From: Egicoccus sp. AB-alg6-2
GTDB lineage: Bacteria > Actinomycetota > Nitriliruptoria > Nitriliruptorales > Nitriliruptoraceae
Length of the DNA stretch: 64,000 bases
NCBI RefSeq assembly: GCF_041821025.1
Contig: NZ_JBGUAY010000004.1
Span: 372,001-436,000 of the forward strand
Direction: 5' to 3'
The translations under genes were made by a program, and so were the position numbers. The notes under the pieces are model-generated. The model saw only the letters and a program-made list of their open reading frames with translations. It was not told where the DNA came from and made no database searches. Shown here piece by piece: positions 1-64,000 of this stretch. Position 1 is the stretch's first letter. Every line of letters starts with the position of its first letter.

Positions 1-110
1 CGAGGACCATGGAACGACTCCGAACGGGGCCGCGGACCGGGTGCCACAGCCGAACCGGGAGTGTCCGAGGCGGACCCCCGGTCGGGCAAGCGCCCACCGG
101 GGTCGACCGG
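1..110. other. Window edge, no gene recognised
   Basis: This is the short stretch before the stop codon of the first recognisable gene. Open frames reading through it are overlaps of other frames in GC-rich DNA, and I see no motif, repeat or hairpin that I can support. Confidence 0.5.
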
Positions 111-1136
111 TCACCCGTCGGTGAGCGCCCGGGCGATCACGTCGGCGGCGCGGGTGCATCCCTCGGTGTCGACGTCGAGGTGGGTCACGAGCCGGACGAG
201 GTGCTCGCCCATCGCGCCCGCGAGCACGTCGTGCTCGCGCAGCCGGTCCAGCACCGCGCTGGCGGGGGTGGCGCCCGTGTCGACGTAGACGATGTTGGTC
301 TCGACCTCGGCCGGGTCGCAGCTGCCGGGAACGGCGTCGGCCACCCGTTCGGCGATGGCGCGGGCGTTGGCCTGGTCCTCGGCGAGTCGTTCGACGTGGT
401 GCGCCAGCACGTAGCGGCCCGCGGCGGCGAGCACCCCGACCTGGCGCATCGCGCCGCCGAAGCGACGCCGCCACTCGCGCGCGCTCGCGATGACGTCGGC
501 GTCACCGACCACCATCGAGCCGATCGGGGCGCCGAGCCCCTTCGACAGGCAGAAGCTGAACCCGGTGAAGACCTCGCCGTACACGCGCGGATCGACACCG
601 GTCGCGACGATGGCGTTGAACAGGCGCGCGCCGTCACCGTGGAGCGGTACGCCCCGCTCGTCGGCGAGGGCGCGCAAGGCCCGTAGGCGGTCGAGTCCGT
701 GGATCGCGCCGCCGCCCCGGTTGGTGGTCTCCTCGACGCTGATGGCACCGACCGAGGTGTACGGGAAGGTCGGTGGGCGCAGCCGGGGCCGGACCAGGTC
801 GACATCGAGCCGTCCGCGTTCGCCGTCGATGGTGCGGAACTGCACGCCGGCGTTGAGCGCGCCGGCGCCGGCCTCGTAGGCAACGAGGTGGGCGTCGGAC
901 TCGCACACGACCTCGGTGCCGGGCGGGACCAGGGCCCGCAGCAGGACGAGCGTGCCCATCACGCCCGTCGGCACGAACAGGGCGGCGTCCCGGCCGAACT
1001 GGTCGGCGACCTCCTCCTGCAGCGCCTCGACCTCGGGATCCTCGCGGTAGACGTCGTCGCCCACGTCGGCGGCGGCCATCGCCCGGCGAACGCCCTCGGT
1101 CGGGCGCGTGACGGTGTCGGAACGCAGGTCGATCAC
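111..1136 (-). CDS. ltaE: Low-specificity L-threonine aldolase (341 aa)
   Basis: This is a PLP-dependent fold-type I enzyme that cleaves L-threonine or L-allo-threonine to glycine and acetaldehyde in the cytosol. The N-terminus IDLRSDTVTRPT is the family signature. HGDGARLFN (about 166-174) carries the aspartate that contacts the cofactor nitrogen, and SFCLSKGLGAP contains the probable PLP lysine (about K199). The length of 341 aa is normal. I chose the GTG at 1136 because the family signature begins there and because it overlaps the stop of the upstream phosphatase gene as GTGA; the open frame continues upstream only as an out-of-frame shadow of that gene. It is the last gene of a minus-strand run with the phosphatase and phosphofructokinase. 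Family assignment is firm; stereospecificity cannot be read from sequence. Confidence 0.93.
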   Translation of the reverse strand: MIDLRSDTVTRPTEGVRRAMAAADVGDDVYREDPEVEALQEEVADQFGRDAALFVPTGVMGTLVLLRALVPPGTEVVCESDAHLVAYEAGAGALNAGVQFRTIDGERGRLDVDLVRPRLRPPTFPYTSVGAISVEETTNRGGGAIHGLDRLRALRALADERGVPLHGDGARLFNAIVATGVDPRVYGEVFTGFSFCLSKGLGAPIGSMVVGDADVIASAREWRRRFGGAMRQVGVLAAAGRYVLAHHVERLAEDQANARAIAERVADAVPGSCDPAEVETNIVYVDTGATPASAVLDRLREHDVLAGAMGEHLVRLVTHLDVDTEGCTRAADVIARALTDG

Positions 1137-2041
1137 GGGACGTCCTGGTGGTCGGCGGTCGGGTCGGCGGTCCGGGTGGCCGTCGCGTCGGCGGTCCGGG
1201 CGGCGTCCTGGTGGTCGGCGGCGTGGTCGTTGGGCCGGGCGTCGAGCCAGGCCGCGACGGCGTCGTGGGCGGCGCGGCCGCCCGCCAGGACCCCCGGTCG
1301 GGTCTCGCCGCCCAGCCGCCGGGTCGGCGTGGACACGTGGCCTCCCGCTTCGGTGACCAGCAGCCGTCCGGCGGCCCAGTCCCAGGACGAGAGCCCGAAT
1401 TCGAGGTAGGCGTCGAACCGTCCGGCGGCGGTCCAGGCGAGATCGAGCGCGGCCGCGCCGCCACGCCGCAGGTCGCGGACGTGCGTCAGCAGGTCGGCCA
1501 CGTCGACAGCCCAGTCCCGGCGGGTGTTTCGTGCGTACGCGAAGCCCGTCGCGACCAGCGTCCGGTCGAGCGCCGGCGCGTCCGACACGTGCAGGCTGGC
1601 GCCGTTCACGTGCGCGCCGCCGCCCCGGACGGCGGCGAAGGTCTCGTCCCGGCTGGGGTCGTGCACCACGCCGACGAGCGAACCTCGCCCGTCCTCGCAG
1701 GCGATCGAGACGCACCATGCGGGGATCCCGTAGAGAAAGTTGACGGTGCCGTCGAGGGGGTCGACGACCCAGCGCAGGCCGGTCGTGCCGCGGCGCTCGG
1801 CCTGGCCCTCCTCCCCCAGCAGGCCGTCGTCGGGACGGACGGCGGCGAGCCGGTCGGCGATCAGCCGCTCACTGGCGCGGTCCGCCTCGGACACGGGATC
1901 GGTGACGGTGCTCTTGGTCGAGAATCCGAGGTCGTCACCGGCGGCGTGGCCGCGGGCGAAGGCCGTCAGGGCGTCGCCCGCCGCCCGTGCGGTGTCGACC
2001 GCGAGGTCGAGGAGCGCCGCGAGGTCGGGGTGGTCAGCCAA
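1133..2041 (-). CDS. Inositol monophosphatase family phosphatase (302 aa)
   Basis: This is a Mg-dependent sugar-phosphate phosphatase of the inositol monophosphatase superfamily. GEE at 76-78, WVVDPLDGTVNF at 91-102 and WDWAAG at 220-225 are the metal-binding and family motifs in the usual order. Possible substrates include inositol-1-phosphate, histidinol-phosphate or PAP, and the sequence does not decide between them. The start is a TTG at 2041 lying inside the end of the phosphofructokinase gene (8 bp overlap), preceded by GGAG, which suggests translational coupling. The last roughly 25 residues are an odd Asp/Thr/Ala-rich tail containing DHQD twice, encoded by repeated DNA and beyond the catalytic fold. 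Confidence 0.9.
   Translation of the reverse strand: MADHPDLAALLDLAVDTARAAGDALTAFARGHAAGDDLGFSTKSTVTDPVSEADRASERLIADRLAAVRPDDGLLGEEGQAERRGTTGLRWVVDPLDGTVNFLYGIPAWCVSIACEDGRGSLVGVVHDPSRDETFAAVRGGGAHVNGASLHVSDAPALDRTLVATGFAYARNTRRDWAVDVADLLTHVRDLRRGGAAALDLAWTAAGRFDAYLEFGLSSWDWAAGRLLVTEAGGHVSTPTRRLGGETRPGVLAGGRAAHDAVAAWLDARPNDHAADHQDAARTADATATRTADPTADHQDVP
1141..1221. repeat. Short direct repeats encoding the phosphatase C-terminal tail
   Basis: The 18-base string CGTCCTGGTGGTCGGCGG occurs at 1141-1158 and again at 1204-1221. A shorter repeat (GTCGGCGGTCCGGG) lies between the two copies. The array encodes the low-complexity tail of the inositol-monophosphatase-like protein and stops just short of the start of the threonine aldolase gene. 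It looks like slippage-type expansion within a coding tail. Confidence 0.75.
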
Positions 2042-3065
2042 AGAACGTCTCCGCGACGCGGTACAGCGATGCCGGCACCGTCTTGAGGTGGGCCGTCGCC
2101 TCGGTCAGCGGCACCGGCACGATCTCGTGGTTCTGGAACGCGGTCATCGCGCCCCACTGCCCGTCGATGGCGAGCTCCGCCGCCTTCACGCCCATCTGCG
2201 TCGCGAGCACCCGGTCCATCGGCGTCGGTGAGCCGCCCCGTTGGACGTGACCGAGGATCGTGACCCGCGCGGGGAACCCGGTCCGCGCCTCGATCTCGTG
2301 GGCGATCGCGTGACCGATGCCGCCCAGTCGCGGCCGGCCGAACTCGTCCTTCGGCGGCTCCTCGATCTCCATCGACCCCTCGCGGGGCAGCGCGCCCTCG
2401 GCGACGACGACGATGGAGAAGTCGCGCCCCGACCCTGCCCGGTGCTTGAGGTGGCGTCCGACGGCGGCGATGTCGAAGGGCACCTCGGGGACGAGGATGG
2501 CGTCGGCACCGCCGGCCATGCCGGCGTAGGTCGCGATCCAACCGGCGTGGCGACCCATGACCTCGAGCACCATGACGCGGTTGTGCGACTCCGCGGTCGA
2601 GTGGAGCCGGTCCACCGCCTCGGTGGCGGTGCGCACGGCGGTCAGGAACCCGATCGTCAGCTCGGTCGCCGCGACGTCGTTGTCGATCGTCTTCGGGATC
2701 CCGAGGATCGGGATGCCCTCCTTCGCGAGCCGGGCGGCCGCGGACAGCGTGCCCTCGCCGCCGATGACGACGAGGCCGTCGAGACGGTGCACCTCGAGGG
2801 CTTCGGCGATCCGGGCGACGCCGTCGTGCTCGCGGTAGGGGTCGACCCGGGAGGTACCGAGGATGGTGCCGCCGCGGTGGAGCAGGCCGCGCGTGGTGGC
2901 AAGCGTGAGCTGGTCGACCTCGAGGTCCAGCACGCCCTTCCAGCCGGCACGGAAGCCGAAGGCCAGCACGTTGGCCTGGTCGGCGCGGCGGACGACGGCA
3001 CGGATGGCGGCGTTGAGGCCGGGACAGTCACCGCCGCCCGTGAGGATGCCGATACGGGAGACCAT
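2034..3065 (-). CDS. pfkA: 6-phosphofructokinase, actinobacterial type (343 aa)
   Basis: This enzyme phosphorylates fructose-6-phosphate to fructose-1,6-bisphosphate in glycolysis. The N-terminal GGGDCPGLNA phosphate-binding loop, GGEGT at 102-106, PKTIDND at 124-130 (catalytic aspartate), MGRHAGW and the GHVQRGGSP segment are all present. The glycine in GGEGT is the ATP-type residue, whereas the lysine of PKTIDND is shared with PPi-using enzymes. This mixture is known from actinobacterial ATP enzymes, so I favour ATP, but the phosphoryl donor is not certain. The ATG at 3065 is preceded by AGGA. The gene is followed with overlap by the phosphatase gene. A 343-residue protein matches the short bacterial subunit. 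Confidence 0.93.
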   Translation of the reverse strand: MVSRIGILTGGGDCPGLNAAIRAVVRRADQANVLAFGFRAGWKGVLDLEVDQLTLATTRGLLHRGGTILGTSRVDPYREHDGVARIAEALEVHRLDGLVVIGGEGTLSAAARLAKEGIPILGIPKTIDNDVAATELTIGFLTAVRTATEAVDRLHSTAESHNRVMVLEVMGRHAGWIATYAGMAGGADAILVPEVPFDIAAVGRHLKHRAGSGRDFSIVVVAEGALPREGSMEIEEPPKDEFGRPRLGGIGHAIAHEIEARTGFPARVTILGHVQRGGSPTPMDRVLATQMGVKAAELAIDGQWGAMTAFQNHEIVPVPLTEATAHLKTVPASLYRVAETFFG

Positions 3066-3149
3066 CAGAGAGGAGTCCTGGGGCGGAGCGAGACGAAGGC
3101 GCGGGAGCCGGCAGGGTAGACAGCCGGGCGGGTGGCTGTCGTACGCGAC

Positions 3150-3524
3150 TCAGTCGGTCAGGTGCGCCACGACGGCCGCGGCCCAGGTGAGCACCATCAG
3201 GGCCACCGCGACCGGCAGGACGCGGTAGGCGAACCGCGCCGGCCGGTCCCCCCTCGGGCGGCCACGACGTACCGCGACCGCGGCCGACCCCGCGACGGCC
3301 GCGCCGCATGATGCCGCTGCGATCGCCGCTGCCTGCACCACGACGGCGCCGGCGACCAGCCCGGGGACGACGGCCAGGAAGAACAGCGCCACCCCCGAGG
3401 CGACCAGGGTCCGGCGGGCCTGCTCCGCCCGATCCCGGCGACCGTCCGCGCAGGCGACGGCACAGCCGAACGAGCACCCTCCGCAGCCGCCGAGGTCGAT
3501 TCCGTCGCCGTCGAGGCTGGTCAC
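3150..3524 (-). CDS. Small Cys-rich membrane protein of unknown function (124 aa)
   Basis: I do not recognise a family. The N-terminal 30 residues are soluble and contain four cysteines at about 14, 17, 21 and 25 (C-x2-C-x3-C-x3-C within GGCGGCSFGCAVACADG), a spacing that could bind a metal or Fe-S cluster. Hydrophobic segments follow at about 42-64, 66-86 and 100-120, giving two or three membrane spans. The GTG start at 3524 overlaps the stop of the HIT gene as GTGA, which supports both the start and cotranslation with that gene. The longer open frame upstream lies in the wrong frame over the HIT gene. The protein is likely anchored in the cytoplasmic membrane with the Cys cluster next to it. 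Confidence 0.7.
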   Translation of the reverse strand: MTSLDGDGIDLGGCGGCSFGCAVACADGRRDRAEQARRTLVASGVALFFLAVVPGLVAGAVVVQAAAIAAASCGAAVAGSAAVAVRRGRPRGDRPARFAYRVLPVAVALMVLTWAAAVVAHLTD

Positions 3525-4120
3525 GGCGTCCGTCCGTCGGGACCGGTCGCCGGATCCTGGTCGAACCCGGGCGCGAGCTCGTCCCACATCTCCTCGAGCG
3601 CCCGCGGCAGCACGCGGGCCGCACCGATGACCGAGATGAAGTTGGTGTCCCCCACCCACCGCGGCACGGCGTGCAGGTGCAGGTGCTGCGCGATGCCGGC
3701 GCCACCGGCCGCACCGAGGTTCATGCCGAGGTTGACGCCCTGTGCGCGTACCTGCTGCTTGAGCACCCGCACCGCGCGCCGGCCGAGCGACCACAACTCC
3801 TCGGCGGCGTCCTCGGGCAGTGCCTCGAGGTCGGCGCAGTGCTCGTACGGCACGACCATCAGGTGGCCGGGGTTGTACGGGTAAGCGTTGAAGATCACGA
3901 AGCAGTGGTCACCGCGGTGCAGGATGAGGCTCTCGCGGTCGCGTCCCGGGTCCCGTTGCGGCAGGACACAGAACGGGCACCCCTCGAGCGGTTCGGCGCC
4001 GGCGACGTAGCCGAACCGCCACGGTGCCCACAGCCGCTGCAGGTCGTCGGCGCCGAGGCCGGGCTGGTCGTGCCGGGCGTCGCGGCCGACCTGGCCGACC
4101 GTCTCGCTGAACTCCTCCAC
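3521..4120 (-). CDS. HIT family hydrolase/phosphorylase (199 aa)
   Basis: This histidine-triad protein probably acts on dinucleoside polyphosphates (Ap4A hydrolase or phosphorylase branch). The HIT motif QHLHLHAVPRW lies at about 145-155, and NPGHLMVVPYEH at about 83-94 is the conserved substrate-side loop. CPFC at 48-51 is the usual first half of the zinc site in this branch. A GTG start at 4120 preceded by AGGAGCA gives the family's usual length. Alternative in-frame starts upstream would add Arg-rich sequence that overlaps the methyltransferase gene. In actinobacteria this gene is often found near thrS, as here. The physiological substrate is unknown. Confidence 0.88.
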   Translation of the reverse strand: MEEFSETVGQVGRDARHDQPGLGADDLQRLWAPWRFGYVAGAEPLEGCPFCVLPQRDPGRDRESLILHRGDHCFVIFNAYPYNPGHLMVVPYEHCADLEALPEDAAEELWSLGRRAVRVLKQQVRAQGVNLGMNLGAAGGAGIAQHLHLHAVPRWVGDTNFISVIGAARVLPRALEEMWDELAPGFDQDPATGPDGRTP

Positions 4121-4167
4121 GGGCTGCTCCTGAGTCGCGCGCGAGCGTATGCCCCGCCGCCGGGTCC

Positions 4168-4929
4168 TCAGCCCCGGCGGCCGATCAGCAGCCCCCGTCC
4201 CATCCCGAGTCCGGGGACGTCGTCGCGCCATTCCGCCCGCAGGCCCGCCTGCTCGACGGCCGCCGCGTAACGCTCGGCGGTGAACAACGGCATGCGGTGG
4301 CACTCCTCGGCCGTGGCGACCCCGCCCGGCGTGGCCACCGCCCAGGCGAACTCGATGACGAGCACCTCCCCTTCGCGGCGCGAGCTCGCGGCGCGCGCGA
4401 CGACACCGTCGTCGTTGCTGGCGGTCACGAGGTCGCGGTGGCCGCCCTCGCGGACGCGGTCCGGCGTCAACCACGGCTCGACGAGCAGGGTGCCCCCCGG
4501 CGCCACGTGCGCCGCCATGGCGACCACGGCCGCGTCCAGTTCGTCGCCGTCGGCGACGTGCCCGATGGAGGAGAACAGGCACGTCACCACGTCGAACGTG
4601 CGTCCGAGGTCGAAGTCGCGCAGGTCGCCCTCGGTCAGCGGGATCCCGGCGTCGAGCCGGCTGGCCGCCACCGACAGCATCTCGGGCGAACCGTCGAGGC
4701 CGGCCACCTCGCCCACCTCGGTCGCGAACACCTCGAGGTGGCGGCCCGTCCCGCAGGCCACGTCGAGCAGCGAGCCCGACGGGCGACCGTCCTCGCGGGC
4801 GACGGTGAGCAGGGCCTCGGCCTCGGCCCGGTAGTCCTTGCCGCGGGCGTCGTACAGCGCGTCGTACCAGGCGGCGAGGTCGTGGTAGCCGACCGCGCCG
4901 TCGAGGGACCGCACCCGCCCCGGACTCAT
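4168..4929 (-). CDS. Class I SAM-dependent methyltransferase (253 aa)
   Basis: This is a Rossmann-fold methyltransferase. Motif I is LLDVACGTGRHLE (about 54-66), the acidic residue after strand 2 is in VAGLDGSPEML, and motif II/post-I is EGDLRDFDLG. YDALYDARGKDY near the N-terminus resembles small-molecule or sugar N-methyltransferases rather than DNA or RNA enzymes. The ATG at 4929 overlaps the stop of thrS as ATGA, so it is very likely translated together with thrS. No partner gene indicates the substrate. The fold is certain and the substrate unknown. Confidence 0.85.
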   Translation of the reverse strand: MSPGRVRSLDGAVGYHDLAAWYDALYDARGKDYRAEAEALLTVAREDGRPSGSLLDVACGTGRHLEVFATEVGEVAGLDGSPEMLSVAASRLDAGIPLTEGDLRDFDLGRTFDVVTCLFSSIGHVADGDELDAAVVAMAAHVAPGGTLLVEPWLTPDRVREGGHRDLVTASNDDGVVARAASSRREGEVLVIEFAWAVATPGGVATAEECHRMPLFTAERYAAAVEQAGLRAEWRDDVPGLGMGRGLLIGRRG

Positions 4930-6965
4930 GGCGCCGACTCCTCGGTGCGCCGCTCGCGGACCTCGTCGGCGACCTCGGCCACGAAGGCGTCCAGCGGGAC
5001 CTCCTTGCGTTGGTCGCCGCGGTAGGGCCGCACCGCGACGGTGCGGTCGTCACGCTCCGCGCTGCCGACCACGAGCGCGTAGGGGACCTTGGAGGTCTGG
5101 GCGCGGCGGATCTTGGCGCCGAGCGTGTCGTCGGAGTGGTCCACCTCGACGCGCAGTCCCTCGGCGCGCAGGGCGGCCGCCACCTCGTCGGCGTAGCCGT
5201 CGAACTCCGCGGCGACGGGCAGGACCTGCGCCTGCACCGGCGCCAGCCAGGTCGGGAATGCGCCGTTGAACGACTCGACCATCACGCTGAAGAAGCGCTC
5301 GATCGAGCCGAACAGCGCGCGGTGCACCATGTAGGGCCGGTGCTTGGCGCCGTCGTCACCGACGTAGGAGATGTCGAAGCGCTCGGGCAGGTTGAAGTCG
5401 ACCTGCACCGTGGTCAGCTGCCACTCGCGACCGATGGCGTCGCGGGCGTGGATGTCGATCTTGGGGCCGTAGAAGGCGCCCTCGCCCGGGTCGATCTCGT
5501 AGGCCAGGCCGGTCTGCTGCACGGCCTCGATCAACGCCTGCTCGGCGGCCTCCCACTTGTCGTCGTGTCCGGCGATGGACTTGGCGGGACGGGTGGAGAT
5601 GGCCACCCGCGACGGGTCGCCGAGCCCGAAGGCGCGGTAGAGGTCGCGCGCGAACTCCACGCATGCGGCCACCTCGTCGACGACCTGGTCGGGTCGGCAG
5701 AAGATGTGGCTGTCGTCCTGGGTGAATCCGCGGGCCCGCAGCATCCCGTTGACCACGCCCGAGCGCTCGTACCGGTACACCGTGCCGAGCTCGGAGATCC
5801 GAACGGGCAGCTCACGGTAGGAGCGGGTCCGGGAGGTGAACGCCAGGATGTGGAAGGGGCAGTTCATCGGCTTGAGCCGGTAGGCCGCGCCCCCGTCGCC
5901 CCGTGCTCGGGACGCAGAGGAACCGTCCTCGAGCTCCATCCCCGGATACATCAGTTCGCCGTAGTTCTCGAGGTGACCCGAGATCTGCCACAGGTCCTCC
6001 TTGGCGATGTGGGGCGTGTAGACCGGCTGGTAGCCCCGTCGCAGCGTCTCGTCGCGGATCCAGTCCTCCATCTGCTTGCGCACGATCGCGCCGTTGGGCA
6101 GGAAGATGGACAGCCCCGGACCGAGCTCGTCGGGGAAGTGCACCAGTTCGAGCTCGCGCCCGAGCTTGCGGTGGTCGCGCTTCTTGGCCTCCTCGATCAT
6201 CTCGAGGTGCTTCGCCAGGGCCTTGCGCGACTCCCACGCGGTGCCGTAGATGCGCTGCAGCATCGGCTGGTCCTCCTGGCCACGCCAGTAGGCACCAGCC
6301 GAGCGCAGCAGCTTGAAGGCCGGGATCCGGTCGGTCGACGGCACGTGCGGGCCGCGGCACAGGTCCGACCACGCCACCGTGTCGTCGGGACGCACGTTGC
6401 GGTAGACGGTGAAGGTCGGGTCCGCGTCGCCCTCGGTCGACTCGGGCGCGTCCACCGAGCTGACGATGGTGCCGTCGCCGACGAGCTCGATGATCTGGGT
6501 CTTGTACGGCTGGTCGGCGAACTCCTGCAGGGCATCGGCGCGTGCCACCTCCTCGCGCACGAACCGCTGCTTCTCCTTCAGCAGCTCGGCCATACGGGCC
6601 TCGATCTTGTCGAGGTCCTCGGGGGTGAAGGGACGCTCGACGTCGAAGTCGTAGTAGAACCCGTCCTCGATCGGCGGCCCGATGGCCCACTTCGCACCCG
6701 GGAACAGGTCCGTGACGGCCTGCGCCATGACGTGCGCGGCGGAGTGACGCAGGATGGCGCGGCCCTCGTCGCTGTCGGCGGCGATCGTGTCGAGCTCGGC
6801 CCCGTCGGGAACCTCGCGGTCGAGGTCCCACTGCTGGCCGTCCACGCGCGCGGCGACGATCTGGCCGCGGATGGCGTCGAGGGCCTTGAGGGCCTGGATG
6901 GCGGTCGCGCCGGCCTCGAGGTCGGCGCTCGCGTCTCCGGAATGCACGGTGATGGTGGCACGCAC
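4926..6965 (-). CDS. thrS: Threonyl-tRNA synthetase (679 aa)
   Basis: This enzyme charges tRNA-Thr. Domains in order are TGS (about 1-62), the second additional (editing) domain with HSAAH at 74-78 and CRGPH at 203-207, then the class II core with the zinc cysteine in PMNCPFH (about C369), RYERSG and the motif 3 region, and the anticodon-binding domain at the C-terminus. A GTG start at 6965 with GGAGAG seven bases upstream begins exactly at the TGS domain; the longer open frame upstream is spurious because it would run into the divergent gene. The length is typical. No T-box-like leader is visible in the 108 bp before the divergent gene at 7074. Confidence 0.97.
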   Translation of the reverse strand: MRATITVHSGDASADLEAGATAIQALKALDAIRGQIVAARVDGQQWDLDREVPDGAELDTIAADSDEGRAILRHSAAHVMAQAVTDLFPGAKWAIGPPIEDGFYYDFDVERPFTPEDLDKIEARMAELLKEKQRFVREEVARADALQEFADQPYKTQIIELVGDGTIVSSVDAPESTEGDADPTFTVYRNVRPDDTVAWSDLCRGPHVPSTDRIPAFKLLRSAGAYWRGQEDQPMLQRIYGTAWESRKALAKHLEMIEEAKKRDHRKLGRELELVHFPDELGPGLSIFLPNGAIVRKQMEDWIRDETLRRGYQPVYTPHIAKEDLWQISGHLENYGELMYPGMELEDGSSASRARGDGGAAYRLKPMNCPFHILAFTSRTRSYRELPVRISELGTVYRYERSGVVNGMLRARGFTQDDSHIFCRPDQVVDEVAACVEFARDLYRAFGLGDPSRVAISTRPAKSIAGHDDKWEAAEQALIEAVQQTGLAYEIDPGEGAFYGPKIDIHARDAIGREWQLTTVQVDFNLPERFDISYVGDDGAKHRPYMVHRALFGSIERFFSVMVESFNGAFPTWLAPVQAQVLPVAAEFDGYADEVAAALRAEGLRVEVDHSDDTLGAKIRRAQTSKVPYALVVGSAERDDRTVAVRPYRGDQRKEVPLDAFVAEVADEVRERRTEESAP

Positions 6966-7073
6966 TACGAACTCTCCTGTTCGCAGGCGAGCGTACTCGC
7001 CATGTCCGACGGGACCCGACGGCGGCGATGGGGCCGCCGCTACCGTGGCGGCGCCGCCGACGGGAGCGCACCG

Positions 7074-7445
7074 ATGGACGTCCACCTCGCCACCCGCTGC
7101 CTCGCCGCGACCCGGATCGGCCTCGGGCTGGCGCTGTTCGTCGCACCGCGGCAGGTCGCCCGCGGTTGGATCGGGAGGGAGGCCGACGGGGCCGGCACGT
7201 CCGCCGCCGTTCGCGGACTCGGCGCGCGCGACGTGGCCCTGGGTGTCGGGATGCTCGCCGCGACGGGCCGTGACCCGGACCGGCGCGACCTGCGCCGGTG
7301 GATCGAGGCCGGCATCGTGGCCGACCTGGCGGACGGCGCCGCCACCCTGTTGGTCGGACGCCCCGATCGGCGCCGTGCGCTGGTCGTCGCCATGGCGGCA
7401 TCGGGTGCAACGTTCGGTGGTTGGCTGCGCCGACGCCTGGGCTGA
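7074..7445 (+). CDS. Small membrane protein, unknown (123 aa)
   Basis: This short protein has alternating hydrophobic stretches (about 8-25, 45-60, 75-92 and 98-115) consistent with a small multi-pass membrane protein. RGLGARDVALG in the middle resembles small actinobacterial membrane proteins of unknown function, but I cannot name the family. The ATG at 7074 is preceded by GGGAGCG. It is divergent from thrS, with 108 bp between starts, and no operon partner follows closely on the plus strand. Coding is supported by the in-frame hydrophobic pattern and the ribosome-binding site. Confidence 0.65.
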   Translation: MDVHLATRCLAATRIGLGLALFVAPRQVARGWIGREADGAGTSAAVRGLGARDVALGVGMLAATGRDPDRRDLRRWIEAGIVADLADGAATLLVGRPDRRRALVVAMAASGATFGGWLRRRLG

Positions 7446-7579
7446 CGCCACGCGTCATGTGCCTGGGCACGTCGGGGAATTCGACCGGGCGAGGACCTTC
7501 GGCCGGGGTCGGGGCGGGGCAGGCGTACCCGGGCGACTGATGCTGTGCGCTCCCCCGACCGTTGCAGCCGGAGCGAAGC

Positions 7580-9832
<2,253 letters not shown>

Positions 9833-9885
9833 ACCGTCCCTCCCGGGCGTCGGCCGGCCGCGCTGCCATGGTGGGCGACGAAGAA

Positions 9886-9915
9886 GCCCCGCCCGAGCGG
9901 AAGCTCGGGCGGGGC
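9886..9915. terminator. Strong hairpin between the PBP gene and the tRNA
   Basis: A perfect 13-bp stem (GCCCCGCCCGAGC with its complement) closes a four-base GGAA loop. On the minus strand it is followed by TTCTTCG. It lies between the convergent ends of the penicillin-binding protein gene and tRNA-Val and probably terminates both. Confidence 0.85.
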
Positions 9916-9926
9916 GTCGACCGGGG

Positions 9927-9998
9927 TGGGCACGGGGGGTATCGAACCTCCGACCTCTGCCGTGTGAAGGCAGCGCTCTCCCACTGAGCTACGTGCCC
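9927..9998 (-). tRNA. tRNA-Val (anticodon CAC)
   Basis: The cloverleaf is complete on the minus strand. The acceptor stem GGGCACG pairs with CGTGCCC, the D-arm is GCTC/GAGC, and the anticodon stem CTGCC/GGCAG holds the seven-base loop TTCACAC with anticodon CAC (valine, GTG codons). The T-arm is GGAGG-TTCGATA-CCCCC, which leaves an A-C mismatch in the middle of the T stem. The discriminator is A and CCA is not encoded (CCC follows). The gene lies 33 bp downstream of the histidine kinase gene on the same strand, so processing from a longer transcript is possible. Confidence 0.95.
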
Positions 9999-10031
9999 CG
10001 GGCGGCGCGCACCGTACCGCTGCGGGCCTCG

Positions 10032-11168
10032 CTAGGCCAACCGGTCCGTGGCGGACGCCACCGTCAGTTCGAAGGCGCCGTCCGACCAGGTGACGTCGCC
10101 GCCGTGTGCCCGTGCGACCCCGCGGGCGATCGCGAGGCCGAGCCCGGACCCACCCCGGTCGTCGAGGGAGACGAAGCGGTCGAACACGGCCTCCTCGGTC
10201 CCCGGCGCCAGACCGGGCCCGTCGTCGCCGACGCGCAGCGCCGCGCCACCGTCCTCGGTGGCATGGAGCGCCAGGGTGACCTCGCTGCGGGCGTGTCGCC
10301 GGGCGTTGTCGAGCAGGTTCGCGACGGCCTCGCGCAGCCCGTCGCCGTCGACCGCCACCACCAGGCGATCGGGCGCGGTCAGGTGCACCGACAGCGACGG
10401 TGCGAGCGCCTGTTGTCGTTCGATCTCCTCGCCGAGGAGCGCCACCAGGTCGACCGGGTTCCTCGCGGGCTCCTCCCCGCGATCGAGGTGGGCGACGCGG
10501 AGGAGATGGTCGAGCAGGCGTCCGGTCCGGGCCGCCTCGCGCGCCAGGTGGCCGAGCAACTGGTCCTGATGCGCGGGCGCGGGGCTGCGCAGGAGCGCCT
10601 CGCTGGCCGCCCGGAGCCCGGCCACCGGGGTGCGCAGCTGGTGGGCGGCGTCGGCCAGGAAGCGCCGCGACCGCGCCTCGGCCTGTCTTGCGGTCTGCAG
10701 CGCCTCGTCGAGCGGACGCAGCACCCGGTTCGCGAAGACGCCGAGCACCATGAGCGCGGCGAGAACGGCCACCAGCGATCCGGCGCCGATGGCGACGTAC
10801 ACCCGCTGCAGGGTGGCCTCGACCCCCGCACCGCTGACGAGCACCTCGACCTCGGTACCGTCGGGGCGCGTGACGGTGCGGCGCAAGTTCGGCTCGCTGA
10901 GCACCTCCGGGCGGCTGACGAGCCGTCGGCCGTCCGGCGCCGTGACCACCGCTGGGATGTCCCGTCGCTCCAGGGTGGCGTGCAGCTGGTCCGGGCTGCG
11001 CCCACCGAGCTCCTCCACCAGCGCGACCCGGGCCCCGAGCGCCCGCTCGAGCTGGCTGTCCAGCTCCTCGCGCAGGGTCAGGATCATCGCGAGTGCACCG
11101 ACCAGCACGCCGACCGTCACGATGGCGACGAAGAACATCACCAGGCGGTGGCGCAGGGAGCGCAGCAT
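10032..11168 (-). CDS. Sensor histidine kinase, OmpR-type partner (378 aa)
   Basis: This membrane-bound histidine kinase has spans at about 8-30 and 124-146 enclosing an extracytoplasmic sensor of about 95 residues, then a HAMP-like linker. The HisKA helix FLADAAHQLRTPVAGLR carries the phospho-acceptor about H176, and the HATPase domain has the N-box NLLDNARRHA and the G-boxes GDDGPGL and GSGLGLAIARG. The ATG at 11168 overlaps the stop of the response regulator gene as ATGA, so the two form one unit. The sensor domain has no recognised ligand motif. The AxxLRTPV phosphorylation box is typical of actinobacterial CutS/TcrY-like kinases. Confidence 0.92.
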   Translation of the reverse strand: MLRSLRHRLVMFFVAIVTVGVLVGALAMILTLREELDSQLERALGARVALVEELGGRSPDQLHATLERRDIPAVVTAPDGRRLVSRPEVLSEPNLRRTVTRPDGTEVEVLVSGAGVEATLQRVYVAIGAGSLVAVLAALMVLGVFANRVLRPLDEALQTARQAEARSRRFLADAAHQLRTPVAGLRAASEALLRSPAPAHQDQLLGHLAREAARTGRLLDHLLRVAHLDRGEEPARNPVDLVALLGEEIERQQALAPSLSVHLTAPDRLVVAVDGDGLREAVANLLDNARRHARSEVTLALHATEDGGAALRVGDDGPGLAPGTEEAVFDRFVSLDDRGGSGLGLAIARGVARAHGGDVTWSDGAFELTVASATDRLA

Positions 11169-11842
11169 CAGCCGCGCAGGACGTAGCCGACGCCGCGAAC
11201 GGTGTGGATGAGACGGCTCCCCTCGGCCTCGAGCTTGCGCCGCAGCGCACTGATGTGGACCTCGACCAGGTTCTCGTCGTAGCTCTCGAAGCCCCAGACC
11301 AGCGCCAGCAGGCGGCTCTTCGAGACGACCGTGCCGATGTTGCGTCCCAGCGTCACCAGCAGGTCGAACTCGGTTCGGGTCAGCTCGAGCGGGTTCCCGT
11401 CGCGGATCGCGGTCCTGGCCGCCTCGTCGACCACCAGGTCGTCGACCTGCCAGGCGCGCGACTCCAAGCGCCCGGCGCGACGCAGGAGCGCCTGGATGCG
11501 TACGAGCAGCTCCGCGGTGGAGAACGGCTTGGTGAGGTAGTCGTCGCCGCCCGCCTCGAAGCCGGCGAGCCGATCGTCGAGTTCGCCGAGTGCGGTGACG
11601 AAGATGATGGGGATGTCCCCGCGGGCACGCACGAGCCGGGCCAGGTCCAGACCGTCGGGCCCATCGGGCAGACGCACGTCGAGGATCGCGAGGTCGGGTC
11701 GGAAGGCGTCGATCTGCGCCGCGCCGTCCGTGCCGTCGGCGGCGGCCTCGACCTCGTAGCCCTCGCCGCGCAGCGCGACGGCGATGGATTCGCGCAGGGT
11801 CGTGTCGTCTTCGACGAGCAGGATGCGGGGGGAAGCGGCCAT
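11168..11842 (-). CDS. OmpR/PhoB-family response regulator (224 aa)
   Basis: The receiver domain (about 5-118) has the acidic pair EDD at 11-13 and the phospho-acceptor about D55 in AILDVRLPDG; FVTALG and the conserved lysine in YLTKPF follow. The winged-helix DNA-binding domain (about 130-222) ends with VRGVGYVLRG, typical of the family. I start at ATG 11842 because the receiver fold begins a few residues later; a GTG at 11863 would add seven unconserved residues, and neither has a convincing ribosome-binding site. It is encoded immediately before its kinase. Target genes are unknown; the divergent phosphate-transport genes are possible by position only. Confidence 0.92.
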   Translation of the reverse strand: MAASPRILLVEDDTTLRESIAVALRGEGYEVEAAADGTDGAAQIDAFRPDLAILDVRLPDGPDGLDLARLVRARGDIPIIFVTALGELDDRLAGFEAGGDDYLTKPFSTAELLVRIQALLRRAGRLESRAWQVDDLVVDEAARTAIRDGNPLELTRTEFDLLVTLGRNIGTVVSKSRLLALVWGFESYDENLVEVHISALRRKLEAEGSRLIHTVRGVGYVLRG

Positions 11843-11961
11843 GGCGGCGCATCGTAGGGCCACGGCGCGACGACCGGGTCATCGCGCCGGATCCGTGTCG
11901 ACCTGGGGTGACTTGACGGGTGTGGCACGCTGGTGGCACCAGAGGAAGGAGGTGGTCCATT

Positions 11962-12006
11962 TTGGATAGCAGTCATCATGGGACCCTGGAGGTGCACGGC
12001 CGTTAG
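11962..12006 (+). CDS. Short ORF, 14-residue peptide (candidate leader peptide)
   Basis: The reading frame starts with TTG at 11962 and stops with TAG, and would encode MDSSHHGTLEVHGR. The sequence AAGGAGGTGG at 11946-11955 is a near-complete complement to the 16S rRNA 3' end, and the GGAGG core lies nine bases from the TTG, which is ideal. Such a strong signal is unlikely by chance in front of an in-frame stop only 15 codons away. A second frame from ATG 11978 gives a 34-residue peptide ending near 12082 and cannot be excluded. Two adjacent histidine codons are present. The role is unknown. Confidence 0.45.
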   Translation: MDSSHHGTLEVHGR

Positions 12007-12146
12007 GTCGTCGCTGGTCAACCCGGCGGAATCCAACCGATGCACCGCCACTGCGCGCCGGTCGGGAACTCGTCCCGCCTGACGTTCCCACGGGTGGCGA
12101 AGCCCCCACGGGAGCGGTGCCAGAAGGTTCCACCAGCAGCAGCACC

Positions 12147-12179
12147 GGAGGGGGCGTGACCCGTCGTCACGCCCCCTCC
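12147..12179 (+). terminator. Terminator-like hairpin upstream of the Na/Pi gene
   Basis: GGAGGGGGCGTGAC and its exact complement form a 14-bp stem around the five-base loop CCGTC. No T-run follows (the next bases are GCCGTTGCCC), as is common for actinobacterial terminators. It would end the short-ORF transcript about 90 bp before the downstream coding start. Confidence 0.7.
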
Positions 12180-12269
12180 GCCGTTGCCCGGGCCGGACGG
12201 CGCAGCGACCACGACCCGGACCGCTAGGCTCCCGCCGCCCTCCCTTCGCGAACGCGAGGCCCACCTGTC

Positions 12270-13415
12270 GTGGTCGAGTCCTCCAGTCGCGCGGCCGCCC
12301 GTCGGGACCTGCCGACGCCGCTGCGCGCCCTGCTCGTCGTCGCCCTGCTCTACGCCTTCCTCGTCGGGGTCGGACTGCTCGAGTCCGGCATCTCCGCGCT
12401 CGGCGAGGGCTTCGAGCAGGGGCTGCTGACCAACGTCGCGAACCCGATCTCGGGGTTGTTCGCCGGCATCCTGTTCACGGTCCTGGTCCAGTCCTCGTCG
12501 GTGTCGACCTCCACCATCGTCGGACTCGTCGGTGCGGGAACGCTGTCCGTGCCCCTGGCCGTCCCGATGATCATGGGCGCCAACATCGGCACGACCGTCA
12601 CGAACACGCTGGCCTCGCTCGGCAACATCCGTCGCTCGGACGAGTTCCGCCGCGGTTTCGCCGGGGCGACCATGCACGACTTCTTCAACCTGCTCGCGGT
12701 GGCGATCCTGCTGCCCCTCGAACTCGCCACGGGCTTCCTGGCCGAGTTCGCGGAGGAGATCACCGAGCGGCTGCGCGGCACCGAGGTCTCCGAGGTCGGC
12801 ACCAGCCCGATCCGGACCGCCGTCAAGCTTCCGATCGAGTTCGTCGAGGGCTTCCTCGACGGCAACCCCGTCGGCGGTCGTCTCGCCGGGATCATCTTCC
12901 TCGCGCTCGGCCTGGGCCTGATCTTCCTCGCGCTCGGCCTGATCACGCGCAACATGCGCGAGCTCGTGGCCGGCCGCATCGAACAGGCCATGAACCGCCT
13001 GGTGGGACGCGGCGGTGGCGCCATGGGCATCGTGGTCGGCATCGCCGTGACGGTGTCGGTCCAGTCGTCGACGATCACGACCTCGATCCTGGTCCCGCTG
13101 GTCGCGGCCGGCATCCTCACGCTGCCCAACGCCTATCCCATCACGCTCGGCGCCAACGTGGGGACCACCATCACGGCCCTGCTCGCATCGCTCGCGGTCC
13201 TGCGACCCGAGGGGCTGACCATCGCCCTGGTGCACACCCTGTTCAACCTCAGCGCACTGGTCCTGCTGTACCCGGTCCGCAAGGTGCGCATGCTGCCGGT
13301 GCGGATGGCCGAGGGTCTCGCCGATCTCGCCGTCAAACGCCGATCGGTGGTCTTCGGCTACGTGCTGGGCCTGTTCCTGATCGTCCCGCTTTTGGGGGTC
13401 TTCCTCATCCCGTAG
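12270..13415 (+). CDS. Na/Pi cotransporter family membrane protein (381 aa)
   Basis: This is a polytopic membrane protein of the Na-dependent phosphate cotransporter (NptA/PNaS) family. The two inverted halves each carry the signature QSS: LVQSSSVSTST at about 72-82 and SVQSSTITTSI at about 263-273, each followed by a GAN(I/V)GTT motif (about 103-109 and in the second half). Eight or more hydrophobic segments are visible. The start is GTG 12270; the nearby GAGG is weakly placed. The PhoU-like gene follows within 31 bp, and this pairing supports a role in phosphate handling. Substrate specificity is inferred from the family. Confidence 0.9.
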   Translation: MVESSSRAAARRDLPTPLRALLVVALLYAFLVGVGLLESGISALGEGFEQGLLTNVANPISGLFAGILFTVLVQSSSVSTSTIVGLVGAGTLSVPLAVPMIMGANIGTTVTNTLASLGNIRRSDEFRRGFAGATMHDFFNLLAVAILLPLELATGFLAEFAEEITERLRGTEVSEVGTSPIRTAVKLPIEFVEGFLDGNPVGGRLAGIIFLALGLGLIFLALGLITRNMRELVAGRIEQAMNRLVGRGGGAMGIVVGIAVTVSVQSSTITTSILVPLVAAGILTLPNAYPITLGANVGTTITALLASLAVLRPEGLTIALVHTLFNLSALVLLYPVRKVRMLPVRMAEGLADLAVKRRSVVFGYVLGLFLIVPLLGVFLIP

Positions 13416-13445
13416 CCTCATCCCGTGACCAAAGGGGGCCACACC

Positions 13446-14117
13446 ATGCCGTTCGGGTTCCTTCGCGACGACGGCAGCGACCGCCTCGACCGGATCGAGG
13501 CGACGTTGCAACGCATGTTCGCCGACGACCGGCACGCCTTCGACCTCGCCATGTCGACGCTGCTCGGCGGCGCCGCCCCGCACAGCGTCGGGGCCGAACT
13601 GCGTGCCACCGACCACCACGTCAACGAGGCGGAGCGTGAGATCCGTCGCGAACTCGTGGTGCATGCCAGCGTCCACGGCGGGATCGACACGCCGGCGATC
13701 CTGATCTACATGTCGATCGTCAAGGACGTCGAGCGCATCGGCGACTACGCCAAGAACCTGTTCGATCTGGCCGCGGACGGCGCCCGGCTCGACCGCGCGT
13801 CGGATGCCGAGGCACTCACCGAGATGCAGTTCGAGGTGTCCCGGCTGATCTCCGAGGCCGGCGACGTCTTCGCCGCCCGCGACGCCGAACGCGCGCGGGA
13901 CGTGCTGATGCGCGGCGACCGCCTGCTCGACGACTGCGATCACCGCGTCTCGGAGCTGGTCAAGGGCGAGGACCAGGGGCCGACCGCGGTCGCCCGCGCC
14001 CTCGCCTACCGCTACCTCAAGCGCATCGTCGCGCACCTGATGAACGTGCTGTCCGCCGTCGTGGTCCCCATCGACCGCCTGGACTACTTCGACGAGGACC
14101 CCGAGGACCGCACCTGA
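13446..14117 (+). CDS. PhoU-domain protein (223 aa)
   Basis: This cytosolic helical-bundle protein has the PhoU pattern. Two related halves are visible, with the metal-contacting acidic segment VKDVERIGDYAKN (about 92-104) in the first and a degenerate counterpart later. PhoU proteins regulate phosphate transport or Pi sensing. The Na/Pi-cotransporter-like gene directly upstream suggests it regulates that carrier rather than a Pst ABC system, which is absent from this window. I start at ATG 13446, preceded by AAAGGGGG; an in-frame GTG at 13425 would add seven residues. The gene ends 15 bp before the convergent anti-sigma gene. Confidence 0.87.
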   Translation: MPFGFLRDDGSDRLDRIEATLQRMFADDRHAFDLAMSTLLGGAAPHSVGAELRATDHHVNEAEREIRRELVVHASVHGGIDTPAILIYMSIVKDVERIGDYAKNLFDLAADGARLDRASDAEALTEMQFEVSRLISEAGDVFAARDAERARDVLMRGDRLLDDCDHRVSELVKGEDQGPTAVARALAYRYLKRIVAHLMNVLSAVVVPIDRLDYFDEDPEDRT

Positions 14118-14132
14118 ACCAGGGCTGCCGGG

Positions 14133-14855
14133 TCAGTCCGGTGACCGCAGGTCCGCGCGCAGGAGATCGGAACCACCCGGCGTGTCGCGCAACGGGCCTC
14201 GCTCGCGGGTGAGCAGCAGGACGTCGGCACCGTCGATCTCGACGTGTCCGGCGATCGCCCCGTCGACGATGGCGCGTGCGGGCACCGGTGGCCCGGCGCG
14301 GGCGGGAGCGGCCGCTCCCAGCAGCCACACCTCGATCCGCTCGCCTTCCGCCATGGCCGGCAGGTTGCTGACGGTGAACGCGACCTCGGTGTCGTCGACG
14401 ACCACGAGTGCGGCCACCCCCTCGGCCGTGTCGGTCGCGACGGGAATTCCCGCCGACAGCTCGCGCAGCGTCTCGCCCCGGTAGCCAGCCGCATCCGCGT
14501 AGCCCGCGGCAGCCGTGCGCAGGTGCAGGTTCCAGAACGCCATCGCGCCGGCGACCAGGATCACCACGACGGCCGCCGCGGTGACATGGCGCACGCCGAC
14601 CCGCCCACCGGATGCGGGCGCTTCGTCGTCGCCGTCGTCGCGCCGGGCCACCTCGGTCTGCACCTGCGCCCGCGCGCGCTCGTCGCGTTCGGCGGCGGCC
14701 AGGTCGGCGGCGAGATCGCGCAACTCCGCGACCCGGAGACGGCAGTCGCGGCAGCCGAGGAGATGGCTGCGGAACTCGGCGGACTCGCCGGCGTCCAGAC
14801 CGCCGAGCACGTGCCCGACCGCCAGTTGCTCGAACCGCTCGTGCTCACCCCGCAT
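14133..14855 (-). CDS. Anti-sigma factor with zinc-binding N-terminus, RskA-like (240 aa)
   Basis: This is a single-pass membrane anti-sigma factor. The N-terminal ZAS-type motif is H31-x3-C35-x2-C38 (HLLGCRDC), one transmembrane segment lies at about 91-110, and the extracytoplasmic C-terminal half matches the anti-sigma-K domain (the VSNLPAM and EVWLLG segments). Such proteins hold an ECF sigma factor inactive until released by proteolysis. The ATG at 14855 has no clear Shine-Dalgarno, and a TAGGCT box lies about 12 bp upstream, so the mRNA may be nearly leaderless. Unusually, no sigma factor gene is adjacent, so its partner must be elsewhere or have been lost. Confidence 0.85.
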   Translation of the reverse strand: MRGEHERFEQLAVGHVLGGLDAGESAEFRSHLLGCRDCRLRVAELRDLAADLAAAERDERARAQVQTEVARRDDGDDEAPASGGRVGVRHVTAAAVVVILVAGAMAFWNLHLRTAAAGYADAAGYRGETLRELSAGIPVATDTAEGVAALVVVDDTEVAFTVSNLPAMAEGERIEVWLLGAAAPARAGPPVPARAIVDGAIAGHVEIDGADVLLLTRERGPLRDTPGGSDLLRADLRSPD

Positions 14856-14926
14856 GTCTTTGAGCCTACGCCCTGCGCGGGGTGCGTCGGCGTCCGGATG
14901 GTCCGGACCGCGCACGCCGTTCGGGC

Positions 14927-16153
14927 TCAGCAGGGGCTGCCGGGCAGGTACTGGCGCGGGTTGACCGCGGAGCCGTTGACCCGGGTCTCGAAGTGCAGGT
15001 GCGGACCGGTCGAGTTGCCGGTGCTGCCCACGGCCCCGATCCGCTGTCCCTGCGACACCGACTGACCGCGACTGACCGAGATCGAGCTCTGGTGTGCGTA
15101 CGCGGTCACGACCCCGTCGTGGTGGTCGATGAGTGTCAGGTTGCCGTAGCCGCCCTGCCAGCCGGCGAAGATCACGGTGCCGGCCTTGCTCGCCCCGATC
15201 GCCGTCCCGGTGGACGCGCCCTGGTCGATGCCATTGTGCATCCGACCCCACCGCGGCCCGAACTCGGAGGTCACCGGTGCGCACAGCGGCCACGCGAACC
15301 CGGACGAGGAGGGTGCCGAGACGGACGCCGAGCCGCCGCTCGAACCGGTGGCGGATCCGCCACCCGAGGCGGCCGGGGCAGAGGCGGTGGCGGCTGCGCG
15401 ACGCGATGCGGCCGCCTGGCGGCGGGCCGCTTCCTGCTGTTCGCGGATCAGGGCTTCGAGTTCGACCGACTCCTGCTCGAGGTCGTCGTGCTCGGACTCG
15501 AGCCGTCGCAGGTCGTCGCGTGCGGCCGCGGCCGCGAGCGCACGGCTCTCGCGCAGGCGCTCGACCTCGGCCAGCAGTTCCTCCTGCTCGGCCAGCATCG
15601 CCTCGAGTCGCTGCTGTTCGGCCGCCAGCCGCTCACGCTCGGCGGTCACCGCGACGTCCGCGGCCTCGAGGCTCTCGATGGTGACACGGTCGGCCTGGGT
15701 GATCACGCGCAGGTACGACGTCCGCGACATCGCGTCCTCGGCGCCTTCGGAGTCCAGCAGGAGCTGGAACGGGACGCTCGGCCCCTCCTTGAACATCCGT
15801 GCGGCACGTTCGGCGAAGGCGGCGGCGACCTGTGCGGCCTCCTCCTCGACCTCGGCCAGGCGATGCTCGGCCTCGCGCACCGCCCCGCGTTGCCGCTCGA
15901 CCGCGGCTGCGACCTCGTTGACGACCGCCTCGACCTCGGCGAGGCGGGCATCGGCGTCCTCGAGTTCGGCGTCGGCCTCCTGGGCACGGTCCTCGGCACG
16001 TTCGAGCTCACGACCGAGTTCGGCGAGCCGGGCACGCGCCTCCTCGAGTTGGCGCTGCTCGGCCTGCTGGGCACCCGCGACCGTCGGCACGAGACTCGCC
16101 ATCAGGGCGAACGCGGCGGCCATGGCCAACGCGCGCAGGGATCGAGACCTCAC
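14927..16153 (-). CDS. Secreted M23 peptidase with long coiled coil, EnvC-like (408 aa)
   Basis: This is an exported peptidoglycan endopeptidase or amidase activator. A signal peptide lies at about 1-28 (cleavage near VAGAQQ). A long Glu/Arg/Ala coiled coil covers about 30-255, followed by a Ser/Gly linker and the LytM/M23 domain (about 285-405) with zinc ligands H306 and D310 in MHNGID and catalytic H385/H387 in GPHLHFE. All four catalytic positions are intact, so it is probably an active enzyme. GTG 16153 is preceded by GGAGG seven bases upstream and opens directly on the signal peptide. It is divergent from the VanW gene. The architecture matches cell-division-associated murein hydrolases. 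Confidence 0.92.
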   Translation of the reverse strand: MRSRSLRALAMAAAFALMASLVPTVAGAQQAEQRQLEEARARLAELGRELERAEDRAQEADAELEDADARLAEVEAVVNEVAAAVERQRGAVREAEHRLAEVEEEAAQVAAAFAERAARMFKEGPSVPFQLLLDSEGAEDAMSRTSYLRVITQADRVTIESLEAADVAVTAERERLAAEQQRLEAMLAEQEELLAEVERLRESRALAAAAARDDLRRLESEHDDLEQESVELEALIREQQEAARRQAAASRRAAATASAPAASGGGSATGSSGGSASVSAPSSSGFAWPLCAPVTSEFGPRWGRMHNGIDQGASTGTAIGASKAGTVIFAGWQGGYGNLTLIDHHDGVVTAYAHQSSISVSRGQSVSQGQRIGAVGSTGNSTGPHLHFETRVNGSAVNPRQYLPGSPC

Positions 16154-16440
16154 GGTTCCTCCGGGGGCGAGCACGTCCGGTGTCCGCGGTGCGGGATGTG
16201 CCGGCTGTGGGACGCACCGGGACGAGAACCAGGCGCGCGGCACAGCGGCGAACGGCGCCCCAAGTTAGCCCACGCGCCCCATCTGCGCACCTTCGGCCAC
16301 CTCCGCTGTGGACGGCACCTCGTGGCCCCTGCCAGCACGAGGTGCCTGCGACCGCGGTCGTTGGTGTCCCGGTAGGCTCCGGCCGGGTACCCGGGGGTCG
16401 CGTCGGGGACCGCCATCGACGTTGGGGATGCGAAGCGCCC

Positions 16441-18237
16441 ATGGGTCAACGCAGGCCGGCAATCGTGGCCGGCGGCATCGTCGCCGCCGTGTTCGTCACC
16501 GTGCTGCTCGCGATCGCCGGGCTGTGGCTGGCGCAGCAGGGCAAGATCCTGCCGAACACCCGCGTCGCGGGCGTGGACGTCGGGGGCATGCGACCCGACG
16601 ACGCGGCCGCGGCGCTTCGCGACACCGCCGACCAGCGCCAGGCCGACACGGTGACCTACCGCTTCGCCGGGGTCGACCACGTCATCACGCCGGACGACGT
16701 CGGATTCGAGGTGGCACTCGACGAGACCGTCGCCACGGCCGCCGCCCGTGGGCGTGAAGGGCTCCCCGGTGACCTCGCGGTCCGGGTTCGCAGCCTGTTC
16801 GACACGCGCGAATACCCCCTCCAGGAGCGGTTCGACGAGCAGCGCCTGCGCACGCGGGTCGAGGAGATCGCCGCAGAGGTCGACCGCGAGGAGTCGACCG
16901 GCGCGGTCGTCGTCGACCCCGACACGTTGCAGGTCGAGGTCGAGCGGCCCCAGGGCTACGCCGGCGTCCGGCGCGACGAGCTGACCGAGTCGTTGACCGC
17001 CGCCCTGCTCTCCGCCGGTTCCGACCAACTCGAACTGCCGGTCGACACCACCGCGCAGCCGGTCTCCGACGAGGACGTCGACCGCGTCGCGAACCAGGTC
17101 GAGGGCGCGGTGGCCGAACCGCTGACGCTGCGCGCCGCGGGCGCCGAACTGACCCTCGAGCCGGCGACCATCGCCCGCCTGATCGAGGTGGCGGTCCGCC
17201 CGGCCGAGGGTGGCGACACGCCTTCGACCCTCGCCATCGAGGTGACCCCTGACCGCGTGACGGAGGTGCTCGGCGACGCCGTCCGTCGCTTCGACGTCGA
17301 CCCGACCAACGCCCGCTTCGTCACCGACCGGACGCCACCCTCACGGTTCGACGCGCCCGGCTCCACGAGCTACTCCCCCGTCGAGGTGTCGACGAGCATC
17401 GAGGGCGGCACCGACGGCAGCCGGTTCGACCCCGAGTCGGCCGCCGAGCAGCTCGAGCGCCTGTTCGCCGACAACGTCCGCGAGGCGGACCTCGAGATCG
17501 AGGTCGTCGAGCCGGATCTGCCCGCGGACCGGGCGGAGGAACTGCGTCCGACCCACGCCATCGGGACGTTCACGACCTACTACGCCGCCGGCCTGCCGCC
17601 CCGGGTGCAGAACATCCAGCGCCTGGCCGACGTGGTGGACGGCGCCGTCGTCCTGCCGGGCGAGCAGTTCTCGATCAACGAGCTGTCCGGTGAGCGCCGC
17701 TGCGACAAGGGCTACGTCGAGGCCGGCACCATCGTCCAGGGCGAACTGGTCGACACCTGCGGTGGCGGCGTGTCGCAGTTCGGCACCACCACCTTCAACG
17801 CCGCCTTCTTCGCCGGGGTCCCGCTGGACCAGTGGAAGGCGCACTCCTGGTACATCTCCCGCTACCCGATGGGCCGCGAAGCGACACTGTCGTACCCGGT
17901 GCTCGACGTGAAGTTCACCAACGACACGCCCGGCGCGATCGTGGTCCGGGCGTCCTACACCTCCGAGTCGGTCACCGTGACGCTGTTCGGACAACCCATC
18001 GCCAGCACCGTCCGGGCCCAGCACGGCGAACCCACCAACCGGGTCGAACCCGAGACGATCACGCGCACGACGGACGAGATCGCGTGCGGCGAGGAGCGCG
18101 AGGTCCAGGGGCAGACCGAGGGCTTCACCGTCGAGGTCGTCCGGACGGTCGAGCGACTCGACGGTGGCACCGACCAACGAACCATCCGCACGGTCTACTC
18201 GCCGCAGAACCAGATCATCGAGCGCGGCGTCTGCTGA
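16441..18237 (+). CDS. VanW family cell-envelope protein (598 aa)
   Basis: A single membrane anchor at about 9-32 exposes a large extracytoplasmic part. Repeated PG_binding_4/YoaR-like domains fill about 40-330, and the VanW domain (about 420-560) has the hallmarks GTFTTYY, the Cys-containing segment DTCGGGVSQFGTTTFN, and HSWYISRYPMGREA. VanW was found beside glycopeptide-resistance genes, but its biochemical function remains unclear. In actinobacteria such proteins are common in non-resistant strains, so I infer only a peptidoglycan-related role. The ATG at 16441 is preceded by a weak purine stretch. It is divergent from the M23 peptidase, with a 287-bp gap that shows no further gene. Confidence 0.9.
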   Translation: MGQRRPAIVAGGIVAAVFVTVLLAIAGLWLAQQGKILPNTRVAGVDVGGMRPDDAAAALRDTADQRQADTVTYRFAGVDHVITPDDVGFEVALDETVATAAARGREGLPGDLAVRVRSLFDTREYPLQERFDEQRLRTRVEEIAAEVDREESTGAVVVDPDTLQVEVERPQGYAGVRRDELTESLTAALLSAGSDQLELPVDTTAQPVSDEDVDRVANQVEGAVAEPLTLRAAGAELTLEPATIARLIEVAVRPAEGGDTPSTLAIEVTPDRVTEVLGDAVRRFDVDPTNARFVTDRTPPSRFDAPGSTSYSPVEVSTSIEGGTDGSRFDPESAAEQLERLFADNVREADLEIEVVEPDLPADRAEELRPTHAIGTFTTYYAAGLPPRVQNIQRLADVVDGAVVLPGEQFSINELSGERRCDKGYVEAGTIVQGELVDTCGGGVSQFGTTTFNAAFFAGVPLDQWKAHSWYISRYPMGREATLSYPVLDVKFTNDTPGAIVVRASYTSESVTVTLFGQPIASTVRAQHGEPTNRVEPETITRTTDEIACGEEREVQGQTEGFTVEVVRTVERLDGGTDQRTIRTVYSPQNQIIERGVC

Positions 18238-18241
18238 GCCG

Positions 18242-18703
18242 TCACCCGACCGGCCGGATGCGCACGCCGGGCGGTCGTCCCCACAGGCCCGGCCCCTTGC
18301 CGGCCGACGGCTCCGCCGGCCGCCGCGGCGGTCGTGGCAGCGGGTCCGCCACGGTGCCAGGACTCAGCAGCACCATGGGGCGGCGCCAGCGGCCCTGCGG
18401 TTCGGCGACCCAGCCGTCGATGCGTGCCTCGACGCTCAGGCCGGCGTCCAGGCGTGGCGCCAGTCGAGCCGCCACCTGGCGGTCGAGGTAGCCGATCCGC
18501 CACTGTTCGGCCCAGACGGCGACCGCGAACGGATCGGCCGGGTTGTCCGGCTCCCGCCGCAGCGTGACCTGCTGACCGGGATGGGGAGCCTGGACCTGTG
18601 CCGGTCGGGCGGCGAACGCGTGCCCGCGGACCGGGGTGCGAAACGCGCGGAGCGCGGCACCGATGGGTGGTGCCGCCGGAGCGGAGTGGCGCAGGTTGGT
18701 CAC
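18242..18703 (-). CDS. HIRAN-domain protein (153 aa)
   Basis: The central part (about 22-95) fits the HIRAN domain: a VRGHAF start, VTLRREPDNPADPFAVAV and IGYLDRQVAARLAP. HIRAN domains bind single-stranded DNA 3' ends and are found in replication-fork and repair proteins such as HLTF/Rad5, or as stand-alone proteins in bacteria. A Pro/Arg-rich tail follows. The GTG start at 18703 overlaps the stop of the upstream nuclease gene as GTGA, so the two are probably made together. The gene ends 4 bp from the convergent VanW stop. The domain call is by eye from conserved positions. Confidence 0.75.
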   Translation of the reverse strand: MTNLRHSAPAAPPIGAALRAFRTPVRGHAFAARPAQVQAPHPGQQVTLRREPDNPADPFAVAVWAEQWRIGYLDRQVAARLAPRLDAGLSVEARIDGWVAEPQGRWRRPMVLLSPGTVADPLPRPPRRPAEPSAGKGPGLWGRPPGVRIRPVG

Positions 18704-19698
18704 CCCGGCAGTGTGGCCGCGGGTTGTGACACCGCCTGGATGCGACGGGCGTCGGCGGCGACCTCGCACTCGTCCTCGCGGAGGCAGAACCGGCACCACG
18801 ACCCGCCGCGGAGCCGCAGGGTGTCCGGCTCCCCGGTGGCGACGCGGACCAACTGGGCCACGCCGTCGAGCACCCGCCGAACCGTGACCTGCAACGTCTC
18901 GGCCCGCAGCGATTCGACCTCGGCCCGGCCCTCGGTGACGTAGTAGGTCGCCCAGCGAAACGGCAGCCGACCGCTGGAGAGCGAGACCAGCAGGGCGTAG
19001 AAACGCAACTCGTGCCGGTCGTGCTCCGGGCGTGGAAAGCCGGTCTTGAGGTCGACCACCAGGGTCCGGGCCCGGTCGTCGCGGCGCGGACTGGTCAGCA
19101 CCAGGTCGGGGACACCGCGCAGGACGACCCGACCCTCGGCGAGCGCCACCTCGACGGGTCGTTCCACGCGCGCCCCGACGGCGGTCGGAGGCAGCGGCGG
19201 CCAGACCTCGCGGAAACCGGTCAGCAGGGCGCCGACCTCCTCGCGAAGGCCCGCGGCGTCGTCCGCGGGGAGGTCGTTGAGCCAGCGCGAGAGCGAGGCC
19301 GGGTCGCCGGGGCGGCGCGAGGCCTCGGCACGCCAGACGCGCCCCACGACGGCGGCGGGAGCGTCGGCGCGGCCCTCGTGCCAGTCCTGCTCGACCGCCA
19401 GGTGGGTCAACGTCCCCCGCGCGTTCGCCCACGAGTGGCGGTAGGGCTTGGGGTCGCGCTGCCAACCGTCGCAGGACAACCGGTCGAGGGCGCTCTTGGA
19501 CACGAGCAGGCGCCCACGTCTGGCCGTTGCGGCCGCCGCGGTGAGGTCGGCCCCCAGAGGTGCCAGCCCGTCCTCGAGCGCCTCGCGCAGGGAAGCGACC
19601 AATGCGGGATCGTCGGCGGGGCGCGACTGGTTCCAGCCGAGCAGGTCCTCGGCGAGACGCGCCCGGGCCGGTCGGTCCAGGGCGAGTTCGTCGTGCAC
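18700..19698 (-). CDS. PD-(D/E)XK nuclease with probable Fe-S cluster, Cas4/AddB-like (332 aa)
   Basis: This is a RecB-type nuclease domain. Active-site candidates in order are H99 (GTLTHLAVE), E183 (RPVEVAL), D198 (RGVPDLVL) and D216-x-K218 (VVDLKTG), followed by a conserved aromatic segment LRFYALL. Cysteines at about 76, 303, 306 and 312 (one N-terminal, three C-terminal as C-x2-C-x5-C) match the 4Fe-4S arrangement of AddB, Dna2 and Cas4 nucleases. No helicase domain and no cas genes are nearby. The GTG start at 19698 has GGAGG upstream. It overlaps the HIRAN gene by 4 bp, suggesting a two-component DNA-processing unit. The enzymatic class is solid and the pathway unknown. Confidence 0.83.
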   Translation of the reverse strand: MHDELALDRPARARLAEDLLGWNQSRPADDPALVASLREALEDGLAPLGADLTAAAATARRGRLLVSKSALDRLSCDGWQRDPKPYRHSWANARGTLTHLAVEQDWHEGRADAPAAVVGRVWRAEASRRPGDPASLSRWLNDLPADDAAGLREEVGALLTGFREVWPPLPPTAVGARVERPVEVALAEGRVVLRGVPDLVLTSPRRDDRARTLVVDLKTGFPRPEHDRHELRFYALLVSLSSGRLPFRWATYYVTEGRAEVESLRAETLQVTVRRVLDGVAQLVRVATGEPDTLRLRGGSWCRFCLREDECEVAADARRIQAVSQPAATLPG

Positions 19699-19821
19699 GT
19701 CGACCGCCCTCCCCCGCGGCCGGCCGGCCTCGCGTTCGCGGGACGGCCGTCATCCGCTTCCGGGTTCAGGCTACGGGCTGGGTGCGACGCGCCGGCGCAG
19801 CCGTCCCCAGCCTCGGCGTGC

Positions 19822-20379
19822 TCACGTTCCTGCCAGCGCCCGCAGGTCGGCGTCGGGCAGGTCGGGCGAGATCATCGTGCCTCCCGCCACCTCGAGCACG
19901 GGCACCCCACCGATCCCCCGTCCGCGCAGTGCGACCATGCGCTGCCGCAGGCGCTGTCGAGCACCGCGGTCCTCCAGCGCCGCCGTGACGGCGGCGACGT
20001 CCAGGCCGGCGTCATCGGCCAGGCGCGCCAGTTGCGCCGGTTCACCGAGATCGAGCCCGTCGCGCCAGTAGGCGCGAAGACAGGCCTGACGCCACGACGC
20101 GCCGAGCCCCTGGTCGAGGGCGACGCCCCCGACGACATGCGCGAGGACCGTCGCCGGCCGCAGGGCGGGACGGCGCAGCGGCATGCCCAGCTCGGCGGCA
20201 CGGTCGGCGTACCGCTCGAACTCCGCGTACTGGTCCAGGGTGAACGGCAGCGCGGTGTCCAGCCCCAACGGGTCGAAGCCCTCGAATGCGACCGGCAGAC
20301 CCTCGTCGGCGAGCCGCTGCAGCCGGAGCACGGCCACCACGCTGGCCGCCGAGGTGAAGTCGAAGTAGAGCGTCAGCAT
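19822..20379 (-). CDS. DsbA-fold protein, 2-hydroxychromene-2-carboxylate isomerase-like (185 aa)
   Basis: The thioredoxin-like N-terminus LTLYFDFTSAAS corresponds to the YFDFxSPYS start of kappa-class GST/HCCA isomerases. A helical insertion follows, and the cis-proline loop is GIGGVPVLEV (about 160-169). There is no CxxC, so it is not a disulfide oxidase. The ATG at 20379 gives the family's start; an in-frame upstream start would add a basic, unconserved stretch. It may act on glutathione-like or mycothiol conjugates or aromatic intermediates, but no catabolic genes are adjacent. It lies between the nuclease and the sulfurtransferase on the same strand. Confidence 0.8.
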   Translation of the reverse strand: MLTLYFDFTSAASVVAVLRLQRLADEGLPVAFEGFDPLGLDTALPFTLDQYAEFERYADRAAELGMPLRRPALRPATVLAHVVGGVALDQGLGASWRQACLRAYWRDGLDLGEPAQLARLADDAGLDVAAVTAALEDRGARQRLRQRMVALRGRGIGGVPVLEVAGGTMISPDLPDADLRALAGT

Positions 20380-20445
20380 CGCGGTCCATCGGCGGTGGCG
20401 TGGCTCGAGCCTACGCTCCGCGGCTCGCATGCCGACGTCACCCGC

Positions 20446-21291
20446 TCAGCCGGGCTCGTCGCCCGTCGCGGCGGGTCGCTGCGGATCCGCGGACCAGCCC
20501 GACCAGGAGCCGACGTAGAGCCGACCGTGGACGCCGAGTCGTTCCAGGGCGAGCAGGTCGAGCGCCGCGCTGACGCCAGACCCGCAGTAGGCGACGACCT
20601 CGTCGGCATCCAACGCGCCGCTGGCCTCCCAGGTCTGACGCAGTCCCGTGTCGTCCCGCAACGTCTTGTCCGGCCGCAGGTTGGCCGTCGCCGGCACGTT
20701 CACGGCACCCGGGATGTGACCGGGTCGCGGGTCGACCGGCTCGCGTTCGCCGCGGTAGCGCTCGGGAGCGCGGGCGTCGACCACGACGGCGGCCGGATCG
20801 CGCACGAGCCGGGCGACCTCGTCCGCGTCGGCGAACCGTTCCGACGGCCACGCCACCACACGGCGGCGAACGGGGGTGCGCTGGACCGGACCGGACTCGA
20901 GCGGACCCGACCAGGCGGCGAGCCCTCCGCTGAGCAGTGCAGCGGGCTGGCCGACGATGCGGAGCAGCCACACCAGCCGGCCGGCGCTGCCGCCCCCGCC
21001 CTGGTCGTAGGCGACCACGACGGTGTCGTCGCCGATACCGAGCCGGCCGAGCGCCTCGGCGAACGCGTCGGGCGCAGGCAGCGGGTTCCGGCCGTCCGTC
21101 GCCTCGCCGGGACCGCACAGCACCCCGGGCAGGTCGACGAACACGGCACCGGGCAGGTGGCCGGCGAGGTAGTCGTCCCGCCCCTGGCTGCCGTCCAGCG
21201 CCCACCGGACGTCGGCGAGTACCACCTCGGCGTCGCGTCGCAGCTGCTGGAGATCGTCTGCGCTGACGACGGCCGGTACGGATGCGGACAC
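20446..21291 (-). CDS. Two-domain sulfurtransferase, rhodanese (281 aa)
   Basis: This thiosulfate/3-mercaptopyruvate sulfurtransferase has tandem rhodanese domains (about 8-130 and 150-275). The C-terminal domain has the catalytic loop CGSGVSA with nucleophile about C236, and the N-terminal domain has the usual Asp (about D96 in AYDQGGGG) in place of cysteine. HIPGAVNVP and HLPGAVFVD are the CDC25-like signatures of each half. The CGSGVSA loop resembles the CGSGVTA of mercaptopyruvate-type enzymes more than classic CRKGVTA rhodaneses. The GTG at 21291 is preceded by AGGAG. It is divergent from ppc, 120 bp apart. Long open frames antisense to ppc joined to this gene are artefacts. Confidence 0.92.
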   Translation of the reverse strand: MSASVPAVVSADDLQQLRRDAEVVLADVRWALDGSQGRDDYLAGHLPGAVFVDLPGVLCGPGEATDGRNPLPAPDAFAEALGRLGIGDDTVVVAYDQGGGGSAGRLVWLLRIVGQPAALLSGGLAAWSGPLESGPVQRTPVRRRVVAWPSERFADADEVARLVRDPAAVVVDARAPERYRGEREPVDPRPGHIPGAVNVPATANLRPDKTLRDDTGLRQTWEASGALDADEVVAYCGSGVSAALDLLALERLGVHGRLYVGSWSGWSADPQRPAATGDEPG

Positions 21292-21411
21292 GGCGGCTCC
21301 TGCAGGGGTGGCGGCGCCTGGCTCGGCGTGGCATCGGCGAGGGCGTACGACGCTAGCCCGGCGGTCAGTAGCCTCGCAGCCACGCCGTCCCCGTCTCTTG
21401 CTCGGAGTGTC

Positions 21412-24153
21412 ATGGATCGCGACGCCACCAGCGCACAGGTGCGACTGCTCGGCGACCTGCTCGGCCGCACGATCGCCGCCATCGAGGGCGAAGGTCGACT
21501 GGATCTCGTGGAGCAGGTCCGGGCCCTGTCGATCGCGCACCGTCGCGGCGACGACGCGGCCGGCCCGCAGCTGACCCGCCTGCTCACCGACATCTCCGCG
21601 GACGACGCGTTCGTGGTGGTCAGCGCCTTCGCGGCCTGGTTCCGACTCATCAACCTCGCCGAGGACCAGGCGATGGTGCGGCAGCTCACCGCCGACCGGG
21701 TCCACGCCGGCGAGGCCGGTGAACCGCACAGCGAGACGTTGCTCGCCGCAGTCCACACCCTCGCCGAGTGGGGGCTGTCCGCCGAGCAGGCGGCGGCCGC
21801 GATCGCCGAGGTGCACGTCCGCCCGGTGATGACCGCGCATCCCACCGAGTCGAAGCGGCGCACGACCTTGACCAAGCTGGGTCGCATCGCGGGCGCGCTC
21901 CGCGACCTCGACGCCCACCCGGTCACGCCAGAGAAGCGGGCGCACCTCGAGCGCTACCTGGCCGAGGAGCTGGCCTCGCTGTGGCTCACCGACGAGACCC
22001 GAATCCGGCCACCGTCGGTCATCGAGGAGGTGCGCAACGGGCTGTACTGGACCGAGGCGGTGCTGTTCGACCTCGTGCCCCGCCTGCACCGGGACCTGCG
22101 TGACGCCTTCGACGCGGTCTACCCCGACCAGCCCGTCGAGGTGGACAACTTCCTGCGCCTGGGCTCCTGGATCGGCGGTGACCGGGACGGCAACCCGAAG
22201 GTGACCCCCGAGGTCACGGAACAGACCCTGCGCGAACACCAGCTGATGTCGCTCAAGCTGCTGCGCCGCAGCATCGACCGCCTGCACGCGCACCTGTCGG
22301 TCAGTGCCCGGCGCGGGACCAGCGACGAGCTCGCCGCCCGCCTGGACGAGCTGCGGCGCCTCCTGCCCGAGGAATCGGCCGACGTCGAACGCCGCTATCC
22401 CTCGCAGCCCCATCGCCAGTTCCTCGCGCTGGTCTACCAGGTGCTGCTGCACACCGAGCGCCTCGCCCGGCGGCCGTGGCGGCTCGACCCCGAGGTCGAC
22501 CCGCGCAGCTACACCCACGCGGGGGAACTCGTCGCCGATCTCGAACTCCTGCGCGCCAGCCTGCGTTCGGCCGGCGCCGAGCTCATCGCCGACGGTCGTC
22601 TCCGCTCGCTGCAGATCCAGGCCGAGGTGTTCGGTTTCCACCTCGTGACCCTCGACGTGCGTCAGCACGCGCGCCGTCATGCCGCAGCGCTGGGCACGGT
22701 GCTGCGCCAGTACGGCGAGGAACAGGACTACGAGCAGCTGCCCGAGGCCGAACGGGTCGCGCTCCTCACCGCGGAACTGCGCAGTCTGCGGCCGCTCACC
22801 CCCGCCGTCCTGGCCTTCGACGACGAGACCAACGAGACCTTGGAGGTGTTCCGGGTCATCCGTCGCGCCCACGAGCGCCTCGGCGCCGACGCGATCGACA
22901 CCTACATCATCTCGATGACCGAACAGGTGTCGGACGTGCTCTCGGTCCTGGTCATGGCGCGCGACGCCGGGTGCGACCGCGGACTCGACGTCGTTCCCCT
23001 GTTCGAGACCGTGGACGACCTGGTGAACGCACCACGTGTCCTCGAGGAACTCCTGACCTGTGCGCCCTACCGCGAACACGTCCGCGACCGCGGCGACCAC
23101 CAGCAGCTGATGATCGGCTACAGCGACTCGAACAAGGACGCCGGCTACCTGGCGGCGACGTGGCAGCTGCACCGCGCCCAGCGTGAGCTGGTCCGGGTCG
23201 CGGACGCGCACGGGGTGAAGCTGACGGTGTTCCACGGACGCGGCGGCAGCATCGGCCGCGGCGGCGGGCCTGCCAACGCCGCCATCCGGGCCCAGCCGCC
23301 CGAAGCGGTCCGCGGGCGCCTGAAGCTCACCGAGCAGGGCGAGGTCATCGCGGCCCGCTACCGCGACCCCGTGCTGGCCCACCGTCACCTCGAGCAGATC
23401 CTGCACGCCGTGCTGCTGACCGCGGCTCCCGACCGGCCGCCCACGACCGACGCGCGGACCGACGAGCTGCTCGACGAGTTGGCCGCCCTGGCCCGCAAGG
23501 CCTACCGCGAGCTGGTGCACGACACCCCGGAGCTGGTGGACTACCTCCACGAGGCGACCCCGCTCGACGCGATCGGTGAGCTCAACATCGCCTCCCGACC
23601 GGCACGTCGCCAGGCGGGTCGTGGCATCGAGGACCTGCGCGCCATCCCGTGGGTGTTCGCCTGGACCCAGTGCCGCGTGCACCTGCCCGCCTGGTACGGG
23701 CTCGGCTCCGCCCTGCACGAGTGGGCCGGCGACGACCCGGCCCGGTGGACCCAACTCCAGGAGCTGGTGGCCGGCAGCCCCCTGGTCCAGACCATCCTGG
23801 ACAACGTCGAGATGGCGCTCGCGAAGGCGGACCTGCGCATCGCCGCCTCGTATGCCGCGCTCGCCCGACCCGAGACCCGCGACGTGGTGTTCCCGCGACT
23901 GCGCGCCGAGTACGACCGCACCGCGTCCGCCCTGCTGCGCATCCGCGGTCACGACCAGCTCGTCGGGCACGACGCCGACCTCGCCGAGGTGCTGCGGTTG
24001 CGCGATCCCTACCTCGACCCGCTGCACGGGGTCCAGGTGGCCCTGCTCCACCGGCTGCGCGAGGAACACGACGACGCCACGGCCGAGCTGCTGCGTGAGG
24101 CGGTGTTGGTGGCCACCAACGGCATCGCGGCCGGGCAGCGCAACACCGGCTGA
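21412..24153 (+). CDS. ppc: Phosphoenolpyruvate carboxylase (913 aa)
   Basis: This anaplerotic enzyme forms oxaloacetate from PEP and bicarbonate. The catalytic histidine is in VMTAHPTESKRRT (about H143). GGDRDGNPKVT, SDSNKDAGY and FHGRGGSIGRGGGP are the other invariant active-site loops, and the C-terminus ends QRNTG as in most bacterial PEPC. The length of 913 aa is typical. The ATG at 21412 has a weak GGAG upstream and aligns with the family N-terminus, which often starts with a short helical segment. It is transcribed alone, divergent from the sulfurtransferase. No gene for pyruvate carboxylase is in the window. Confidence 0.97.
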   Translation: MDRDATSAQVRLLGDLLGRTIAAIEGEGRLDLVEQVRALSIAHRRGDDAAGPQLTRLLTDISADDAFVVVSAFAAWFRLINLAEDQAMVRQLTADRVHAGEAGEPHSETLLAAVHTLAEWGLSAEQAAAAIAEVHVRPVMTAHPTESKRRTTLTKLGRIAGALRDLDAHPVTPEKRAHLERYLAEELASLWLTDETRIRPPSVIEEVRNGLYWTEAVLFDLVPRLHRDLRDAFDAVYPDQPVEVDNFLRLGSWIGGDRDGNPKVTPEVTEQTLREHQLMSLKLLRRSIDRLHAHLSVSARRGTSDELAARLDELRRLLPEESADVERRYPSQPHRQFLALVYQVLLHTERLARRPWRLDPEVDPRSYTHAGELVADLELLRASLRSAGAELIADGRLRSLQIQAEVFGFHLVTLDVRQHARRHAAALGTVLRQYGEEQDYEQLPEAERVALLTAELRSLRPLTPAVLAFDDETNETLEVFRVIRRAHERLGADAIDTYIISMTEQVSDVLSVLVMARDAGCDRGLDVVPLFETVDDLVNAPRVLEELLTCAPYREHVRDRGDHQQLMIGYSDSNKDAGYLAATWQLHRAQRELVRVADAHGVKLTVFHGRGGSIGRGGGPANAAIRAQPPEAVRGRLKLTEQGEVIAARYRDPVLAHRHLEQILHAVLLTAAPDRPPTTDARTDELLDELAALARKAYRELVHDTPELVDYLHEATPLDAIGELNIASRPARRQAGRGIEDLRAIPWVFAWTQCRVHLPAWYGLGSALHEWAGDDPARWTQLQELVAGSPLVQTILDNVEMALAKADLRIAASYAALARPETRDVVFPRLRAEYDRTASALLRIRGHDQLVGHDADLAEVLRLRDPYLDPLHGVQVALLHRLREEHDDATAELLREAVLVATNGIAAGQRNTG

Positions 24154-24178
24154 CCACGCCAGGCCCCGAGGGAGTCGG

Positions 24179-24199
24179 AGGTCCCAATTCTGGGGACCT
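24179..24199. promoter_or_regulatory. Perfect palindrome AGGTCCC-N7-GGGACCT
   Basis: AGGTCCC (24179-24185) and GGGACCT (24193-24199) form a perfect inverted repeat around AATTCTG, an unusually AT-containing core for this genome. It lies 26 bp after the ppc stop and about 60 bp before the ATG of the next gene. It may be a protein-binding operator or a weak terminator for ppc, but there is no T-run. It resembles half-sites of DevR/DosR boxes in the reverse arrangement, so I do not call it a DevR box. Confidence 0.4.
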
Positions 24200-24258
24200 T
24201 GAGCCCTGATCGCCACCCGGGCCCCACCCGTAACTTCGGGGACGTGGAGGTGGTCCCG

Positions 24259-24741
24259 ATGGAGCGCACGATCAGAATCTTCCTGCCGGTCCCCGGCGAG
24301 CCGCTGGCGTCGTTGCGCGCGTTCCTCGACGAGCCCGTCCGCTGGCTGCCCGAGGCACGGCTGGGGCCGGCGGGCCTGCTGTCGACCGTGCGCGCCGGCG
24401 GCATGGCCCGCTCCGTCCTCGTCCGGGTCGGCGCGCCGTGGGTGGTCGGCTCGACCCACTGGCGCTCCCTGCGCTGGGACCCCCTCAACGAGGAAGCCGG
24501 GCGCCCCGATCGCCTGCTGCCCGCGTTCGACGGCGAACTCGGACTGCACGTACTCGGCACGGGCCGCGTCACGCTGATCCTCGACGGCCGGTACGTGCCG
24601 CCGGGGGGCAGCGTCGGAGCGGCACTGGACGGGGTCGCACTCGGTCGGTTGGCCAACCGCAGCCTCGAGCGCTTCCTCGAGGACCTCGCGCAGCGGTTGC
24701 GCCACGACGCCGAGACGGCCGTCCCCTCCGTCGTCGGTTAG
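24259..24741 (+). CDS. Conserved-looking protein of unknown function, possible SRPBCC-like fold (160 aa)
   Basis: No family is recognised with certainty. The protein starts MERTIRIFLPVPGEPLASL, and alternating strands with a long C-terminal helix (about 125-155, LANRSLERFLEDLAQRL) fit the outline of SRPBCC/START-like ligand-binding proteins. I choose ATG 24259, preceded by GGAGGTGG, over ATG 24199, which lies at the edge of the upstream palindrome. Its stop overlaps the stop of the convergent histidine kinase gene by 4 bp. Its position next to the GAF kinase/LuxR regulator pair suggests, but does not show, a stress-related role. Confidence 0.6.
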   Translation: MERTIRIFLPVPGEPLASLRAFLDEPVRWLPEARLGPAGLLSTVRAGGMARSVLVRVGAPWVVGSTHWRSLRWDPLNEEAGRPDRLLPAFDGELGLHVLGTGRVTLILDGRYVPPGGSVGAALDGVALGRLANRSLERFLEDLAQRLRHDAETAVPSVVG

Positions 24742-26342
24742 GCGCCTCCCAGGGGGACCCGCCAGCACACCTGGGTGCCGGCTCCGCCGACGCGCGGCGA
24801 CCAGGTCACCTCCCCACCCAGCAGCGCCGCCCGCTCCTGCAGGTTCCGGCGCCCGAAGCCGCTCCCGGGCCTGGGCGGCAGCCCACGTCCGTTGTCGGCG
24901 ACGACCAGGGTCAGACCGACCCCGTCGACGACGACCTCGACCTCGACGTCGTCGGCGTCGGCGTGCTTGGCGACGTTGGTCAACGCCTCGCGCAGCACCG
25001 GCAGCAGCTGTTCGGCCACCTGCGGCGGGACGGTCGTTTCGACCGGCCCGTCGAAACGCACCCGCGGCGAGCGCGGCAGCACGGGGGTCAGTTCGTCGAC
25101 CAGTTCGAGCACCGCGTGCCGGATACCGCCGGTCGCGGTCGGGTCCGACTGTAGTGCGAAGATCGTGGTCCGGATCTCCTTCACGGTGACATCGATCTCG
25201 TCCACCGCGCGCTCGATCCGCTCGATGACGTCCGGTCGACCCTCGGCCCGCTTCAGGGTCGCCTGCAGCGACAACCCCGTGGCGAACAGGCGCTGGATCA
25301 CGGTGTCGTGCAGGTCGCGGCCGATGCGCTCGCGCTCCTCGACCAGCGACATCCGCTGGAGTTCGGCGCGGGCGCGCTCGGTCGTCAGCACCAGGCTGGC
25401 CTGGGCGGCGAAGCCCGACATGATGGCCTCGTCACGTCGCGTGAGACCGGCGAGCCGCATCACGCCGAGTGCCGCGACGACCTCGTCGCCGGCCCGCAGC
25501 GGTACCCACAGCATCGCGCCCTCGCCGAAGACGGGGCCACGCTCACCACGCACGACCGCGCCCTCGAGCAGGCTGCCCCAGGCCGGCCCCTCGGTGGCGG
25601 GCAGGAAGCCCGGGGTCGGGCCCTCCTGCCCCGCCGACGCGAGGATCCACAGGCCGTCCTCGTGCGGCCCGACGACACACGCCGCGTCGCCGTCGACGAG
25701 GCGCAGAGCGAAGTCGGCGAGGCGCCCCCGCACCTCGCTCACGGGCGCACCGGCGAGCGCAGCGGTGGTGACCTCCAGCACGGCGTCTCGCCAGCGCTCA
25801 CGCTGGCTCAGGTCGTCGTAGAGGCGGGCGTGCTCGATGGCGGTCCCTGCGACCGCGGCGAGGCCGACGACGAGGTCCTCGTCCTCCTGGGTGAAGGACC
25901 CGCCGCCGCGCTTCTCGGCCAGGTACAGGTTGCCGAAGGCGCGTCCGCGGACCCGGACGGGCGCGCCGAGGAAGCCGTGCATGGGCGGATGGTTGGGCGG
26001 AAACCCGTACGACTTCGGGTGGGCGGTGATGTCGTCGAGCCGCACCGGCTCGGGTTGCTCGATCAGCAGCCCGAGGACCCCGCGTCCGGCCGGCAGGTTG
26101 CCGATCGCGGCGGCCGTCTCGGCGTCGACGCCCCGGTGCACGAAGGCGGACAGCCCGTCACCGTCCTCGGCGATGACCCCGAGCGCGCCGTACTTCGCCG
26201 CCACGAGATCGCAGGCGGCCTCCACGACCCGTCCCAGCACGGCCTCGAGATCGAGGTCCACCGTGACGGCGAGCACCGCGTCCAGGACCTGGGCGGCGCG
26301 GGGGTCCAACGCGTCGCTGCCGAGACCGTTCGTGGAGCCCAT
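24738..26342 (-). CDS. GAF-domain sensor histidine kinase, DevS/DosS-like (534 aa)
   Basis: This is a soluble two-component sensor. Two GAF domains (about 25-170 and 185-320) precede a HisKA_3 dimerisation helix with the phospho-acceptor about H345 in GRDLHDTVIQRLFATGLSLQ and an HATPase domain with the N-box NVAKHADA and VADNGRGLPP. The first GAF contains SYGFPPNHPPMHGFLGAPV followed by GNLYLAEKRGG, very close to the mycobacterial DevS/DosT haem GAF signature. That suggests O2, CO, NO or redox sensing, but haem binding cannot be proved from sequence. It is divergent from its presumed regulator, with 71 bp between starts. Confidence 0.92.
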   Translation of the reverse strand: MGSTNGLGSDALDPRAAQVLDAVLAVTVDLDLEAVLGRVVEAACDLVAAKYGALGVIAEDGDGLSAFVHRGVDAETAAAIGNLPAGRGVLGLLIEQPEPVRLDDITAHPKSYGFPPNHPPMHGFLGAPVRVRGRAFGNLYLAEKRGGGSFTQEDEDLVVGLAAVAGTAIEHARLYDDLSQRERWRDAVLEVTTAALAGAPVSEVRGRLADFALRLVDGDAACVVGPHEDGLWILASAGQEGPTPGFLPATEGPAWGSLLEGAVVRGERGPVFGEGAMLWVPLRAGDEVVAALGVMRLAGLTRRDEAIMSGFAAQASLVLTTERARAELQRMSLVEERERIGRDLHDTVIQRLFATGLSLQATLKRAEGRPDVIERIERAVDEIDVTVKEIRTTIFALQSDPTATGGIRHAVLELVDELTPVLPRSPRVRFDGPVETTVPPQVAEQLLPVLREALTNVAKHADADDVEVEVVVDGVGLTLVVADNGRGLPPRPGSGFGRRNLQERAALLGGEVTWSPRVGGAGTQVCWRVPLGGA

Positions 26343-26413
26343 CGGTGTACCTTTGCGTCCGGCTGCAGCCCGACACCCTACTGTTGCCCTCCCCCTGCCC
26401 ATGGAGTCTGCTG

Positions 26414-27061
26414 GTGGCCGAGACCGTGCGCGTCTTCCTCGTCGACGACCACGAGGTGGTCCGGCGGGGACTCCGGGACCTCATCGACGCCGAGGACGAC
26501 CTCGAGGTTGTCGGTGACGCCGCCAGTGCGGGAATGGCGCTGGCCGGTATCGCCCAGACCTCGCCCGACGTCGCCCTGCTCGACGTGCGGTTGCCGGACG
26601 GCAACGGGGTCGAGATCTGCCGTGACGTGCGTGCCCGTGATCCACGGATCGCGTGCCTGATGCTGACCTCGTTCGGCGACGACGAGGCGCTGTTCGACGC
26701 GATCATGGCCGGCGCGGCCGGGTACCTGCTCAAGGACGTACGCGGTCCCGACCTGCTCGACGCGATCCGGCGGGTGGCGACGGGCGACTCGCTGCTCGAC
26801 CCCGCGGTCACCGGCAAGGTGCTCGAGCGCCTCCGCCGCGGCGACGAGGAGGACCCGCGGCTTCGCTCGCTGTCCGAACAGGAGCGGCGGATCCTGTCCC
26901 TCATCGCGGAGGGTCTGACCAACCGGCAGATCGCCGAGCGGATGCACCTCGCCGAGAAGACGGTGAAGAACTACGTGTCCAACCTGCTCGCGAAGCTCGG
27001 CATGCAACGCCGTACCGAGGCCGCGGTCTTCTACACCCAGGTCGAGCGCGGCGAGGCCTGA
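26414..27061 (+). CDS. NarL/LuxR-family response regulator, DevR-like (215 aa)
   Basis: The receiver domain has DDHEVVRRGL at its start, the phospho-acceptor about D57 in ALLDVRLPDGNG, and LLKDV with the conserved lysine. The LuxR-type HTH (about 150-212) includes LSEQERRILSLIAEGLTNRQ and EKTVKNYVSNLLAKLGM, nearly identical in pattern to DevR/DosR. A GTG start at 26414 with GGAG seven bases upstream removes an unconserved extension. It is divergent from the DevS-like kinase and is its likely partner. The genes just downstream (FMN-binding protein, copper oxidase) are plausible targets by position. Confidence 0.93.
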   Translation: MAETVRVFLVDDHEVVRRGLRDLIDAEDDLEVVGDAASAGMALAGIAQTSPDVALLDVRLPDGNGVEICRDVRARDPRIACLMLTSFGDDEALFDAIMAGAAGYLLKDVRGPDLLDAIRRVATGDSLLDPAVTGKVLERLRRGDEEDPRLRSLSEQERRILSLIAEGLTNRQIAERMHLAEKTVKNYVSNLLAKLGMQRRTEAAVFYTQVERGEA

Positions 27062-27176
27062 GCCGGGACCGATGCCCCCGGCTGCTGGGGCCGGGGTGCC
27101 CTGGTGGCGGCGGGCCGCGTGACCCATGCTCGGGACGGGGCCGGCCACCTGCCGAGGCCGGCACGGGAGCCCGACC

Positions 27177-27635
27177 ATGGAACACGTCACGGACCGTCAC
27201 GCCCTCGAGGTGCTCAGCACCGCCGAGTCGCTCCGTCTGCTCGGCAGCCGGCCCCTGGGACGGCTCGCCTACGTCGACCGGGGGGCACCGAGCATCGTGC
27301 CCGTCAACCACCTCGTCGACGGGCACACCGTCGTCTTCCGGGCCCTGCACGGCGCCAAGAGCGACGCGTTGCTGATGGGACGCCCGGTCGCCTTCGAGGT
27401 GGACGACCACGACCCGTCGCGGCGCGTCGGCTGGAGTGTGCTCGTACGCGGCACGGCGACGCCCGTCTCGGACGAGGAGGCGCGTCGTTTCGCGGCCGAG
27501 CTCGACAGCTGGGCCGCCGACACGGCCGTCCGCCACACGATCGTCCGCCTCGTCCCCGACGAGATCACCGGGCGCCGCCTCCGGGAGCGCACCGAGGCCC
27601 TAGTGACGCAGGACCAAGGTCCCTCGGACCTGTGA
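27177..27635 (+). CDS. FMN-binding split-barrel (pyridoxamine-phosphate-oxidase-like) protein (152 aa)
   Basis: This small flavin-binding protein has the pattern LGRLAYVDRGAPSIVPVNHLVDG, then VVFRALHGAKSDALL and VAFEVDDHDPSRRVGWSVLVRGTA, typical of actinobacterial pyridoxamine 5'-phosphate-oxidase-like proteins, many of which belong to DevR-type hypoxia regulons or bind F420/FMN. It is too short for true PdxH. The ATG at 27177 has GGGAG upstream. A TCGGGAC half-site resembling a DevR box half lies about 45 bp upstream, a weak match. It directly follows the DevR-like gene on the same strand (115 bp). Confidence 0.85.
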   Translation: MEHVTDRHALEVLSTAESLRLLGSRPLGRLAYVDRGAPSIVPVNHLVDGHTVVFRALHGAKSDALLMGRPVAFEVDDHDPSRRVGWSVLVRGTATPVSDEEARRFAAELDSWAADTAVRHTIVRLVPDEITGRRLRERTEALVTQDQGPSDL

Positions 27636-27756
27636 CGCCCCGCCCTGCCGGCGACGCAGGCGGTGACCGACGCTTCTCCTCGATGAGGCCCGGTGGAGAT
27701 GCCGCCGGGTCCGGCGGCCCACCTGCTGCCGGACGAAACCGTCGAGGAGAGACGAC

Positions 27757-29160
27757 ATGTCCGAGGAACGTACGGTCGGCGCGATCGCCGTCGCGGTCGT
27801 GGCGCTGGTCGCGCTGGTGCTCAGCGCCGGCGCACTGATCACCGCTGCGAACGGCACGGGCGGAAGTGCTCCGGCGCTGGCCGTCGCGGCCGCCAGCAGC
27901 GACGCACCCATCGAGGTCTCGGTCGAGCTGACCGAGTTCGCCATCACGCCGAGCAGCATCGAGATCGCTGCGAGCGGCAGCCTGCTGGTCACCAACGGCG
28001 GCGTCGCGCAGCACGACCTCGCCGTCGTGGACACCGGCCTGGCGACGCCGATGCTCAACGCGGGTGAGTCGGCCACGCTGGACCTGTCGTCGCTGGAGCC
28101 CGGCACCTACGACATCCTGTGCACGGTCGCCGGCCACGAGGCCGGAGGCATGAAGGGCACGCTGACGGTCGTCGGCACCGGCACGCAGCCGGCGGCCGCA
28201 GACGCCGGCGACGACGCCAACGGCGGACACGGCGACCACGGCGCCGACACCGACTGGGCCGCGCTCGACGCCGCCATGCACGACACCATCCTCGAGTTCC
28301 CCGCCGCGACCGAGGGCCTGGGCAACCAGCCCCTCGAGCCGACCATCCTCGAGGACGGCACGAAGCGGTTCGAGCTCACCGCCGAGATCATCGACTGGGA
28401 GGTCGCTCCCGGCAAGGTCGTCGAGGGATGGGCCTACAACGGCCAGATCCCGGGCCCGATGATCCAGACCCAGCCCGGCGACAAGGTCGAGGTCGTCGTC
28501 ACCAACAAGCTGCCCCTGGGCACGGACGTGCACTGGCACGGCCTGATCGTGCCCAACGCCCAGGACGGGGTCTCGCCGCTCACGCAGGAGCTGATCGAGC
28601 CGGGGGAGAGCCACACCTATGCGTTCACGACCGAGGAGGCGGCGGTCAACATGTACCACCCGCACCACCACGCCCAGATGAAGGTCCCGAACGGCATGTG
28701 GGGCGTGTTCCTCGTCGGCGACCTGCCCATGCCGGAGGCTGGCAGCGTGATCGGCGGCAAGACCCTGCCCGAGGACATGACCGTCGACCAGGTCGTGCCG
28801 ATGGTGGTCAACGACGCCGGCACGATCGGGATGAGCCTCAACGGCAAGTCGTTCCCCGCCACCGCACCGATCGTGGCGAAGAAGGGCGACAACATCCTGC
28901 TGCACTACTACAACGAGGGCTACCAGATCCACCCGATGCACCTGCACGGCATGCCGCAGCTGGTGGTCGCCAAGGACGGCTACCCGCTCGACCAGCCCTA
29001 CTGGTCCGACACCGTCAACGTGGCACCGGGTGAGCGCTTCTCGGTCCTCATCCCCGCCGAGCACGCGGGCGTGTGGGCGTTCCACTGCCACATCCTCACG
29101 CACGCCGAGAGCGACGAGGGCATGTACGGCATGGTCACCGCCCTCATCGTCGAGGAGTGA
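27757..29160 (+). CDS. Three-cupredoxin multicopper oxidase (467 aa)
   Basis: This exported copper protein has a hydrophobic anchor or signal at about 8-31. The first cupredoxin domain (about 52-140) carries its own type 1 site: H86, C122, H127 and M132. A two-domain multicopper oxidase core follows, with HWHG (259-262), HPHHH (301-305), HPMHLHG (392-398) and HCHILTHAESDEGM (443-456). That last motif supplies the trinuclear ligands and a Met-type T1 site in the final domain (type B layout). It would oxidise a substrate (possibly Cu(I), an electron carrier or phenolics) with O2. GGAGAGACGAC precedes ATG 27757, and a strong terminator follows. The extra N-terminal cupredoxin may deliver electrons. 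Confidence 0.9.
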   Translation: MSEERTVGAIAVAVVALVALVLSAGALITAANGTGGSAPALAVAAASSDAPIEVSVELTEFAITPSSIEIAASGSLLVTNGGVAQHDLAVVDTGLATPMLNAGESATLDLSSLEPGTYDILCTVAGHEAGGMKGTLTVVGTGTQPAAADAGDDANGGHGDHGADTDWAALDAAMHDTILEFPAATEGLGNQPLEPTILEDGTKRFELTAEIIDWEVAPGKVVEGWAYNGQIPGPMIQTQPGDKVEVVVTNKLPLGTDVHWHGLIVPNAQDGVSPLTQELIEPGESHTYAFTTEEAAVNMYHPHHHAQMKVPNGMWGVFLVGDLPMPEAGSVIGGKTLPEDMTVDQVVPMVVNDAGTIGMSLNGKSFPATAPIVAKKGDNILLHYYNEGYQIHPMHLHGMPQLVVAKDGYPLDQPYWSDTVNVAPGERFSVLIPAEHAGVWAFHCHILTHAESDEGMYGMVTALIVEE

Positions 29161-29186
29161 TCCGGGACCTCGACGCATGGCGGCCG

Positions 29187-29220
29187 GAGGCGGTCCTGCC
29201 CCATCGGGCAGGACCGCCTC
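29187..29220 (+). terminator. Strong terminator after the multicopper oxidase
   Basis: A perfect 15-bp stem (GAGGCGGTCCTGCCC with its complement) closes a CATC loop and is followed by TGGGTC. It starts 27 bp after the oxidase stop codon and separates it from the hydrolase-like gene. Confidence 0.85.
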
Positions 29221-29222
29221 TG

Positions 29223-29241
29223 GGTCAATTGACCTACGATC
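29223..29241 (+). promoter_or_regulatory. Palindrome GGTCAATTGACC next to a TACGAT box
   Basis: GGTCAATTGACC (29223-29234) is a perfect 12-bp palindrome with an AT core, directly followed by TACGAT (29236-29241), an acceptable -10 hexamer about 20 bp before the proposed TTG start of the next gene. A repressor bound here would block the promoter. No clear -35 is visible. Confidence 0.4.
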
Positions 29242-29261
29242 GGAGAACACCGATCCGGGGG

Positions 29262-30083
29262 TTGACGTTGCTCGTCGCTGGCGCGGAGACGCTGCAGGGC
29301 CCCGACGGTGAGCGACATGTCGCGAGCTGGGCGGGGCCCGAACTGCATCACGTGGTGTTGGTGTGCCACAGTCTGCGCGAGCACGCCGGTCGCTACGCCG
29401 CCCTCGCCGAGGCACTGGTGCGCACCCAGGCCCAGGTCTACGTGCTCGACCAGGGTGGGCACGGCCGCTCCGAGGGCAGTCCCGGCCTGATCACCGATCT
29501 CGACGCCGCCATCGACGACCAGCGGCTGCTGCTGCAGCTGATCCAGGCCCGTCATCCCGGCGTCCCCGTCGTGGTGCTCGGGCACGGCACCGGGGGCACC
29601 CTCGCCGTCCGCCTGGCACAGCACCTGCAGCAGCAACTCGCCGCACTGGTCCTGAGCGCTCCGCTGCTCGGCGTCCTCCCCGGTGGCGTCGACGACGACC
29701 CGCGGCTGAGCATCGAGCCCGTGCCCGCGCGCGAGCTCTCGACGGACCCCGCCGTCGGCGGGCGGTTCACCGCCGATCCTCTGGTCTGGCACGGGCAGCT
29801 GCCCAGGACCACCGCGGCCGCACTCCACCGTGGCCTGCGCACCATCGCGCGTGGCCCGCGCCTGCATCTGCCCGTCCTGTGGCTGCACGGTGAGCACGAC
29901 ACCATCGTCTCACCCGAGCCGACGGGTGCCGCCATGGGCGAGCTCGTCGGGGCCGGTGCGTTGACGGCGCGCCTGCTGCCGGGGGCTCGACACCAGGTGC
30001 TGGCCGGCGCCGACCTCGAGCGCAGCCTCGCCGAGGTCACCGCCTTCCTCGCCGGCGCCCTGCGGCGGCCCGCCGTCGCCTGA
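29262..30083 (+). CDS. Alpha/beta-hydrolase fold protein lacking the serine nucleophile (273 aa)
   Basis: The overall pattern is that of a monoacylglycerol lipase: REHAGRYAALAEAL, VYVLDQGGHGRSEGSPG, a central elbow, then LWLHGEHDTIVSP with the acid residue and GARHQVL with the histidine. The nucleophile elbow, however, reads VVLGHGTGG (GHGTG at about 107-111) where lipases have GHSMG, so the catalytic serine is replaced by glycine. The oxyanion-hole HG is replaced by the CHS of LVCHSLREH. Esterase activity is therefore unlikely, and a binding or regulatory role is more plausible. The start is uncertain: I use TTG 29262 after CCGGGG. It lies between two copper oxidase loci. Confidence 0.78.
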   Translation: MTLLVAGAETLQGPDGERHVASWAGPELHHVVLVCHSLREHAGRYAALAEALVRTQAQVYVLDQGGHGRSEGSPGLITDLDAAIDDQRLLLQLIQARHPGVPVVVLGHGTGGTLAVRLAQHLQQQLAALVLSAPLLGVLPGGVDDDPRLSIEPVPARELSTDPAVGGRFTADPLVWHGQLPRTTAAALHRGLRTIARGPRLHLPVLWLHGEHDTIVSPEPTGAAMGELVGAGALTARLLPGARHQVLAGADLERSLAEVTAFLAGALRRPAVA

Positions 30084-30111
30084 TCGGGTCACCCGGACAC
30101 CCCCGGCGGGC

Positions 30112-31251
30112 TCAGATCGCCGTGAACCAGCCCATCGCACCGCGCTCGGCCATGTGGTGCTGATGCGGGTGGAACATGTAGCGACCCCGTGTCGGCAGCC
30201 GGAACTCCAGCATCGCGCGCTCGCCCTGCCCGAGACTGACCACGTCGGTGTGCTCGTCGGGCGCCTCCCCCGTTCCCGACAGGTACACGTCGAACGTCTG
30301 GGCGTGCAGGTGGAAGCTGGCGAGCGGCTCACCCTCGACGAAATTCACCAGGTAGACCCGGACCAGGTCGCCGGCCGGCACCCGGACCGGGTGGCGGTCG
30401 TAGAGCCCGCACACCCCGTTGTAGGCGTAGACGTCGTTGCGCCCGTTGCCGGTCAGGTCGAAGCCGTCGAGGACCAGCACCACCTCGACGGCGGGTTCGC
30501 GACCACGCGCGGGGTCGACCACGAGCACGCCGTGCAGACCGCGGCGCACGTGCTCGGCGTAGGGCGGCAGATGGCAGTGGTACGGATGCAGTCCGACCGG
30601 GCCCGCCTCGACGTCGTAGACGAAGGAACCGCCGGGCGGAATCGGCTCCCAGCCGTCCATCTGCGGGTCGTGGCTCCCATGCAGGTGCAGGTTGTGACCT
30701 TGCCCGGTCCGGTTGTCGACGGTGATGCGCAGTCGGTCCCCCACCGTCGCGCGCAGGACCGGCCCGGGGACACGACCGCCGTACATCCAGGCGTCGATCG
30801 TGGCCCCGTCGGCAACGCTCCAGTGGCCCTCGGTCACCGGCAGGACCAGCTCCCGCCGGCGGCCGGGTGCTGCCGGGTCCGCAGCCGGCGGATGCGTCAG
30901 GTCGGCGATCAGATCGTCGTCGAGGTCGCGCGGCGGTTGGGGCCCGTGGCCGTACCCGCCACGGACGAGACCGAGCGCCTCGAGATCCGCGTGGGCGTCG
31001 ATGCCGTGGTCATGGCCCGCGCCCGGGGCGTAGTCGTCCGCGGGGGCGGCGTGCCCATGGCCACCCGACGGCTGTCCGGCAGCGACGCTGCGTCCGAAGG
31101 CAGCGCCGCCGAGCAGGAGGGCGCCGCCGAGGCCGCCGCCCTGCAGCAGTCGCCGGCGACCGAGGCGACGCGACCCGTCCCCGGCGCGGTCGACGTCGGG
31201 CACCGGGACGTCGTCCCCCGCCGCGTCGTCGTGCCGGGGCCGCATGCTCAC
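30112..31251 (-). CDS. Tat-exported two-domain multicopper oxidase, T1 site in domain 1 (379 aa)
   Basis: A twin-arginine signal (RRLGRRRLLQ followed by a hydrophobic stretch, about 28-58) indicates folded export. After a His-rich linker come HNLHLHG (186-192) and HPYHCH (222-227) with H234 in domain 1, then FHLHAQ (313-318) and HPHQHH (361-366) in domain 2. The only Cys-His T1 motif is in domain 1 (type C layout). Its axial position is Leu (about L239) where Met is common, which usually raises the redox potential. The GTG 31251 start overlaps the upstream lipoprotein stop as GTGA, so they are coupled. Substrate unknown; metal or phenol oxidation are options. Confidence 0.87.
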   Translation of the reverse strand: MSMRPRHDDAAGDDVPVPDVDRAGDGSRRLGRRRLLQGGGLGGALLLGGAAFGRSVAAGQPSGGHGHAAPADDYAPGAGHDHGIDAHADLEALGLVRGGYGHGPQPPRDLDDDLIADLTHPPAADPAAPGRRRELVLPVTEGHWSVADGATIDAWMYGGRVPGPVLRATVGDRLRITVDNRTGQGHNLHLHGSHDPQMDGWEPIPPGGSFVYDVEAGPVGLHPYHCHLPPYAEHVRRGLHGVLVVDPARGREPAVEVVLVLDGFDLTGNGRNDVYAYNGVCGLYDRHPVRVPAGDLVRVYLVNFVEGEPLASFHLHAQTFDVYLSGTGEAPDEHTDVVSLGQGERAMLEFRLPTRGRYMFHPHQHHMAERGAMGWFTAI

Positions 31252-33269
31252 AGCACACCGGCTTGGAGGGCGCCGATGCCCACCAGCGCGGGCGCGAGCA
31301 GGAGCACGGTCGCCAGTCCAGCCACGACGATCCCCCACCGCCGCCGTCGTGACGCCCACCCACGTGCGCGGACGATCGCGACCGACGACGTGACCAGGCT
31401 GACCACCGCTGCCGCCGGCCACCCGAATGCGAGCGTCAGCAGCGCCGGCACGGCCACCGCGACCAGCCATGCGGTGCGAGCCGGCCCCGGCCGGCGCAGA
31501 ACGGCGACGACGGCGGCGAGTGCGAGTGCCGCGATCGCGAGCATCGGCAGGAACCAACCGGTGACGGCGAAGTAGGCCGGCCAACCACGCAGGTCCCGCA
31601 CGGTGAACCCGGCCACGCGCGTGGCAGCGGACTCGCGCACCTCGCCGTCGAGTTGTGGACGCGTGATGTCGCCGAGGTCGACCCCGTCGTAGCGTGCGAA
31701 CACGTCAACGGCGGGCACGACCGGCGCATCGGCACCCCCCGGCAACTGCCCGAGGGTGCCTGGCTCGGGAACCAGGTCCATGTGCTGGGCGCGACGCTCG
31801 CCCGGGAAGTGCCCCAGCTGTCCCACCATCAGCAACGTGTCACGGAAGGTGCCGAGGCTCGGCAGGCTGAGGCCGTCGCAGGGACGGGTCCGCTCCAGCA
31901 GGGCGGGCGCGGTCCGCCGCACGTCGTTGTCGGCGAAGCAGTCGCCGCCGTTCTGGCTCGGCGACACCGTGGCGAGGTCGGCTCGTCCCGATCCGTGCAC
32001 CAGGTTGCCGGTGACGACGTTGCCTCCCGGCATCCAGAAGTTGCGGTGCAGGTTCGGCGTCGCGGCGATGCCGTACCCGGGATGGTGCAGCACGACGTTG
32101 TCGCGGACCTCGTGGTGGACGCCGCCGGCGAGCACGATCCCGTGTCCGAATGCGGGCCAGGTCGCCGACACCACCGGTGCGTCGAAGTTGCCGTTGTCCG
32201 CCACGTAGTTGCCGGCGATCGTGGCGCCCCGCGATGGTGCGTACCGTTGCGAGTCCAGCGTGTTGGGCACGATGCCGGCGCCGTTGAGCCGCCACGTCGA
32301 GTTGACGAGATAGAGCGAGTTGCTGGCGTTGGTGCCGGAGAAACCGAACCCGTTCCACTCCGCGGTGACGCGGTTGAGGATCGTGCGACAGTCCTCGCAC
32401 TGGCCGACGTAGTAGCCGCCGTCGGCCGAACCGGAGGCATACGAGTCCTCGAAGACGCCGTCGACCGAGTCGAAGGCGTAGATGCCGTAGGTACCGGCGT
32501 TGATGGAGGTGAGGTGGCTTCCGCGGAACCCCGTCACCCCGTCCCAGTAGAAGCCGTTGTTGGTGACGTCGCGCACCGTCATGTTCTCGACCGCGACGCC
32601 GTCCGCCGTCACCATCACGCCCATCTCACGCTCGAACTGGCCGTCGACGATCACCGCGTTGCGATCGGTCCCGCGCACGACGATCTGGGGCGTGGTGACC
32701 GTGACCTGCTCGGCGTAGACCCCTGGCTCGACGAGCACCAGGTCACCCGGCTCGGCTGCGTCGACGGCGGTCTGGATCGTCGGATACTCCTCGGGCACCA
32801 GGCGCGTGCGACCGGTGGGCGTGACCGGCTCGACGGCGGCGATGCGGGCATCGGTGGCGGTGGTGTCCGCGTCCACGGCGGTCATCTCGGGCGAAGCACC
32901 GTCACCGACCGCGAGCGTGGCGACCATGCCACCCGAGGCGTCCGCGGGCGCGTGCAGGCTGCAGTAGATGGTGTAGGTGCCGGCGTCCTCGAGCACCACC
33001 GTGGCCTGCTCGTCGGGATCGACGAGTTCGGTTCCCCACGTGCCGTCCACGTCGAGTGCGTTGTGCGGCACCCGGCCGAGGTTCTCGAACACCACCGTGG
33101 TGCCGGCGGCGACGCTCACCTCGGCCGGTTCGAAGAAGTTGTCGTACATCGCCACGACGACCCGGTCACCGCCGCCACCGGCCTCGCCGCCACCCGAGCA
33201 CCCGGCCAGCACCAGGGCGGTCCCCAGTCCCAGCGCCGTCCGCCGTCCACGCCAACGTCGCCACCCCAC
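31248..33269 (-). CDS. Lipoprotein: cupredoxin, parallel beta-helix and C-terminal membrane spans (673 aa)
   Basis: The lipobox LVLAGC (lipid cysteine about C24) ends the signal peptide. A small blue-copper domain (about 35-120) has candidate ligands H69, C103, H106 and M115. EYPTIQTAVDAAEPGDLVLV opens a right-handed parallel beta-helix (about 155-470) of the NosD/pectin-lyase type, rich in Asn/Gly turns (YGIYAFDSVDG, GYYVGQCEDC). The last roughly 90 residues form two or three membrane spans, an odd addition to a lipoprotein. NosD proteins assist copper-site maturation of nitrous oxide reductase; here the overlapping partner is a multicopper oxidase, so copper handling for it is a reasonable inference. 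GTG 33269 has AAGGGGA upstream. Confidence 0.82.
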   Translation of the reverse strand: MGWRRWRGRRTALGLGTALVLAGCSGGGEAGGGGDRVVVAMYDNFFEPAEVSVAAGTTVVFENLGRVPHNALDVDGTWGTELVDPDEQATVVLEDAGTYTIYCSLHAPADASGGMVATLAVGDGASPEMTAVDADTTATDARIAAVEPVTPTGRTRLVPEEYPTIQTAVDAAEPGDLVLVEPGVYAEQVTVTTPQIVVRGTDRNAVIVDGQFEREMGVMVTADGVAVENMTVRDVTNNGFYWDGVTGFRGSHLTSINAGTYGIYAFDSVDGVFEDSYASGSADGGYYVGQCEDCRTILNRVTAEWNGFGFSGTNASNSLYLVNSTWRLNGAGIVPNTLDSQRYAPSRGATIAGNYVADNGNFDAPVVSATWPAFGHGIVLAGGVHHEVRDNVVLHHPGYGIAATPNLHRNFWMPGGNVVTGNLVHGSGRADLATVSPSQNGGDCFADNDVRRTAPALLERTRPCDGLSLPSLGTFRDTLLMVGQLGHFPGERRAQHMDLVPEPGTLGQLPGGADAPVVPAVDVFARYDGVDLGDITRPQLDGEVRESAATRVAGFTVRDLRGWPAYFAVTGWFLPMLAIAALALAAVVAVLRRPGPARTAWLVAVAVPALLTLAFGWPAAAVVSLVTSSVAIVRARGWASRRRRWGIVVAGLATVLLLAPALVGIGALQAGVL

Positions 33270-33392
33270 GCGTCCCCTTGCTCACCACGCCGGCGTGCCG
33301 TCCCCGCCGGCTCTCCCGACGCGCAGCGTACGCAGTGGTATGCGGGGCTGCCGCCACGTGCCGCCCCCGGGGCGCGCGGCGGCCGGTCCTGC

Positions 33393-34565
<1,173 letters not shown>

Positions 34566-34744
34566 TTCGACGGGCCTTTTCAGCAGGAGGCAGAGGTGAC
34601 TGGAAGTGTCAACGCGGCGTTCGGAGCCGCTCCTTCCCTCCGAGGGTAAACCGTGGAAACCCCGCGCGCCGGGCGGACGCGCCCCGTCGCGGTGCCGGCG
34701 CGTCGCGTGACCGTGCGAGGTTCGCGCGCGGCGCAGCGCGGGTC

Positions 34745-34775
34745 TTGCACCTGGCGTTGCGTCAGGTCGTAGCGT
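34745..34775 (+). promoter_or_regulatory. MerR-type promoter/operator with 19-bp spacer
   Basis: TTGCAC (34745-34750) and TAGCGT (34770-34775) are separated by 19 bp, the lengthened spacer diagnostic of MerR-activated promoters. The spacer holds the imperfect palindrome ACCTGGCG-TTG-CGTCAGGT (34749-34767, seven of eight positions paired), centred between the two hexamers as MerR operators are. The MerR-family gene starts 51 bp downstream of the -10, indicating autoregulation. Confidence 0.75.
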
Positions 34776-34825
34776 CGTCGCCGTCGTCCGCTCGGGCGGC
34801 TGCCGACAATGTCCAGGACGAGCGC

Positions 34826-35596
34826 ATGCGGTACTCGATCGGCGAGGTCGCGCGGTTCGCCGGGGTGACGGTTCGCACGCTGCACCACTACGACGCCATC
34901 GGCCTGCTCTCCCCACAGGAGCGGGCACCGTCGGGGCGGCGCACCTACGTCGCCGCCGACCTCGACCGGTTGCAGCGCATCCTGTTCTACCGCGAGCTCG
35001 ACCTGCCGCTCGACGACATCGCCGCGCTGCTCGACGGTGCCGACGACCACGTCGCGCACCTCGCACGCCAACGCGGCGCGTTGCGCGACCGCATCGATCG
35101 GCTCGAGCGACTGCTCGCCGTCCTGGACCGCACCATGGAGGCACGGAAGATGGGAATCGACCTCGACCCGGACGAGATGTTCGAGGTGTTCGGTGACGAC
35201 GACCCGGCGCAGTACGCCGAGGAAGCCGAGCAGCGCTGGGGGAACACCGACGCGTGGCGAGCGTCGCAGCAGCGGGTCGCGCGCTACCGCAAGACCGACT
35301 GGCTGCGGTTCAAGGCCGAGCAGGAGCAGCTCGGCGCAGACATGGTGGCGGCCATGGACGCCGGGATCGCTCCCGACGACGCGCGCGCCATGGACCTCGC
35401 CGAACGCGCCCGGCTGCAGATTCACGACTGGTTCTACGACTGTCCGCACGAGATGCACGTCGCGCTCGGGCAGATGTACGTCGACGACCCCCGGTTCACG
35501 GCCACCTACGACCGGCAACGTGACGGCCTGGCGCAGTGGTTGCGGGACGCCATCGTCGCCAACGCGGCCCGTCATGGCACCGCGGCCCGCCCCTGA
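34826..35596 (+). CDS. MerR-family regulator with TipAS ligand domain (256 aa)
   Basis: The N-terminal winged helix (YSIGEVARFAGVTVRTLHHYD, then LLSPQERAPSGRRTY) is MerR type, followed by the dimerisation coiled coil (about 75-112). The C-terminal half (about 130-250) with the LRFKAEQEQL and HDWFYDCPHEMH segments matches the TipAS antibiotic-recognition domain, which in TipAL binds thiopeptides covalently through a cysteine. A cysteine is present here in the YDCPHEMH stretch. ATG 34826 has AGGACGAG upstream. The protein probably induces its own promoter and perhaps the adjacent ABC exporter, which is convergent and lies 1 bp away, so any control of it must act through another site. Confidence 0.9.
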   Translation: MRYSIGEVARFAGVTVRTLHHYDAIGLLSPQERAPSGRRTYVAADLDRLQRILFYRELDLPLDDIAALLDGADDHVAHLARQRGALRDRIDRLERLLAVLDRTMEARKMGIDLDPDEMFEVFGDDDPAQYAEEAEQRWGNTDAWRASQQRVARYRKTDWLRFKAEQEQLGADMVAAMDAGIAPDDARAMDLAERARLQIHDWFYDCPHEMHVALGQMYVDDPRFTATYDRQRDGLAQWLRDAIVANAARHGTAARP

Positions 35597-37291
35597 TCAG
35601 GTCCCGAGCTCGAGGACGACGTCGGCCCGCTCGAGGACCGACGGGCGGTGCGAGACCACCAGCATGGTGCGCGCCCGGTCGCCCAGGATGCGGTCCAGCA
35701 GCGCGGCCTCGGTCTCGGCGTCGAGCGCGGCGGAGAGGTCGTCGGCCACGACCAGGGCAGAGCCCGCGACCAGCGCTCGGGCCGCCGCCACCCGGTGCGC
35801 CTGTCCCCCGGACAGCCGGATGCCGCGCGGTCCCAGGCGGGTCCGAAGCCCGTGCTCGAGCTCGGCCACGAGGTCGCGTGCGGCGGCGGCGTCCAACGCC
35901 CGCTGGAGGTCGTCCTCGCCGAGGTCCCACCCCAGGCGGAGGTTGTCGTCGAGGGTCTCGCTGAACAACGTCGGCACCTGCGCCACGTAGGCGGCCCGCG
36001 GCGGCGTCATCCACCGCGAGGCGTCGACACGCACACCGTCCCAGCGGATCTCCCCCGCGAGCTGCGGCGCCAGTCCGAGCACCGCCCGCACCAGCGTGGA
36101 CTTTCCGGTTCCGACACGGCCCGTGACGACCGCGAAGCCGCCCGCCGGCACGTCGAGGTCGAACGGACCCAGGACCTGGCCGTCGGGGGCGCAGGTCACG
36201 AGCCCGACCAGCTGCAGTCGGGGCGCCGACGGCGACGGCGGCAGCGGGTGACGTTCGACCGGAGGTGGCGCCAGGGGAACCGGTCCGATCGGCGCGATCA
36301 GGGCTTCGACGTCGCGGTCCGCCACGGCCCCACGCAACCGGTCGACCGACACGTCGGCGTGACGACGAACCGTGAGCCATCCGGCCCAGTGGCGCGGCAC
36401 GCCCGCCAACAGGTGCGCATAGGCAGCCAGCAGCGCGACCTGCCCGGCGGTCAACTCGTCCCCGACGACGAGCGCCGCCGCAAGCAGGCCGGCGGCCAGC
36501 GCCAGGTCACCGGCCGCCTCCCCGACGGCGGGCAGCAGCTGGCCCGCGACGCGGTCGCGGACGGCGGTGACGCGACGGCGCTCGCACAACCGGGCGAGGT
36601 GGCGCAGCAACGCGGGGGCGGCGCCGGAGGTCGTGACCGTGGTCACGGCACCGAACACCTCCCCCATGAAGCCGGTCACCTCGCCCGTCACGGCACGGTC
36701 GTCGGCCCGGCGGCGTCGCACCATCGGGGCGATCAGGTAGCCGCCGCAGGAGGCGAGCAGCAACGGCACGGCGACCGCGACCGCCACCAGCACGTCGATG
36801 CGGGCGATGACGGCGAGGGCGACCATCGCGATCCCGCCCGTCGCCACCAGGGTCAGCCAGTAGTCGGTGGCACGCGCGACGTGCTCGGGGTCGTCGCGGA
36901 ACAGCGGCATCGCCGCCGCCGCGTCGGTGATCGCGGGGCCGCGCCGTTCGGGGTCGGGGTGCAACTGCGCACGCAGGACGTTGGTGCGCAGCACGGTCTC
37001 GGTGTGCCCCCAGAAGGGCTCGAACAGCCAACCGACCAGGGGCAGTGAGAGGGCACGCGTGACCTCGATGCCGGTGACCGCGGCCAGCAGCAGCAGCGCC
37101 GGTCCCCCGTCGCCGAGTGCGTCGAAGAGGCGTTCCAGCACCACACCGACGGCGAGCGGCGCGAGGATGAACAGCCACCAGAGTGCGCCGCCGCCCCAGT
37201 AGGCGCCCTTGCGAACGCCCATCATGTGGCGGACGACCCGCCAGGTGGCGCGGCGCTCGGCGGCGCGCGTCGTCGCCGACGGGGCGGTCAT
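35597..37291 (-). CDS. ABC exporter half-transporter, degenerate-site subunit (564 aa)
   Basis: This fused membrane-ATPase protein has six spans in about 30-310, then a nucleotide-binding domain with Walker A GRVGTGKST (391-399), a canonical LSGGQ signature (493-497), Walker B ALVVADD (512-518) and the H-loop VVSHRP (H548). The catalytic glutamate after Walker B is replaced by aspartate (D518), as in the degenerate site of heterodimeric exporters such as TM287/288. The ATG 37291 overlaps the partner's stop as ATGA. With the upstream subunit it should form one exporter; the substrate (lipid, drug or peptide) is unknown. Confidence 0.93.
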   Translation of the reverse strand: MTAPSATTRAAERRATWRVVRHMMGVRKGAYWGGGALWWLFILAPLAVGVVLERLFDALGDGGPALLLLAAVTGIEVTRALSLPLVGWLFEPFWGHTETVLRTNVLRAQLHPDPERRGPAITDAAAAMPLFRDDPEHVARATDYWLTLVATGGIAMVALAVIARIDVLVAVAVAVPLLLASCGGYLIAPMVRRRRADDRAVTGEVTGFMGEVFGAVTTVTTSGAAPALLRHLARLCERRRVTAVRDRVAGQLLPAVGEAAGDLALAAGLLAAALVVGDELTAGQVALLAAYAHLLAGVPRHWAGWLTVRRHADVSVDRLRGAVADRDVEALIAPIGPVPLAPPPVERHPLPPSPSAPRLQLVGLVTCAPDGQVLGPFDLDVPAGGFAVVTGRVGTGKSTLVRAVLGLAPQLAGEIRWDGVRVDASRWMTPPRAAYVAQVPTLFSETLDDNLRLGWDLGEDDLQRALDAAAARDLVAELEHGLRTRLGPRGIRLSGGQAHRVAAARALVAGSALVVADDLSAALDAETEAALLDRILGDRARTMLVVSHRPSVLERADVVLELGT

Positions 37292-39066
37292 GTCGCGGCC
37301 CCCAGCTCGGCTTCCACCAACCGCGCGAACCGCGAGTCGGCCTGCAGCAGCGCCTCGCGGGGGCCCTGCTCGACGATACGTCCCGCACGCACCACCGCGA
37401 TCCGGTCGACCCGTTCCAGGGTGGCGAGCCGGTGGGCGACGACGATCGCCGTCCGTCCGTCGAGCAACGCGTCCAGTGCCCGGGTGACGGCCATGGCGCT
37501 GGCGGTGTCGAGGCGGGCGGTCGGCTCGTCGAGGATCACCAGGCCCGGGTCGCGCAGCAGGACGCGGGCGAGGGCCAGGAGCTGTGCTTCCCCGGCCGAG
37601 GTCCCCGCGTCGTCTCCGAGCTCGGCGTCGAGGCCCTGCTCGAGCCGGGCGAACCAGGCACCGAGACCGACCGCCTCCAGTGCGGCGACGAGGTCCGCGT
37701 CGTCCGCCTCGACACTGCCGAGCAGGGTCAGGTTGTCGCGGATCGACGCCGACAGCAGCTGGACCTCCTGCGTCACGACCGCGACGCGGCGACGCAGGGA
37801 CGCCTCGGACACCTCCCGCAGGTCGAGCCCGCCGACGCGCACGGTCCCGTCGCGGGGGTCGAGGGCGCGATGCAGCAGGCGGGTCAGCGTGGTCTTGCCG
37901 CCCCCGCTCGCGCCGACGACACCGAGGTGCTCACCCGGCTCCAGCCGCAGGTCGACGTCGCTGAGCGCGTCCTCCGCGGTCCCGGGGTAGCCGGCGCGGA
38001 CGTCGTCGAGCGCGACCTCGAGCGGACCGGCCGGCAGCGCACGCGCCCCGGTGAACCGCACCAGCGGGACCTCGGCGAGCAGGGCGGCCAGTCGTGACGC
38101 CCCGGCCCCGGCCTGCTGGATCTGCTGGATGTTCTCGGCCAGCTGCTCGAGCGGTCGCCGGGTCAGCTGCGTCGCCGTGAACGCCGCCAGGACCTGCCCG
38201 ATCGTCATCGCGCCGGTGCGCTGCAGCAGGATGCCGCCGAGCAGCGCGATCGCCCCACCGCCGACGACCACCAGCATCGACGCGGACCAGATCACGGTCG
38301 CGTAGACCTCCTGGCGGCGCCAGGGCGCCAGCGTCAGCGTGGAGCGACGCTTGAGGTCGTCGACGGCGTAGCGGCCGCCTCCGAGTGCACGCAGTTCCTC
38401 CGCACCGCGCAAGCGTTCCTCGGCGGCGCCGAAGACCTCGCCGGAGCGTTGGCGCGCGATCACCCCGGACGGCACGGCGAGGTCGCGCAGGCGTACCAGG
38501 ACCCAGGCGCCGGCCGCCAGGACCACCGCGAGGGCGGCACCCAGACGCCAGTCCTGTACCGCGAGGAGGACGACCACGCCGGCCAGCGTGACCATCGCCG
38601 CAGCCAGGCGCACCACCACGCGTGCGAGCAGTTCTCCGACCCGGGTGGCGTCGCCGTCGACCCGGTCGACGACCTCCCCCGGCGTGGTGCGCCCGTGCCA
38701 GGCGCTGCCCAGCGACAGTGCGTGGGCCGCCACGCGGACGCGCAGTTCGTTGGCGGCCCGCCACGCCAACCGGGCGCCGAGCCAGGTCACGAGCAGGTCG
38801 GCACCGTTGGCGAACAGTCCGACCAGCCCGACGGCGGCGGCGAGCCAGATCAGGTCCCCCACCGCGATGCCCGATGCCACCCCGTCGGCAATCGCCCCCA
38901 GCAGGACCGGTCCCGCCAGCGGCAGCGTCCCCGCGACGAGCACGATCAGGCTGAACCCCGCCATCGCACGTCGGTGCGGAGCCAGGAACGATCCGATGAG
39001 GCGCCAGTGGGCGGCATCACCGGACGACCCGGACACGGGCGCGGCGGAAGGCGGTGCGGTGGACAT
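37288..39066 (-). CDS. ABC exporter half-transporter, catalytic subunit (592 aa)
   Basis: Six membrane spans (about 28-315) are followed by a nucleotide-binding domain with Walker A GASGGGKTT (385-393), Walker B LVILDEP with an intact catalytic E514, and the H-loop VVAHRL. Its signature loop is GTSAGEAQ (about 488-495) in place of LSGGQ. Paired with the downstream subunit, one composite site (this Walker A/B with the partner's LSGGQ) is complete and the other is doubly degenerate. Start ATG 39066 has CGGAG six bases upstream; an earlier in-frame ATG at 39114 lacks one. The two genes overlap by 4 bp. Confidence 0.93.
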   Translation of the reverse strand: MSTAPPSAAPVSGSSGDAAHWRLIGSFLAPHRRAMAGFSLIVLVAGTLPLAGPVLLGAIADGVASGIAVGDLIWLAAAVGLVGLFANGADLLVTWLGARLAWRAANELRVRVAAHALSLGSAWHGRTTPGEVVDRVDGDATRVGELLARVVVRLAAAMVTLAGVVVLLAVQDWRLGAALAVVLAAGAWVLVRLRDLAVPSGVIARQRSGEVFGAAEERLRGAEELRALGGGRYAVDDLKRRSTLTLAPWRRQEVYATVIWSASMLVVVGGGAIALLGGILLQRTGAMTIGQVLAAFTATQLTRRPLEQLAENIQQIQQAGAGASRLAALLAEVPLVRFTGARALPAGPLEVALDDVRAGYPGTAEDALSDVDLRLEPGEHLGVVGASGGGKTTLTRLLHRALDPRDGTVRVGGLDLREVSEASLRRRVAVVTQEVQLLSASIRDNLTLLGSVEADDADLVAALEAVGLGAWFARLEQGLDAELGDDAGTSAGEAQLLALARVLLRDPGLVILDEPTARLDTASAMAVTRALDALLDGRTAIVVAHRLATLERVDRIAVVRAGRIVEQGPREALLQADSRFARLVEAELGAAT

Positions 39067-39192
39067 GCGGGCTCCGAGAGACGCCCGCCGTGACGTACGG
39101 AGCGAGCCGGCCATGAAAGCCGGCCCGCGCCCGGTGCGTCAAGCAACTCGTCCGAGGCCGGCCGCCGGCACGGCGCGCGCGGCCGGTCGCCG

Positions 39193-39678
39193 TCAGACGT
39201 TCATGCCCATCGCGCGCAGTTCCTCGCGCACGTAGTCGGCCATCGCCTCGGGACCCCACGGTGGCGTGAACGTGAACTCGACCTCGACGCGGTCGACGCC
39301 GGGCATGGCCCCGAGGATGATCGAGCACTGCTGGTGGATCACCTCGGTGAGCGGGCAGCCCATGCTGGTCAGCGTCATCAGCACGTGGGCGTAGCCGCGC
39401 TCGGGCTTGGTGACCTCGTAGACCAGGCCGAGGTCGACGATGTTGTAGCCGATCTCGGGGTCGACGACGGCGCGCAGACCGTTCATGAGGTCCTGCGCGG
39501 ACGGCATCCCGTCCTCCTCGAGCGGCAGGTCCTCGAACGGGTGACGGGTCCGGGGCGCCTCGTCGGCGGCTTCCTCGACGCGACCGCTGGGCGTGTCGGC
39601 CTCGGGGATCACGTCGTCGTCGAGGTCGTGGTCGACGGCGGTGTTGCTGTCGTGCTGGCTCATGGTGTCCCCGCTCAT
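39193..39678 (-). CDS. sufT: SufT-like metal-sulfur cluster assembly protein, DUF59/MIP18 (161 aa)
   Basis: The C-terminal domain (about 60-161) shows the MIP18/DUF59 pattern: LRAVVDPEIGYNIVDLGLVY, then LMTLTSMGCPLT with the conserved cysteine, and FTPPWGPEAM. These proteins help mature Fe-S proteins. A 60-residue acidic N-terminal extension (DLDDDVIPEAD and similar) is probably disordered. ATG 39678 overlaps the sufU stop as ATGA, making it the last gene of the SUF operon. A second in-frame ATG five codons later is possible. Confidence 0.9.
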   Translation of the reverse strand: MSGDTMSQHDSNTAVDHDLDDDVIPEADTPSGRVEEAADEAPRTRHPFEDLPLEEDGMPSAQDLMNGLRAVVDPEIGYNIVDLGLVYEVTKPERGYAHVLMTLTSMGCPLTEVIHQQCSIILGAMPGVDRVEVEFTFTPPWGPEAMADYVREELRAMGMNV

Positions 39679-40139
39679 TCCTCGTGGGTGACGGTGTGGG
39701 CGTTGGCACCGCTCTGGTAGGTCTCGATGGCGTCACGGACCGCCATCCAGCCGAGCAACGCGCACTTGACCCGGACCGGGAACTTCGCCACGCCCTGGAA
39801 GGCGACCCCGTCGAGCAGGTCGTCGGCACGGACCGGCTCGTCGCCGTGCATCATGCGCCGGAAGTCCTCGGCGAGGTCGAGTGCGTCCTTGAGCTCGCGC
39901 CCGAGCACGGCCTGGGTCATGGCCGAGGCCGAGGCCTGACTGATCGAGCAGCCCTCGCCGTCGAACACCAGCCCGTCGACCGTGTCGCCACTGACCCGCA
40001 GGCGCAGGTCCATCTCGTCACCGCACAGCGGGTTGGAGTGGTGGACGTGCACGTCCTCGTTCTCGAGCGCCGGCGCCCGGTTCTTCGGCTTGCGGTAGTG
40101 GTCCAGGATGATCTCCTGGTACAGGTCGTCCATGCTCAC
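39675..40139 (-). CDS. sufU: SufU, zinc-dependent sulfurtransferase / Fe-S assembly protein (154 aa)
   Basis: This protein accepts sulfur from SufS in the SUF pathway. The three conserved cysteines are at about C39 (NPLCGDEM), C64 (GEGCSIS) and C126 (VKCALLG), with the adjacent aspartate D41. The SufU-specific insertion between the second and third cysteines is present (length 154), distinguishing it from IscU. The start is GTG 40139 after AGGAGCGTC, with an ATG two codons later. It is flanked by sufS and sufT in a gapless run. Confidence 0.95.
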   Translation of the reverse strand: MSMDDLYQEIILDHYRKPKNRAPALENEDVHVHHSNPLCGDEMDLRLRVSGDTVDGLVFDGEGCSISQASASAMTQAVLGRELKDALDLAEDFRRMMHGDEPVRADDLLDGVAFQGVAKFPVRVKCALLGWMAVRDAIETYQSGANAHTVTHEE

Positions 40140-40148
40140 GACACGCTC

Positions 40149-41387
40149 CTAGCGGCGGAAGAACGAGCGGGCGGCCTCGATGCCCTCGACGAGGGGTTCG
40201 AGGTCGTCGACGTCGTTGTAGAGGTACAGGCTCGCGCGGGCCGTTGCCACGACCCCGAGTTCCTTCATCAACGGCTTGGCGCAGTGGTGCCCGACCCGGA
40301 CGCACACGCCCTTGGAGTCGAGCATCGCGCCGACGTCGTGGGGATGCACCCCGTCGATGGCGAAGGAGATCGCACCGCCACGTTGGGTGGCGTCCTTCGG
40401 TCCGTGGACGGTGACACCGTCGAGTTCGCCGAGCCGGTCGATGAAGACCTGTGCGAGCTCGGTCTCGTGGGCCCGGATGCGCTCCATCCCGACGCCGGTC
40501 AGGTAGTCGACCGCCGCCCCGAGCCCGGCGGCCTCGGCGATCATCGGCGTCCCGGCCTCGAACTTGGCCGGAACGTCGTTCCAGGTCACCGACTCGATGG
40601 TGACGTCGCGGATCATCTCGCCGCCCGTGAGGAACGGGTCCATGGCCTCGAGCCGTTCCGGCCTGGCGACCAGCGCCCCGATGCCCGTCGGCCCACACAT
40701 CTTGTGGCCGGTGAGGGCGTAGAAGTCCACGTCGAGCTCGCGGAAGCTGACCGGCATCTGGGGCACGGCCTGGGTGCCGTCGACCAGCACCACCGCCTGC
40801 TCGTTGGCGTCGCGGACCAGCGCGGTCATCGCGGCGACGTCGTTGCGGGTGCCGAGCACGTTGGAGACGTGCACCATGGCGAGGAACTTCACCCGGCCGT
40901 CCGCGACCAGGGACCGTGCCGCTTCGAGGTCGAGCCGCCCGTCGTCGGTCAGCGGCACGTGGCGCACCTCGAAACCGACGTCGCGTGCGGCGTACAGCAA
41001 CGGCACGTGGTTGGCGTGGTGCTCCATCATCGTCGTCAACACCGCGTCCCCGGGGCCGAGGTGGCGACGGACCCACGAGTAGGCGACCAGGTTCATGGCC
41101 TCGGTGGCGTTCTTGGTGAACACCACCCCGCGGGGGTCGGCGTCGACGAAGGTGGCCAGCTTGGTGCGGCCGCCCTCGTAGAGGTCGGTCGCCTCCTCGG
41201 CCAGGCGGTAGACGCCGCGGTGCACGTTCGAGCGCGACCAGCGGTAGTAGTGGTCCATCGCCTCGAGCACGGGCGTCGGCGTCTGCGAGGACGCGGCCGA
41301 GTCGAGGTAGACCAGACGCCGTGCGTCGTGGACCTCGCGGGACAGGACCGGGAAGTCCTTGCGGAGGGTCGGGACGTCGAGCGTCAT
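40149..41387 (-). CDS. sufS: Cysteine desulfurase SufS (412 aa)
   Basis: This class II PLP-dependent cysteine desulfurase makes sulfide equivalents for Fe-S assembly. LVYLDSAASSQTP opens the fold, EHHANHVP and LVDGTQAVPQ are the cofactor contacts, the PLP lysine is about K229 in LTGHKMCGPTGIG, and the catalytic cysteine is about C369 in VRVGHHCAKP. ATG 41387 gives the expected length. The sulfur is passed to SufU encoded next. Between sufS and sufC lie about 97 bp without a visible terminator. Confidence 0.97.
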   Translation of the reverse strand: MTLDVPTLRKDFPVLSREVHDARRLVYLDSAASSQTPTPVLEAMDHYYRWSRSNVHRGVYRLAEEATDLYEGGRTKLATFVDADPRGVVFTKNATEAMNLVAYSWVRRHLGPGDAVLTTMMEHHANHVPLLYAARDVGFEVRHVPLTDDGRLDLEAARSLVADGRVKFLAMVHVSNVLGTRNDVAAMTALVRDANEQAVVLVDGTQAVPQMPVSFRELDVDFYALTGHKMCGPTGIGALVARPERLEAMDPFLTGGEMIRDVTIESVTWNDVPAKFEAGTPMIAEAAGLGAAVDYLTGVGMERIRAHETELAQVFIDRLGELDGVTVHGPKDATQRGGAISFAIDGVHPHDVGAMLDSKGVCVRVGHHCAKPLMKELGVVATARASLYLYNDVDDLEPLVEGIEAARSFFRR

Positions 41388-41484
41388 GGTCGTCCTCGTC
41401 GTTTCGGCGGACGTTCAGCGTGCCGCAGGTCGAGGGTCCGCGCCCGTCCACACGGTGACAACCGTGGCACGGGCGCGGTTGCCG

Positions 41485-42225
<741 letters not shown>

Positions 42226-42243
42226 GGGTGTGCAAGCTTTCGG

Positions 42244-42588
42244 TCAATGATCGGGAAACGGGGCGTCGTTGGTGGGAGCGGTGACGTCCAGCAGGACGGC
42301 GTCGCCGTCGAGTTCGACCGCGAAGGTCGGGATGGGGCGGGTGGCCGGGAGCGACGAGGGTCGGCCCGCGTCGAGGTCGAACGACGAGCCGTGGAGGCTG
42401 CACTCGACCGCGTTGTCGTAGACCGTGCCGCCGTCGGCGAGCGACCACTCCTGGTGCGAGCAGGTGTCGTGGACGGCCTTGACCGTGTCACCGAAGCGCA
42501 CCAGGCAGACGGGTACGCCGTCCACCACGACCTTGTGGGGAACGGCCTCGTCGAGTTCGGCCAGCACGGCGACCTTGGTGGTGGCCAT
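42244..42588 (-). CDS. Rieske [2Fe-2S] ferredoxin of the SUF operon (114 aa)
   Basis: This small Rieske protein has cluster ligands C43-x-H45 (DTCSHQE) and C63-x2-H66 (ECSLHG), the spacing of NirD/dioxygenase-type ferredoxins without the disulfide cysteines of bc1-type Rieske proteins. In many actinobacterial SUF operons such a gene sits between sufD and sufC, as here. It may supply electrons for cluster assembly or be an early client, but its role is unproven. ATG 42588 follows the sufD stop by two bases. Confidence 0.92.
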   Translation of the reverse strand: MATTKVAVLAELDEAVPHKVVVDGVPVCLVRFGDTVKAVHDTCSHQEWSLADGGTVYDNAVECSLHGSSFDLDAGRPSSLPATRPIPTFAVELDGDAVLLDVTAPTNDAPFPDH

Positions 42589-42590
42589 GC

Positions 42591-43988
42591 CTACACCAAC
42601 TCGTCGCGCAGGGCGGCGTCGTTGATGCCGAGGGTGTCGAGGTCGGTGGCGGCGAGCTCCCGCTCGATGTGGGCGAGCGCACGCTCCTCGATGCCGGGCA
42701 GGTCGATCTCGGTCAGGACCTCGCGGAAGAAGCCGTGGACGAGCATCCGCAGCGCCTGGGCACGCGGGATGCCACGCGCCTCGAGGTAGAACAGGTGGCG
42801 CGCGTCGATCTGTCCGGTCGCCGACCCGTGCCCCGCCGTGATGTCGGCGCACTCGATCTCGAGGAAGGGCGTGGCGTCGGCGCGGGCGCCCTCGGTGAGG
42901 ATCAGACTGCGGTTGTTCTCGTCGGTGACCGTGCCGACCGCGTCCTTGTGCACGAAGATGTTGCCGCGGAAGACCGTACGACTGTTGCCCTGCAGCGCGC
43001 CCTTGTAGAGCACGTCCGAGGCCGCGCGCGGCGCCAGGTGACGGACGTAGGGCTGCAGGTCGAACCACTGGCCCTCGTCGGCGTAGTACACCCCGAGCGG
43101 GCGGACCTGCGCGCCGGGGCCGAGCAGGTCGCACTCGGGCCGCAGGCGTACGGTCGCGCCGCCGGCGACGATGGCGGCGTGACGCACCTGTGCGTCACGG
43201 TGGGCACCGATCTTCTGCAGAGCAAGGTGGCTGACGCCCATGCCCCATTCGTGCAGGCTGACGACGTCGACCTTCGCGGCGTCGCGTGCCACGACCTCGA
43301 CGACCTCGTCGACGAGGGCGGTGACGCCCTCGTCGGAGGTGTGCTCGAGATAGATGACGGCCTTCGCGTGGTGGCCGACCACGGCCAGCACCCGGGGCAG
43401 GTGGGCGCCCTCGCGCGTGACGTGGACGTGGACACCGATCGGCGCGTCGAGCTCGACCTCGGCCGGCACGTGGATGAACGCGCCCGCGGTCCAGGCGGCG
43501 TCGTTGACGCTGACCGTGCGGTCCTCGTCGGCGCCCGACCCCTCGCCCGAGGTGGTCAGCGAGCCGAGGTGCTCGCGCACGAGCTCGGCGTGCTCCTCGG
43601 CGGCGCTGCGCAGGTCGGTGACCACGACCCCCCGCTCGGCGAGCTCGGCGGGGACGGTCGCCTCGACGACTTCGCCGTCGACGATGCGTACCTGCGCGGT
43701 GGTCAACGCGAGCGAGGCGACCAGCGATGCCGGGGTGGCACCGTCGGTTCCTGCCTCGGCGACCAGCGGCTGGCTGACGTCGAAACGCTTCGCGAACGGC
43801 GTCGAGCGCCAGAACTCGTCCCTGCGGCTGTCGGGCCAGGACTGGTCGAGGTAGCGCTTGGTGGCGGCGAGCCGGCGGTCGACGAGCCAGTCGGGCTCGC
43901 CGGCCGCCACGCTGCGCACGGCGTCCTCGGTGAGCGCGTCGAGCGGGACCTGGACCCCGTCGACGGGGGCAACGGAGGGGCTCGTCAT
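42591..43988 (-). CDS. sufD: SufD, Fe-S scaffold subunit (465 aa)
   Basis: This is a beta-helical partner of SufB. The N-terminal helical part with [15 protein letters not shown] is SufD-like. The helix core has [19 protein letters not shown] and the C-terminal signature [20 protein letters not shown], and the histidine in the GHGSATG stretch is the residue needed for cluster assembly in E. coli SufD. The ATG 43988 overlaps the sufB stop as ATGA. The length is in range. Confidence 0.95.
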
Positions 43989-45436
43989 CCGATGGCGCCT
44001 TCCATCTCGAGCGCGATCAGGCGGTTGAGCTCGACCGAGTACTCCATCGGCAGCTCGCGGGCGATCGGCTCGATGAAGCCGCGCACGATCATCGCGGTCG
44101 CCTCGTCCTCGTCGATGCCGCGGGCCTGCATGTAGAACAGCTGGTCCTCCGACAGCTTCGAGACCGTGGCCTCGTGCTCGATCGTGGCGTCCTCCTGCTC
44201 GATCTCCATGTAGGGGTAGGTGTCCGTGCGCGAGGTGTCGTCGAGCATGAGCGCGTCGCACTTGACCGCGGAGCGGGCGTGGTGGGCGCCCTCCTCGATG
44301 CGGACCAGGCCGCGGTAGGAGGTGCGGCCGGTGCCCTTGGAGATCGACTTCGAAAGGATGTTGGAGGTCGTGTACGGCGCGGTGTGGACCATCTTGGCGC
44401 CGGCGTCCTGGTGCTGGCCGTCGTTGGCGTAGGCGACCGAGAGCACCTCGCCCTTGGCGCCCTCACCGGTCAGCCAGACGGCGGGGTACTTCATGGTGAC
44501 CTTGGAACCGATGTTGCCGTCGATCCACTCCATGGTGGCGTTCTTCTGCGCGATGGCGCGCTTGGTCACCAGGTTGTAGACGTTGTTCGACCAGTTCTGG
44601 ATCGTCGTGTAGCGGACGCGCGCGCCCTCCTTGACGATGATCTCGACCACGGCCGAGTGCAGCGAGTCGGAGCTGTAGATCGGCGCGGTGCAGCCCTCGA
44701 CGTAGTGCACGTAGCTGCCGGGCTCGGCGATGATCAGGGTGCGCTCGAACTGACCCATGTTCTGCTTGTTGATGCGGAAGTAGGCCTGCAGCGGGATGTC
44801 GACCTTGACGCCCTCGGGGATCCAGATGAAGGACCCGCCCGACCAGACCGCGGTGTTGAGCGCCGCGAACTTGTTGTCGTTGGCGGGGATCACGGTCGCG
44901 AAGTGGTCGCGGAAGACGTCCTCGTGCTCGTGCAGGGCCGTGTCGGTGTCGAGGAACACCACGCCCTGCTCCTCGAGGTCCTCGCGGACCTTGTGGTAGA
45001 GCACGGTCGACTCGTACTGGGCGGCGACCCCGGCGATGAGGCGCTCGCGCTCGGCCTGCGGGATGCCGAGCTTCTCGTAGGTCTCGAGGATCTCGGGGGG
45101 CAGGTCCTCCCAGGAGTTGGCCTGGCCCTCGCTGGCCTCGACGTAGTAGAAGATGTCGTCGAAGCGGATCTCGGACAGGTCCGAGCCCCAGTTGGGCATC
45201 GGCCGGCGCTCGTAGGCGTCGAAGGCGCGCAGGCGCAGGTCCCGCATCCACGAGGGCTCGTTCTTGCGCTCACTGATGGCGGCGACGGTCTCGCGCGTCA
45301 GGCCGGTGCCCGAGGTGAAGGCGTAGCCCTCGTCGCTGTCGGACCAGCCGAACTTGTAGTCCGACAGGTCCTGCGCGACGCGGGCCTGCTCTGCACGGGC
45401 CTCGCTGACCGGGAGTTCGATCTCGGTCTGGCTCAC
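43985..45436 (-). CDS. sufB: SufB, Fe-S cluster scaffold (483 aa)
   Basis: This is the main scaffold of the SUF complex on which clusters are built. Recognisable blocks are [14 protein letters not shown], the [14 protein letters not shown] segment, SWIPEG-like [35 protein letters not shown] with the conserved cysteine, and MTKY-like [10 protein letters not shown]. The C-terminus carries [23 protein letters not shown] 45436 has GGAG seven bases upstream and overlaps the sufR stop as GTGA. The length is typical. Confidence 0.97.
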
Positions 45437-46218
45437 AGCTGGTCTCCTCGTCCGGACGTCCCGGACGGCTGGGTTCCGCGGGCGCGGGAGCGCGGGCGCG
45501 GGTCGTTCATGGTCGGTTCGTTCGCGGTCGTGGCCGTGCGCGGCTGCACGCAGCAGACGCAGGCACTGCCGCCCTCCGCGAGGGTCTCGCGGCGGGAGAT
45601 CCTGACATCGGTGCCCAGCACCTTCGCAAAGCCGGCGGCCTCGTACGCGCACAGCTCCGGGTGCTGCTCGGCCGCGTCCTGGATGGCGCAGTGGTGCTGC
45701 CGCAGGGTGAAGCCCTCGCCGTCGGGGCTGACGGTGGCGGCGTAGCCCGCCTCCGAGAGCCGGCCGGCGAGCTGTTGCAGGCGCTCGTGGAGGTCTTCGG
45801 CCGTGACCGCGTCGCGCAGCCCCTCGACCTGGCGTGACAACCGCCAGCGCAGGAACTCGCGCAGGCCGTCGCCGTCGGCGTGCTCGGCGAGGAAACCGAG
45901 CAACTCGCCGGCGAGCTGGTCGTGCCCCTGCGGGAACAGCCGGCGCGCGTCCGCGGTCAGCGAGTAGCGCGCCGCGGGCCGCCCGCGGCCCTGGTTGACG
46001 GTCTGCGCCGCGACCAGGCCGTCCTCCTCGAGTACGGCGAGGTGCCGGCGGGTGGCCACCTCGGAGATGTCGAGCTCGCGGGCGAGTTCGGCCACCGAGG
46101 CATCGTGGTCACGCCGAAGCCGCTCGACGATGGCCGCCCGCTGCTCGCCGAGCAGCGACACCAGCGAACGCCCCGCGAGCGGGGTCGTGGTGGCGGGCTC
46201 GGTGGACAAGGCAGGCAC
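45433..46218 (-). CDS. sufR: SufR, Fe-S-sensing repressor of the suf operon (261 aa)
   Basis: This is a winged-helix regulator (about 20-90, with [19 protein letters not shown] as recognition region and [12 protein letters not shown] as the wing). The C-terminal half has the cluster cysteines: C177 (HHCAIQ), C190 (HPELCAYE) and the terminal CVCC (220-223). SufR represses suf transcription when it carries a 4Fe-4S cluster. It is the first gene of the operon and overlaps sufB by 4 bp. The GTG at 46218 lacks an obvious Shine-Dalgarno. A CAAC-N6-GTTG operator lies 80 bp upstream. The roughly 35 residues after the CVCC motif are Pro/Arg-rich and not conserved. Confidence 0.93.
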
Positions 46219-46296
46219 TCGAGGATCGGGTGGAGGGTGACGTTGCCGCGCCCCGTCGGCCGGCGGTCGCGATCCGCCGGGGGGACGTCTCAATTA

Positions 46297-46343
46297 CGCA
46301 ACATTCGTGTTGCGATAGTAGGGCGGCCCTCGCGATGGTGCAA
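46297..46343 (-). promoter_or_regulatory. suf operon promoter with SufR operator
   Basis: On the minus strand TTGCAC (46338-46343) and TACTAT (46315-46320) are separated by exactly 17 bp. Immediately downstream, over the likely transcription start, is the perfect palindrome CGCAACA-TTCG-TGTTGCG (46297-46314), which contains CAAC-N6-GTTG (46299-46312), the published SufR-binding consensus. It is the only visible promoter for the eight-gene suf operon, giving a leader of about 85-90 nt. Confidence 0.88.
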
Positions 46344-46878
46344 GGCAGCCGGCACCCCTCGCGCCCCCACCGGCGCGTCGGCCGGGATGGTGGACGATCG
46401 ATCCGGCGCGTCCACCCTGCGTGCGCGACCAGTCGCCCCCCGCGCCGCCCATCGACGCGGTCCGCCCGGATCGTTAGGGTCGACCACGTGCCCGCAACGG
46501 GCAGGCATCCGTCACCCGCCACGCGCCGATGGGCCGCGAGGATGGGCCGGGCGGAGCAGCTGCCCACACGTGCCGCCCGTCGGGCGACACGGCGGGCACG
46601 GGCCGTCACCGGTAGTGAGCGCGAACGGCTCCGCCCCCAGGAGGGCGTCGAGCCGACTGGTGGCCGCCGAGGGTCCCGAGAAGACGCGAGGATCGGCCCG
46701 GGCGGCCCGGGCCGACACCACGACCACGACTCGACGCGTCGCTCGGGGCCCTCACCTCTGTTTTCTCTCCGCCGGGTTCCTCGACGCTCGCGGCGCGTCG
46801 ATCGGGCGCTTTCGGTTTCGAACGGTCACCCGGCGGGACTTCGCCTTCGTGCGCGTGGGTCTCCGACCGCCGGCGCTC
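46344..46878. other. 535-bp intergenic stretch, no supported gene
   Basis: This is the region between the suf promoter and the end of the PilZ gene. Several open frames cross it on both strands, but none has a ribosome-binding site, a recognisable motif or an amino-acid composition unlike random GC-rich DNA. A GC-rich inverted repeat (GGCCCGGGC next to GGCCCGGGCC, near 46692-46712) and a pyrimidine-rich patch TTTTCTCTCC near 46762 are the only structures seen; the former may terminate the PilZ gene transcript. Confidence 0.5.
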
Positions 46879-47544
46879 TCAGCGTTCGATGGCTCGGCGG
46901 GCGAGTTGCTGCTCGAAGACGAACTGGCGCAAGGGTTCGGCGCTCTCCTCCGGCAGGTCCTCGAAGGCCAGCACCACCTCGGAGCCGTCGGGCACCATGG
47001 CCGCCGAACGTACCACGCGGCCCCGCGACGCCACCTCGATCTCGGGCAGGTGCACCGACACGTGCATGCGCTCGCCGACCTCGAAGTCCTGCCGACCGGG
47101 GAGTTCGCAGGCCACCCCGCCCTCGGCGATGTTGCGACTGACCGCGGTCAGCGCGCCGTACGCCTCCGTCGCCAGGGTCACCTGCAGGCGCGCGTCGAGG
47201 CGGTAGGCGGAGCGGCGCTGCGAGAGTGCGCTGCGCGACACCTCCAGGGTCCAGGTCGCGAACTTGCCGTCCGTGGTCGCCGTGAGGACGGCCTCGGCCT
47301 CGAGGTAGCCGACCGGCGTCGGCCAGCCGACGGTCACGGCGCGACCGACGTCGGGCAGGATCGGCGGACCCTTCGGGCGTGACGGTGCGAGCACCACGAG
47401 CGTCGCGCCCTGCTGGTCGTCGACCTGGCTGCGCCAGACACGGTCGACGTCGACCAGTTCGAGCGCCACGACGGTGCCCTGCCGGGGAACCTGCAACGTG
47501 GCGGCAGGCGCCGCCGCCGTCCTGTTCGCGCGGCGCAACCGCAT
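46879..47544 (-). CDS. PilZ-domain protein, YcgR-like (221 aa)
   Basis: The C-terminal half (about 105-215) is a PilZ domain with the arginine motif QRRSAYR (RRxxxR) at its start, followed by SRNIAEGGVAC where the second c-di-GMP motif (D/N-x-S-x-x-G) stands; here the serine is alanine. An N-terminal beta domain (about 15-100) resembles the YcgR flagellar-brake partner domain. It is a probable c-di-GMP receptor, with altered or weakened binding possible. No flagellar or cyclase genes are in the window. The CDS begins at 47544 with the basic stretch RLRRANRT. Confidence 0.85.
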   Translation of the reverse strand: MRLRRANRTAAAPAATLQVPRQGTVVALELVDVDRVWRSQVDDQQGATLVVLAPSRPKGPPILPDVGRAVTVGWPTPVGYLEAEAVLTATTDGKFATWTLEVSRSALSQRRSAYRLDARLQVTLATEAYGALTAVSRNIAEGGVACELPGRQDFEVGERMHVSVHLPEIEVASRGRVVRSAAMVPDGSEVVLAFEDLPEESAEPLRQFVFEQQLARRAIER

Positions 47545-47672
47545 GGCAGTCCTCCTGGGTGCCGGCCGTCCGACGGCTGCACGGTGGCAGCACCGGACAC
47601 GGCCGTGCCGTCACCATCGGCCGCACGACCCAGCTTCTGAAGCGTCGTGGCGCCCGCCGACGTCGCCGCGGA

Positions 47673-48671
47673 TTACTGCTGCTGCTGCCGCTGCTGTCGT
47701 TGCTGCCACACGCCGTAGCGGTCGCCGGATCCCGGCACGTCGCCCAGCGGCTCGCGGGCGAGGCGACGCATGCGGACGCTCACGTTCAACTCGTGCGCCG
47801 GCGGACCGGAGAACACGCCTCGGAACGGTGCCACGTCGTCGTAGTCGCGGCCCCGCCCGATGGTGACGTGGCGCTCCCCGACCGGCTGCCGGTTGGTCGG
47901 GTCCAGGGCCAGCCACACCTCACCGACGCCGCCGGCCACCTCGACGGGGACGGCCACCTCGACCCAGGCGTGCGTCTCGACCTCGACCTCGGCCTCCGCC
48001 TCGTCCTCGTGCCCCCCGCGAGGGGCCTCGTCGACGTCGACGTCGGCGCCGGTCGCGTCGTCACGGGTGAAGAAGTACCCCGACACGTAGCGCGCCGGGA
48101 TGCCGAGGCTGCGGTACATCGCGATCGCGAGGTGGGCGAAGTCCTGGCACACCCCGCCTCCGGTGGCCAGGACGGTTTCGACCGGCACGCCGACGTAGGT
48201 CGCTCCCGGCGAGTACGACAGGTCGGCGGCCGCCTGGTGGACGGACATGACCACGTCGAGCACCTCGTCACCCGCCTGCGCGGCATGACGCTGCGCCGCC
48301 GCCGTCACCGTGGCGCCCCAGTACACGTGGGGGGAGCGCTGCAGCAGCTCCTGGTGACGGTCGCGGAACCCGACGTCGTCGAGGGCCGCGCGCGGCAGGC
48401 TGCCGTCGGGCGGTGCCACGGCCAGCGTCTCGACGGTGGCTTCGGCGACGACCTCGAGCAGGCGGTGGGGACCCCGGATCCCGAAGGTGTCGATGCGGGT
48501 ACCCCAGTAGTCGACGTACGACGACACCCGGGACGAGGGCGTGGTCGTGACGTCGTAGTGCACCAGCTGCTGGCGTGCGTCCGACGCGGGGCAGGCGCGG
48601 AGTTCGTTCTGCGACTCGACCACCGACGCCTCGTAGTCGAAGCGGGTCACGTAACGGATGTCGAGCCTCAC
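47673..48671 (-). CDS. Transglutaminase-like protein (332 aa)
   Basis: The N-terminal beta domain (about 1-90, RYVTRFDYEASVVES) and transglutaminase core (about 120-265) carry the triad C175 in GGGVCQDFAHL, H234 in THAWVEV and D257 in ALDPTN. The gene family belongs with alpha-E and circularly permuted ATP-grasp proteins, as here. An unusual acidic insertion (about 204-231, with EDEAEAEVEVE) sits between Cys and His, and the protein ends in QQRQQRQQQQ, encoded by a CTG/CTGTTG-type repeat. The start is GTG 48671. It lies 39 bp after the alpha-E gene on the same strand. Likely a peptidase or amidotransferase on peptides. Confidence 0.9.
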   Translation of the reverse strand: MRLDIRYVTRFDYEASVVESQNELRACPASDARQQLVHYDVTTTPSSRVSSYVDYWGTRIDTFGIRGPHRLLEVVAEATVETLAVAPPDGSLPRAALDDVGFRDRHQELLQRSPHVYWGATVTAAAQRHAAQAGDEVLDVVMSVHQAAADLSYSPGATYVGVPVETVLATGGGVCQDFAHLAIAMYRSLGIPARYVSGYFFTRDDATGADVDVDEAPRGGHEDEAEAEVEVETHAWVEVAVPVEVAGGVGEVWLALDPTNRQPVGERHVTIGRGRDYDDVAPFRGVFSGPPAHELNVSVRMRRLAREPLGDVPGSGDRYGVWQQRQQRQQQQ

Positions 48672-48710
48672 GGGCGCCTCATCGAATCGGTCCCGACGGA
48701 TGCCGAGAGA

Positions 48711-49715
48711 TCAGGTCGTGGCGATGGCGTGCATGAGCCCACTGGGGTGACGACGGAAGAACTCGTCGGCGACCGCCTCGGAGACGTCGGCCACACGCTC
48801 CTGCACCTCGTCGAGGAAGGGGTGCAGTCCGAGCTCGAACAGCTCGGCGACGTCACGGTACTGCAGCGACGCGGTCACCCGGCCGAGCGCCCGGACCGCA
48901 CGGCTGGGCCCGCCCTGGCTGAGCGCCTGCAGCTGGTGCATCGCCCCCGAGAGACAGAACACGACGCTGCGGGGCAAATCCGGTTCGAGCAGCAGGAACT
49001 CGACCACGTCCGCGGGATCCATCGAGGAGCGGTAGCGCCGACGGTAGGCCTCGAAGGCGGAGGCGGACTTGAGCACCGCGATCCAGTGGTGGAAGTCGGC
49101 ACGGTCCGCGCCGCGCGGTCTGGCCCCGTCACCACCGGTCAACCGACGCGACGGGCCGGCCAGCTCCTCCAGCTGCTGGTAGCGCACGTCGATGAGCCGG
49201 CAGGTCATCTCGGCACGTTCGAGCACGCGTCCGAGTGCCATGAACCGCCAGCCCTCGTCGCGGGGCATGGTCTCGCTGGCGACACCGTAGATGCCCATGC
49301 AGGCGCGCCGGATCATGCCGAACAGCTCGTACGGCTGGTCGGCGAGGTCGCGGCGCAGGTCGCGCGAGGCCAGGCTGAGGTGGAGGTTGTTGACCGCCTC
49401 CCACAGCTCCGAGGAGATCAGCTCCCGGACCGAGCGGGCGTTCTCGCGCGCACGCAGGATCGACGTCGTGATGGAGCCCGGATTGTCGCGGTCGAGCACC
49501 AGGAACTGGATCACCGCGGCCGGCTCGACCGGACGGTCGCCGTAGACGGCGCGCAGGTGCAGCACGTCCAGCAGCTGCCCCCACGGCGCCGTGACCTCGG
49601 CGGAGGAGGACTCGAGCAGCGTGTGGTAGGTCACGTCGACCATGCGCGCGGCGTCCTCGGCGCGCTCGACGTAGCGACCGGCCCAGAACAGGTTCTCGGC
49701 GAGGCGTGCCAGCAT
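48711..49715 (-). CDS. Alpha-E domain protein (334 aa)
   Basis: This is an all-helical protein of the alpha-E family. The start MLARLAENLFWAGRYVERAEDAARM is almost invariant in the family, with later blocks FLVLDRDNPGSI, RRDLADQPYELFGMIRRA and ERAEMTCRLIDVRYQQL. Its biochemical function is unknown; comparative genomics links it to ATP-grasp and transglutaminase partners in a predicted peptide-synthesis or modification system. The ATG shares its A with the upstream TGA (TGATG), indicating coupled translation with the ATP-grasp gene. Confidence 0.93.
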   Translation of the reverse strand: MLARLAENLFWAGRYVERAEDAARMVDVTYHTLLESSSAEVTAPWGQLLDVLHLRAVYGDRPVEPAAVIQFLVLDRDNPGSITTSILRARENARSVRELISSELWEAVNNLHLSLASRDLRRDLADQPYELFGMIRRACMGIYGVASETMPRDEGWRFMALGRVLERAEMTCRLIDVRYQQLEELAGPSRRLTGGDGARPRGADRADFHHWIAVLKSASAFEAYRRRYRSSMDPADVVEFLLLEPDLPRSVVFCLSGAMHQLQALSQGGPSRAVRALGRVTASLQYRDVAELFELGLHPFLDEVQERVADVSEAVADEFFRRHPSGLMHAIATT

Positions 49716-51196
49716 CAGCGGTCCTCCGGTTCCGGAGCAGACTCGTCCAGGACCCAGGTGTCCTTGGATCCGCCGCCCTGGGACGAGTTCACGACCAGCG
49801 ACCCCTTCCGCAGGGCCACGCGGGTGAGGCCGCCCGGGATCACCTCGACGGTCTCGCCGGCGATCGCGAACGGACGCAGGTCGACGTGTCGACCCTCGAA
49901 GGCGTGGTCCACCAGCGTCGGATGCCGGGACAGCGACACCACCTCCTGGGCGATGTAGCCCCGCGGGTCGGCCTCGATACGGGTCCGGAACCGCTCGATC
50001 TCCTCGTCGTCCGCGTGCGGGCCGATCAGCATCCCGTAGCCCCCCGACGCCGCCACGGGCTTGACCACGAGCTGGTCGAGGCGCGACAGCACCTCCGCGC
50101 GCTGCTCCGCCTCCCAGAGCAGGTAGGTCTCGACGTTGGGCAGGATGGGGTCCTCGCCGAGGTAGTAGCGGATCAGGTCGGGCACGAACGCGTAGACGGC
50201 CTTGTCGTCCGCGACGCCGTTGCCGACCGCGTTGGCGATGGTCACGTTGCCGGCGCGCGCGGCCGAGAGCAGGCCGGGGACCCCCAGTGCCGAGTCCGGC
50301 CGGAACACCACCGGGTCGAGGAAGTCGTCGTCGATGCGGCGGTAGATGACATCGACGCGTTCGAGACCCCGCGTGGTGCGCATGTAGACCACGTGCTCGT
50401 CGACGACCAGATCGCGGCCCTCGACCAGCTCGATGCCCATCTGGCGCGCGAGGAAGGCGTGCTCGAAGTAGGCGGCGTTGTACATCCCCGGCGTCAGCAC
50501 CACGGCGGTGGGGTGCTCGCCCGCCGCCGGTGGGGCGACCTCGCGCAGCGCCCGCAACAGCGAGGGTCCGTAGTGGTCGACCGGGCGCACGCGCTGTCGC
50601 CCGAAGACGACCGGCAGGACCCGCGTCATCGCCGCCCGGTTCTCGAGCACGTAGGAGATGCCGGACGGGTTGCGCAGGTTGTCCTCGAGCGCCCGGTAGA
50701 CACCGTGGACGTCCCGGACGAGGTCGACACCGGAGACGAGGCAGCGGGCGCCGTGCGGGACGGGGATGCCGAACGCCTCGCGCCGGAAGCCGTCGGCGGT
50801 GTGGACCAGCCAGCGCGGGACGACGCCGTCGTTGACCGCGGCCTGCTCCCCCATGTACAGGTCCTCGAGGAACCGGTTGAGGGCCGTCACGCGCTGGGCG
50901 ACGCCACGCTCGATGTGTCCCCACTCGTCGGCGGGGATGATGCGCGGCAGCAGGTCCATCGGGAACGTGCGCTCGACACCCTCGTCGGACCGGTCGCCGT
51001 ATACCGTGAACGTGATGCCCTGGGAGCGGAAGATCCGATCGCGGATGCCCTCCCGCCGATCGAGGTCGTCGCGGTTGAGTTCCCGCAACCGCGCGACCAG
51101 GGCCCGGTAGTGCGGACGGGTCCGTCCCTCGGGGTCGAACACCTCGTCGAAGAAGCGGTCGCCGCCGGTCTCGTAGCTTCCGAACAGATCGGTCAT
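49715..51196 (-). CDS. Circularly permuted ATP-grasp type 2 protein (493 aa)
   Basis: This is a predicted ATP-dependent carboxylate-amine ligase. Characteristic blocks are FDEVFDPEGRTRPHYRAL at the N-terminus, HIERGVAQRVTALNRFLEDLY, ENRAAMTRVLP, LTPGMYNAAYFEHAFLAR, ANAVGNGVADDKAVYAFVPD, LVVKPVAASGGYGMLIGP and the C-terminal SLVVNSSQGGGSKDTWV. The first gene of a three-gene set with alpha-E and transglutaminase proteins. ATG 51196 has no Shine-Dalgarno but follows a TAGGGT box by about 7 bp, so the message may be leaderless. The product of the ligase reaction is not known for any member. Confidence 0.93.
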   Translation of the reverse strand: MTDLFGSYETGGDRFFDEVFDPEGRTRPHYRALVARLRELNRDDLDRREGIRDRIFRSQGITFTVYGDRSDEGVERTFPMDLLPRIIPADEWGHIERGVAQRVTALNRFLEDLYMGEQAAVNDGVVPRWLVHTADGFRREAFGIPVPHGARCLVSGVDLVRDVHGVYRALEDNLRNPSGISYVLENRAAMTRVLPVVFGRQRVRPVDHYGPSLLRALREVAPPAAGEHPTAVVLTPGMYNAAYFEHAFLARQMGIELVEGRDLVVDEHVVYMRTTRGLERVDVIYRRIDDDFLDPVVFRPDSALGVPGLLSAARAGNVTIANAVGNGVADDKAVYAFVPDLIRYYLGEDPILPNVETYLLWEAEQRAEVLSRLDQLVVKPVAASGGYGMLIGPHADDEEIERFRTRIEADPRGYIAQEVVSLSRHPTLVDHAFEGRHVDLRPFAIAGETVEVIPGGLTRVALRKGSLVVNSSQGGGSKDTWVLDESAPEPEDR

Positions 51197-51424
51197 CCGC
51201 GGGACCCTAGCGGCCCCTGCGGCGAGCGCCCATCGCGCGTGGTGGTGGAGACGGCTCGCCCCCGCACGCGCCACGCCGACGGGTCCGGCGAGAGCACCAG
51301 TGGGCGCCGTGCGAACCGGTGCCGTCCTTGCGCCACACCGGCTCGGGACGGCGGTACCGTTGCCGCGGACGCTTGGAGAGGCCGCTACGAGGGACGGCGG
51401 CGAGAGGCGAGGGACGCACAACTG

Positions 51425-51868
51425 ATGGGTGGTTCGCAGCTTCGATCGCGCGCCGACGCCTTCACCGCGGACGGTCATCTCGCCTGCTCCGACGAGCGGG
51501 AGATCCTCGTCGCGATGCAGCACCTCGACGGCCTGTTGCGGGCCGCCGCCGCCCTGCTGGGCGCCAGCGGACACCACCCGCACCTGCGCGACTGTGCCGC
51601 GGCGGCGTGTCTGCTCGCCGAGGTGACCGACGGACCCGCGCTGTGTCATGTCGCGCACCGCCTCGTCGGTGACCGGCCGACGCCCGCCACGTCCTCCCCC
51701 GTACTCGAGCTCGCGCTGACCCAGTTCCGCGCCGCACTCCCCGACGCGATGGACGCCGTGCGCGCCTGCCGGCAGCAGGCCCATCCCAGCGGGACGTGCT
51801 GGTTCTCGGCCGCCCCCGGCGAGGACGGCTGCGGCGCGGTCCTGCGTCTGGCACACGCGCTGTGCTGA
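51425..51868 (+). CDS. Hypothetical Cys-rich helical protein (147 aa)
   Basis: No family is recognised. The protein is mostly helical and has about eight cysteines spread over its length, ending in a C-terminal cysteine (AHALC). The cysteines have no CxxC pairs, and His/Cys pairs (HLRDCAAAACLLAE, LCHVAHRL) might hold a metal. The ATG at 51425 has a GAGGCGAGGG stretch upstream. It is divergent from the ATP-grasp gene with about 230 bp between starts. Coding is plausible but not certain. Confidence 0.5.
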   Translation: MGGSQLRSRADAFTADGHLACSDEREILVAMQHLDGLLRAAAALLGASGHHPHLRDCAAAACLLAEVTDGPALCHVAHRLVGDRPTPATSSPVLELALTQFRAALPDAMDAVRACRQQAHPSGTCWFSAAPGEDGCGAVLRLAHALC

Positions 51869-51884
51869 GCGGTGCTGCTTCGGC

Positions 51885-52121
51885 CTAGTACGGCTCACGC
51901 GGACCGGTGCCGGATTCGCGCTGGTCGGTCTCGCAGAGGGCCTGCCAGGCGGTGCCGAACGCCGCGGCGGCGGCCTCGCCGCGCAGCAGCGCCAGGGCCT
52001 GGAAGCTCGCGTCCCAGCCGGCCTCCGCGATCAGGAGTCGGGCGGCGAGCGCCGGCTCGTGCCGGTGCAGCAGGGCTGCCGCGCGTGCCAGCAGTTCCGT
52101 GGTCCGACGGTCGTTCACCAT
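51885..52121 (-). CDS. Small hypothetical helical protein (78 aa)
   Basis: This short alanine-rich helical protein starts MVNDRRTTELLARAAALL, with a GGGGG stretch just before the ATG and a GTG as the second codon. It is convergent with the 147-residue gene (stops 16 bp apart). The amphipathic pattern over 40 residues favours a real gene over a chance frame, but there is no recognised family. The longer open frame upstream is Arg/Pro-rich and not convincing. Confidence 0.4.
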   Translation of the reverse strand: MVNDRRTTELLARAAALLHRHEPALAARLLIAEAGWDASFQALALLRGEAAAAAFGTAWQALCETDQRESGTGPREPY

Positions 52122-52319
52122 GGCCCCCGCGTCGTCGACGTCGGTGGGACCAACGACGCGGAGGGGGCTCGGGTCGCGGCCGCCCGTACAGGCCGAGCAG
52201 TCCGCGCCCACCCCGACCGCACGGGCGTCAAGGGGCCGCCGGGGGCTGCCGATAGGACGGCCACACCGCCGCCCACGACACCGATGAGGCCGCGGTGCCG
52301 CACGAGGCGGGGACGCGAG

Positions 52320-52556
52320 ATGGACGAGCCACGGATGCACGCGACACCGGCCGAAGGGAGCGCCGAAGACGACTTCGACGCGCGTCGCAAGGTCCTCGCC
52401 CACCGCGAGAGCGTCGTCCGTCGCCTGCTCGGCGCCGGCCTCTCCGTGCGCCTGTTGCGCCTGCTGCTGCCCGACTGGCGCCCCCTCATCGAGCGCGTGG
52501 CAGCGGCCGCCCCCGTCAGCGACGCGCTGTCGCTGACCGACGAGCTGCGGGTCTGA
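52320..52556 (+). CDS. Small hypothetical protein (78 aa)
   Basis: The start MDEPRMHATPAEGSAEDDFDA leads into a basic amphipathic helix (VRRLLGAGLSVRLLRLLLPDW). GGGGACG lies about six bases before the ATG. The stop is 9 bp from the stop of the convergent helicase gene. No family is recognised. Its composition (acidic N-terminus, helical middle) is unlike the shadow frames around it, which supports coding weakly. Confidence 0.42.
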   Translation: MDEPRMHATPAEGSAEDDFDARRKVLAHRESVVRRLLGAGLSVRLLRLLLPDWRPLIERVAAAAPVSDALSLTDELRV

Positions 52557-52565
52557 CCCTCCCGG

Positions 52566-54722
52566 TCACCGACCGACGGCCTGCTCGAGCCGCCACGCCA
52601 GCCCGGTGCGCCGGTCGCTCGGCCGGTCGTGCCGCGCAGCCGCCCGTAACGCGGCGGACTGCCCGACCACGATCAGGGCGCGTTGGGCCCGGGTGATGGC
52701 GGTGTAGACCAGGTTGCGCCACAGCATCGACCGGTGGGCGGTGTCGCAGACGAGCACCACGACCGGCCACTCGCCGCCCTGCGACTTGTGCACCGTGACC
52801 GCCCACGCCGCGACCAGGTCGCGGGCCTGGTCGGCGTCGTAGGTCACCTCCCCACGGGGGAAGGCCACCCGCAGCGTCCTGCCGCGCCGGGACAGGTCGA
52901 CGACGCGGCCGACGTCTCCGTTGGCCACGTCCAACTCCGGGTCGTTGCGGGTCTGCATCACCCGGTCCCCCACGTGGAACCCCGCCACGCTGGGCCGCCC
53001 CTCGGCCGGGTTGAGGCGCGCCTTCAGGGCCTCGTTCAGCGCGTCGACCCCGGACGGGCCCTTGTACATCGGTGCGAGGACCTGCACGTCGTCCACCTCG
53101 ACCCCGAAGTAGTCCGGCACCCGGTCGGCGACGGCCTGCACGACGCGGGCCGCGATGGCCGGTCGACGCGCCTCCTCTGCCAGGAACACGTCACCGTCCA
53201 CGCCGCGGAGCACGCCGACCTCGCCGGCGAGGACCTCGCGCGCCAGCCCCACGATGCGGCTGCCCGCGGCCTGACGATGGATCTCGGTGAGCACGGTCGA
53301 CGGCACCACGGTGCTGCGCAACACGTCGCGCAGCACGTCACCGGGGCCGACCGACGGCAGCTGGTCGGGATCGCCGACCAGCACCAGGTGCGAACCGTCG
53401 TCGACGGCCCGGATCAGGCGTCCCGCCAGCCAGGTGTCACACATCGACACCTCGTCCACCACGAGCAGGTCCTGGGGCAGCCGCTCGTGCTCGCCGTAGC
53501 GGAACGCGAAACCGCCGCCGTTCACCGGCCGGGCCTCGAGCAGTCGATGGACCGTCGTCGCCGAACGCCCGACGAGTTCCTCGAGGCGCTTGGCGGCGCG
53601 ACCCGTCGGCGCGCACAGCGCGACCTCGAGGTCCGCCTCCTCCGCCGCACGCACGATCTCCTGCACCGTCCGCGTCTTGCCGGTGCCCGGTCCGCCGGTG
53701 AGCACCGAGACCGGCGAGGAGAACGCGGCGCGGACGGCCTGCGCCTGGCCCCCGGTCAACTCCGGGGACGGGTCCACGCGGTCGAGGTGCGACTGCAGAC
53801 GTGACCGGCTGGTGGTCAGCAACCGCACGATGCCGTCGGCGAGGTCGCGTTCGGCCTCGAACCCCGACGGCGTCGACACCACCACGGCGCCGGCCACCTC
53901 CTCGACCCCGAGCGACCCCTCGGCGACGGCGGCATCGATCCCCGAAGCCGCCAGCATCGCGTCGACACGCAGGAGTTGCATGGCCGCCCGGATGCACTCC
54001 TCGCGGGGAAGGTGCTGGTGCCCCTCGCTGCGACGCGCCGCGGCCACCGCGGCGCGGGCGCCGGCCGCCAGCCGGCGGGGGTCACTCGCCGCGATCCCGA
54101 TGGCGCGGGCCAGTGCGTCGGCGTGGGCGAAGCGGACCCGGTCCGCATCGAGGAGGCGGTAGGGGTCCTCGCGGGCGAGCCGGCTCGTGTCGGTCCCGAA
54201 GCGGGCGTGGGCCGAGCGCACCGCGTCCATCGGCCAGCCGGCGGGTTCGACCAGGCGGACGAACTCACCCAGGGCCTGGCCGGCCATCCACGCCTCGTGC
54301 AGCGAGGCGGCGTCGTCGGGATCCAGGCCCGCCTCGTCGACCAGTCGTGCGGTCTCGTACTCGATGACCCTTCCGGCGCCGGCGCCGAACGTGGTCAGGG
54401 CGCGCATCCGGGCCCGTTCGGGGACGTGCTCGAACCGATCGGAGGCGAGGAAGCTCTGCAGCCCGGCGACCGTCGTCGGCGCCACTTGCTCGTAGTAGAC
54501 GCTCTCGAAGGTGCGGCCGTACTTCGGGTGGTCGCGCCAACGGCCGACGAGCGTGAGCGTCTGGCCTTCGACGACGTCGGAGAGCGGACCGGTGCACCGG
54601 GCGCCACCCTCCTCCTGCATCGCGAGCTCGACCACTCCGAAGCCCGAGTCCCGGTCGGCGTACACGACGCCGAGGACCTCACCGGTGACCCGCTCGTCGG
54701 CGAGCAGCCGATCAGCCGCCAT
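52566..54722 (-). CDS. recD2: RecD2-like superfamily 1B DNA helicase (718 aa)
   Basis: This 5'-3' helicase lacks RecBC partners. The N-terminal OB-like region (about 10-80, GEVLGVVYADRDSGFGVV and VGRWRDHPKYGRTF) is typical of RecD2. Motor motifs include Walker A GGPGTGKT (343-350), CAPTGRAAKRL, VVDEVSM, LVGDPDQLPSVGPGDVL, LTEIHRQ, GDRVMQTRND, the SH3-like insertion and WAVTVHKSQGGEWP with VYTAITRAQ near the C-terminus. The length is on the short side for RecD2 but complete. The ATG at 54722 overlaps the end of the oxidoreductase gene by 11 bp. Probable role in DNA repair or recombination. Confidence 0.92.
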   Translation of the reverse strand: MAADRLLADERVTGEVLGVVYADRDSGFGVVELAMQEEGGARCTGPLSDVVEGQTLTLVGRWRDHPKYGRTFESVYYEQVAPTTVAGLQSFLASDRFEHVPERARMRALTTFGAGAGRVIEYETARLVDEAGLDPDDAASLHEAWMAGQALGEFVRLVEPAGWPMDAVRSAHARFGTDTSRLAREDPYRLLDADRVRFAHADALARAIGIAASDPRRLAAGARAAVAAARRSEGHQHLPREECIRAAMQLLRVDAMLAASGIDAAVAEGSLGVEEVAGAVVVSTPSGFEAERDLADGIVRLLTTSRSRLQSHLDRVDPSPELTGGQAQAVRAAFSSPVSVLTGGPGTGKTRTVQEIVRAAEEADLEVALCAPTGRAAKRLEELVGRSATTVHRLLEARPVNGGGFAFRYGEHERLPQDLLVVDEVSMCDTWLAGRLIRAVDDGSHLVLVGDPDQLPSVGPGDVLRDVLRSTVVPSTVLTEIHRQAAGSRIVGLAREVLAGEVGVLRGVDGDVFLAEEARRPAIAARVVQAVADRVPDYFGVEVDDVQVLAPMYKGPSGVDALNEALKARLNPAEGRPSVAGFHVGDRVMQTRNDPELDVANGDVGRVVDLSRRGRTLRVAFPRGEVTYDADQARDLVAAWAVTVHKSQGGEWPVVVLVCDTAHRSMLWRNLVYTAITRAQRALIVVGQSAALRAAARHDRPSDRRTGLAWRLEQAVGR

Positions 54723-55746
54723 GGGAGGACCCGTACACGGTCGTGGCGTCCGACGACGGACGGGCCACCGACCATCGCAACCGCGTGCGGACGCTGAGCC
54801 GATCGAGCATGGCCGCCGGCACCTCGATGCGGGCGGGCGGCACGGCGCCCGCGTCGCAGTGACCCGCGAGGATGGCGTCGGTACAGGCCAACATCCCCTC
54901 GACGGCCACCCCGACGACATCACGACCGTAGGCCCAGGACCGGCCGACGCCGTCGCGGCCGCGGCTCTCGGCCACGCACGCCCAACGGGGGGCGTCCGCC
55001 CCGGTCGCCGGTTCGGTCCCCTGCTCCCACCGGCGCCCCACGACCGCCTGCCACCGGGGCGAGCGGACCGCGTTGGCGGTTGCCTGCAGGACCTCCGCCC
55101 GCCAGGCCGACAGCGCGAGGTAGGTCCGTACGGTGCGGACCCCGGGGACGTGGCGCGGAACCGAGACGGCCTCGGCGGCCGGCACCGACGCGGCGTGCGC
55201 GGGTCCGATGGGCTTCGGGAACCAGGCCAGCCGGCGCGCCTCGCCGGCCCGCTCCTGCGTGCGTCGTCCCTCCGACAGGACCGGCATCGGCTGGGCCAGG
55301 CGTGCCGCGGCCGTCGCCCGCAGGCCGGGCGCGACCGCCCGTCGCCAGCCCCCTCGATCCGGGAACGCCCAGCACACGTGCACCTCGGCCGGCCCGCTGA
55401 CGGCCGCGGCGGCGCTGGCCCCCACCAGGTCACCGACCGCGGACCCGGCGCCCGGCACGATCACGACACCGGTGTCGCGGCTGACGAGGTCGAGCTCGTC
55501 GTAGGCCCGGGCGGCCACGCCGGCGTCCGTACCTGCGTCGATGGCGTGGACACCGGCACGCACGCACGCGGACAGCCACCGAAAACGGTCGTCCGGGTCG
55601 CGGCTGGCGACGAGTGCGAGTTCGGCGTCAGGGAGCTGCGGCGCGCCCGACGGGGTCACGACGACGTCGTGCCCCCGCTCGCCGAGCGCAGCCACCAGCA
55701 GGCGGCCGGTCAGCCCGCCGGCGCCGAGCACGGCGATCGTGGTCAT
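54712..55746 (-). CDS. Rossmann-fold oxidoreductase, saccharopine dehydrogenase-like (344 aa)
   Basis: The N-terminal NAD(P)-binding motif is IAVLGAGGLTGRLL (G-x-G-x-x-G), followed by VACVRAGVHAIDAG-type strands like those of saccharopine dehydrogenase/trans-acting enoyl reductase proteins. The catalytic half is less conserved. ATG 55746 is preceded by GAGAGGTG. The gene ends inside the start of recD2. Actinobacterial relatives include enzymes of lipid metabolism, but there is no direct evidence for a substrate. Confidence 0.75.
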   Translation of the reverse strand: MTTIAVLGAGGLTGRLLVAALGERGHDVVVTPSGAPQLPDAELALVASRDPDDRFRWLSACVRAGVHAIDAGTDAGVAARAYDELDLVSRDTGVVIVPGAGSAVGDLVGASAAAAVSGPAEVHVCWAFPDRGGWRRAVAPGLRATAAARLAQPMPVLSEGRRTQERAGEARRLAWFPKPIGPAHAASVPAAEAVSVPRHVPGVRTVRTYLALSAWRAEVLQATANAVRSPRWQAVVGRRWEQGTEPATGADAPRWACVAESRGRDGVGRSWAYGRDVVGVAVEGMLACTDAILAGHCDAGAVPPARIEVPAAMLDRLSVRTRLRWSVARPSSDATTVYGSSHGG

Positions 55747-55921
55747 CAGCACCTCTCCTGCCCGCTCCGGGGCGCCGCTCCGCGGCCGGGCGACGCCGCG
55801 GAGGCTACGGCCACGCGCCCACCCGCGGGGACCGCGACCGGAGCATGTCGTGGATGCGTGACTCCCGCGCGCCCGGGTGCGAGGATGCCTGTCCGCGCTT
55901 CCACCTGCGACGAGGCCGACG

Positions 55922-56311
55922 GTGCTGCCTTCGACCCCCGTATCCCCTCCGACCGACGGGTCGGTGCTGGTGCGTGTGAGCGCACCGGACCGCAGTTGGC
56001 CGGGGCGTCTGCCGCGCGTGCCGGGGGGCACGGTGCTGACCGTGACGGTCGGGCATCCCGAGCTGCTGCCGGTCGCCGTCGACGACCTCGTGCGCGGCGG
56101 TTACCGCATCGCCGGTGTCGCGACGGAGCGTCGCCCGGTCGGCCGCAACGTCGACGTGATGGTTCCGGCCGGGCTGCGGCTCGAGCAGCCGGAGTGGTGG
56201 CAGGAGCTGGCGCTGGGTGCCGAACGGATCTTCGACCTGCGGCTGGGCCCGGTGTTGCGGGTCCTGGCCGCCGAGATCGACCTGCACCTGCGTGCCCGCG
56301 CCGCGGTCTGA
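55922..56311 (+). CDS. Hypothetical protein (129 aa)
   Basis: No family is recognised. After a proline-rich lead the protein has strand-like segments (GTVLTVTVGHPELLPVAV, RNVDVMVPAGLRL) and a C-terminal helix (LALGAERIFDLRLGPVLRVL), about 100 structured residues. Several GTG codons could start it (55877, 55922, 55964); I use 55922, which has GAGG six bases upstream, but the choice is uncertain. It stands alone between two oppositely oriented loci. Confidence 0.5.
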   Translation: MLPSTPVSPPTDGSVLVRVSAPDRSWPGRLPRVPGGTVLTVTVGHPELLPVAVDDLVRGGYRIAGVATERRPVGRNVDVMVPAGLRLEQPEWWQELALGAERIFDLRLGPVLRVLAAEIDLHLRARAAV

Positions 56312-56456
56312 CCTGGCGGCGCCCCGATCCGCGGCGCGGTCCGACGCGCGCGCGGGCTGGACCGGCGCCGTCCGAACCGCGCGGCGCGCCGATCATCGGC
56401 GGGCCGTGCCCGGGACGGGCAGCGCCGAGCCATGCCTGCTCCACTTCCGCATGTGC

Positions 56457-56485
56457 TTGCACTTGCTAGCAGCAACGCGTACAGT
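56457..56485 (+). promoter_or_regulatory. Promoter of the histone-like gene
   Basis: TTGCAC (56457-56462) and TACAGT (56480-56485) are separated by 17 bp, matching the form of the suf promoter (TTGCAC-17-TACTAT) in this window. The region is rich in TTGC/GCAA words (CTTGCACTTGC and TTGCAAGCAAG) that form an imperfect inverted repeat across the promoter and could bind a regulator. The coding ATG lies 44 bp downstream of the -10. Confidence 0.7.
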
Positions 56486-56528
56486 TGCAAGCAAGACAGC
56501 AACTTCCGCGAGCACGAAAGGGGCCGGC

Positions 56529-57098
56529 ATGGCCACCACCACCGCCAAGAAGACGGCGAAGAAGACCGCGCGCAAGAAGACCACCACGACCACCGCGAAG
56601 CGCTCCGCCACCAAGGCGGCGCCGAAGAAGACCGTGCTCACCGCTCGTGAGCCCAAGGTCGTGCTCGAGGACGCCGGCTACGCCGCCGCTGGCCTCGCGC
56701 ACGACGTGGTCGAGCTCGCGCGGGCACTGCCGACCCGGCTGGAGTCGGTCCGCGCCGAGGACCTGCGTGACCGCGTCGCCAAGGACGTCGAGGGACTGCT
56801 GGGGCAGCTGACCAGCCTGCTCGACAAGAAGGCCGCCGAGGGCCGCAAGGTCGCCGCGGACGTCCGCAGCGACGCCCGCGTCAAGCGCATCCTCGACCAG
56901 ACCGGCAACACCCGCTCGCAGGTCAAGGCGGCCGTCACCTCGGTACGCAAGACCGCTGACGTCTCCGTCGTCGCCGGCCGCACCGCCGGACGCAAGCAGG
57001 CCGGCAACGCCACCAGCCAGGTCAAGGCCGCCGTCACCTCGCTGCGCCGCTCCGGCGCGACCGTGGCCGACGCCGCCGTCGAGACCCTCCAGGACTGA
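56529..57098 (+). CDS. Lysine-rich histone-like / HBHA-like protein (189 aa)
   Basis: The N-terminal 35 residues are an H1-like Lys/Ala/Thr tract (KKTAKKTARKK, TAKRSATKAAPKK), a composition seen in actinobacterial nucleoid proteins. The rest (about 45-185) is helical with the repeated unit SQVKAAVTSVRK / SQVKAAVTSLRR and resembles the coiled part of heparin-binding-haemagglutinin-like proteins, whose Lys tract is normally C-terminal; here it is N-terminal. It probably binds DNA or polyanions. AAAGGGG precedes ATG 56529, and a strong promoter lies upstream. Codons here are AAG-rich, unlike neighbours. Confidence 0.75.
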   Translation: MATTTAKKTAKKTARKKTTTTTAKRSATKAAPKKTVLTAREPKVVLEDAGYAAAGLAHDVVELARALPTRLESVRAEDLRDRVAKDVEGLLGQLTSLLDKKAAEGRKVAADVRSDARVKRILDQTGNTRSQVKAAVTSVRKTADVSVVAGRTAGRKQAGNATSQVKAAVTSLRRSGATVADAAVETLQD

Positions 57099-57123
57099 CC
57101 TCCCGCCCATCTGGCATCCACGT

Positions 57124-57180
57124 CACGCTCCGCGGTCCCGACGGACAGCCGCTCCCGCTCTCCAGCGGTCGCGGAGCGTG
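57124..57180. other. Inverted repeat downstream of the histone-like gene
   Basis: CACGCTCCGCG (57124-57134) and its exact complement (57170-57180) enclose a 35-base loop that can itself fold. It begins 26 bp after the stop codon and precedes a second, stronger hairpin. It may be part of a double terminator or an RNA-stabilising structure. Confidence 0.55.
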
Positions 57181-57184
57181 CACC

Positions 57185-57221
57185 CGCCGGCCCTCCCCCA
57201 CCCCCGGGGGGAGGGCCGGCG
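57185..57221 (+). terminator. Strong GC terminator before yqeY
   Basis: CGCCGGCCCTCCCCC and its exact complement form a 15-bp stem around a seven-base loop, followed by TCGTCTTGC. It separates the histone-like gene from yqeY. Confidence 0.8.
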
Positions 57222-57297
57222 TCGTCTTGCCGGCCGGACCGGTTGGGCTCGGCGCTAGCCTGATCGGCCCCTGACCCCACCACACGAAAGAGCCCGT

Positions 57298-57752
57298 GTG
57301 AGCCTGCACGACACGATCGAGACCGATCTGCGCGACGCCATGAAGGCCCGCGACAAGCCGCGGACCTCGGCGCTGCGGATGGTGGTGGCGGCGCTCAAGA
57401 ACCGGGCGGTCGCCGACGGCATGAGCCCGCAGGGCCGCCTCGACGACGAGATCGTCCAGCAGGTGGTCGCCGCGGAGCTGAAACGGCGGCGCGAGGCCGC
57501 GACGGCCTTCCGGGACGCCGGACGCACGGAATCGGCCGAGAAGGAGGAGGCCGAGGCGGCGGTCTACGAGGCCTACCTGCCGCAGCAGCTCGACGACGCC
57601 GAGCTCGCCGGCATCGTGGACGAGACGATCGCCGAGCTCGGCGCCGACGGCCCCCAGCAGATGGGGCAGGTCATGAAGGCGGTGATGCCCAAGGTGCAGG
57701 GGCGTGCCGACGGCGCGCGGGTGTCCGCCATGGTCAAGCAGCGACTCGCCTG

Positions 57753-57753
<1 letters not shown>
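57298..57753 (+). CDS. yqeY: GatB/YqeY-domain protein (151 aa)
   Basis: This is a YqeY-family protein. [36 protein letters not shown] and [22 protein letters not shown] are the family blocks, and the full length is normal. YqeY resembles the tail domain of the tRNA-dependent amidotransferase subunit GatB, but its function is not established. GTG 57298 follows GAAAGAG. Its stop overlaps the next start by one base (TGATG), so it may be translated with the carboxyltransferase gene despite the unrelated role. Confidence 0.93.
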
Positions 57754-59360
<1,607 letters not shown>

Positions 59361-59469
59361 TCCCGCGGGCGCTGGCGGTGGTCGGAGGCGTCCGCCGCGG
59401 CGGTGGCGGTGCGCGGAGGCGGCCGCGCTAGCGTCGGCGACCCCCGAAACTTCTACGGAGACCGCCGTC

Positions 59470-60258
59470 GTGACCGATGCCCTGCTGATCGACCGTGACG
59501 ACCGCGGCGTCGTGACGCTGACGCTCAACCGCCCCGACGTGCGAAATGCCTTCAACGGCGCGTTGATGCAGGCGATCGGTGAAAGCGTCGACGAGCTGGC
59601 CGCCGACCCGGAGGTCCGCGTGCTGGTCCTCACCGGGGCAGGCCCGGTGTTCTCCGCGGGGGCCGACCTCAACTGGATGGCGTCGATGCGTGACTACACG
59701 TTCGAGGAGAACGTGGCCGACTCGCGACGTTTCGAGGCGATGCTGCGCGCCGTCGACGACTTCCCGGCGCCGGTCGTCGCCCGCGTCAACGGCCACGCGC
59801 TCGGCGGTGCCGCCGGCCTCCTCGGCTGTGTCGACCTCGCCGTCGCCGTCCGCGGCAGCCTCTTCGGCTTCACCGAGGTGCGGCTGGGCATCGCGCCCGC
59901 CATGATCTCGGCGTACGTCCAGCCGCGGATCGGCACCAGCCAGGCTCGGCGCTACTTCCTCACCGGTGAACGCTTCGACGCCGACCGGGCCCTCACCCTC
60001 GGCCTGGTCAGCGAGGTGTGCGAGGCGGACGACCTCGACACGACCTGCGGGCGGATCGTGTCCGAGTTGCTGGCGGCCGGACCCGGCGCCCAGCGCGAGA
60101 CCAAGCAGCTGATCCGGCAGATCGACCGGCTCGGCCGCGACGAGTCGCGCGAGCTGCGCCTCGAGCTCATCGCCCGGCTGCGCGTCTCGGCGGAGGGCCA
60201 GGAAGGCATGGGCGCCTTCTTCGACAAGCGCCCCGCCGCCTGGATCCCCACCACCTGA
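59470..60258 (+). CDS. Enoyl-CoA hydratase family protein, probable methylglutaconyl-CoA hydratase (262 aa)
   Basis: This crotonase-fold enzyme has an oxyanion hole in FSAGADLNWM and GHALGGAAGLLG, and catalytic acid positions in FGFTEVRLGIAPAMIS (Glu conserved). The M-x-F-E and ADLNWM pattern and its place between the MCC subunits and HMG-CoA lyase suggest hydration of 3-methylglutaconyl-CoA to HMG-CoA. GTG 59470 lies 109 bp after the carboxyltransferase with ACGGAG upstream. The length is standard. Confidence 0.93.
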   Translation: MTDALLIDRDDRGVVTLTLNRPDVRNAFNGALMQAIGESVDELAADPEVRVLVLTGAGPVFSAGADLNWMASMRDYTFEENVADSRRFEAMLRAVDDFPAPVVARVNGHALGGAAGLLGCVDLAVAVRGSLFGFTEVRLGIAPAMISAYVQPRIGTSQARRYFLTGERFDADRALTLGLVSEVCEADDLDTTCGRIVSELLAAGPGAQRETKQLIRQIDRLGRDESRELRLELIARLRVSAEGQEGMGAFFDKRPAAWIPTT

Positions 60259-60285
60259 CCACCGCCTCGCCCACTCCCCCACGTT

Positions 60286-60443
60286 CGGCTCCCGACACGA
60301 AAGCGGGCGGCGACCGGCGCCGGGCAACCCGGCCGCGCCCCCACAATCGGCTCCCGACACGAAAGCGGGCGGCGACCGGCGCCGGGCAACCCGGCCGCGC
60401 CCCCACAATCGGCTCCCGACACGAACGTGGGCGGTGGCCGGCG
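60286..60443. repeat. 62-bp tandem repeat, two perfect copies plus a partial
   Basis: The unit beginning CGGCTCCCGACACGAAAGCG is 62 bp long. Copies at 60286-60347 and 60348-60409 are identical, and a third partial copy at 60410-60443 differs at four positions. Each full unit holds the hairpin GCCGGG-CAA-CCCGGC (60319-60333 and 60381-60395). The array lies between the convergent ends of the hydratase and lipoprotein genes and may act as a duplicated bidirectional terminator. Confidence 0.93.
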
Positions 60444-60466
60444 TTCGTTTCGGTGTGAGCGGCGGG

Positions 60467-61108
60467 CTAGGAGGGGACGAGGGGGATGGCGGTGAGGTAG
60501 TCCTGCGAACCGTCGCCGGCGTTCTCCGAGAACACGTGCAATTCGGCAAACGGCTCGCCGCCGGCGGCGCTCAGGTCGAGGTCCTCGCGGAACTCGCCGA
60601 CACACCCGCTGCCGCACTCGGCGGTGAGGAAGCCCTCGTCGAGCAGGCGGCCATCCCCGTCGTAGAGCTCCCACTGCACGGTGGCCTCGTAGACGTTGGA
60701 GCAGCCGACCAGCTCGACCGCGTCGAGGTCGTCGATCCGCTGCTCGTCCACCGGCGCGACCACCTCGAGGAAGGCCTCGCCCTCGCGCCCTTGGTGGTCG
60801 GCGCACGGGTCGGCGATGGCCGCCTCGTCCGCGGTCGGCTCGTCGGCGCCGGTCTGCGGGTCGTCGCCGTCGTCGGGGTCTTCGGCCGCCTGGTCGTCGT
60901 CGCCCTCGTCGGTGACGACGTCGTCCTCGGTCGGCTCGGGCTCGGGGTCCTCGGTCGCGTCCTCGGTGGGCTCGGGTTCGGGCTCCTCGGTCTGCTCGTC
61001 GGCAGGCTCGGTCGGGTCCGTCAGGCTGGGTTCGGAGCCGGCGTCGCCACAGGCAGCGAGGGTGAGGGCCAGTGCGAACAGGGCAGAGCGCAGGACAGGA
61101 CGACGCAC
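60467..61108 (-). CDS. Acidic lipoprotein with Gmad2-like domain (213 aa)
   Basis: A lipobox ending in LTLAAC (lipid cysteine about C20) is followed by a long acidic, proline-rich linker (about 25-90, repeated EPEPTED). The folded C-terminal part (about 110-210) has VVAPVDEQRI, WELYDGDGRLLDEGF and the final FSENAGDGSQDYLTAIPL, the outline of a Gmad2 immunoglobulin-like domain. Four cysteines (two close together in ECGSGC) may form disulfides. GTG 61108 has GAGGAG upstream; the longer open frame is antisense to the biotin carboxylase gene. It is a single gene in opposite orientation inside the leucine-degradation set. Confidence 0.8.
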   Translation of the reverse strand: MRRPVLRSALFALALTLAACGDAGSEPSLTDPTEPADEQTEEPEPEPTEDATEDPEPEPTEDDVVTDEGDDDQAAEDPDDGDDPQTGADEPTADEAAIADPCADHQGREGEAFLEVVAPVDEQRIDDLDAVELVGCSNVYEATVQWELYDGDGRLLDEGFLTAECGSGCVGEFREDLDLSAAGGEPFAELHVFSENAGDGSQDYLTAIPLVPS

Positions 61109-61306
61109 ACGAATCTCCTCGGAGGCGGCGGAGCTCTCGTCGACCGCATGGAACCAGAACCCAGCACGGCGATGTACCGACGGGAACGCCGTGCGCGGAC
61201 AGCACGGCATCACGGGCGGCCGGGAACCCCGCCGCAACCGGGCACCCGGTCGGCCGCTGCTACCGTCCGCGCCCACACAGGCGGTCCCACGACACGGGAG
61301 AACACG

Positions 61307-63289
61307 ATGCTGCGCCGGGTCCTGGTGGCCAACCGCGGCGAGATCGCCCGCCGGGTGATCCGCACCTGCCGCGCCATGGGCATCGAGACGGTCGCCGTCC
61401 ACAGCGATGCCGACGCCGACGAGCCCCACGTGCGCGAGGCCGACCGGGCGGTGACGATCGGACCCCCCCCGGCGGCGACGTCCTACCTCGACATCGAGGC
61501 CGTGGTGGCGGCGGCGCGCAACTCCGGGGCCGACGCGGTGCACCCCGGCTACGGCTTCCTGTCGGAGAACGCCGCCTTCGCCGAGGAGGTCGTCGCCGCG
61601 GGACTGGTGTTCGTCGGTCCTTCACCGCAGGTGCTGCGCCTGATGGGTGACAAGGCCGCGGCCAAGCAGCACCTCGAGGCGGCTGGTGTCCCGGTCGTGC
61701 CGGGCATCCACGACGCCTCGCTCGATGACGACGCCCTGGTCGCCGCGAGCGGACAGGTCGGCTTCCCGTTGCTCGTGAAGGCAGTCGCGGGGGGCGGCGG
61801 CAAGGGCATGCGGGCGGTGTACGAGCCCGCAGAACTCCCGGACGCGCTGGCAGCCGCCCGGCGCGAGGCGAAGGCGGCGTTCGGCGACGACCGGGTGATC
61901 CTCGAACGGCTCGTCGCCCGCCCGCGGCACGTCGAGATCCAGGTCTTCGGTGACGCGCACGGGCACGTGGTCCACCTGCTCGAACGCGAGTGCTCGATCC
62001 AGCGTCGGCACCAGAAGGTGGTCGAAGAGGCCCCCTCCCCCGCACTCGACGACGAACTGCGCGAACGCATGGGTTCGGCGGCCGTCGCGGCCGCCCGGTC
62101 GGTGGCCTACGAAGGCGCCGGCACGGTGGAGTTCCTGGTCGCCGGTGACACGCTCGACCAGGACGAGCCGGAATTCTTCTTCCTCGAGATGAACACCCGT
62201 CTGCAGGTCGAGCACCCGGTCACCGAACTCGTCACCGGGCTCGACCTCGTCGAACTGCAGCTGCGGGTGGCCGCCGGCGAGCGCCTGGAGATCGAGCAGG
62301 ACGCCGTGCGCCCCGACGGACACGCCATCGAGGTGCGTCTCTACGCCGAGGATCCGGTCCGACAGCTGCCCCAGACCGGACCGGTGCTGCGGCTGCGGGT
62401 TCCCGACGGCGACGGTGTCCGTGCCGACCTCGGGGTGGCCGAGGGCAGCGTGGTCGGCCCCTGGTACGACCCGATGCTCGGCAAGCTCGTCGTGCACGGT
62501 CCCGACCGTGCCACGGCCTGCCGACGGCTCGTCGCGCTCCTCGAGGACACGGTCGTCCACGGCGTCACCACCAACCTCGAACTCCTCGCGGCCATCGCAC
62601 GACACGACGCGTTCTTCGCCGGCGACCTGACCACGGCGTTCCTCGACGAGCACCTCGGCGACTGGGCGCCCGCGCCGACCCCGCCGGCCGCGCTGACCGC
62701 GGCCGCGCGAGCGCTGGCTGCCAGGCGGCGCCCCGCACCCGCGGGCGACCCGCACCGGCCGTGGGACACGCTCGGCCCCGTCCGGCTCGGCGGCGCCGGC
62801 GGCTGGCCCGTGACGCTCGTCGACGACCGCACCGACATGGCCACCGTGGTGCGGATGACCGAGGGCGCCGACGGCATCCGGGTCACCGACGCGGACGGCC
62901 GCGACCTCGCCGCTCACGACGACCGTGACGACGACCGTGACGACGACCCGGTCGTGACCGTGCACGAGACCGACGCACGCACGGACGTCTGGGTCAGCGT
63001 GGCCGGCACGACCAGGCGGCTGACGGTGACGCCGGCGACGCGCCACGCCGATCCGGCCGAGCTCGCCGGCGGGGCCGCGTTCGCCTCGCCCATGCCGGGG
63101 TCGGTGATCGCCGTGCCGGTCGAAGCGGGGCAGACCGTGACGGCCGGCGCCACACTGGTCGTGGTCGAGGCCATGAAGATGGAGCACCCTGTCGTCGCTC
63201 CGGCGGACGGCACCGTCACGACACTGCACGTGAAGGTGGGACAGTCCGTCGAGGCCGGCGCGCCGCTGCTGGCGTTCGAACCGGCCTGA
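61307..63289 (+). CDS. mccA: Biotin carboxylase / biotin carrier subunit of acyl-CoA carboxylase (660 aa)
   Basis: This is the alpha subunit that carboxylates its own biotin with ATP and bicarbonate. The N-terminal biotin carboxylase domain has VLVANRGEIARRVIRTCR, the GGGGKGM ATP loop, RHVEIQVFGDAHGHVVHLLERECSIQ-type core segments and MNTRLQVEHPVTE. The C-terminal biotinyl domain has the modified lysine in VEAMKMEH. A linker of about 150 residues joins them. ATG 61307 has GGGAG seven bases upstream. Leucine-pathway neighbours support a methylcrotonyl-CoA role. Confidence 0.95.
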   Translation: MLRRVLVANRGEIARRVIRTCRAMGIETVAVHSDADADEPHVREADRAVTIGPPPAATSYLDIEAVVAAARNSGADAVHPGYGFLSENAAFAEEVVAAGLVFVGPSPQVLRLMGDKAAAKQHLEAAGVPVVPGIHDASLDDDALVAASGQVGFPLLVKAVAGGGGKGMRAVYEPAELPDALAAARREAKAAFGDDRVILERLVARPRHVEIQVFGDAHGHVVHLLERECSIQRRHQKVVEEAPSPALDDELRERMGSAAVAAARSVAYEGAGTVEFLVAGDTLDQDEPEFFFLEMNTRLQVEHPVTELVTGLDLVELQLRVAAGERLEIEQDAVRPDGHAIEVRLYAEDPVRQLPQTGPVLRLRVPDGDGVRADLGVAEGSVVGPWYDPMLGKLVVHGPDRATACRRLVALLEDTVVHGVTTNLELLAAIARHDAFFAGDLTTAFLDEHLGDWAPAPTPPAALTAAARALAARRRPAPAGDPHRPWDTLGPVRLGGAGGWPVTLVDDRTDMATVVRMTEGADGIRVTDADGRDLAAHDDRDDDRDDDPVVTVHETDARTDVWVSVAGTTRRLTVTPATRHADPAELAGGAAFASPMPGSVIAVPVEAGQTVTAGATLVVVEAMKMEHPVVAPADGTVTTLHVKVGQSVEAGAPLLAFEPA

Positions 63290-63310
63290 CCCCGTCTGAA
63301 GGAGCGGTCC

Positions 63311-64000
63311 GTGCAACTGCCCCAACAGGTCACGATCGTCGAAGTCGGCCCGCGTGACGGACTGCAGAACGAGCCCGGCACCGTTCCGACCGAGGTGAAG
63401 GTCGCGTTCATCGACCGGCTGGCCCGCACCGGCCTGCCGGTGGTCGAAGCCACCTCGTTCGTGCACCCGACGTGGGTGCCGCAGCTGGCCGACGCGGCGG
63501 AGGTGCTCGCCGGGATCGACCCGGTCGACGGCGTTCGCTACCCGGTCTTGGTCCCCAACGAGCGCGGGCTCGAGCGCGCGCTGGCGTCGGGTGTCGCCGA
63601 GGTCGCCGTCTTCGGTGCCGCCTCGGAGGCGTTCAGCGCGAAGAACCTCAATCGCACGATCGACGAGTCGCTGGCGATGTTCCGCCCCGTCGTCGCACAG
63701 GCGCGACAGGCCGGTCTGCGCGTGCGGGGCTACGTCTCGACGGTGTGCGGCTGTCCCTACCAGGGCGACGTACCGGTGCGGGACGTGGTGCGCATGACCG
63801 TCGCCATGCTCGAGCTCGGCTGTGACGAGATCTCGCTCGGCGACACCATCGGCGTTGGTACGCCGGGCTACGTCCAGGACCTGCTCGCGGCGGTCACGGC
63901 GGAGGCACCCGTCGAGCGCCTGGCCGTCCACATGCACGACACCTACGGGCAGGGGCTGGCCAATACGTTGGCCGCCTTCGAGGCCGGGGTCACGATCGCG
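63311..64000 (+). CDS. hmgL: Hydroxymethylglutaryl-CoA lyase, partial (cut by window end)
   Basis: This enzyme splits HMG-CoA into acetyl-CoA and acetoacetate, the last step of leucine catabolism. VEVGPRDGLQNEPG at the N-terminus, VEATSFVHPTWVPQLADA, VRGYVSTVCGCPYQGD, EISLGDTIGVGTPG and VHMHDTYGQGLANTL are the DRE-TIM metallolyase motifs with the metal-binding HMHDT. GTG 63311 is preceded by AAGGAGCGG, 21 bp after mccA. About 230 residues are visible; the catalytic C-terminal cysteine loop lies beyond the end. Confidence 0.95.
   Translation, partial: MQLPQQVTIVEVGPRDGLQNEPGTVPTEVKVAFIDRLARTGLPVVEATSFVHPTWVPQLADAAEVLAGIDPVDGVRYPVLVPNERGLERALASGVAEVAVFGAASEAFSAKNLNRTIDESLAMFRPVVAQARQAGLRVRGYVSTVCGCPYQGDVPVRDVVRMTVAMLELGCDEISLGDTIGVGTPGYVQDLLAAVTAEAPVERLAVHMHDTYGQGLANTLAAFEAGVTIA

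Follow-up and report, generated by a model that had tools for sequence, protein, structure and literature searches.

To our knowledge, natural donors have been named for few two-domain multicopper oxidases (MCOs). The solved MCO of Nitrosopumilus (PDB 9cck) unites a two-domain MCO and a C-terminal cupredoxin in one fused chain of 409 residues; no paper on this structure was found in a literature search. Two-domain laccases with a homotrimeric structure have been described, and the term type C is used here as defined in that literature (PMC3192119). On the side of beta-helix proteins, the most closely comparable systems are the TIGR03805 parallel beta-helix proteins together with the SO2930-family diheme cytochromes (TIGR03806), and NosD, an extracytoplasmic beta-helix protein near a copper enzyme.

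In the window, which is the whole 64,000-nucleotide stretch of Egicoccus sp. AB-alg6-2 DNA that was analyzed, two consecutive genes on the reverse strand encode a cupredoxin/beta-helix lipoprotein (P0001) and a type C two-domain MCO (P0002). Both parts of 9cck found a match in this pair: 9cck matched the MCO P0002 at 7e-40, and it was the top PDB match of the lipoprotein-family profile, in the cupredoxin (1.7e-18). Unlike 9cck, which has no beta-helix, the cupredoxin is here carried by a separate beta-helix lipoprotein. Judged by sequence, the locus appears to be a widespread new version of the cupredoxin-MCO theme. A literature search on the combination of cupredoxin, beta-helix and MCO returned nothing relevant, and no description of the lipoprotein family was found in the literature searched.

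A second MCO in the window (27757-29160, forward strand; 467 aa, Pfam) is a fusion in which an N-terminal cupredoxin precedes a two-domain MCO. It differs from the P0001/P0002 pair in being a single chain without a beta-helix, and its MCO part was very distant from P0002 in the tree. Next to this fusion, a small protein, a response regulator (26345-27061, forward strand) and a GAF-type sensor kinase (24738-26342, reverse strand) were observed.

Architecture of the lipoprotein and the oxidase

The P0001 gene (31248..33269, reverse strand, GTG start) encodes 673 aa in which, as a sequence-only reading of this DNA had proposed, a lipobox, a cupredoxin, a beta-helix and C-terminal membrane spans are combined in one protein, according to sequence, Pfam and AlphaFold2. 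All on the reverse strand, the signal peptide with the lipobox LAGC (L21-A22-G23-C24) lies at 33198..33269, the cupredoxin (residues 36-121; PF13473 and PF00127) at 32907..33164, the right-handed beta-helix (about residues 155-446, from Pfam and AlphaFold2) at 31932..32807, and the membrane tail (residues 562-673, helices predicted by AlphaFold2) at 31251..31586. With LAGC present, P0001 is a predicted lipoprotein, and a lipobox was seen in most of its relatives (L026 and L032 were without one). Pfam matches were obtained to Beta_helix (2.7e-11), Cupredoxin_1 (2.1e-6) and Copper-bind (8.3e-6), the latter two above their cut-offs (28.2 vs. 27 bits and 26.6 vs. 21.2 bits, respectively). In the AlphaFold2 model (mean pLDDT 85, pTM 0.80, 34-row alignment), a cupredoxin sandwich (36-121) is followed by the beta-helix (~155-446) and by C-terminal helices at residues 562-591, 596-615, 617-634 and 641-670.

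The blue-copper ligands named in that reading (H69, C103, H106 and M115) were all invariant in 20 relatives (alignment A1), as were C291, C294, C444 and C464; the CxxC of the beta-helix (C291/C294) was present in 102/102 beta-helix relatives. M115 lies 9 residues after H106, vs. 5 in plastocyanin; this distance ranged from 7 to 12 among relatives, with the Met always occurring as Gly-Met in those counted. This loop, longer than that of plastocyanin, counts against an electron-carrier model. Plastocyanins were the top PDB matches of the cupredoxin in a single-sequence search, and cupredoxins were likewise nearest to the N-terminal part in Foldseek. For the beta-helix, the nearest PDB entries in Foldseek were alginate epimerases and lyases (TM-scores of 0.2-0.6, 10-16% identity); such structural matches of P0001 are informative on fold and not on function. 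The membrane tail of P0001 was assigned to no Pfam family and missed the cut-off of PLDc_N (PF13396), the family to which tails of its relatives belong (E about 1e-8). No promoter or terminator was found in a scan of the P0001/P0002 locus.

The oxidase P0002 (30112..31251, reverse strand, GTG start; 379 residues) has a twin-arginine signal and two cupredoxin domains (Cu-oxidase_3 and Cu-oxidase_2 in Pfam), and its top PDB match was 3gdc (E 1e-59). A type-1 site was found in domain 1 only (H186, C226 and H234, with L239 and not Met at the axial position), together with the trinuclear His set H189, H191, H225, H227, H314, H316, H361 and H363; the three type-1 ligands and the trinuclear His were invariant in alignment A2 (17 MCOs), and the assignment agreed with the 3gdc alignment. 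Since domain 2 has the motif HPHQ and no type-1 Cys, P0002 is of type C, and its earlier description as a Tat-exported two-domain MCO of that type was borne out. Of 39 lipoprotein-linked MCOs, 32 had a twin-arginine motif ahead of the core domain, as recognized with a simple pattern. P0002 shares the fold, the domain-1 type-1 site and the trinuclear His set with the type C two-domain MCOs 3gdc and 7rab, but belongs to a separate sub-branch that adjoins the lipoprotein. The 4-bp overlap reported between the P0001 stop and the P0002 start holds with the GTG at 31251; with the alternative ATG at 31245, a 2-bp gap is obtained instead.

Immediately upstream of P0001 lies a MoeZ/ThiF-like gene (33393-34565, reverse strand), and similar genes were observed, in varying orientation, near the relatives L117, L123, L168, L189, L193 and L195. 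Considered as a candidate partner, ThiF/MoeZ was within reach of seven loci, with inconsistent orientation.

Relation of the beta-helix to NosD and TIGR03805

The beta-helix of P0001 had been read as NosD-like, a designation not upheld by profile scores: 34.5 bits were obtained against TIGR04247 (NosD; cut-off 300) and 20 bits against Pfam NosD (PF05048; cut-off 23.6). The nearest profile was TIGR03805 (70.2 bits, cut-off 141.5), which relatives of P0001 matched with 55 to 91 bits. The statement that nos genes are absent was correct for the window, where no nosZ, nosF or nosY was found beside P0001 and the gene pair has no ATPase or permease, but it did not extend to the genome: another contig (C1; L214, G000:C1, about 375-381 kb) carries a cluster of consecutive genes for nosZ, a cupredoxin, nosD, an ABC-type ATPase and a permease-like protein. 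This nosZ scored 761 bits (cut-off 625), and the membrane-plus-beta-helix nosD scored 290 bits (cut-off 300) and, above cut-off, 99.6 bits against Pfam NosD. No convincing similarity between the NosD of the genome and P0001 was detected by BLASTP (E 0.015, single comparison), and a search for NosL found none in the genome. Like NosD, P0001 is an extracytoplasmic beta-helix protein near a copper enzyme, but the NosD system has an ATPase and permease as partners and P0001 has none. An identity of P0001 with NosD was ruled out by the scores, the missing partners and the possession of a separate nosD by the genome.

TIGR03805 proteins, the nearest in profile, resemble P0001 in being paired with a redox domain, which is a cytochrome c in the TIGR03805/TIGR03806 system vs. 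a cupredoxin in P0001. In a myxococcal relative (L233:4096-5322, reverse strand), a true TIGR03805 beta-helix was found fused to a diheme cytochrome c of TIGR03806. Both domains are incomplete, which may reflect an internal deletion between neighboring genes, and CxxC is missing at the motif. The fusion shows that a redox protein accompanies the sister beta-helix family as well.

Conservation of the gene pair

The association between the lipoprotein and the MCO was evaluated in three samples. In 60 related genomes, 19 of which had a full-length relative of P0001, the orthologous MCO was found in 17 of those 19, just downstream wherever contigs allow (in G031 the pair was split by contig ends). 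Profile searches for both proteins in 396 genomes of the phylum (Actinomycetota) matched the lipoprotein in 51 genomes, and the MCO profile gave 10 matches above 500 bits, all of them adjoining the lipoprotein (10/10); the next group of MCOs (343 bits and below) was located elsewhere than the lipoprotein in the sampled genomes. A single-protein scan of named genome contigs yielded no confirmed match, and a profile scan of such contigs retrieved 80 loci, 73 with sufficient downstream sequence. This MCO was present downstream on the same strand in 39 of these 73, from at least five phyla: paired loci were found in Nitriliruptoria, Acidimicrobiia, Spirochaetota, Chloroflexota (a Caldilineaceae member), Myxococcota/deltaproteobacteria and Gemmatimonadota. 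Because many loci come from metagenome bins, single phylum labels can be wrong; the L193 record, titled Bifidobacterium breve, grouped with a sequence from an uncultured member of Actinomycetota, and its label is probably that of a misassigned metagenome bin.

When presence of the MCO was mapped on the beta-helix tree, 7 changes were counted, vs. a mean of 31 after shuffling. In the MCO tree, 42 lipoprotein-linked MCOs were separated from 15 controls and 3 type B MCOs (SH-aLRT 92), and the patristic distances of the partners were correlated (r 0.84; Mantel test, 0/2000 permutations), a value to which species history contributes. A functional tie between lipoprotein and MCO is thus supported, at the level of sequence comparison, by conserved order across phyla, by MCO orthologues occurring solely beside the lipoprotein in the 396-genome sample, and by congruent trees.

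Adjacency was conserved in a part of the loci only: no MCO was found beside the lipoprotein in the other 34 of the 73 named loci. Lineages with an unaccompanied lipoprotein included Pelagibacteraceae (L174, L190, L194 and L208), Ca. Actinomarina (L191, L196, L198, L200, L203, L205, L206 and L209) and the actinobacterial families f12, f17, f33 and f48, as well as two genomes of the same class as the window (G044 and G051). In Pelagibacteraceae, the tail is encoded by a separate 106-aa PLDc_N gene 3' of the cupredoxin-beta-helix gene; a membrane-bound cytochrome c was observed some genes further on. In family f6 (L126, L127 and L128), a tailless cupredoxin-beta-helix protein adjoins a two-domain MCO of type B, with the type-1 motif in domain 2, and this is a second, separate pairing with an MCO. 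Because many lineages keep the lipoprotein without an MCO, and f6 pairs it with a type B enzyme, the earlier suggestion of a lipoprotein dedicated to the oxidase was not supported; the conserved core is the cupredoxin plus the beta-helix, and the MCO is a frequent add-on.

Several architectural variants of the locus were detected. Most Nitriliruptoraceae have, between lipoprotein and MCO, a gene of ~100 aa with three hydrophobic segments that resembles the tail of the lipoprotein itself, with matches to PLDc_N (PF13396) ranging from 9e-8 to under the cut-off; this gene is absent in the window and in L026, L027, L028 and L032. In L117 and in the Acidimicrobiia loci L168, L172, L173 and L195, the cupredoxin is a lipoprotein of its own, and its gene directly precedes one for a beta-helix with tail, with the MCO further downstream; the same split layout was found in L152, L153 and L169, where the MCO was not seen or the contig ends. 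Beta-helix-only relatives (L125, L130-L132) have a separate cupredoxin lipoprotein 1 or 2 genes off; in L130, L131 and L132 a DUF1996-like gene follows the beta-helix-only gene (for L131, Pfam confirmed the DUF1996 assignment). One beta-helix relative without a cupredoxin (L044:8971-10335, reverse strand) has an LPTTG-like sorting motif at its C-terminus. In four of six spirochaete loci (L160, at 9870-10502, L164, L165 and L182), a gene similar to SCO1, a copper chaperone family, lies directly 3' of the MCO; these genes were called by eye from a CPDMCP motif and had no NCBIfam match.

Possible functions of the pair

A full His/Cys/His/Met set is the electron-transfer site of plastocyanin, amicyanin and pseudoazurin, and such a complete set of type-1 ligands points to an electron carrier more than to a chaperone. 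Because of this set, the same-chain cupredoxin of 9cck and the cupredoxin-MCO fusion of the window, the MCO is the most likely recipient of electrons from the lipoprotein. We would give about an even chance to the locus being a two-part extracytoplasmic copper redox module, in which the cupredoxin/beta-helix lipoprotein passes electrons to the oxidase. Through its lipid and C-terminal helices, P0001 would be anchored to the cytoplasmic membrane on the outer side; its cupredoxin would carry single electrons at a type-1 copper bound by the ligands described, and the beta-helix may be a rigid docking or binding arm positioning the cupredoxin against partners. The Tat-exported MCO would dock on P0001, accept electrons at the domain-1 type-1 copper and reduce O2 at the trinuclear cluster, which would lie between subunits. 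The gene pairing and the ligands for copper are observed features, and we infer the direction of electron flow from P0001 to the MCO. The 34 of 73 loci without an adjoining MCO count against such a module; there, the cupredoxin/beta-helix core would have to hand electrons to another acceptor, and the MCO could, for its part, receive electrons from a source other than P0001.

The sequence-only reading had left the choice between copper loading and electron transfer open. For copper loading, P0001 would bind copper at the cupredoxin and the beta-helix CxxC and insert it into the exported apo-MCO, as NosD/NosL do for N2O reductase. NosDFY is required for CuZ maturation (PMC7660919), and in the nos cluster of this genome, too, a copper enzyme (nosZ) is encoded together with a small cupredoxin and with a NosD that combines membrane and beta-helix parts; moreover, the beta-helix of P0001 adjoins a copper enzyme and its CxxC is invariant. 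However, P0001 falls far under the NosD profile cut-off, the pair comes without ATPase or permease and the genome without a detected NosL, a complete type-1 site is more usual in electron carriers than in chaperones, many members of the family have no MCO to load, and at four spirochaete loci the SCO1-like gene could perform the loading. We regard copper loading, although the main rival, as unlikely and electron transfer as better supported, a choice that sequence cannot decide; of the earlier proposal, the functional tie to the MCO was retained and the word dedicated was not.

A role in copper defense, with the MCO as a cuprous oxidase and the lipoprotein holding surplus copper at the membrane, would be comparable to CueO and CopA-type oxidases. 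Several bacterial MCOs oxidize Cu(I), and the SCO1-like gene of spirochaetes would fit such a role, yet no copper exporter or CopC/CopD was recognized among the neighbor genes read, and the streamlined Pelagibacteraceae and Ca. Actinomarina keep the lipoprotein without an MCO, which makes this role improbable. Quite improbable, too, is a beta-helix with an enzymatic or substrate-binding role, perhaps toward carbohydrates, from which electrons would pass through the cupredoxin to the MCO: the alginate epimerases and lyases retrieved by Foldseek and the joining of a true TIGR03805 member to a diheme cytochrome c speak for it, but the TM-scores and identities of those matches indicate no more than a shared fold, a large part of the invariant positions are Gly/Asn, as any beta-helix would have, and no catalytic set was identified. 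That lipoprotein and MCO are functionally unlinked, chance or loose neighbors, would agree with the loci that have no MCO, but this is contradicted by the few changes of the MCO label on the lipoprotein tree, by the recurrence of the pair across phyla on one strand and by the consistent adjacency of the orthologous MCOs in the 396 genomes, so that we consider it highly improbable.

A broader reading, which we hold to be rather improbable, is that the beta-helix with its invariant CxxC collects electrons or substrate in a phylum-spanning periplasmic redox system whose plug-in domain accepts them, this being a cupredoxin here (with an optional type C or B MCO) and a diheme cytochrome c in TIGR03805/TIGR03806. 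The lipoprotein family itself probably constitutes a redox module of wide distribution, for which we found no description and which would work with the MCO where both are present. It represents a copper protein family that extends to streamlined ocean bacteria (Pelagibacteraceae and Ca. Actinomarina) and whose oxidase partner recurs in at least five phyla, and through it two-domain MCOs gain a concrete, directly testable candidate redox partner.
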